Positions 1 to 25,032 of a DNA stretch of 25,032 nucleotides are shown here, one piece after another. The position numbers and the translations under genes are program-made. Numbering within the stretch: position 1 is the first letter of the stretch; each line of letters starts with the position of its first letter. Below the pieces are notes generated by a model. The model did not search any database, was not told the DNA's origin, and worked only from the letters and a program-made list of their open reading frames with translations. This DNA comes from a virus. The stretch lies in the IMG/VR virus record IMGVR_UViG_3300030109_005511, positions 1 through 25,032 of that record; one strand, given 5' to 3'.

Positions 1-2
1 GG

Positions 3-1367
3 GCAACCGGAACACACGCAAAGGGTAGCATCAATGATGTAGCCACCTTGTTTGCTGGTACGGCAGCGTCAACTGGACTTTCTGCTTCGACGGGTGTTCT
101 CAGCGTAAGCGACCTGCACCCTGTAGGTGTTGACGGCGCAAACAACCAGATCTTAACGGATGATGGTGATGGTACCGTAAGTTCGGAGTCTAAGCTTACT
201 TTTGATGGCACAACGCTTTTAGTGGATTCAGATGTAACGGCAACGACAAACCACACGACTGTTGGCGCACACATTGATTACGATGCCACAGGGATTATCG
301 CTTCTGGTCAAACCGGAAACAATGTCGGCCTTGATGTAGATATCAACTCTGACAGCCCGACGATGGTAGGCACAGTCAATAACATTGGCTTAGACATCGA
401 CCTAACTGGTGGGACTTCGGGCACACAAACTAACGTTGGTGTTGATGTTAACGTAAGCGGTGCTGACACCAACATTGCGGCTTTGTTTAACGGCGGTAAC
501 GTCGGTATTGGAACTGCTGCCCCCAGTCAGATTCTTCAGGTAGCTGCTGCTGCTCCTATTGTTGTAGTTCAAAACTCAACGAATGAGCACACTGATGGCG
601 GCGCTGAGTCTAAGGTGCTTTTCGGTGACCACGCAGGGAACGCATTGAGTCAGATTGAGGGCTCTCACGCTGGTGCCTCAGATGACGCTAAGGGTCAGTT
701 TAGGGTTTCGACTAACAATGGGTCGGGTATTCAGCTGGCAATGAGTATCGACGATACTCAGCTTACAACATTTTCTGGTGATGTTATTGTTGCTGGAACG
801 GACCCGAAAATTGTAATCGGTGATGCTGGTACAGAAGACACCATGTTGCTGTTCGATGGCAACGCACAAGATTTCCATGTTGCGTTGGATGACTCTGCAG
901 ACGATTTGGTCATTGGTGTCGGGAATGCTGCGGGAACAACAACAGCGATTGCGATTAACGAAAACGCTCAGGTTTCTGTTGTAGACGCGTTTGCTGCAAA
1001 TACTGCAGGCTCATTCGGAACCTTTTCTGACGGAGACGCTACTCCATCTGTGGGTACTGGCAACCTGTGGAAGCACCACGCATCCGATCAAACAATCACA
1101 ATGTTTGATGACGGTATCGCCGGTCAAATCATCACAGTCATTTCTACGGCTGCAATCACATACGATGTAACAAGCACCAACCTTAAGGGCGGTAGCACTG
1201 ACATTGTGACGGCCAACGGCGACGTTACTCAGTGGTGCTTTGACGGCACTAACTGGTATCTTCTTCAGTTTATGGATGTGTCGGCTGACATGTCTACCAT
1301 CGGCGGGGGTGGCGGAGCTACCTTGGATTTAGATCTCATTCTTCATACTCAAGTATTTGGGCGATAA
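3..1367 (+). CDS. Tail fibre-like structural protein (5' end outside window)
   Basis: The reading frame is open to the left edge of the window, so the gene is truncated at its 5' end; the first visible TTG or ATG should not be taken as the start. The visible ~454 residues are low in Lys/Arg and rich in Gly, Asp, Asn, Thr and Val, with short alternating beta-type repeats (GLDVDINSD, GLDIDLTGG, GVDVNVSG). A NVGIGTAAPSQILQV segment follows about a third of the way along. NVGIGT-x-x-P-x-x-x-L-x-V repeats are common in fibre and appendage proteins of tailed phages. The C-terminal part carries a TDIVTANGDVTQWCFDGTNWYL segment like those ending phage beta-helical fibres. It heads the + strand late operon, 9 bases before the next gene. 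I infer a tail fibre or similar virion appendage. The precise role is not shown. Confidence 0.75.
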   Translation, partial: ATGTHAKGSINDVATLFAGTAASTGLSASTGVLSVSDLHPVGVDGANNQILTDDGDGTVSSESKLTFDGTTLLVDSDVTATTNHTTVGAHIDYDATGIIASGQTGNNVGLDVDINSDSPTMVGTVNNIGLDIDLTGGTSGTQTNVGVDVNVSGADTNIAALFNGGNVGIGTAAPSQILQVAAAAPIVVVQNSTNEHTDGGAESKVLFGDHAGNALSQIEGSHAGASDDAKGQFRVSTNNGSGIQLAMSIDDTQLTTFSGDVIVAGTDPKIVIGDAGTEDTMLLFDGNAQDFHVALDDSADDLVIGVGNAAGTTTAIAINENAQVSVVDAFAANTAGSFGTFSDGDATPSVGTGNLWKHHASDQTITMFDDGIAGQIITVISTAAITYDVTSTNLKGGSTDIVTANGDVTQWCFDGTNWYLLQFMDVSADMSTIGGGGGATLDLDLILHTQVFGR

Positions 1368-1376
1368 GGAAATACA

Positions 1377-1736
1377 ATGGCAGTTATTGCAAAACAAGAA
1401 CTTTCAGTAGGTACTGACGGAATTGGCGTCAAAGTTGCGGCTACAGCTAGTGCTGGAACAACGATTCATACAGCCAACAATGTCACAGGTACAGGTGAAT
1501 ACGACGAGATTTACTTGTATGCTACCAATACGAACACTTCTGCAGAGACTCTTGTGGTTGAGTTTGGGGGTACAACTGCGGTAACCAACGAGATTCGACA
1601 CATTGTCCAGCCGAGTGAAACCGTTTTAGTTGTGCCAGGTTTAATCTTGCAGAACTCTTTGGTGGTTAAGGCTTACTCTACTACCGCTAATAAAGTCACT
1701 ATCCATGGCTTTGTGAACAGGATTACCGCTAGCTGA
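1377..1736 (+). CDS. Small beta-rich virion-associated protein, paralogue of the 3677 gene
   Basis: This 119-residue protein has no Cys, no signal peptide and alternating hydrophobic residues typical of a beta sandwich. It aligns along its whole length with the 3677-4036 product: both have a TTIH segment near residue 30, a NTSAETLVVEFGGT / NISTSPETVTLHFAGT block, a V-P-x-E-T/S-V-L block and a V-x-x-H-G-(F/Y)-x-N C-terminus. An AAGGAA ribosome site precedes the ATG. The stop overlaps the ATG of the next gene (TGATG). From position and composition I infer a capsid decoration, fibre or connector accessory protein; no named family is recognised. Confidence 0.7.
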   Translation: MAVIAKQELSVGTDGIGVKVAATASAGTTIHTANNVTGTGEYDEIYLYATNTNTSAETLVVEFGGTTAVTNEIRHIVQPSETVLVVPGLILQNSLVVKAYSTTANKVTIHGFVNRITAS

Positions 1737-2620
1737 TGGCTCGACGCTTAACCATGCCAGGAAACTTTAGTCACGCTAGCAACGGCGTAGCGAAACACGC
1801 CCATACTGGCTGGCGGCGGTTCATGTTTACTGATTCGCAGGTTACGATTGAAGATCCATCAAGCGTTCTTGGGTCTATGGTTGAGACCACAGGCAACTCT
1901 GTAGCTACTTTTGCTACGACTCATAGTGTGACTTTAGATAAATCTCCTATGCTGGGGCATGTTGGCATCATGCCCTTACTTACCCCAGAGGGGGCGCCTT
2001 TAACTTTTGGTGACCCCTTTCTTTTGCGGACACGCATTGAGCTAATCAGTATTTCTGGTGACAGTACGGCTACGACAGAAAGTTCAGCTACAGACAAGAG
2101 TAAACCTCAAATAGCGATTGGGATTGCGGAAAACGCCAGCGATGCAGACTCAACTACAAATCGGCACATGATTTTTGGTTGGAGAAACAAGGCTAACTCT
2201 TCTTCTGGCCACGCTATTGACGAATCCCCTGCTGGAATTTATGGCTCGCTAAACACCGATGGTGACGACCATTTTATTAGCAGTTTTTCTGGTCTAAATG
2301 ACGGCGCCAACTTGTACGAAGCTAACTTCTTTGTTGGTCCAGACCACGATGAGGCAAGCAACACGCACATGGCTTATCAGGTGTTTGCCGACTCCAATCA
2401 CGGAACTCCGTATGACAAAGCCGGTGGTGGTAGTCGTGGATACGCTACGACTTCTTTCAACACCAATCAGGGTTTTGATGCTGTCGCAGGTCAAGCTTAC
2501 ATCTACGCATGTGTAAGTGATTGCAACACCGTGAACAGTGCAAGTAGCGCCTGTGTCGTGACATTTAGGCTTTGGTACATGGTAGAAGCGGACATCGCTC
2601 GTGGATGGGGGACCTTGTAA
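1736..2620 (+). CDS. Putative virion protein, paralogue of the following gene
   Basis: The 294-residue product begins with a PGNFSHASNG...KHAHTGWRRF segment. The next gene begins with PGNITHKQTG...KLHTGWRTF, so the two are tandem duplicates. Other shared blocks are TFGDPFLLRTRIELI / TFGDSFILQTQNEFI, a NFFVGP / NFYVGP block and a C-terminal VTFRLWYMVEADIARGWGTL / ITCRLKYMVNSNLGKLGTG block. The protein is soluble and rich in Ser, Thr, Asp and His. The ATG overlaps the upstream stop, and its own stop overlaps the next ATG (TAATG), so translation is probably coupled. Location between fibre-like genes suggests a structural or receptor-contact protein; no family was recognised. Confidence 0.68.
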   Translation: MARRLTMPGNFSHASNGVAKHAHTGWRRFMFTDSQVTIEDPSSVLGSMVETTGNSVATFATTHSVTLDKSPMLGHVGIMPLLTPEGAPLTFGDPFLLRTRIELISISGDSTATTESSATDKSKPQIAIGIAENASDADSTTNRHMIFGWRNKANSSSGHAIDESPAGIYGSLNTDGDDHFISSFSGLNDGANLYEANFFVGPDHDEASNTHMAYQVFADSNHGTPYDKAGGGSRGYATTSFNTNQGFDAVAGQAYIYACVSDCNTVNSASSACVVTFRLWYMVEADIARGWGTL

Positions 2621-3465
2621 TGAGTAGAACGCCGGGGAATATTACCCATAAGCAAACAGGTACGAGCAAGAAACTGCATACAGGCTGGAGAACTTTCGAT
2701 CCACTTGCTTCAGATGCCGTGTCGAACGACCCAAATAGTATGGTAAGCGCCATGACCATAGACGCGGCGGGTCAGATTCAGTTTACTCTTACTGACGCGC
2801 TTACGGGCCAAGACCATGCTCACACCATGGCGGTGTATGCCATTCCGTTGAAAGACAAAAACGGTAGGGGTATTACTTTTGGTGACTCATTTATTCTTCA
2901 AACACAAAATGAGTTTATCAATAGTAGTGGAAACCTTGTTGGAACAAATCAGCATGACCCTATTTGGGGATTAGCTATCGGTCAACGCAACACAGATATA
3001 CATGCGGCCAGTGCTCACATCAACTATCTCGCCACCGGCTTCCACATCAAGACTGCGTCTACCGACACTCCGAAGTTTCATATCTTTCATGGTAAACGAA
3101 ATAGTGCTTCCGCATACAACAGCGGAGCGGGGTCCAGTAAAGGCTTAACAACTAAGCACTTGATCTCTAACTTTTACGTGGGTCCTTGTGTTGGTTCAGC
3201 GTCACAAGACACGGATACCGTTTGGTCTCATTCTTGGTTCGGTCAAAATGCTTCTGCCAGCTATGCGAAGCACACGTCAGCGATCCTTAGTGAAGAGATA
3301 GCCAATGTTAATGGTGTTTTTGACGTAGACACTCAGGTGTATCTGTGGGCTTTCTTTGGCTGCGAAGACAACACGGACGGAAGCGCCGATCCGGCCGTCA
3401 TAACTTGCAGGCTAAAATATATGGTTAACTCTAACCTCGGTAAACTTGGGACAGGTGCAGCATGA
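2620..3465 (+). CDS. Putative virion protein, paralogue of the preceding gene
   Basis: I place the start at the ATG at 2620, which overlaps the previous TAA. The frame is open further upstream to 2572, but only residues from MSRTPGN onward align with the N-terminus of the neighbouring paralogue. The ~281-residue product shares with it the HTGWR motif near residue 20, the TFGDSF block, the NFYVGP block and the C-terminal RLKYMV block. It is otherwise strongly diverged, suggesting an old duplication. The stop overlaps the next start as ATGA. A virion surface or fibre accessory role is inferred from location. Confidence 0.68.
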   Translation: MSRTPGNITHKQTGTSKKLHTGWRTFDPLASDAVSNDPNSMVSAMTIDAAGQIQFTLTDALTGQDHAHTMAVYAIPLKDKNGRGITFGDSFILQTQNEFINSSGNLVGTNQHDPIWGLAIGQRNTDIHAASAHINYLATGFHIKTASTDTPKFHIFHGKRNSASAYNSGAGSSKGLTTKHLISNFYVGPCVGSASQDTDTVWSHSWFGQNASASYAKHTSAILSEEIANVNGVFDVDTQVYLWAFFGCEDNTDGSADPAVITCRLKYMVNSNLGKLGTGAA

Positions 3466-3668
3466 CTTCTGATGACTGTGAAAACTCTATGCATGAGGTT
3501 AGCGTATCAACCGAAACGCGGACTATTTCAGGCGACGGTACGTCGAATACATATGAGATGGTTCGTGTCGGTCATATGATAGACAAGTCAATCTGGGACG
3601 CTGCTCTCGCATCAGCCGATGATGCTCTTGTTTTTGTTCAGTGGCTCGAGTCAAAGCGTGATTTTTAG
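3462..3668 (+). CDS. Small hypothetical protein in late operon
   Basis: This 68-residue acidic protein starts at an ATG overlapping the previous stop by four bases (ATGA) and ends eight bases before the next gene. It contains a beta-prone first half (EVSVSTETRTISGDGTSNTYEMV) and a helical second half ending WLESKRDF. No Cys pair, membrane segment or known motif is evident. The tight coupling on both sides argues that it is a real gene of the structural operon. Function is unknown. Confidence 0.6.
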   Translation: MTSDDCENSMHEVSVSTETRTISGDGTSNTYEMVRVGHMIDKSIWDAALASADDALVFVQWLESKRDF

Positions 3669-3676
3669 GATTTTTT

Positions 3677-4036
3677 ATGGCAACTATCGTAAGAAATCAC
3701 CTTTCTGGCTCCACTAATGGAATACCTTTTGCGCTTGCTGTAAATACTGGCACATTCACAACGATTCATAGCATCACCACAACTACGGCTGATTTTGAAG
3801 AAGTCTGGGTTTGGTTATCAAACATTTCTACGAGCCCAGAGACTGTGACATTACACTTTGCTGGAACGGGTGATGCCAATAAAGTCAAAGTTAAAGTACC
3901 AGCAGAAAGCACAGTTCTTGCCTGTCCAGGTTGGACGTTTCAGGGGGCTAGTGGTCCAAACACAATCACAGGCGCAAGCCAAAACCCAAACGTTGTGAAC
4001 GTTCATGGGTATATCAACCTTATAGATGATTCTTAG
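3677..4036 (+). CDS. Small beta-rich virion-associated protein, paralogue of the 1377 gene
   Basis: The product is 119 residues, the same length as its paralogue at 1377-1736. The shared TTIH, ETVTLHFAGT, P-x-E-S-T-V-L and VNVHGYIN blocks support homology. It lacks membrane segments and is predicted to be all beta. An AGGA site lies six bases before the ATG. The two copies are separated by the 1736/2620 pair, so the order is A-B-B'-c-A', which suggests a block duplication that included neighbours followed by divergence. A structural accessory role is inferred. Confidence 0.7.
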   Translation: MATIVRNHLSGSTNGIPFALAVNTGTFTTIHSITTTTADFEEVWVWLSNISTSPETVTLHFAGTGDANKVKVKVPAESTVLACPGWTFQGASGPNTITGASQNPNVVNVHGYINLIDDS

Positions 4037-4058
4037 TTATAAGAACATATGGCATAAT
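4030..4058 (+). promoter_or_regulatory. Candidate internal late promoter
   Basis: The 45-base gap before the 4082 gene contains CATAAT at 4053-4058, preceded by a TG in the extended -10 position, and a weak -35 (TTCTTA, 4030-4035) at 17 bases. This is one of the few + strand gaps big enough for a promoter. The match is visible but weak. Confidence 0.35.
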
Positions 4059-4081
4059 AGAAACACTTCTAAGGATCTTCA

Positions 4082-4459
4082 ATGGCACTTTCTTCAGCTC
4101 AATTTGACAGTACGGTTCTCACGTACAGGATCATCAAGCAAACGATTACTAACGCTACACCAAACGTGGATGTAACGTCTGAGTCTGGAAGGCTGTATGA
4201 AATATCTTTGGTCAATGGATCATCTTCTAATGCTTATTTCAAACTGACGTTGAGTGATGAAGCCGTAACGGTCGGCACAACTCTCCCTGAGATGATGATT
4301 CGAGTCAATGCTGCAGAATCTAAACGGTGGTATATTCCAGGTGGTTTGGCATTTACCCGATTGAGTTTTTGGGCAGTCACTGGCCCGACCGATAACAACA
4401 CCACATCGCCGACCTTAAATAGCGGTAACGGTTTAATCACTACACTTGTAGTTTCATAG
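4082..4459 (+). CDS. ~125-residue virion beta-protein family, copy 1
   Basis: The 125-residue product defines a family present several times in this window. Its core runs: L-Y-E-I-S-L-x-N, then NAYFKL, then TVGTT-x-P-E-M, then a Y/F-x-I-P-x-G-L-x-F segment, then LSFW-x-x-T-x-P, and a final hydrophobic strand. The copies at 5288, 5737 and 17289 carry the same blocks in the same order; 4470 and 17686 are more distant. The protein is soluble and all beta by inspection. AAGGA lies eight bases before the ATG. I infer a capsid or tail decoration subunit. A minor fibre protein is the main alternative. Confidence 0.7.
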   Translation: MALSSAQFDSTVLTYRIIKQTITNATPNVDVTSESGRLYEISLVNGSSSNAYFKLTLSDEAVTVGTTLPEMMIRVNAAESKRWYIPGGLAFTRLSFWAVTGPTDNNTTSPTLNSGNGLITTLVVS

Positions 4460-4469
4460 GGAGGTTGAA

Positions 4470-4853
4470 ATGGCTGTAACAACAGGAACGGTTCCAGCAG
4501 CTCTTGCTGACACTTTAGTAACTGATGGCGCTGTAACTGATGGTAGCGCTACTCAAGCCAGCTCAGGGTCAACTACGTGGTACTACCTTATGGGTGATGG
4601 GTCTAGTGGTGTAGTTACAACGAGCACGTCATACATTAAAGTATACGACGACACTTCTGGTTCGCCCGATAGTAACAACCCTGATTACGTTTTTCCTGTT
4701 CTAGCTGGTGAGAAAATCGAGTACGTATGCTGTGAAGGAAACGCTCTTGCCGGTGGCTTGCGTTACTGGGGAACATCAACGAAAGCTAATGGATCTACTC
4801 AAGCCCCAACAGAAGCTGCCAACGCTTTGGTAGCTAAGTTCCTCTTTATTTAG
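4470..4853 (+). CDS. ~125-residue virion beta-protein family, divergent copy 2
   Basis: The 127-residue product starts MAVTTGTVPAALADTLV; the 17686 product starts MAVTTTTASNPLVTTV. The two share a Thr/Val/Asp-rich N-terminus, a S-x-Y-I-(K/H) strand, a tyrosine- and cysteine-containing middle (EYVCCEG versus LYCGAGSSCYYY) and a C-terminal Q-A-P/S-P-TEA-x-x-x-x-x-x-F strand. I read it as the second subtype of the family. A strong GGGAGG site lies before the ATG. It directly follows copy 1, exactly as 17686 follows 17289. Structural role inferred. Confidence 0.62.
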   Translation: MAVTTGTVPAALADTLVTDGAVTDGSATQASSGSTTWYYLMGDGSSGVVTTSTSYIKVYDDTSGSPDSNNPDYVFPVLAGEKIEYVCCEGNALAGGLRYWGTSTKANGSTQAPTEAANALVAKFLFI

Positions 4854-4861
4854 GAGAAGTC

Positions 4862-5059
4862 ATGAAAGACTTTATCAACTCTCTTTTTTGTTCTCAAAAG
4901 CGTATCTCTTGGCGTAGGCTTGCTGTTTTGGTCCTTGGTACTGGCCTACTTGCTGCTGGTCTTCTCGCTTCGGACCAGTGGCTGTACGTAGCGCTTGCTT
5001 ACATTGCTGGCGATTCAGCCGAAAAAGCAATGGCTGCTATTAACATTGGTAAAAAGTAG
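4862..5059 (+). CDS. Small membrane protein, holin-like candidate
   Basis: The 65-residue product has a basic N-terminus (SQKRISWRR, residues 11-19) followed by a hydrophobic helix at about 20-36. A second, shorter hydrophobic stretch lies at 38-50, and the tail is short and charged. Size and the basic-then-hydrophobic layout fit a small phage holin or an inner-membrane structural accessory protein. It is, however, separated from the lysis-like cluster by three genes. AGGAG precedes the ATG. No family signature was recognised, so the holin assignment is inference. Confidence 0.55.
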   Translation: MKDFINSLFCSQKRISWRRLAVLVLGTGLLAAGLLASDQWLYVALAYIAGDSAEKAMAAINIGKK

Positions 5060-5068
5060 GAGTACATG

Positions 5069-5284
5069 ATGCCAAATTTGACACCAGAACAAGAAGCCAA
5101 GTTAAACGAAATCAATGCAGGTGAAGGTAAAACCCTTAGTCCATCTCAAAAAGCAATTATTTTAAAGTTTGGAACGATTGACATCAAAGGTAAAAAGCCG
5201 AATGAGTCGATGTCCGTTGATATTCCTGCTGGACCAAAGGTGGTTCCAAAGCAAAGAGAACTGCCAACTATGGAAGACAAATAG
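5069..5284 (+). CDS. Small hypothetical protein in late operon
   Basis: Two adjacent ATGs exist (5066 and 5069). The AGGAG at 5058-5062 is only three bases from the first but six from the second, so I choose 5069. The ~71-residue product is soluble, Lys/Glu/Pro-rich, with a helical first half (TPEQEAKLNEINAGEGKTL) and an extended Pro-rich end. Its stop lies three bases before the next gene, consistent with coupling. No function is recognised. Confidence 0.55.
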   Translation: MPNLTPEQEAKLNEINAGEGKTLSPSQKAIILKFGTIDIKGKKPNESMSVDIPAGPKVVPKQRELPTMEDK

Positions 5285-5287
5285 TAA

Positions 5288-5731
5288 ATGGCAGCCTCAA
5301 TTACCAAATTTGATGATGCGTTTGAATACAAAGTTATTGTAGACACATCATGCAGTAACACTGCAGTTGAAAATGTAACTGCAGAGCCTGGGTACATTTA
5401 TTCGATCTCATTGGATAACGCAGGCTCACAGTCAGATTCTTATTTTAAGTTTTTTGATGCTGCTGACGTAACTATGGGCACTACAGTTGCTGACATGGTT
5501 TTAAAAGTAAAAGCAAACTCAAGATATGTATTTGAAATACCAAAAGGACTTTACTTTACGTATTTGTCATTTGCTTGTACCGCTAATCCAAACCCGGCTG
5601 ATAACACTGCTGTAGGCGGTGGGGTAGTGGTCAGAATTAGTGTTGGAAAAACTAAATATACTGCCCAAAATATTTCTCAAAATATTGAATCGGGCGAATC
5701 TTCATCTCCTGATTTAGGGGCATACGAGTAG
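5288..5731 (+). CDS. ~125-residue virion beta-protein family, copy 3 with C-terminal extension
   Basis: The 147-residue product carries the family core: IYSISLDN, SYFKFFDA, VTMGTTVADM, FEIPKGLYFTYLSFACT. After the usual final strand (VVVRISV) it has about 25 extra residues rich in Ser, Gln, Asn and Glu. No clear ribosome site precedes the ATG, which sits three bases after the upstream stop, so coupled translation is likely. Structural accessory role inferred from the family context. Confidence 0.65.
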   Translation: MAASITKFDDAFEYKVIVDTSCSNTAVENVTAEPGYIYSISLDNAGSQSDSYFKFFDAADVTMGTTVADMVLKVKANSRYVFEIPKGLYFTYLSFACTANPNPADNTAVGGGVVVRISVGKTKYTAQNISQNIESGESSSPDLGAYE

Positions 5732-5736
5732 CAAAA

Positions 5737-6123
5737 ATGGCTGCAATATCTACATCTACATTGACAGAGCTTGGCGGCAAGTATGTCCTTGATCGTAATG
5801 CTTCTGGTGCATCATCGAACAATAATGTTACTGGCGCCAGTGGTGTTATCTACATGATTGAAATCGATAATGAAGCCAACTCATCTGCTGTTTATTTGAA
5901 GATTCGTGATGCAGCTACTGCAACACCATCGACAGCTACTGACAATGGAGTGGGTACTCCTCATTATTCATTTATTGCTCCAGCATTTACTAAGATGTGC
6001 TACCAAATTCCACTTGGCGCTGAATTTGCTACTGGCTTAACGTTTTGGTGTACAACGTCTCCTAATGTGGGCGTTACTCAAAATGCAAGAAGCCCTGTAA
6101 TTGTCAAACTGCTTACGACCTAA
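5737..6123 (+). CDS. ~125-residue virion beta-protein family, copy 4
   Basis: The 128-residue product has the family blocks: VIYMIEIDN, SAVYLKIRDA, a PHYSFIAPAF segment where others have TLPEM, CYQIPLGAEFATGLTFWCTTSP, and a final VIVKLLTT strand. It lies five bases after copy 3 with little ribosome-site sequence, so it is probably translationally coupled. This makes four family members between 4082 and 6123, with two more at 17289 and 17686. Confidence 0.65.
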   Translation: MAAISTSTLTELGGKYVLDRNASGASSNNNVTGASGVIYMIEIDNEANSSAVYLKIRDAATATPSTATDNGVGTPHYSFIAPAFTKMCYQIPLGAEFATGLTFWCTTSPNVGVTQNARSPVIVKLLTT

Positions 6124-6128
6124 GTGAA

Positions 6129-6371
6129 ATGAATGAGCTCATCACCATTGTTGTATCCCTCGTGTTTGGCCTTCTGGCATTTTTGGTTGGAAAAAGAAAG
6201 TCTTCCAAATCAAAACCTGAGCCTAAGCCGCCAGAAAACAAAGCTGCTGATGCGGCTATGGATTCTGTTAAAGAAGCCTTTGAGCAAGAAGTAGATCGAA
6301 TTAAATCAGCCACTGATGGTGATTCTGCTGCTACTGATCTTGCTGATCTTGGTAATGCGAGACGACGATGA
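6129..6371 (+). CDS. Small single-span membrane protein, lysis-cluster candidate
   Basis: The 80-residue product has one hydrophobic helix at residues 4-21, a basic Lys/Ser/Pro-rich linker (GKRKSSKSKPEPKPPENK) and a charged helical C-terminus. The layout resembles inner-membrane-anchored phage accessory proteins such as i-spanins or holin partners, but there is no diagnostic motif. It starts the block of membrane genes that leads to the candidate endolysin, and its stop overlaps the next ATG. Confidence 0.55.
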   Translation: MNELITIVVSLVFGLLAFLVGKRKSSKSKPEPKPPENKAADAAMDSVKEAFEQEVDRIKSATDGDSAATDLADLGNARRR

Positions 6372-6814
6372 TGACGGGGCTCCTCCTCTTCCTTGGTTTG
6401 GTCTATGCGTCAGACCCTATTGAGCGGCCTGCCGCACCAGACCCTGTAAAGGAAGAATGTTTAAAGGTTCTCCCGATAAATAAGAGCAAACCTTTACCTC
6501 CATCGTTGTTCGATACAAACGGAATCGCCAAATGCTCCGCAGTTGCTGTTCCGCTTTCTCAGTTTTCTGATTTACTGCAGACTGAAAGGTGGGGCGTAGC
6601 GATTCAATCTCAGTACAGAATTGAAACTTCAAAGCTGGAAATGGAACGAGATTGGTACAAAGAGCAACTAAATGATGCGCTAAAACCAAAACCGTGGCTA
6701 GAAAGACCTGGAACTCAGCGTTGGCTTGGTAGAATTGAGACAATAGTTATCGTCGGTATTGTCACTGCCGGGTTAGGTGCTACATATCATTACACATCAG
6801 GAGCAGGAAAATGA
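6368..6814 (+). CDS. Exported protein with C-terminal membrane anchor, lysis-cluster candidate
   Basis: The 148-residue product has a hydrophobic leader (residues 1-15, ending VYAS) typical of a signal peptide. It then has a Pro-rich segment, two Cys (31 and 56), an amphipathic Glu/Lys helix at about 80-105 and a hydrophobic helix at about 122-140. It would sit in the periplasm tethered to the inner membrane, a topology seen in spanin-type proteins. ATG codons at 6368 and 6371 are both possible; the first overlaps the previous stop as ATGA. The spanin-like role is inference from topology and neighbours. Confidence 0.55.
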   Translation: MMTGLLLFLGLVYASDPIERPAAPDPVKEECLKVLPINKSKPLPPSLFDTNGIAKCSAVAVPLSQFSDLLQTERWGVAIQSQYRIETSKLEMERDWYKEQLNDALKPKPWLERPGTQRWLGRIETIVIVGIVTAGLGATYHYTSGAGK

Positions 6815-7098
6815 ATATTAAAGATATAGCCATTCCCTGCGGCACGATATTGTTTGCGGCTGGCGCTGCTTTTGCTTCGTTTGAATCAGCTGCTCAAGAC
6901 ACAGAAGAGCTCGAACGTAGAGTTACAATCATTGAGTCTAAAGAGGGCAAGCAGGAAGTCGTTGATCTTAAGATTGAGGGTGTAGAAAAGCGCCTTGATA
7001 AGATGGAAGAACTCATGGGTAAAATGCTCGAGGTTCAACAGCAGCAAGCTATCAACCAAGCCAAGATTTGCGCTGCAACAAACGCGAGATGTAACTGA
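6811..7098 (+). CDS. Membrane-anchored coiled-coil protein, lysis-cluster candidate
   Basis: The 95-residue product has an N-terminal hydrophobic helix (residues 5-24), then a long coiled coil (about 30-84) with E/K/L heptads, and two Cys near the end (87, 94). This layout resembles phage i-spanin-like and holin-associated proteins. It overlaps both neighbours by a few bases and immediately precedes the candidate endolysin. The 18768-19076 product has the same architecture in a second place. Confidence 0.55.
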   Translation: MNIKDIAIPCGTILFAAGAAFASFESAAQDTEELERRVTIIESKEGKQEVVDLKIEGVEKRLDKMEELMGKMLEVQQQQAINQAKICAATNARCN

Positions 7099-7673
7099 TG
7101 AGACCACTTATTCTTGATTACGTTGACTCTCTTGGGCACACTGTATTCGAGAATGGTCAGTACAACCTAAACATCATTGGTATTCGCAGTAAGGATCATC
7201 AGGCTAACAGCTTTGATGATCGCATCTGTGTGGTGTTTAGAGATGAGAATGGGTGGATAGCCCGCACTTGGGAATGCACTACAGAGCCCGGACGATACTG
7301 GCTCGAAAACCCCAGCAACGTCAACGGAACTGCTATTCTTGTACCTGGGCAGTATCGATCTGTTTGGAAGATCGACAAGCACCAAGGACGATATGATGCG
7401 CTCTGCCAGAGGAACGGCACGGTCAAAGTTTATCGGGACGACAATAAAGACGACGTTATTGATCTTGATGTGGACTCAATTACTGAAGGGATGTATGGCA
7501 TCAATATCCACAAGGCGGGGTCAGCCTCGACGCAAGTAAACAAGTGGTCCGCCGGATGTCAAGTTTTCAGCCACAGCGCTGACTTTGAAGAGTTCATGAG
7601 CATTTGCTACGCAGCAAAAGAGAAGTGGGGTAACAGCTTTACGTACACGCTGATTGATGAACCAGATTTCTAA
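7098..7673 (+). CDS. Putative YkuD-like cell-wall enzyme, candidate endolysin
   Basis: The 191-residue product contains GMYGINIHKAG followed by WSAGCQVF: His138, then 12 residues, then Ser151-Ala-Gly-Cys154. L,D-transpeptidase (YkuD) catalytic sites have a His some residues before an S/T-H-G-C motif, with Cys as the nucleophile. Here the second His is replaced by Ala and the spacing is slightly short. There is no signal peptide. Its place among small membrane proteins suggests it is the peptidoglycan-cutting enzyme of the lysis cluster, with export via a holin. The fold assignment is by motif only. A virion-associated wall-processing enzyme is the alternative. Confidence 0.6.
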   Translation: MRPLILDYVDSLGHTVFENGQYNLNIIGIRSKDHQANSFDDRICVVFRDENGWIARTWECTTEPGRYWLENPSNVNGTAILVPGQYRSVWKIDKHQGRYDALCQRNGTVKVYRDDNKDDVIDLDVDSITEGMYGINIHKAGSASTQVNKWSAGCQVFSHSADFEEFMSICYAAKEKWGNSFTYTLIDEPDF

Positions 7674-8335
7674 TGAGTTGCGTAGTTGAATCGGGTAAAG
7701 ATTGTGAACTAAAAGTTGGTTCGTCTATTCGTATTTATGATAACAAGCCTGCTGAGAAGGAGACAAAGCCCGTGTCAAACAAAACAAGTACAGAAAAAGC
7801 TGCCCCCACACCTGAACCTAAACCAGATCCTGTGCCTGTAGAGGCACCGAAACCTGAGCTAACGCCAGAGCCAGCCCCCCCAAAAGTCGAAACTGCAGCC
7901 ACTCCTGATGTACCTCAGTTGGTAGAGTCGGTTGGTGTGTCTCAGGATATTACAGCGGCTGCTGATGCAGCGAAAGAGTTGGGCGGAGACTATGCACCCA
8001 TGGTGGCAATCGCTTTGGCTGGAATGGCTGTAGCTGGTGGTTCAAAAGCTTGGAACTACTACCGTGACCGCGCTGAACAAAAACATGAACAAGAAATGCA
8101 GAAGCTCAAGATAGAAGCTCAATCACAAGGAATGGAAGGACAACAACCTCCTCCTTGCCAAGCTGCAAATCAAAAGCTTCAAGCTGAGTTGGACGATGTA
8201 AAGTCAAAGTTGAGCGCGGTGCAGAAGAAGACCTCGATGATTTCTGCTGACTTTGATGGTGAAGATGTCGAGCGTCAAATCAAACGCATGAAGAAAAGAA
8301 TCGACGAGTTGTTTGAGATTAATGAAGGAAAATGA
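7673..8335 (+). CDS. Pro-rich membrane protein with coiled coil
   Basis: The 220-residue product has a short Cys-containing N-terminus and a Pro/Glu/Lys/Ala-rich linker (about 25-75) resembling TonB-type periplasm-spanning linkers. A hydrophobic helix follows at about 108-124, and then a long charged coiled coil to the end. The ATG overlaps the stop of the candidate endolysin gene (TAATG). A role in lysis or envelope spanning is inferred from neighbours; no family is recognised. Confidence 0.55.
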   Translation: MSCVVESGKDCELKVGSSIRIYDNKPAEKETKPVSNKTSTEKAAPTPEPKPDPVPVEAPKPELTPEPAPPKVETAATPDVPQLVESVGVSQDITAAADAAKELGGDYAPMVAIALAGMAVAGGSKAWNYYRDRAEQKHEQEMQKLKIEAQSQGMEGQQPPPCQAANQKLQAELDDVKSKLSAVQKKTSMISADFDGEDVERQIKRMKKRIDELFEINEGK

Positions 8336-8706
8336 TTGTTACTGCCTTAGTTTTATTCGGCGCTATGGTGGTTCTACCTGCAGGATTGAGCTTTTTTATT
8401 GACGGTGAAGGCCACTCTCAAAAAAAGAAGTCTGCTCCCGTTAAGATTGTAGAGCCTAAGCCTGTTCCTGAACCGGAACCAGTTGTCGAACCGGAACCAG
8501 TTGTTGAAAAAGTTACTACGACGCTGGTGAAAATATCTCCTAAATGCGGAGACGAAGAGTCAGAAGAACGTCTTCGTGTGGCAAGCTTAGACTACTTGTC
8601 TAAAGTAAAAGATTTACCTCCTGACACTTCGTTTGAGATACAAGATTGCACTGATGAAGGCATTGTTGATATTGAGATAGTAGAAGTCTTAGGTAGCGAC
8701 GACTGA
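8332..8706 (+). CDS. Single-span membrane protein with Pro-Glu repeats
   Basis: The 124-residue product has an N-terminal hydrophobic helix (residues 2-23) and a basic patch. An EPEPVVEPEPVVE repeat at about 47-59 follows, then a compact acidic C-terminal domain with Cys72 and Cys106. The layout suggests a periplasmic domain held off the inner membrane by a stiff Pro-Glu linker. It is the last gene of the + strand late operon: its TGA ends at 8706 and the next base begins the stop of the opposing - strand gene. Confidence 0.55.
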   Translation: MIVTALVLFGAMVVLPAGLSFFIDGEGHSQKKKSAPVKIVEPKPVPEPEPVVEPEPVVEKVTTTLVKISPKCGDEESEERLRVASLDYLSKVKDLPPDTSFEIQDCTDEGIVDIEIVEVLGSDD

Positions 8707-9000
8707 TCATATAAGTTTAAGAATCAAACCCAATAGAGACACAACTAATGCAGAAAAAGAAAAGACCAGGGCTCGTCTACTGGCACGCCAACTGCGCTCA
8801 ACACCATGTCGCTTCAATTCAAAGTCGAAGTGATCTTCAGGAGTCCAATCAGGAATCTTCTGGAGATACTCCGAGCAAGCCCGGTGCTCCCAAAGAGCGT
8901 CCTCTGGAATCTGGAGCCCCCGGTACATTAAACAGGTCCCTGCCTGTTTGCTAGCTCCATCGTAGGATTTGTAGAATCCACATCGCCCACATCTGGCCAT
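8707..9000 (-). CDS. Small zinc-ribbon protein with C-terminal membrane anchor
   Basis: I start at the ATG ending at 9000 (MARCGRCGFY). A longer frame would begin inside the terminator hairpin. The 97-residue product has CGRC (Cys4, Cys7), Cys23 and Cys42 in the CxxC...GTC...AC-x-x-Y arrangement seen in many small phage proteins. A hydrophobic helix at about 77-96 could anchor it. Its stop abuts the opposing late operon's stop. It lies just downstream of an intrinsic terminator on the same strand. Its only -10-like sequence (TACACT at 9006-9011) would give an almost leaderless message. Function unknown. Confidence 0.55.
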   Translation of the reverse strand: MARCGRCGFYKSYDGASKQAGTCLMYRGLQIPEDALWEHRACSEYLQKIPDWTPEDHFDFELKRHGVERSWRASRRALVFSFSALVVSLLGLILKLI

Positions 9001-9013
9001 GCGATAGTGTAAC

Positions 9014-9050
9014 AAAAAAACCCCACTCAAGTTGTGACACTCAAGTGGGG
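9014..9050 (-). terminator. Rho-independent terminator of the DUF2589 cassette
   Basis: On the - strand a CCCCACT...AGTGGGG stem (9021-9027 with 9044-9050, 16-base loop) is followed by seven T residues. It ends transcripts coming from the 9242-10529 genes. It lies only 14 bases before the start of the 8707-9000 gene on the same strand. Confidence 0.8.
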
Positions 9051-9056
9051 CCAGGT

Positions 9057-9111
9057 TTTAATCCACAGGATTAAATTAATCTCAGCCTATCTGAGATTAA
9101 AATGTTTAAAC
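9057..9111. repeat. Cluster of three perfect palindromes
   Basis: Three perfect palindromes lie in 55 bases. TTTAATCC-ACA-GGATTAAA spans 9057-9075. TTAATCTCAG-CCTAT-CTGAGATTAA spans 9076-9100 with a 10-base-pair stem. GTTTAAAC spans 9104-9111. A further GGATTAA copy lies at 9126-9132, so that heptamer occurs three times counting its inverse. The segment encodes no protein I can support. Candidates are a regulatory RNA, a protein-binding island or a replication-origin-like site; the sequence does not decide between them. Confidence 0.7.
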
Positions 9112-9155
9112 CACCACCACAAAATGGATTAAGACCAAATGAGTCTATGCCTGTC

Positions 9156-9228
9156 GCCCCCCCCACCCGGTAGGAATCGCCCATGCTCATGCCCCGAGAA
9201 TGGGACAAGCGATATGGGTGGGGGGGGC
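9156..9228. other. Long imperfect hairpin closed by a 13-base-pair poly-C/poly-G stem
   Basis: GCCCCCCCCACCC (9156-9168) is perfectly complementary to GGGTGGGGGGGGC (9216-9228). Inside, ATCGC (9176-9180) pairs with GCGAT (9209-9213), and CCCAT (9180-9184) with ATGGG (9200-9204), although the two stems share one base. The whole could form a 73-base structured RNA or cruciform directly after the stop of the 9242 gene. The G-rich arm plus AGGGG at 9231-9235 could also form a G-quadruplex. There is no T-run after it on either strand, so it is not a classical terminator. Confidence 0.65.
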
Positions 9229-9241
9229 ACAGGGGACTTGA

Positions 9242-9847
9242 TTACTTCTTAGGTGGGGCGACACCTTGAGTAGGCGCAATAGCATCATTGAGCATGTCCA
9301 GAACCTTCATGAGGCCTTCTGGAGGTCCGTCATCGCGTGCAAGCACCTTAACGTCGTACTTTGCGCTGTTGTCGCTCTTACGGCTGTTCTCGCTGTGGTT
9401 AGCCACAGAGCCATGCACAGTGACCTCGCAAGAGAAGAGACCAGCGTTGTATTTAGCCTTAGCTGTAAGGTCAGCCTTACTGTCTGATGTGTTCTTACTT
9501 GACGTAGAGGACTTAACCTCCATGGTAAAGCGAACCTCTGCTTCCTTAACTGACAAAGATGGAGTGTTGATGATGGCAAGCAGTGGAACCTGGAGGTCCA
9601 CCTTCTGCATCGTTGTGTTTCCGGCAGCATCTTGGACTGGTTTATTGAAGCTAAAGTCTACGGTGCGGGCAGACATGATCTTGCCTGTAGCATCCGTATC
9701 AAGTCCGACATCTTGAATGAAATCGCTTGATGCCTTTGCAAGCAGTGTCTGAGCGTTACACGCAGCCTTAAGTGGGCCACCAATGAGTTGCTCCATTGGA
9801 AGGCCACCAAACTGTGATGACATTTGTACGAGGCCGGAATCTGCCAT
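9242..9847 (-). CDS. DUF2589-like protein
   Basis: The 201-residue product shows features I associate with the DUF2589 family: IGGPLKAACNAQTLLAKASSDFI (residues 22-44), a V-D-F-x-F strand (63-67), and the signature L-x-VPLLAIINTPSLSVKEAEVRF (about 85-107). A Ser/Thr/Lys/Asp-rich middle and a C-terminal PPEGLMKVLDML segment follow. The family's function is unknown to me; members occur mainly in bacterial chromosomes. AGGAGA lies five bases before the ATG. It is the downstream partner of a second, shorter protein with the same core and C-terminal motif. Family assignment is from memory of the motif, not a search. Confidence 0.62.
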   Translation of the reverse strand: MADSGLVQMSSQFGGLPMEQLIGGPLKAACNAQTLLAKASSDFIQDVGLDTDATGKIMSARTVDFSFNKPVQDAAGNTTMQKVDLQVPLLAIINTPSLSVKEAEVRFTMEVKSSTSSKNTSDSKADLTAKAKYNAGLFSCEVTVHGSVANHSENSRKSDNSAKYDVKVLARDDGPPEGLMKVLDMLNDAIAPTQGVAPPKK

Positions 9848-9856
9848 GATGTTCTC

Positions 9857-10351
9857 CTACGGAAGCAGTTTGATTAGCTGATCGTCGATTCTTGCATAAC
9901 CTTCTGGAGGCTCACTGCCCTTGAAGATCAGCTTGAGTTTAGCAGCATTGCTTTCTTTTTTAAACCACGATGGCGCATTCGAGCATGGCCGAACCATCAG
10001 TTTGCCTTTCTTCTTATCCGCAGTGAGGCCAGATATCTCCACAGACATTTCGACCTCAAGCGTATCCACCCGAAGGCTTTGACCAGTCGTGAGGGACTGG
10101 AGCGGTACTGGAACTCTTTTTTGTACCAGTACTCCATCTTCCCATGTTGGGATTTCCATGACGACCATACGAGGTGCATATATGTGTCTTCCGTCGTCAT
10201 CTGTAATGGGTTGACCCTTTTCATCGACCTTCAACTCCCAAAATTCTTGATTGGTAATTGAGTCGAGCTCATGACGCTCGGCAATATCAGTCGCAGCAAT
10301 GACTGCAGACTGAATTGAATGAACAATGTCGTCTAATGAGTGTTCAGCCAT
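9857..10351 (-). CDS. Second DUF2589-like protein, diverged paralogue of the 9242 gene
   Basis: The 164-residue product is acidic at the N-terminus. It contains VPVPLQSLTTGQSLRVDTLEVEMSVEI (about 80-106), which lines up with VPLLAIINTPSLSVKEAEVRFTMEV of its neighbour. It also ends with a matching PPEGYARIDDQLIKLLP segment. It lacks the GGPL...AQ helix of the longer protein. The ATG overlaps the end of the upstream FmdB-like gene by eight bases with little ribosome-site sequence, so coupled translation is likely. The two probably act together, perhaps as a hetero-oligomer; function unknown. Confidence 0.58.
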   Translation of the reverse strand: MAEHSLDDIVHSIQSAVIAATDIAERHELDSITNQEFWELKVDEKGQPITDDDGRHIYAPRMVVMEIPTWEDGVLVQKRVPVPLQSLTTGQSLRVDTLEVEMSVEISGLTADKKKGKLMVRPCSNAPSWFKKESNAAKLKLIFKGSEPPEGYARIDDQLIKLLP

Positions 10352-10529
10352 TCTTTAAACCGTAGTTATCCTTCGCCCAGCCGTCTCCTTTGAGCGAAAA
10401 GCTAGTCAAAGAGGGCTTTTTGTTCATCTGAGTCTGACATTTCTCGCAATTTGGCCATTTGTCTCCGAATTTCTGTAGAACTTCGCAGATTCGACCGCAG
10501 GAATTGCATTCGAACACATAAATAGGCAT
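10344..10529 (-). CDS. FmdB-type zinc ribbon protein
   Basis: I choose the ATG ending at 10529 (MPIYVFEC), not the TTG one codon upstream. The 61-residue product has the FmdB-like pattern: M-P-I-Y-x-F/Y-E-C-x-x-C-G (Cys8, Cys11), E-x-L-Q, a second C-x-x-C (Cys28, Cys31) and a C-terminal FSLKGDGWAKDNYG tail. Such small zinc ribbons are widespread in bacteria and phages, often as presumed regulators. It heads the three-gene cassette with the DUF2589-like pair and lies 20 bases downstream of an intrinsic terminator on its own strand. Confidence 0.8.
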   Translation of the reverse strand: MPIYVFECNSCGRICEVLQKFGDKWPNCEKCQTQMNKKPSLTSFSLKGDGWAKDNYGLKNG

Positions 10530-10549
10530 CAAACCGCCCTATCACGCAG

Positions 10550-10585
10550 AAAAAACCCACTGGTCAGCATAAACCAACCAGTGGG
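10550..10585 (-). terminator. Rho-independent terminator of the recombination operon
   Basis: On the - strand CCCACTGGT...ACCAGTGGG (10577-10585 with 10556-10564, 12-base loop) is followed by six T residues. It lies downstream of the 10629-11198 gene and immediately upstream of the FmdB-like gene, so the downstream cassette needs read-through or a promoter I do not see. Confidence 0.82.
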
Positions 10586-10628
10586 GACAAAAATGATAAT
10601 CACCCTTCAAAGTCTGAGGGAATCTCAT

Positions 10629-11198
10629 CTATTGAGGCGTCTGCTTCATCAGATCCTTCAGCTCAGAATCGTTTGAACTCGCACCTTGGGCTTGGATTGC
10701 CTCAATAAGTTCTTTGTTCGACCCAGACACGTCTACCTTCACATCGACGAGAGGTATGCCGTTTTGATATTGCAAGTCTTGCTCATTCTTTGTGTCAACA
10801 AATTTTACTGCAAGCATGATTGCGTCATCGCCACCTCTATTTGGTCGAACATCAGACTCAAAGTCCATGATGACCCAATCACCGTTAGGCTGACGGAGCC
10901 GAATGTGCTTAAGCATTGACTCAATCGTCTTGCCAATCTGTTCACGGTAGATTTCTTCATCTACAAAGTTGAGAACACCAGCAAGTCGCCATTCCACCTT
11001 CTCAAGCTTGGTTCGATAAGAAGCAAACTCTTTCCGTGCCTTCTTGTCGATTACCCTTTTTGACATTTCGTCTTTCAGAATATCCATAAGAATATTTGTC
11101 TGAATGATAAATTTCTTCTCGTTCGTAGGTCCAGCCTTTTCCGAGATCATCATCTTGTATGGTGAGAGATTATTAGCGGCTTGATCAAGCAAAGACAT
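10629..11198 (-). CDS. Unknown protein of the recombination operon; possible alternate-frame acidic tail
   Basis: The 189-residue product is a soluble alpha/beta protein with a basic helical middle (KRVIDKKARKEFASYRTKLEKVEWRL). Its two halves show no motif I know. It follows recT by eight bases and precedes the terminator, so it is probably an accessory factor of DNA recombination or repair. Oddity: in the -1 frame, 10600-10662 is open and would encode a tail ending DEADASIDEIPSDFEG, like the acidic ends of SSB-type proteins; the SSB here ends NDNEIPF. The annotated frame ends earlier, at 10629. A one-base indel or a frameshift near 10638-10662 would join them. Confidence 0.62.
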   Translation of the reverse strand: MSLLDQAANNLSPYKMMISEKAGPTNEKKFIIQTNILMDILKDEMSKRVIDKKARKEFASYRTKLEKVEWRLAGVLNFVDEEIYREQIGKTIESMLKHIRLRQPNGDWVIMDFESDVRPNRGGDDAIMLAVKFVDTKNEQDLQYQNGIPLVDVKVDVSGSNKELIEAIQAQGASSNDSELKDLMKQTPQ

Positions 11199-11206
11199 GA
11201 GTGCTC

Positions 11207-12091
11207 CTATGCAGTGAAGTCTTCTTCGGGTTCAGGCAGGTCGTTTTCTTTTGCCCTTTCAACTAAATCTTTAACCTTGGTCTTTCTTTTTGACTTTGGT
11301 TTAGGTTCAGCCTCTTGTACATCAATAACATTGTTTGGCTGTTGTGTGTTGTCCTGTTCAACAACATTGGTTTCGATTGCATCGATGCCTATTGAGTTGC
11401 CAAAGTCAGATTGAATGTCGTGCTGAAGAACAGCTGTAGTCTTTGGTGTAAGTGGCAAATATTTACAGATGCGACGAATGACCGTCTTTCGCCACATCTC
11501 TTCAGTGTGCTGAGACCATGGGCCAGAATCTGGACTACGAGATGACTTACGAATCTTATTGATTTGATCCTTACGCATGACCTCTACTTGACGTTGGCCA
11601 TCCTTAAAGAAACACACGGCATAAGCAAGCAGTAGGTTGCCAGGATTATCGTGACACTTCTTGTGGCGAAGAACCTCTCCGCTCTCGAGATCAAATGAGT
11701 GTTCAAACTCATCATTATCGTACACTACCTCGGCCTTGAAGTGCGCCACTTCTCCAGATCGTTTCACCAAGTCCATTAGGCCGGTGTACTCAATCCAAAG
11801 CTCTGCGTTGTAGCACTTACTTTTCTTGTCCCACATTGGAACGAGAGACGCGCGATGAAGGACCCCACCAGCAACCAAGTCGAGCTCACAGGCCTTAGCA
11901 AGAGCCATGTAAACAGACGTTGGGCTGCAGTTTACCAGTCGTTCGTTTTTGACGGCCTCAAACATTGCTACACGAATGATTCGATCTACGTCAGTTCCTT
12001 GTGGCGCGATCTTAATCAGACTGTTTTTCTTGCTTTCGAGGTACTCGTTTAACTGAGTGACCTTATCTCTAGTGCTTAGTGCGGTGCTCAT
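11207..12091 (-). CDS. recT: RecT-family single-strand annealing protein
   Basis: The 294-residue product has the RecT layout. It begins with an N-terminal helical region, then ALAKACELDLVAGG (residues 63-76), LWIEYTGLMDLVKRSG (98-113), and the diagnostic GPWSQHTEEMWRKTVIRRICKYLPLTP (190-216). The C-terminus is a charged tail ending PEPEEDFTA. RecT proteins bind single-stranded DNA ends and anneal them to homologous strands after 5'-to-3' resection. The ATG overlaps the exonuclease gene's stop by four bases (ATGA), the usual coupling of such pairs. The acidic tail may serve protein contacts. Confidence 0.92.
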   Translation of the reverse strand: MSTALSTRDKVTQLNEYLESKKNSLIKIAPQGTDVDRIIRVAMFEAVKNERLVNCSPTSVYMALAKACELDLVAGGVLHRASLVPMWDKKSKCYNAELWIEYTGLMDLVKRSGEVAHFKAEVVYDNDEFEHSFDLESGEVLRHKKCHDNPGNLLLAYAVCFFKDGQRQVEVMRKDQINKIRKSSRSPDSGPWSQHTEEMWRKTVIRRICKYLPLTPKTTAVLQHDIQSDFGNSIGIDAIETNVVEQDNTQQPNNVIDVQEAEPKPKSKRKTKVKDLVERAKENDLPEPEEDFTA

Positions 12092-13044
12092 GTTGCCTCT
12101 TTGATTCGAAGTATCCTACTTCCTGGTTGTTCTATTAAGTACTTTTCGTAGAGCTTGGGCTCTTTGTCTCTAAACTTTTGTTTATCGAACACCCTTCTCG
12201 GCTTGCTCATCTTCCAAGTTGCAACCCCTTGTATTCCTGAGTCTTCACCGATCTTTGCCCTTAACAGGTTCTCCATCTCTTTCTTTTCTGCGTCGAGCAC
12301 CTTTAATTCTTTTCGAACCTTCACGATTTTCTCGTGTAGATCTTTTTCAGCTACCGTTGCAACTCTTGGTGGATCGTCTTTGACCCTTGGGTTCATCTGA
12401 GAAAGCGCTTTCTTACATGCGTCGGTCGCGTCAACGTCTGGTGGTACTTCATCTTCAACGTGCTTGTTCCACCATGTTTCTGCTACATCTAATATAGATT
12501 TGCCTAAATCTTTGTCTCGCTCTAATCGATATACCCGAAAGTCATCGAGGCTAAACAATGTAGCGATATCCCAGTACGGGGCATCGAAAATCTCCATGTA
12601 GACTCTCATCTGAATCTCTACATCAAGTGGCACGTCCGTTGTTCCAGACTCTCCCCACCCAAATCGATAGCGCCTTGTTTTGGCATCCATTCCAAACCGA
12701 ACCCCGTTTTGTTCAATTAGTCGATCTGGCGTGCCGAAAATGCGTGGCCGAGATGGATGCCATGTCAGTCCCTCTTCCCAGAGCGTACACCCTTCCCCTA
12801 GATGGAGCTCATAAAACTCACAAACATACTTTTCCATTACTCGACCACGCATCAAAATCGCATCATCATAGTCTTCTGTTTCGTACAAGCCTGTTTTCTC
12901 AGACCAGAGTTTGAATAGACTATTTTCAAATGAACCAAGCTTTTCAGATTGTTCAGCACCAGCCATCATAATCGCGGCTATATCTGTGCCGCCCAAGCCT
13001 TTACGGCGCTCTTGCAGCCAAGCCTCACGCTCTTCCTGATTCAT
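12088..13044 (-). CDS. YqaJ/lambda-exo-type 5'-3' exonuclease
   Basis: I start at the ATG ending at 13044, which has GAGAGGAA upstream. A longer frame to 13119 would run through the promoter. The 318-residue product shows the YqaJ-type recombinase pattern: GLGGTDIAAI (residues 16-25), RGRVMEKYVCEFYE (66-79), GTPDRLI (104-110) with a probable metal-binding Asp, MDAKTR (119-124) and a Q145-containing helix. A coiled-coil extension completes the C-terminus. This nuclease would chew double-stranded ends to give single strands for RecT, which follows in a four-base overlap. It is the first gene of the operon. Confidence 0.88.
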   Translation of the reverse strand: MNQEEREAWLQERRKGLGGTDIAAIMMAGAEQSEKLGSFENSLFKLWSEKTGLYETEDYDDAILMRGRVMEKYVCEFYELHLGEGCTLWEEGLTWHPSRPRIFGTPDRLIEQNGVRFGMDAKTRRYRFGWGESGTTDVPLDVEIQMRVYMEIFDAPYWDIATLFSLDDFRVYRLERDKDLGKSILDVAETWWNKHVEDEVPPDVDATDACKKALSQMNPRVKDDPPRVATVAEKDLHEKIVKVRKELKVLDAEKKEMENLLRAKIGEDSGIQGVATWKMSKPRRVFDKQKFRDKEPKLYEKYLIEQPGSRILRIKEAT

Positions 13045-13062
13045 AGGTTCCTCTCTTCGGTG

Positions 13063-13091
13063 AGTGTACTGTTTAACTGAAAGTGTGTCAA
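13063..13091 (-). promoter_or_regulatory. Promoter of the recombination operon
   Basis: On the - strand TTGACA (13086-13091) is followed after exactly 17 bases by TACACT (13063-13068), about 20 bases before the exonuclease start. This is a strong sigma-70-like match. The -10 overlaps an AGTGTAC motif that recurs at the opposing promoter, suggesting repressor control. Confidence 0.75.
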
Positions 13092-13108
13092 GGAGCCACA
13101 CCCTAAGA

Positions 13109-13137
13109 TGGACAAACACAAACTATTTCGATAGTGT
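13109..13137 (+). promoter_or_regulatory. Promoter of the repressor gene
   Basis: On the + strand TGGACA (13109-13114) and TAGTGT (13132-13137) are 17 bases apart, giving transcription that starts about 15 bases before the repressor ATG at 13158. The -10 is embedded in CGATAGTGTACCA (13129-13141). CACACCC (13097-13103) and GGGTGTG (13147-13153) form a wider inverted repeat around this promoter. Confidence 0.6.
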
Positions 13138-13141
13138 ACCA
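13129..13141. repeat. Operator-like motif CGATAGTGTACCA
   Basis: This 13-base sequence matches 9002-9014 (CGATAGTGTAACA) at 12 of 13 positions. The second copy lies between the 9014-9050 terminator and the zinc-ribbon gene. Its AGTGTAC core occurs again at 13063-13069 over the -10 of the opposing promoter. Two of three copies overlap promoter -10 elements, so it may be the binding site of the neighbouring Cro/CI-like protein. Confidence 0.45.
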
Positions 13142-13157
13142 AACAAGGGTGTGTCTA

Positions 13158-13397
13158 ATGGTCATTACCGAGTATCGTAAAAGCCTCCCCGGTCGGAGTA
13201 CTCGAGTTAAGTTCATCAGCTGGTTGAATGGTGAACTGTGCAGGTTCGAGCTTCAGATCAGCATTGGGTACTTGCGAGATCTCGAGTATGGCAGAAAAAC
13301 ACCATCACTTCAGTTGGCTATTGGAATCGAAAGGGCAACTGGTGGTATTGTCTCAGTGAGAGAGTGGCCCGGTTTGAATCCACGTTTACGTTTATAA
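13158..13397 (+). CDS. Cro/CI-like helix-turn-helix repressor
   Basis: I start at ATG 13158, with AAGGG upstream; a GTG at 13134 lies inside the promoter. The 79-residue product has a Cro/C1-type core: ISIGYLRDLEYGRKTPSLQLA, followed by IERATGGIVSVREW, the last element being the usual I-x-x-A-T-G-G-x-V end of Cro-like domains. It is divergent from the exonuclease-recT operon across two face-to-face promoters, as expected for a protein that represses its own and the opposing promoter. Whether it governs lysogeny is open, since no integrase is in the window. Confidence 0.75.
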   Translation: MVITEYRKSLPGRSTRVKFISWLNGELCRFELQISIGYLRDLEYGRKTPSLQLAIGIERATGGIVSVREWPGLNPRLRL

Positions 13398-13409
13398 AGG
13401 AGTAATAAA

Positions 13410-13673
13410 ATGAGTGGAAGAATGAATCTTAAAGCACAGTTTGAAATGTTTCGAAAGGCCCGTAGGCCGAATAGATCTATTTTCGAGGGCAAGTGTTCGG
13501 TGTCGGCAATCGACACAATGTTTAAATACATCGATGTTTTAGAAGAAGACTTAGAGTCTGCGGAATCATCATTAGTAAAAGCTGAAGCTGCAGTAAAAAA
13601 AGCTTCTGCCAAAAAGGCACCAACTAAGAAAGCTCCGGCTAAGAAAAAGGCTCCGGCTAAAAAGAAGTCTTAA
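13410..13673 (+). CDS. Histone-H1-like Lys/Ala/Pro-tailed protein
   Basis: The 87-residue product has a ~65-residue helical N-terminal part with an acidic coiled-coil-like stretch (YIDVLEEDLESAESSLVKAE). It ends in a repetitive basic tail of K-K-A-P and A-K-K-K units. Such tails resemble eukaryotic H1 and bacterial H1-like DNA-compacting proteins. It likely binds DNA through the tail without sequence preference. It has a strong AAGGAG site and follows the repressor by 12 bases. The TAA is shared with the opposing gene through the palindrome TTAA at 13670-13673. Confidence 0.65.
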   Translation: MSGRMNLKAQFEMFRKARRPNRSIFEGKCSVSAIDTMFKYIDVLEEDLESAESSLVKAEAAVKKASAKKAPTKKAPAKKKAPAKKKS

Positions 13674-13894
13674 GCTTCTGGCTCACCGGAAAGGGCCAGC
13701 AGTAGATCCATTGCTATTGCTGCCTTTACCTTTTCTAAATGCTCTTCGATAGACTCTTTGACGTGCGAGTGAATTATTGAACTCGCTACACACACATTGT
13801 CTTCGTCGAGTATGTTTATCTTTGTGTCCTCTTTTTGAATGGACCAATGGACTGGTTTGTCCCACTGCTCTTGAATCGATTTTAGTTCGGACAT
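13670..13894 (-). CDS. Small hypothetical protein
   Basis: I choose the ATG ending at 13894 (MSELKSIQ); the longer frame would overlap the upstream gene. The 74-residue product begins with a Trp-containing beta region (QEQWDKPVHWSIQKEDTKINILDEDNVCVAS) followed by an amphipathic helix. It follows the 13897 gene by two bases, as a terminal member of the replication operon. Nothing identifies its function. Confidence 0.55.
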   Translation of the reverse strand: MSELKSIQEQWDKPVHWSIQKEDTKINILDEDNVCVASSIIHSHVKESIEEHLEKVKAAIAMDLLLALSGEPEA

Positions 13895-13896
13895 AT

Positions 13897-14478
13897 TTAT
13901 TCCAGTAAGTTTCGTCTTCCGACACCACTGTGAGGAATGATAACAGTTTCTGACCAATGATTAATAATATCTCTCATCATGCTTTGAGCTGTTTCGTTTG
14001 TTTGTATAGCAAAAGCCTTGCTCTTCATGACGCATAGATCCCACAATAACTCTGCAGCCCTGCACAACTGTGTGCGAATAGGATCGGTCATCGACATCAG
14101 TTGGTACGGGGTCAACGAAATCCAAGCATAAATCTTGTCCAGCTGGTCATCATCAAACACATATCCATCATTTATGTAATCAAGTAGAAGTTCCGTAGTT
14201 CGATACTCTGTGTACGGTTGTTCTTCCGAATCGTTCCACTCGTTAGAAAACTCTCTGCTGATTAGATAATCAACTCCGAATCCTTTTGCGTTCCGATCAT
14301 GCCCGTTGGCGCAGAACTCTTTTACTTTGTTTGCCTCTGAATACAAATGGAACAATTCGTTACCAGGAAACGACCTTACTTTGCTTCTACACTTTCTTGA
14401 GCAAATAAGGTCTTTGTCTTCTTCCGTAAGGTATTTATCGATAAACTCATTGATGTTGTCGTGTTCTACGTCTTCCAT
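13897..14478 (-). CDS. Hypothetical protein downstream of VapE-like ATPase
   Basis: The 193-residue product is acidic and mostly helical. It has an early Cys pair (ICSRKC, about residues 25-30), another Cys-His stretch (FCANGHDR) around residues 55-62, and a C-terminal helical domain. The Cys/His arrangement could bind zinc, but the pattern is not a family I recognise. A strong AAGGGAAG site lies within the end of the VapE-like gene, one base before the start region, so it is co-expressed with the replication proteins. Confidence 0.6.
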   Translation of the reverse strand: MEDVEHDNINEFIDKYLTEEDKDLICSRKCRSKVRSFPGNELFHLYSEANKVKEFCANGHDRNAKGFGVDYLISREFSNEWNDSEEQPYTEYRTTELLLDYINDGYVFDDDQLDKIYAWISLTPYQLMSMTDPIRTQLCRAAELLWDLCVMKSKAFAIQTNETAQSMMRDIINHWSETVIIPHSGVGRRNLLE

Positions 14479-14479
14479 C

Positions 14480-15820
14480 TCAACTTCCCTTCACATCTTC
14501 ATTGTCTACAACTACAACAGGCTTTTCAATCTCAATTACATTGTCTTCCTTCATTGTGACCCAGACATACTTGCGATCACCAAAAACCCTTCGGCGTACT
14601 CGTTCATACCCAAGCTGGCGCATAATGTCGCCAACGCGCATTTCTGATGCTCGAGTCATCTGATACTTTTCAAGCTTCAGCGCTTGTTCCATCAGGTCGG
14701 TCGTTGAGCAATTGATACCGTTTGCTCTGATATACCTATCGATAATTTCTTGCCATGGGTCAAACTGTCGGAAGTCCGAAGACTGTGTGTCCAGTTCGCT
14801 CTGAACTTCATTCTCTAAGTACCAACGTTCGCCGTTCTTATATGCAACGACGGCCTCTGCCCAGAGTTGCGAACGGTTGTGCTCAGTCCAATTGGTATCC
14901 ATTTTTCCAACCTGTATTGGCCAATATCGTCGAGAGCCGGTCTCATCGGTGATAAACTCCGCTTTGTTGGTGGTGCCACAAAACACAGTGTGGCGCTTCA
15001 AGGTGACCGTCTGACGAGCATACGGAAGCCTAAACGTGTCCTCTTGTGCAGACAGGAACGCTTTGGTGCTCGAGTTGCGTGCCCGACGAATCGAGTCGAG
15101 TTCTGCCACTTCGTAGATCCATGCACGATGAATCTGCATGTAGGCGTTTGAAGAACCGATATCCATGGGCGTGTCACAAAAGTACTCTTGTGAGCCCATA
15201 ATGCGGAACGTCGTGCTTTTACGTGCGCCTTGAGGCCCAACAAGGATGAGCACACAATCGGCCTTACAGCCAGGTTCCATGGCTCTGGCGATGCACTGAA
15301 CCAACCATCGACGACCTATCTCCCTTGTGAGCTTAGTGTCTTCTGCTCCGCAACCCCTAATCAACCACTCATCCATTCTTGAAACGCCGTCCCAAACAAC
15401 GTCGTTAAGCCAATCGCATAGAGGGTTCTTTCCGTTTTGTTCAGCGATAAAGTTCGTCGCCTCTACTATTGCCTCGGTACTGAAGTGAGTGCTGTAGTGG
15501 TTATACATCCATCTCTTGATGCGAGTATAGTCCGTGTCTTTCAGTGTTTCTTTGTCTAAATAAATCGCGTTGCTAAACTCGTTAAGCCAAACCTTTTTCT
15601 TCCAACGCTTGTCTTTTTCCATGATGACCAGCAAGTTTGGAACGGTAGGCTTGATCTTTTGTGTTCCATCACGGAGCGTCTGCATCTCCAAGAGGTTGAC
15701 AATTTTTCCGTCAGCTCCTTCTTGTCCCTGCTTTTTGTGGTGCTCCTCTGCCATCTTCAATAGATCAGTCAGACGCGGTGAGCCTTCTTTGCCATCGATT
15801 ACCGCATCCAGATCAATCAT
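14480..15820 (-). CDS. VapE-type P-loop ATPase, likely replicative helicase
   Basis: I start at the ATG ending at 15820 because GGGAGG lies five bases before it; an in-frame ATG at 15844 has no such site. The ~446-residue product has Walker A GPQGARKST (195-203), Walker B WIYEVAELD (234-242), sensor VFCGTTN (279-285) and an arginine-finger-like GSRRYWP (295-301). A winged-helix-like C-terminus completes it. Virulence-associated-E proteins with this layout act next to primases in phages and satellites, probably as replication helicases. The start overlaps the primase stop by eight bases. Confidence 0.88.
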   Translation of the reverse strand: MIDLDAVIDGKEGSPRLTDLLKMAEEHHKKQGQEGADGKIVNLLEMQTLRDGTQKIKPTVPNLLVIMEKDKRWKKKVWLNEFSNAIYLDKETLKDTDYTRIKRWMYNHYSTHFSTEAIVEATNFIAEQNGKNPLCDWLNDVVWDGVSRMDEWLIRGCGAEDTKLTREIGRRWLVQCIARAMEPGCKADCVLILVGPQGARKSTTFRIMGSQEYFCDTPMDIGSSNAYMQIHRAWIYEVAELDSIRRARNSSTKAFLSAQEDTFRLPYARQTVTLKRHTVFCGTTNKAEFITDETGSRRYWPIQVGKMDTNWTEHNRSQLWAEAVVAYKNGERWYLENEVQSELDTQSSDFRQFDPWQEIIDRYIRANGINCSTTDLMEQALKLEKYQMTRASEMRVGDIMRQLGYERVRRRVFGDRKYVWVTMKEDNVIEIEKPVVVVDNEDVKGS

Positions 15821-16829
15821 CAGAGCCTCCCACAAAGTTTTCAAGTGGAATCCTGTAAGAGGTTCTGCCTGCTAACTGCAATTGAATCCTGTTCGCGTAC
15901 TCTTTCCCTTGTTCATCGGGATCTGTTCCAATGTATATCTTGAGATTTTTTGGAATATTTAGCTTTTCAACTGCGCTAAATGATCCAGATGTGCCACCAA
16001 GCACCGCGAGATTGATGTCGAGATCCTCGACCTCTGCAGAACACTTCATAAAGTCGGTAAGACCCTCTACAAACAAAAGCCCCTCTGTGTCTGCTGCTTC
16101 GCCTCGAAGCATCTTTACGGCGTGCCTGTTTGGCATAAACAAGCCCTTAGCTTCAAATCCTTTAGGCCAAAGCGTCTTAGGTGCAGAGTCTGGTGCTTGT
16201 ACAGCTCTGCCGTGAAGGCTAACGAACTTGCCTTCCTCATCGAACGCTGGAACTATCAGTCTCCATAGTTGACTTCTGCCTGCAGGCCACCACGATGGCC
16301 AGTCGTACTTTGACCTTTCGGGAGTGATCCGAACCACACCTGACTTCGAAAGTGCGCCCAAGTTTAGGTTCCTGGTCTTAAGAAAACTTATTGCCGTATC
16401 GGTGTCCTTTACTTGGTTTAGCTTCATCGAAGCTTTCCAAAGGCTCTGAACTTCTATTGTCGGTGGCCTCGCACCACGCAGTTTATGAGGTTCAGACGAT
16501 ATGGGAACACCATCGTTGATCTCACCTTCAAACCAAACTTGAACCTTTTTCTTGTTGATTTGGTCAAGGCCTGAAAACTTTGAGCCACCGACGAAGAAGG
16601 AAACGAGATCAATGCCCGATCCTCCAGCATCACACCTGTGACATGTCCATCCTTTGTTGTCGGTCCTAAGGCCTATTGTTCCGCGTTTGTCGTTTGACCC
16701 GCGATGTAATGCGCCACAGTTAAAACATGGACCCCATGAGTTACTCTTTAGGGATTGGAGTCCAAGTCTCTGCGCTACTTCTGATACTGCTATTTTTTCT
16801 GCTACCGAAATCCACACGGTACGCTCCAT
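15813..16829 (-). CDS. DnaG-like primase with zinc finger and TOPRIM domain
   Basis: The 338-residue product has a CHC2-type zinc ribbon near the N-terminus (Cys35, Cys38, Cys63, Cys66: CFNC...CHRC). It also has a TOPRIM domain with LLFVEGLTDF (Glu255) and IYIGTDPDEQG (Asp303, Asp305) for metal-dependent primer synthesis. There is no helicase domain; the next gene supplies the ATPase, a split found in many phages. No good ribosome site precedes the ATG at 16829, and a purine-rich tract lies just upstream on the opposite strand. Confidence 0.9.
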   Translation of the reverse strand: MERTVWISVAEKIAVSEVAQRLGLQSLKSNSWGPCFNCGALHRGSNDKRGTIGLRTDNKGWTCHRCDAGGSGIDLVSFFVGGSKFSGLDQINKKKVQVWFEGEINDGVPISSEPHKLRGARPPTIEVQSLWKASMKLNQVKDTDTAISFLKTRNLNLGALSKSGVVRITPERSKYDWPSWWPAGRSQLWRLIVPAFDEEGKFVSLHGRAVQAPDSAPKTLWPKGFEAKGLFMPNRHAVKMLRGEAADTEGLLFVEGLTDFMKCSAEVEDLDINLAVLGGTSGSFSAVEKLNIPKNLKIYIGTDPDEQGKEYANRIQLQLAGRTSYRIPLENFVGGSDD

Positions 16830-16841
16830 CTACACAATGCT

Positions 16842-16863
16842 GAGGGGAAGGGAAGGGGGAAGA
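16842..16863 (+). other. Homopurine tract with G-runs
   Basis: A 22-base pure A/G stretch with runs of four, three and five G lies in the 53-base gap between the HTH regulator and primase genes. In the - strand transcript it becomes a C/T-rich leader lacking a ribosome site, which may weaken primase translation. It could form unusual DNA structure; no function is shown. Confidence 0.5.
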
Positions 16864-16882
16864 TATGCTACAGCAACTGTGG

Positions 16883-17149
16883 TCAGTCGCGGTCGATTTT
16901 ATACTTCAACTTGCCTTCGGACGTGATCAGCAACTGCATAGATATGCCAGCTTTTTTCCTGGCCTCTTGTGCGTACTTCGCAAGTAGATTGACCGAAATG
17001 GGATTGCGTTGTCCTTTTAGTGCGTGCCACAAGTGTGTGTGTGACACGCCTAATACACGACCAACCTCCCGATATGAATCACCAAGCTCATTGAAAAGAG
17101 CCTGCAAAGCAGGGTTTGTATCAATTGTAAATTCGTCTGTCTCTGACAT
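16883..17149 (-). CDS. Helix-turn-helix transcriptional regulator
   Basis: The 88-residue product has a helix-turn-helix at about residues 25-46 (SYREVGRVLGVSHTHLWHALKG), with the G-V-S turn typical of XRE-type proteins. An amphipathic helix and a short basic C-terminus follow. A perfect AGGAGG precedes the ATG. Its promoter carries an ACGTT-AGTC-AACGT palindrome, so autoregulation is likely. It heads the replication operon and diverges from the 17289 structural-like gene, hence it may control both. The regulatory targets are inferred from position. Confidence 0.75.
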   Translation of the reverse strand: MSETDEFTIDTNPALQALFNELGDSYREVGRVLGVSHTHLWHALKGQRNPISVNLLAKYAQEARKKAGISMQLLITSEGKLKYKIDRD

Positions 17150-17173
17150 GTGTTGCCTCCTGTTGGTGTAGGT

Positions 17174-17202
17174 ACGTTAGTCAACGTGGATAATGTTGTC
17201 AA
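17174..17202 (-). promoter_or_regulatory. Promoter and palindromic operator of the replication operon
   Basis: On the - strand TTGACA (17197-17202) and TAACGT (17174-17179) are 17 bases apart. ACGTT-AGTC-AACGT at 17174-17187 is a perfect inverted repeat covering the -10, a natural site for autorepression by the HTH protein. Confidence 0.6.
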
Positions 17203-17234
17203 AGACAGACACTACATTTAGTGATTGTGCTGCG

Positions 17235-17263
17235 TTGTGAAACACACTATGGTTTGATAGGAT
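17235..17263 (+). promoter_or_regulatory. Candidate promoter of the 17289-18060 pair
   Basis: TTGTGA (17235-17240) and TAGGAT (17258-17263) are 17 bases apart on the + strand. A second overlapping pair, TTGTGC (17225-17230) and TATGGT (17248-17253), is also spaced by 17. Either would start transcription shortly before the GGAG ribosome site of the 17289 gene. Confidence 0.45.
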
Positions 17264-17288
17264 AGGATGTCACCAATCGGAGATTTCA

Positions 17289-17678
17289 ATGGCACTCACT
17301 GTTACTGGCTTTTCTAGTAGTACGTTGACCTACAAGCTCGCAAGCGAAACTAATGCTAGCGATTCCGCCAGTGTCGATATTTTCGGTGGTGCAGGTAGAG
17401 TTCACAGCATTTGTTTCGCTAATGAAAGCACAAGCAATGCAGCATATTTAAAAATCAAAATTACCTCTGGAACTGTTACAGTTGGAACAACAGAGCCAGA
17501 TCTAATGTTTCATCTGGCAGCGGCCGCAAGCTCAAGCTACGCAGATCGTTCAGTTATGAAAGTAGACATTCCAAATGGTTTATCTTTTTCGCAATTTAGT
17601 TTTTGGGTAACCGACGCTCCAGGCACAAGTGACACTGGTGATCCCGGAACAGTGACAGTTCAAGTTTTAGCTTCTTGA
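17289..17678 (+). CDS. ~125-residue virion beta-protein family, copy 5, outside the late operon
   Basis: The 129-residue product aligns closely with the 4082 product: both begin MAL, share TLTY(R/K), a hydrophobic N-E/G-S strand, AYLKI, TVTVGTT-x-P-(E/D)-(L/M)M, a DIPNGLSFSQFSFWVT segment and a final V-x-x-LA/VS strand. It lies 11 kb from the late operon, between early - strand operons, with its own promoter and a GGAG site. This suggests separately timed expression or recent relocation of a copy-1/copy-2 gene pair. Confidence 0.7.
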   Translation: MALTVTGFSSSTLTYKLASETNASDSASVDIFGGAGRVHSICFANESTSNAAYLKIKITSGTVTVGTTEPDLMFHLAAAASSSYADRSVMKVDIPNGLSFSQFSFWVTDAPGTSDTGDPGTVTVQVLAS

Positions 17679-17685
17679 GGTAATC

Positions 17686-18060
17686 ATGGCCGTAACTACA
17701 ACAACAGCATCTAATCCTTTAGTCACTACAGTTGCAGTTGATGGTGCTGCTGATATCGTTGTAGAAAGTGTAGATGATGGAAATAACAACGTATACGCAG
17801 TTGAGATTATAAATCCAAACACATCGGCTGTTTATATTCATATGATGAATCAAGCAGCAAGCTCAAACTCTACGACATCCACACAACATGATCACCAACT
17901 GTATTGTGGTGCTGGTAGTAGTTGCTATTATTATTGGCCTGAAGGATATAAGACCGCTGCAGGTATTCAGGTTTACTGCTCCGATGCTGCCGGGGGTGGT
18001 CAAACCGCCTCTAGCCCAACCGAAGCGGTCACACTTACCTTCGGATTTACAGCTCGATAG
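17686..18060 (+). CDS. ~125-residue virion beta-protein family, copy 6, second subtype
   Basis: The 124-residue product has an N-terminus like that of the 4470 product and the family's VYAVEIINPNTSAVYIHM block. The middle is unusually Tyr/Cys/His-rich (HDHQLYCGAGSSCYYYWPEG) and the C-terminal strand is TEAVTLTFGF. It follows copy 5 by seven bases, mirroring the 4082/4470 order, so the two genes probably moved or duplicated as a unit. Its TAG abuts the stop of the opposing gene with no gap. Confidence 0.65.
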   Translation: MAVTTTTASNPLVTTVAVDGAADIVVESVDDGNNNVYAVEIINPNTSAVYIHMMNQAASSNSTTSTQHDHQLYCGAGSSCYYYWPEGYKTAAGIQVYCSDAAGGGQTASSPTEAVTLTFGFTAR

Positions 18061-18357
18061 TCACTGCAGACAATCAACTGCACCTTCAACTGCGTACAGC
18101 TTTTTGTTCGATCGGTTTGGACCTTGGCCATACGTGACCAGTCCGCGCTGATGAAGACTATCTACAGCGTTTAGCACGGCTCGATAGATGTTGTGTTTTA
18201 CGCCTGTTCCGTGAAATAAATCATCAGTGATTGTATTGATGGTTTCTTCTCCTGGTGCGGATAGAATATAAGAGAGCACCGCTCCTCTCATCGATCCTTT
18301 CTTCACAACTGTTGTCATTGTTGTTTTCCCTGTGTAGTGGTGTGAATATTTTTTCAT
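18061..18357 (-). CDS. Winged-helix-like putative DNA-binding protein
   Basis: I choose the ATG ending at 18357, preceded by AGGAAG at six bases; an internal ATG ending at 18318 with GGGAAA is the alternative. The ~98-residue product has GSMRGAVLSYIL, an acidic helix and HNIYRAVLNAVDSLHQRGLVTYG followed by a short beta hairpin (SNKKLYAVEG). This pattern of helices and a wing is common to small winged-helix regulators. The start codon overlaps that of the divergent 18356 gene within one CATG. Function beyond DNA binding is not evident. Confidence 0.6.
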   Translation of the reverse strand: MKKYSHHYTGKTTMTTVVKKGSMRGAVLSYILSAPGEETINTITDDLFHGTGVKHNIYRAVLNAVDSLHQRGLVTYGQGPNRSNKKLYAVEGAVDCLQ

Positions 18358-18775
18358 GCGAAACTTCCTAAAATCGTACAAGGACATCTTGGTCTACCAC
18401 GACTACGGTCCCCTTTTGTTGTTCTGGAACATTGCTGACCTGGCCAACAATCGCGTGCTTTGGATGAGCTACGGCGAGGCCTTGGATAACGGGATGGAGT
18501 GGGCTTACCTTCAGTACGCTATTTATTTTGTAGTGGCCCTGGGTATGCTGTTTAGTCTGCCGAACATCCGATCCTGCTCCAGGTTCGTCGGCGCGTATCT
18601 TTTGCTGTACATCTTCTCGACCACTAAGTTTGTCGTCAACGTACTCAGCGATCCCGAGTTTGCAGTTGGCGAAGTTGGACGAGCGTTGGTTGTGACGGGC
18701 GTCTACTTTTCCTTGTGGGTTTGGATATACGTTAAAATGCGTATGGAAGTAATGCATAAGGATCTCCGTGGATAA
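18356..18775 (+). CDS. Multi-span membrane protein
   Basis: The 139-residue product has hydrophobic segments at about residues 18-30, 51-68, 76-97 and 109-127, rich in Phe, Leu, Tyr and Trp, with short loops. It could be a holin of the three- or four-span type or an unrelated membrane factor. No ribosome site is visible before the ATG, which lies in the same CATG as the divergent start at 18357. It overlaps the following coiled-coil gene by eight bases, so the two probably act together. Confidence 0.6.
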   Translation: MRNFLKSYKDILVYHDYGPLLLFWNIADLANNRVLWMSYGEALDNGMEWAYLQYAIYFVVALGMLFSLPNIRSCSRFVGAYLLLYIFSTTKFVVNVLSDPEFAVGEVGRALVVTGVYFSLWVWIYVKMRMEVMHKDLRG

Positions 18776-19076
18776 ACCGACTACAACAGCTGCGATCGTT
18801 GCTGCCGTGACTGGCGTGTTCAGTGCTGGTGCGTTTAAGTTCTATGAGTTTATGTTGAAGCAGAAGAGAGAAGTTCAGCAGGAAGAAAAGGCCGAACAGG
18901 CTTTGTATAGAGATGACTTGATCAAACGCGTTGAGAAGCTTGAGCAAGAGCGAGACGAACACTTGAATCAAATCATGAAGCTGATGACTGAGGTCACAGC
19001 TCTCAAGGTCGAAGTAGACTACGTAAAGCGAGAAAACGAACTGCTTAAGATGAAGATTGACTCGATGAGAATGTGA
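18768..19076 (+). CDS. Membrane-anchored coiled-coil protein
   Basis: The start is a GTG at 18768 with AAGGA eight bases upstream, inside the end of the upstream gene. The 102-residue product has a hydrophobic helix (about 7-24) and then a nearly uninterrupted coiled coil rich in Glu, Lys and Leu to the end. The same architecture appears in the 6811 product of the lysis cluster. With the multi-span protein before it, this could be a second lysis or superinfection-exclusion pair. The last 32 bases overlap the opposing HExxH gene. Confidence 0.62.
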   Translation: MDKPTTTAAIVAAVTGVFSAGAFKFYEFMLKQKREVQQEEKAEQALYRDDLIKRVEKLEQERDEHLNQIMKLMTEVTALKVEVDYVKRENELLKMKIDSMRM

Positions 19077-19437
19077 CGTACTTCAACCAAGCATAACGCT
19101 TTCTAGTCGCAAGATATCCGCCCTCCTCCTCGTGTCCGTAGGCTTCACGCTCGAATGGTATCTCTTGATACGCGATCGGTCCGTCCCTGTATCGTATAAG
19201 GTTGATGAGCCAGAACGTCGGGTACAGCAACAGAAAGCCAATGAAGCCAAGCTCAAGCCACTGCAGGTAGTGTATCGTCTCGTGTCGCTTGGTTGTCTTC
19301 GTCATCTCGCCTCGAGCAAATACAAACAGAGCAAGACTGATTGCACCAATCTCAATAGGCGACACCTTGCTCAATAGCACTGGCACTCGACTGTTCTCTT
19401 TGAACACCGGAAAGCATCTTCGTTTTACTTGTTTCAT
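19045..19437 (-). CDS. Membrane protein with HExxH zinc-protease motif
   Basis: The 130-residue product has RHETIHYLQ (His52-Glu53-x-x-His56), the metal-binding motif of gluzincin proteases. It is followed by a strongly hydrophobic stretch (LGFIGFLLLYPTFWLINLI, 62-80) and PFEREAYGHEEE (94-105), whose Glu could be the third ligand. An upstream hydrophobic segment (about 27-41) makes two spans. Similar small proteins exist in other phages. Activity and target are unknown. A GAAGGAG site four bases before the ATG supports the start, and the gene lies directly downstream of the tRNA. Confidence 0.65.
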   Translation of the reverse strand: MKQVKRRCFPVFKENSRVPVLLSKVSPIEIGAISLALFVFARGEMTKTTKRHETIHYLQWLELGFIGFLLLYPTFWLINLIRYRDGPIAYQEIPFEREAYGHEEEGGYLATRKRYAWLKYVTFSSSQSSS

Positions 19438-19453
19438 ATTTCTCCTTCAAAAG

Positions 19454-19526
19454 CTGGGGCGGCTGGACTTGAACCAACAACCTCCTGGGTAACAACCAGA
19501 CGTTCTGCCAATTGAACTACACCCCA
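19454..19526 (-). tRNA. tRNA-Asn (GUU anticodon)
   Basis: The 73-base sequence folds as a complete cloverleaf. The acceptor TGGGGTG pairs with CGCCCCA, followed by discriminator G. The D arm is GTTC...GAAC, and the anticodon stem TCTGG/CCAGG encloses the loop TTGTTAC (anticodon GTT). The T arm is GTTGG-TTCAAGT-CCAGC. No CCA is encoded. The first pair is U1-A72, which is typical of tRNA-Gln and is known to be used by GatCAB amidotransferase on both tRNA-Gln and tRNA-Asn. That hints at a host making Asn-tRNA indirectly. Confidence 0.93.
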
Positions 19527-19540
19527 CTCTTGTTTACTAC

Positions 19541-19933
19541 TTAGAACGGAATCTCGTTATCGTTGTAGTTTCCGCTTGGTGCTGGTCGAGATTGCTGTTG
19601 GCTCGCACCGTTTTCAGGCTTGGTCATGAACTCAACATTATTGGCTACAATCTCCGTGGCCTTGCGTTGGTTTCCTTCCTTGTCCTCGTATGAACGATAC
19701 TGAATCCGTCCCTCTACGATTACTTTTGAACCCTTGTCCAAAAACCGTTCACAGTTTTCTGCAGTCTTTCCGAAGACTACAATGCGATGCCATTCGGTAT
19801 TGTCTACCCATTCATCGCCCTTCTTGACTCGTTGGTTTGTAGCAACGCTAAAGTTGCCAACTGAGTTCCCACTGTTTGCTTTACGTACCTCTGGCTTTTG
19901 CCCGAGGTTTCCACTAATGATCACTTTATTCAT
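19541..19933 (-). CDS. ssb: Single-stranded DNA-binding protein
   Basis: The 130-residue product is a typical bacterial/phage SSB: MNKVIISGNLGQKPEVR start, NFSVATNQR, EWHRIVVFGKTAENC, KGSKVIVEGRIQYRSYEDKEG and a variable Gln/Ser/Pro-rich linker. It ends in the acidic tip NDNEIPF, which recruits partner proteins. It overlaps the upstream zinc-ribbon gene by four bases. Length and domain order are normal for the family. Confidence 0.95.
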   Translation of the reverse strand: MNKVIISGNLGQKPEVRKANSGNSVGNFSVATNQRVKKGDEWVDNTEWHRIVVFGKTAENCERFLDKGSKVIVEGRIQYRSYEDKEGNQRKATEIVANNVEFMTKPENGASQQQSRPAPSGNYNDNEIPF

Positions 19934-20199
19934 GATCGCTCCTTGTTGTTAAGTATTGTCAAATCTGGTGCATGACCCTCTGCAGACTCACGCATCATCT
20001 CTCTCACATCGTCGAGTAAGAGCTCAACCGTCATGGCCGTCCGTCCACACTCTCTGCATCTTCTGTTTCTCGCTATGAAGTCGTGAGTGTACCAAGCCAC
20101 AGTCTTCTTGGCCTTGTTCACTTCCGCACCCTTCCCAGGCTTTTGTGGGCTCCGTGTTGCAATCACTTGGGTGTCACCACCGCATTTACTACAGTTCAT
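19930..20199 (-). CDS. NrdR-like zinc ribbon protein
   Basis: The 89-residue product begins M-N-C-x-x-C-G (Cys3, Cys6), followed by a V-x-x-T-R turn, a basic insert and RNRRCRECGRTAMTVEL (Cys48, Cys51). This matches the N-terminal zinc ribbon of NrdR, the ribonucleotide reductase repressor. It lacks the ATP-cone domain that NrdR carries after it, so it cannot be a full NrdR. It lies between helicase and ssb genes in overlapping reading frames, suggesting a DNA-metabolism role. Confidence 0.75.
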   Translation of the reverse strand: MNCSKCGGDTQVIATRSPQKPGKGAEVNKAKKTVAWYTHDFIARNRRCRECGRTAMTVELLLDDVREMMRESAEGHAPDLTILNNKERS

Positions 20200-21622
20200 G
20201 GGTTACGACTCTCGATACTTTTCGTACCTCGCAACCCAGTCCGTCGTAAAAGCGTGCTCTCTTCTTATGCATGTGAAACAACGCTGGCGCTGAATCAACA
20301 CAATCAATAACCAATGGACCCTTCTTGTTGTCTGCTCTCCTCATTATTCGCCCTATCCTCTGCTGTATACGACCCATCGATTTAGTTGGCGTCGTCAGTA
20401 TCAACGTATCCAAACCCGGCAAATCCAATCCCTCGTCGGCAACCGTAGTGGCGAAGACGGCTTTGATCTCACGTTCGTCAGCCAACTGTAACACCTCGGC
20501 CCGTTGCTTCTTGCTCATCTTTCCAACCAAAGTCGCAGCACTTATCCCAAGATCACAGGTGGCCTCTGCCATATCAATGCAATGCTGAACCCGGTCAGAC
20601 AACACCAAGACCTGGCGACCGTCACCGACCATGTGTTCAACAAGGTCCAGTATCTTTTGATTGCGGTCCTTGTCCGATGTCATGTCGTTGATCATCTTCA
20701 TCCAGTCTTTGCGACCTTCCGGCTTCCAAAGCGTGGCAAAGAACTTAACCACTGGGGCAAGCACGTTGCCATTATCAATGAGCTCAGGCGTCGTGATGCT
20801 CTTGAGTGTATCACCGAAGTGCCAGTACATGATGTCACCGAGACCATCAGGACGATCCGGTGTAGCCGTAAGCGCCAACCGTATCTTCGCAGGCATGCCC
20901 ATCATTACCGAGCTAAACGTCGCAGCTGGTACGTGATGAGCCTCATCGACGATGCATAGACCAAACTGCTTACCGAACTCCAACAGTTCATCGAATCGCA
21001 TCTTGTATAAAGTCTGGAAGGTAGCGATGACAATCTGACCCGAGTCGTTCTTCTTCTTACCGTCGTACAGTGTGACGTTGGGTACATCGCCAGTAACCGT
21101 GCGGACCTGGGCCTCGATGCGAGACCTCCACTGTTCCGACAAGTCGTTAGTGTGAACCAAGATCACTGCACGAGTCTTGTACTGCAGTATCGAACCGATA
21201 CCCATCATCGTCTTTCCTGCGCCACAAGGTGCAACGATGACCCCCTGTGACTTGCTGACCAAAGCCTCCACTCCCTCGGCTTGATAATCCCTGAGGCTAA
21301 TGCCCCCGTTGAACTTCAACTCAGAGTCTTCATCTCTCAGTGGAGGAAACGATGTCTTGTTAATATGCTTGACCCCATACTCACCGAGGTTGATGCCTCG
21401 AGGAATCATGAGGCCACCACCCCAGTCGTGCCACAAAGGAATCGTCTGACATGCGTAGACGTATTCTTCCGGCATGTTTACCCACTTGCCTTGGTTTCGT
21501 AGCGCTTGGGCTTGTGAGTAGGCCGGGTTTCTACACTTGTACTTTGCCTTAACGTCCTTGAGTATTCGGCTCGTTATGGGTACGAAGTATCCTCCGCTGG
21601 TCACGCATCTGTTGTCTGACAT
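20189..21622 (-). CDS. SF2 DEAH-box helicase
   Basis: The 477-residue product has all core SF2 motifs: Walker A APCGAGKT (131-138), DEAH (226-229), TATP (252-255) and motif VI QRIGRIMR (421-428). The N-terminal ~100 residues are a Pro/Gly-rich extension. This resembles phage UvsW-like and ResIII-type helicases used in recombination and replication restart; no nuclease or methylase domain is fused. The next gene's start overlaps its end by 11 bases. It begins a short operon with the zinc ribbon and SSB. Confidence 0.9.
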   Translation of the reverse strand: MSDNRCVTSGGYFVPITSRILKDVKAKYKCRNPAYSQAQALRNQGKWVNMPEEYVYACQTIPLWHDWGGGLMIPRGINLGEYGVKHINKTSFPPLRDEDSELKFNGGISLRDYQAEGVEALVSKSQGVIVAPCGAGKTMMGIGSILQYKTRAVILVHTNDLSEQWRSRIEAQVRTVTGDVPNVTLYDGKKKNDSGQIVIATFQTLYKMRFDELLEFGKQFGLCIVDEAHHVPAATFSSVMMGMPAKIRLALTATPDRPDGLGDIMYWHFGDTLKSITTPELIDNGNVLAPVVKFFATLWKPEGRKDWMKMINDMTSDKDRNQKILDLVEHMVGDGRQVLVLSDRVQHCIDMAEATCDLGISAATLVGKMSKKQRAEVLQLADEREIKAVFATTVADEGLDLPGLDTLILTTPTKSMGRIQQRIGRIMRRADNKKGPLVIDCVDSAPALFHMHKKRARFYDGLGCEVRKVSRVVTHEL

Positions 21623-21642
21623 GGTGTTCTCTCTGTGTGTTA

Positions 21643-21671
21643 AGTATACTACATTTGGTGTGTTGAGGCAT
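21643..21671 (-). promoter_or_regulatory. Candidate promoter of the helicase-ssb operon
   Basis: A good -10, TATACT, lies at 21643-21648 on the - strand, 21 bases before the helicase start, but no -35 is recognisable at the right distance. The -10 belongs to an AGTAYWCT pattern also seen at the 13063 and 24070 promoters. The 108-base gap upstream otherwise holds nothing I can name. Confidence 0.35.
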
Positions 21672-21730
21672 CTATTCGACCACCGACATGCCTCCCTGCT
21701 CGGCTCATAGGGAAAAAGACAACCCTTGGC

Positions 21731-22837
21731 CTAAACCGCTTCCCTGTCTATATGGAACGACCAGATCTCTTCTTCGGCGTCCCACTCAAGCATCCGCTTG
21801 TTACCGTCCTCATCCTCGAAGAAGGTCATCGTCTTGTCGAACACCAGTTCTCTGATCTCGACTTGCTCTGTTCCTTCCTTGTGGTTGACGAACTTGACTG
21901 GCTCCTCGCGTCTCTCAGGAAGACCATCAGTGAAGTCTTCGCTCATGTCTGGCCATGGCAAGTCATCATCGATTTCTTCCTTTACTTCTGACAACTTGGG
22001 CAGAACTTCCTGAAGAGTCTTGGATACCTCGACGGGCTCCTCCTCGTCCTCTACAAGTTCGTGTCGCTTGCGAAGCATCACGGAGTCAGGGTCGATGGCT
22101 GGAGAAACTGCAGTAGGTTCACCACTGAAGTACTCTTCCAGTTCAATCGGATACCATCCCCACTCGCCCTTCTTCATGCGCTTCTTCCAGCCCAAAGCCT
22201 TCATGGTAGAACCAATGGATAGCTTCACCTTGTGCTTGACCTGCTTCTCAGTCTCTGGCTTGGCCAAGTCGTTGGCAATGAAGTCGTAGTACCGCAGAGC
22301 CAGGTCCAGCGTCGAGATGCCCACATCGTCACGAGTCAGGCGACCATCACCATACTTCATGGCCTCGAGCATATCATCGTCAGGCTTGACCCCTGGTCGT
22401 CCCTTAGACTCATGCTTGGGTGGAGCATCCTCTTTGTAGTCAGCTGTGACCCAGTCGCCGTCGTCAGAGTCTGAAGACTCCATCTCCACAACCTCGTCGT
22501 CCTCAGGCTCATCCTCGATGAATGCCGTTGGCTCAACAGAAGCGGGTGGCTCAGGAATCTCATCAACTCTTTCGTTGTCAACACTGATGTCCTTGGCTGC
22601 GGCAAGCAACCCCAACTCAACCTCTTCCAAGGTTAAAGCCTTTCCGTATGTGCCGGCCATGTAGACCATCACATCAGCAAGAGCTCGCTTTGTTGTTTGA
22701 CGACCATCGCGTTCCAATAGGAACTGGCCTTCCATGTGAAAGAATCTCCCCACAAGATTCTTATCCCTTCGTGCTGCTAGGAATACACTGCGTACCCCCA
22801 CAGCCTTCTTGATGTTCGCAGTATCATCCTGCGGCAT
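21731..22837 (-). CDS. Large acidic hypothetical protein
   Basis: The 368-residue product has an ordered, basic N-terminus (FLAARRDKNLVGRFFHMEGQ) and two long acidic low-complexity stretches (about 100-140 and 255-305). Between them lies a conserved-looking middle domain with a K-x-K-x-K-L-S-I-G-S-T-M-K-A-L-G-W-K-K segment. The C-terminus ends WDAEEEIWSFHIDREAV. The middle region might bind DNA; acidic linkers suggest a scaffold or a DNA mimic. No family is recognised. GGGAGG within the upstream gene's end serves its start. Confidence 0.62.
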   Translation of the reverse strand: MPQDDTANIKKAVGVRSVFLAARRDKNLVGRFFHMEGQFLLERDGRQTTKRALADVMVYMAGTYGKALTLEEVELGLLAAAKDISVDNERVDEIPEPPASVEPTAFIEDEPEDDEVVEMESSDSDDGDWVTADYKEDAPPKHESKGRPGVKPDDDMLEAMKYGDGRLTRDDVGISTLDLALRYYDFIANDLAKPETEKQVKHKVKLSIGSTMKALGWKKRMKKGEWGWYPIELEEYFSGEPTAVSPAIDPDSVMLRKRHELVEDEEEPVEVSKTLQEVLPKLSEVKEEIDDDLPWPDMSEDFTDGLPERREEPVKFVNHKEGTEQVEIRELVFDKTMTFFEDEDGNKRMLEWDAEEEIWSFHIDREAV

Positions 22838-22838
22838 G

Positions 22839-23243
22839 TCACACCTCCCTGTGTGTTTGGTTCAAGTGACGGACCAATGATGCAGCAAGCACCTGCTTAT
22901 CATCATCATCTGGTCCGAACAGCCAAGCATTACGGAGCTTGGTCATAGTATCGAAGCCACCCTTCGACGGGTGAAGCCTCTTCAAAATCAATAGCGCCGC
23001 CGCGAACCCAAGCGGATGCTCGAGGTCCACGGTCAGACACTCCCAAGGCACAGGCATGCTGGTGCCAGTGTTGTCTATAATCATGCAGTGAGTCGGATGC
23101 TCATCACCCCACGGACGAACCGTGAGGGTCTGTTTGTTCTTACTCACCCAACCGGCAGGAGCTTGACCTGGACGGATGCGAACCGGAGTGCCGACCACAA
23201 CGTCCAGCTGTGCCAGCGATGGCATGATGTCAATCCAAGTCAT
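22839..23243 (-). CDS. Hypothetical protein
   Basis: The 134-residue product has a beta-rich first half containing VVVGTPVRIRPGQAPAGWVSKN and VPWECLTVDLEHP, reminiscent of small SH3-like barrels, and a helical second half. Its start overlaps the upstream stop as TAATG and its end is one base from the next gene, so it is a tightly coupled operon member. No known motif is visible. Confidence 0.6.
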   Translation of the reverse strand: MTWIDIMPSLAQLDVVVGTPVRIRPGQAPAGWVSKNKQTLTVRPWGDEHPTHCMIIDNTGTSMPVPWECLTVDLEHPLGFAAALLILKRLHPSKGGFDTMTKLRNAWLFGPDDDDKQVLAASLVRHLNQTHREV

Positions 23244-23821
23244 TACGCCTCCTCTCTTATCTGTGTGTCGCCATCACAAAACCCATCACTAAGCTCTTGC
23301 CTTAGGCGGCACAGTTCCTTTGTTGTCTCGTCGATTCGTTCGATGTACTTGTTCCATGGTGTGATGAGGCAACGGAGTAGGATTTTTCCACCGTGTTTGT
23401 GTTCAACCTCTGCGTCTGGATGAATGATGATTGTCTTTCGACCCTCGCCATCCTTCCTCATCTCACGGTTAGAAACGATAGTGCGCCCATTTTCTAATGC
23501 ATCCAAGATGCCCTCAATCTCCTGTTGTGCCATGTCTCCGACTAAGCGAGTCATTGAGATCACCGCGTTGATGGATGTGCTGGTGGTGTTGGAAGCCGGG
23601 TGCAGATTCATAGGACTGCTACTGACCATCGTAAGGTAGGCTCTCAATGTCGGATGCGACTGTACCTTCTGTCTTTTGTTGGCCCGCTTGAGTCGTCGAA
23701 TCCTTTGGTTCGTATGTTGGCACACCATCTCTACGATGGCTGGCTCACGAAACACTTCACGGAATCGATTGTCCAAGGTGACGTATTCGGTGGGACTCCA
23801 CTCGTTGTTCTCGTCTACCAT
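23243..23821 (-). CDS. Hypothetical helical protein
   Basis: I start at the ATG ending at 23821, which overlaps the upstream TGA; a GTG one codon earlier would be less likely. The 192-residue product is mainly helical, with a basic region (TNQRIRRLKRANKRQKVQ), a Ser/Thr/Asn-rich loop and a central IEGILDALENGRT helix. The C-terminus is charged. The basic helix could contact nucleic acid. Its stop overlaps the next start as TAATG. Not recognised. Confidence 0.58.
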   Translation of the reverse strand: MVDENNEWSPTEYVTLDNRFREVFREPAIVEMVCQHTNQRIRRLKRANKRQKVQSHPTLRAYLTMVSSSPMNLHPASNTTSTSINAVISMTRLVGDMAQQEIEGILDALENGRTIVSNREMRKDGEGRKTIIIHPDAEVEHKHGGKILLRCLITPWNKYIERIDETTKELCRLRQELSDGFCDGDTQIREEA

Positions 23822-24042
23822 CACGCCTCCGCAGGGACGGCAGTCTTAGCCATCTTGTGAAAGAGTTCAGCCTGCTTGGTCAGACTCAGAAGAGCCATCG
23901 CCACCTGGACATCGCCACCAGCGAATGCCAAAGCCTCCTCGCACCAGTCGCCGTCAGCCATAGGCACATCCTTCTCGGCGACGTATTTAATGAACTGCTT
24001 CCACAACTCAATAGGGTCTGTATTTGTTATGTCTTTTTCCAT
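23821..24042 (-). CDS. Small hypothetical protein, first gene of its operon
   Basis: The 73-residue acidic helical protein has no known motif. It lies directly behind a good promoter and a GAGAG leader, and its stop overlaps the next ATG (TGATG). It is the first of four coupled unknown genes running to 21731. Confidence 0.6.
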   Translation of the reverse strand: MEKDITNTDPIELWKQFIKYVAEKDVPMADGDWCEEALAFAGGDVQVAMALLSLTKQAELFHKMAKTAVPAEA

Positions 24043-24069
24043 ATGAAACTCTCTGTGTTTGGTCTGCGT

Positions 24070-24098
24070 AGAGTACTATATAAACGGTATCTCGTCAA
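24070..24098 (-). promoter_or_regulatory. Promoter of the 24042-21731 operon
   Basis: On the - strand TTGACG (24093-24098) and TACTCT (24070-24075) are exactly 17 bases apart, 28 bases before the first ATG. The -35 overlaps the end of the methylase gene. Confidence 0.7.
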
Positions 24099-24634
24099 CA
24101 GGCCGGTAGTGTTGTTTGTTTAACTTCTTCTATTTGATTGCCCCAAGATGACCACCCGTCTTTCTTTGAACGAGCAAACATCTCAAGGTATGGGCCATGA
24201 CTACGAGCCTCAATCATCTCGTAGAACTCACGGGGCTTCTGACTGTGCTTACCCCTCGGCGCGTGAATCCATGAGCCAATCGTCTTGTCGTCAGTCTTCA
24301 CGTTGTAACCCTTGCCCCTGACTCCGAAGAGCAGAAGCTCATGCTGCATGCGGAAGTACTGACCCAGACCCTTCCGGCCTTCCTTCGTCCAGACCACGTT
24401 GGTCTTGTACTTGAACCCCAGCGCACCCATGAGCCAGATGGCATCAGCCAGGTGATTGTTCGTGGCCCACATGTACAGGTGGCAGTCATCAGCTGGACTC
24501 CACACCGGAGCCTGCATGATCACTCGAGGCAAGTCGGGAGTCTTGACCAACGGATAGTGTCGGTCAGCTCCTCGTTTAATCTTGCCCCCACCAGTCTCGT
24601 ACCATGGCGGGTCCATCAGAATGGTGCGGTACAT
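24095..24634 (-). CDS. MT-A70-family adenine methyltransferase
   Basis: The 179-residue product opens with ILMDPPW (catalytic DPPW at residues 8-11), followed by an MT-A70-type pattern. This includes YMWATNNHLADAI, TNVVWTKEG, KHSQKPREFYEMIE and the closing YLEMFARSKKDGWSSWGNQ. It would transfer methyl from S-adenosylmethionine to adenine N6 in DNA, possibly to protect phage DNA from host restriction. No restriction enzyme gene is adjacent. AGGAGG precedes the ATG. It is short for the family, roughly the catalytic core alone. Confidence 0.9.
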   Translation of the reverse strand: MYRTILMDPPWYETGGGKIKRGADRHYPLVKTPDLPRVIMQAPVWSPADDCHLYMWATNNHLADAIWLMGALGFKYKTNVVWTKEGRKGLGQYFRMQHELLLFGVRGKGYNVKTDDKTIGSWIHAPRGKHSQKPREFYEMIEARSHGPYLEMFARSKKDGWSSWGNQIEEVKQTTLPAC

Positions 24635-24674
24635 TACACACCTCCTTGTTGGGTGTTGTTTAGATAGTCTGAGT

Positions 24675-24700
24675 GGGGGAGTAATCCAGGCCCCTCCCCC
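24675..24700. repeat. GC-rich hairpin between methylase and upstream gene
   Basis: GGGGGAG (24675-24681) and CTCCCCC (24694-24700) form a seven-base-pair stem with a 12-base loop. It lies in the 87-base gap upstream of the methylase and has no T-run on either strand, so it is structural or attenuating rather than a classical terminator. Confidence 0.5.
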
Positions 24701-24721
24701 TTACCGGCACTATGAATCATC

Positions 24722-24928
24722 TCAACGGTTCACCTCCGGTGAGTGTTGCGGAGCGTCCTCGGCTTCACTCGGCTTGTCGTCCTTGAGTGTTCGTTGTTCT
24801 ACGATGTAGCCACCAACTTCGTTGAGTATATGAATCAACACGTCATTGGCTTCGTCGGACATGGTATCCATGACTGCTCGAAGAGCTGGTGAAATCGGAT
24901 GAACGTATGGTTTTTTCTCGTCTTTCAT
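24722..24928 (-). CDS. Small hypothetical protein
   Basis: The 68-residue product has a basic, Pro-rich start, an amphipathic helical middle (MDTMSDEANDVLIHILNEVG) and an acidic end. GGAGG lies five bases before the ATG, which overlaps the stop of the upstream gene (TAATG). Function unknown. Confidence 0.58.
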   Translation of the reverse strand: MKDEKKPYVHPISPALRAVMDTMSDEANDVLIHILNEVGGYIVEQRTLKDDKPSEAEDAPQHSPEVNR

Positions 24929-25032
24929 TACGCCTCCACTTCGATTTTGTTTTGAGCAGAACCCGTCAAGGCTTCAAGTAGAAGCGCAAGGTCTTGCTGG
25001 GAGAACAAACTGAAGTCCATCAGTGCATCACC
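24928..25032 (-). CDS. Partial gene, C-terminus only
   Basis: An open frame runs from the right edge of the window to the TAA at 24928-24930. It shows a helical C-terminal stretch (MDFSLFSQQDLALLLEALTG, then an ending NKIEVEA). Its stop overlaps the ATG of the next gene, and a strong ribosome site for that gene lies within it, so it is a real coupled gene. Too little is visible for a function; the ATG at about 25020 may or may not be its start. Confidence 0.5.
   Translation of the reverse strand, partial: GDALMDFSLFSQQDLALLLEALTGSAQNKIEVEA

What the first reader, a model, noticed from the sequence alone, without database searches (positions are those of the whole stretch)
9242..10529. Terminator-bounded cassette: FmdB zinc ribbon plus two DUF2589-like paralogues
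Three coupled genes lie between two intrinsic terminators on the same strand. The two longer products share a V-P-L-x-x-(L/I)-x-x-x-x-S-L-x-V core and a C-terminal PPEG-x5-D-x-L motif, so they look like diverged tandem paralogues. As far as I know DUF2589 has no assigned function and is mainly chromosomal; carriage by a phage suggests a host-takeover, defence or counter-defence cargo acting as a two-subunit unit.
Basis: partly seen in the sequence, partly recalled or inferred. Interest (0 to 1): 0.65.

Follow-up and report, generated by a model that had tools for sequence, protein, structure and literature searches.

The report
Phage-borne two-subunit DUF2589 gene pair
A marine virus of bacteria carries two tightly conserved sister genes of unknown function (DUF2589) that in bacteria nearly always travel together, usually beside interchangeable cell-wall-cutting or other toxic enzymes, so the pair looks like a two-part helper of such enzymes that phages have captured.

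Summary
Both longer products hit Pfam DUF2589 above its cut-off (148 and 57 bits against 23); the first gene is an FmdB-type zinc ribbon; both terminators are real hairpins. In 79 of 79 related phage loci the two genes (B, then A) are co-directional, in 64 at most 30 nt apart, with dN/dS about 0.05. The zinc ribbon abuts B in only 17. In bacteria DUF2589 has two classes: 81 of 85 loci carry a co-directional A-type and B-type gene, 70 a third ~90 aa gene (C0), and 69 a toxic enzyme within 3 kb, mostly without a signal peptide: lysozymes, amidases, nucleases, a phospholipase, a protease. In 12 genomes 14 of 16 GH108 genes lie beside DUF2589. The phage pair is cargo in a variable slot at the end of the early RecE/RecT operon; the slot is empty in two relatives. 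C0 is missing, but the phage's own lysin belongs to the family that partners A in Bacteroidota. Best reading: a two-subunit partner of toxic enzymes, captured by phages. That A and B form a complex, carry an enzyme or aid lysis is inferred; the structure models are poor. No known defence family is matched.

The parts
9242..9847 (-). DUF2589-A (201 aa): N-terminal helix LPMxxLIGGPLxAAC..., beta core, extra Ser/Thr/Lys-rich beta hairpin, R-x-S-D-x-S-A-K-Y motif, C-terminal PPEG helix
   Evidence: Pfam PF11655 148 bits; A-class HMM 267 bits; motif in 84 of 87 bacterial A and 0 of 83 B; dN/dS 0.049
9857..10351 (-). DUF2589-B (164 aa): partner paralogue without the hairpin and motif
   Evidence: Pfam PF11655 56.8 bits; B-class HMM 101 bits against A-class 27.5; dN/dS 0.049
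10344..10529 (-). FmdB-family zinc ribbon (61 aa), overlaps B by 8 nt; loosely associated
   Evidence: TIGR02605 45.9 bits against 31.3; PF09723 40.3 against 34.4; abuts B in 17 of 79 phage loci
10556..10585 (-). intrinsic terminator upstream of the cassette
   Evidence: 13-pair stem followed by T6
9019..9052 (-). intrinsic terminator downstream of the cassette
   Evidence: 14-pair stem followed by T7
9132..9237 (-). conserved structured RNA at the operon end (3' UTR hairpin), shared with relatives that lack the pair
   Evidence: shuffle z -6.1 for 9010-9250; 6 of 24 pairs with changes on both sides; covariance model 93.9 bits; core in 61 viral contigs
10629..12091 (-). upstream genes of the same early operon: unknown 189 aa gene and RecT (RecE at 12088-13119)
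   Evidence: Pfam RecT E 5e-36, YqaJ E 5e-10; PHROG RecE-like E 1.5e-61
7098..7673 (+). lysin of the family (C28) that adjoins DUF2589-A in Bacteroidota; convergent with the cassette
   Evidence: PHROG endolysin family phrog_33083 E 5e-17; C28 HMM E 2.7e-102 (the window's own copy was in that cluster, so see the pairwise figure); 50-56% identical to the bacterial copies, E 2e-54 to 2e-66

Best explanation
A and B are the two subunits of a conserved bacterial module whose constant core (A, B and usually a ~90 aa protein C0) accompanies interchangeable toxic enzymes that lack an export signal, mostly peptidoglycan hydrolases. The likeliest mechanism is that A and B form a hetero-oligomer that carries, stores or lets out such an enzyme. 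Marine phages have captured the A-B core as cargo at the end of their early recombination operon. There it most likely works in trans with the phage's own signal-less lysin, of the family that is A's neighbour in Bacteroidota, and so helps lysis or enzyme release. Shown: two classes, near-obligate pairing, strong purifying selection, enzyme association in bacteria, cargo slot in the phage. Inferred: physical A-B complex, carrier or pore role, and the lysin as partner in the phage.
For: Pairing: 81 of 85 bacterial loci co-directional A+B; 79 of 79 phage loci; 5 of 6 DUF2589-bearing genomes in a random sample of 199 Pseudomonadota, counting the centre. Enzymes: 69 of 85 loci within 3 kb, Pfam-confirmed as GH108, GH19, Muramidase, Pesticin, Phage_lysozyme, SLT, Amidase_2, WHH/Colicin-DNase, HNH, Patatin, Peptidase_C58; the same families occur 68 times among 603 genes within 3 kb and 0 times among 372 genes further out. 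Reverse test: 14 of 16 GH108 genes in 12 genomes lie beside DUF2589. Random sample: 3 of 5 non-centre genomes have an adjacent GH19 or amidase-like gene (by HMM or by reading the sequence). A, B, C0 and nearly all the enzymes lack a signal peptide by a crude test. A holin (phrog_2359 E 3e-12) belongs to the Luteibacter cassette. Phage: all 16 A/B-bearing records of about 35 kb or more also carry the lysin; it is convergent with A within 2 kb in 52 loci.
Against: In the phage no toxic enzyme is co-directional with the pair, C0 is absent, and the lysin lies tens of kb away in several records. Other phages with a related lysin (46-52%) lack DUF2589. The pair sits among early recombination genes in two unrelated phage lineages, which suits an early rather than a late, lysis role. 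Structure models are poor (pLDDT 57 and 54), so neither a pore nor an A-B interface is shown. In Bacteroidota several sampled genomes have a single DUF2589 gene or only a fragment. 16 of the 85 loci show no enzyme nearby.
Confidence: 0.4

Rival explanations
1. Counter-defence decoy: the bacterial A/B/C0 plus enzyme modules kill or lyse infected cells, and the phage makes an enzyme-free A-B pair early to poison the host assembly.
For: The phage pair keeps the invariant A residues under strong constraint but lacks C0 and an adjacent co-directional enzyme; it is in the early operon in two lineages; some bacterial effector types found here (patatin, HNH) are also used in known defence systems (own knowledge).
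Against: No PADLOC match for A, B, C0 or neighbours; most bacterial partners are cell-wall enzymes that would be idle in the cytoplasm; only about 1-5% of sampled genomes in three phyla carry DUF2589, a small target for a gene kept by more than 100 phages.
Confidence: 0.2
2. Accessory factor of phage DNA recombination or replication: A and B act with RecE/RecT or RecA/SbcCD in the same operon.
For: RecE and RecT lie upstream on the same strand in 46 of 79 loci; in a second lineage (L339) B and A lie between SbcD-like and PD-(D/E)XK nuclease genes behind RecA.
Against: The pair is conserved at 87-98% while RecT and RecE beside it are in many loci only 25-30% identical to the window's, so it does not follow one recombinase type; bacterial copies show no recombination neighbours among recurrent clusters.
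Confidence: 0.15
3. Virion or ejected protein pair that enters the host with the DNA.
For: In some relatives (L045, L063) A is followed on the same strand by long low-complexity proteins and then a possible head gene.
Against: Those proteins match no Pfam family, and the L045 ones no PHROG family; in most loci the neighbours are early genes.
Confidence: 0.07
4. Superinfection or defence cargo protecting the infected cell against other phages.
For: Sits in a variable cargo slot with its own terminators, as such genes often do (own knowledge).
Against: No known defence family matched; common to most of this phage group rather than variable.
Confidence: 0.1

Closest known systems
DUF2589 (Pfam PF11655)
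   Same: Both products match over the curated cut-off and over nearly the full profile.
   Different: Pfam treats it as one family without function; here it splits into an A and a B class found together.
Tandem short DUF2589-related genes AF0414-AF0417 of Archaeoglobus fulgidus (PMC3949148)
   Same: Short DUF2589 genes side by side, the only mention of DUF2589 found in the held literature.
   Different: Archaeal, four genes, only noted as up-regulated on lactate; no function or enzyme partner given.
Phage lysis cassettes (endolysin, holin, spanin) and type 10 secretion (holin-endolysin export)
   Same: Signal-less peptidoglycan hydrolases; a holin in the Luteibacter cassette; the phage pair ends next to the lysis genes in many relatives.
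   Different: A and B are soluble-looking, two paralogues, and match no holin or spanin family; some partners are nucleases, lipases or proteases.
Effector modules with a constant carrier or adaptor and variable toxin (type VI secretion adaptors, polymorphic toxins)
   Same: Constant core with interchangeable antibacterial enzymes of the same kinds: muramidases, amidases, lipases, nucleases.
   Different: No secretion-system structural genes were recognised among recurrent neighbours; present in Bacillota and Actinomycetota. Comparison from own knowledge, not a membership claim.

Membership tests
DUF2589 (PF11655) | profile match over the curated cut-off | tested here: met
   148.2 and 56.8 bits against 23
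FmdB zinc ribbon (TIGR02605 / PF09723) | profile match over the curated cut-off | tested here: met
   45.9 against 31.3 and 40.3 against 34.4 bits
Bacterial DUF2589 A/B module (defined here) | co-directional A-class plus B-class gene | tested here: met
   A-class 267 bits, B-class 101 bits, adjacent on one strand
Bacterial DUF2589 A/B module (defined here) | C0 small gene beside the pair (70 of 85 bacterial loci) | tested here: not met
   no C0 HMM hit in the window or in any phage locus searched
Bacterial DUF2589 A/B module (defined here) | toxic enzyme within 3 kb, co-directional in nearly all of the 69 loci that have one | tested here: not met
   the lysin is within 2 kb but on the opposite strand
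Known anti-phage defence or counter-defence families | match to a PADLOC-DB model | tested here: not met
   no match for A, B, FmdB or bacterial neighbours
Beta-pore-forming proteins | shared fold with an inserting beta hairpin | tested here: inconclusive
   conserved alternating hairpin in A, but the model is poor and no Foldseek or VIA match is significant
Holin / spanin | PHROG family match or transmembrane segment | tested here: not met
   no PHROG match for A or B; no N-terminal hydrophobic segment in either class by a crude hydropathy test
Type VI secretion adaptor or effector carrier | binds and delivers the neighbouring enzyme | not testable with these tools
   needs binding and secretion assays

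The most novel reading that the evidence does not exclude
A, B and C0 are the structural core of an undescribed export or delivery machine that handles interchangeable toxic enzymes across bacterial phyla, and phages have captured its two-subunit core for enzyme release or to block the host's copy.
Probability: 0.25. Interest if true: 0.85.

Novelty: new variant of a known kind. Interest (0 to 1): 0.6.

Why it matters
DUF2589 has no assigned function and is mentioned in one paper of the held library. The two-class pairing and the swap of many unrelated toxic enzymes around the same pair turn it into a testable hypothesis: a carrier, pore or partner for antibacterial or lytic enzymes. The phage copies give a reduced two-gene form in which the core can be studied without the rest, and could show how phages take over or counter such modules.

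Tried and rejected
Structure: AlphaFold2 of A alone with 50 sequences (pLDDT 57.5) and of a read-through B-A fusion with 30 paired sequences (pLDDT 54.0) were too poor to judge fold or interface. Foldseek gave no match with E below 0.2 for either against PDB; beta-pore-forming toxins and tail-tube proteins appear among the insignificant fusion matches (E 0.2-3, TM about 0.1 or less) and are not counted as evidence. No PDB sequence relative. The lysin as an obligate neighbour in phages was rejected: it can be tens of kb away. FmdB as a constant third member was rejected. Joint descent of pair and lysin from one bacterial cassette was not supported: phage A falls beside gammaproteobacterial A (Vibrio, Shewanella; support 94), not Bacteroidota A, where the C28 lysin partners it. 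A link of the 3' RNA hairpin to A itself was rejected: it also ends operons without A. In-frame TAG read-through from B to A was considered; the frame is kept, but some lineages have TAA or TGA inside the junction, so it is taken as the ribosome site overlapping the stop.

Full report
What is there. On the minus strand of a 25 kb fragment of a marine phage (close relatives reach about 74 kb) lie FmdB (10529-10344), B (10351-9857) and A (9847-9242), bounded by two intrinsic terminators. A and B match Pfam DUF2589 at 148 and 57 bits against a cut-off of 23; FmdB matches TIGR02605 and PF09723. PHROGs and PADLOC have no family for A or B. The operon upstream carries RecE-like and RecT genes and, further up, a VapE-type helicase and a primase. 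On the other strand, converging on the cassette, lie a lysin, a spanin-like gene and other small membrane-type genes.

The pair is real and constant. A was found in 153 and B in 107 stretches of IMG/VR, at 77-99% identity among the best 80 of each. In 79 loci that hold both, they are always co-directional; in 64 the gap is at most 30 nt, in 15 other small genes have been inserted between them. The commonest junction is TAGGAGAACATCATG or a near copy, with the ribosome site on B's stop. Median dN/dS is 0.049 for both, lower than for the lysin (0.077) and FmdB (0.21). The pair keeps 87-98% identity in loci where RecT and RecE beside it drop to 25-30%, so it is kept while the backbone changes. 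Isolated phages hardly have it: one unannotated 4 kb fragment from human faeces among 50,697 records.

The bacterial family has two classes. One genome scan gave 278 relatives of A; the best 80 loci and five plasmid or fragment loci were studied (one plasmid locus repeats a genome locus). Class HMMs show a co-directional A and B in 81 of 85, and the exceptions include short contigs. In the tree A is one clade (support 100) and phage A one clade within it (99), next to gammaproteobacterial A; B is fast and poorly resolved. A differs from B by about 50 residues that form an alternating hydrophobic and polar hairpin with a G-x-G-x-F tip and by the motif R-x-[ST]-D-x-[ST]-A-[KR]-Y (84 of 87 A, 0 of 83 B). 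A third paralogue class (C6) occurs in some loci. In a random draw of 199 Pseudomonadota six genomes have DUF2589 (the centre counted), five of them two adjacent genes; in Bacteroidota (10 of 198) single or partial genes are commoner; in Bacillota 2 of 199. The pair rule is therefore strong but not universal.

What it stands beside. 70 of 85 loci have a ~90 aa gene C0 without Pfam match next to the pair, and 69 have a toxic enzyme within 3 kb. Confirmed Pfam domains: Glyco_hydro_108 with PG_binding_3, Glyco_hydro_19, Muramidase, Pesticin, Phage_lysozyme, SLT, PG_binding_1, Amidase_2, WHH and Colicin-DNase, HNH, Patatin, Peptidase_C58; a weak non-specific endonuclease. Apart from some of the Vibrio transglycosylases they lack an N-terminal hydrophobic segment in a crude test, as do A, B and C0. 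The same clusters occur 68 times among 603 genes within 3 kb and 0 times among 372 genes further out; the clusters were picked because they lie near, which flatters this figure. A test less open to that choice: in 12 genomes GH108 has only 16 copies and 14 lie beside DUF2589. In five randomly drawn genomes two have a GH19-type gene beside the pair and one an amidase followed by a DUF2235-like hydrolase, the last two read by eye. Luteibacter cassettes also hold a holin, and a LuxR-type or response regulator cluster recurs near 34 loci. Many loci are from related genera, so the independent evidence is the replacement of one enzyme family by another around the same core in different phyla.

The phage copy. 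The pair is cargo: in two relatives (L351, L376) the gene after RecT is followed directly by the RNA hairpin that closes the operon, where the window has terminator, FmdB, B and A in between. Those records (20.6 and 33.8 kb) hold no DUF2589, but are fragments. In a second lineage (77 and 101 kb records) B and A lie between SbcD-like and PD-(D/E)XK nuclease genes behind RecA. C0 is not found in any phage locus. The window's lysin is homologous (50-56% identity, E 2e-54 to 2e-66) to C28, the gene upstream of A in the four Flavobacteriales loci. All 16 A/B-bearing phage records of about 35 kb or more carry that lysin, in 52 loci convergent within 2 kb of A, but in others far away; since these phages are related, this co-occurrence is weak evidence.

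Mechanism. The pattern of a constant pair with interchangeable, signal-less, mostly antibacterial enzymes fits a carrier, storage or outlet role better than an inhibitor role, because one inhibitor would not fit so many unrelated enzymes. The near-obligate pairing and the hairpin that only A has fit a hetero-oligomer. In the phage the only conserved candidate partner is the lysin. These steps are inference; the AlphaFold2 models are too weak to test them, and early-operon placement in two lineages keeps the decoy and recombination rivals open. No defence family was matched.

Novelty. The held literature names DUF2589 once, for four tandem short genes of Archaeoglobus fulgidus (PMC3949148). No account of the two classes or of the enzyme association was found there; most subscription papers are not held, so absence there is not proof.

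Noticed in passing
window 9132-9237 (-); 61 viral contigs (L347-L397 and others): A conserved RNA hairpin with covariation closes the early operon in this phage family (core GGGCGATTCCYACCGGGTG; 6 of 24 pairs with both sides changed; no Rfam family). It also follows operons without A/B. Function unknown; perhaps 3'-end protection or termination at the convergent junction.
   Followed up: partly
L142 6920-7195, L143 6854-7129 and 68 other bacterial loci: C0, an 85-95 aa family ending in YHxGFxRKPxWL, without Pfam match, next to the DUF2589 pair in 70 of 85 bacterial loci.
   Followed up: partly
L177 7353-8012, L184 8011-8655 and others: C6, a third DUF2589-like paralogue class in some cassettes; the window's B scores against its HMM (30.8 bits).
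   Followed up: partly
L339 3276-10316: A 77-101 kb phage lineage with RecA, SbcC/SbcD-like, B, A, PD-(D/E)XK nuclease and a 384 aa gene that may be a sliding clamp, in one operon.
   Followed up: partly
L009, L022, L038, L069 between B and A: Different small ORFs inserted between B and A in 15 of 79 phage loci, keeping both flanking genes intact.
   Followed up: no
window 8707-9000 (-): Small gene with N-terminal CxxC motif and a C-terminal transmembrane segment beyond the terminator; present in a subset of relatives.
   Followed up: no
window 19453-19526 (-): tRNA-Asn (GTT) gene.
   Followed up: no
window 19930-20199 (-): Zinc-ribbon-type small protein with two CxxC motifs upstream of the helicase gene in the early operon.
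   Followed up: no
L181 9050-9466, L220 3475-3900: C94, a possible caspase-fold protein (HG and DACGE motifs, read by eye) behind the DUF2589 pair in Flavobacteriaceae.
   Followed up: no
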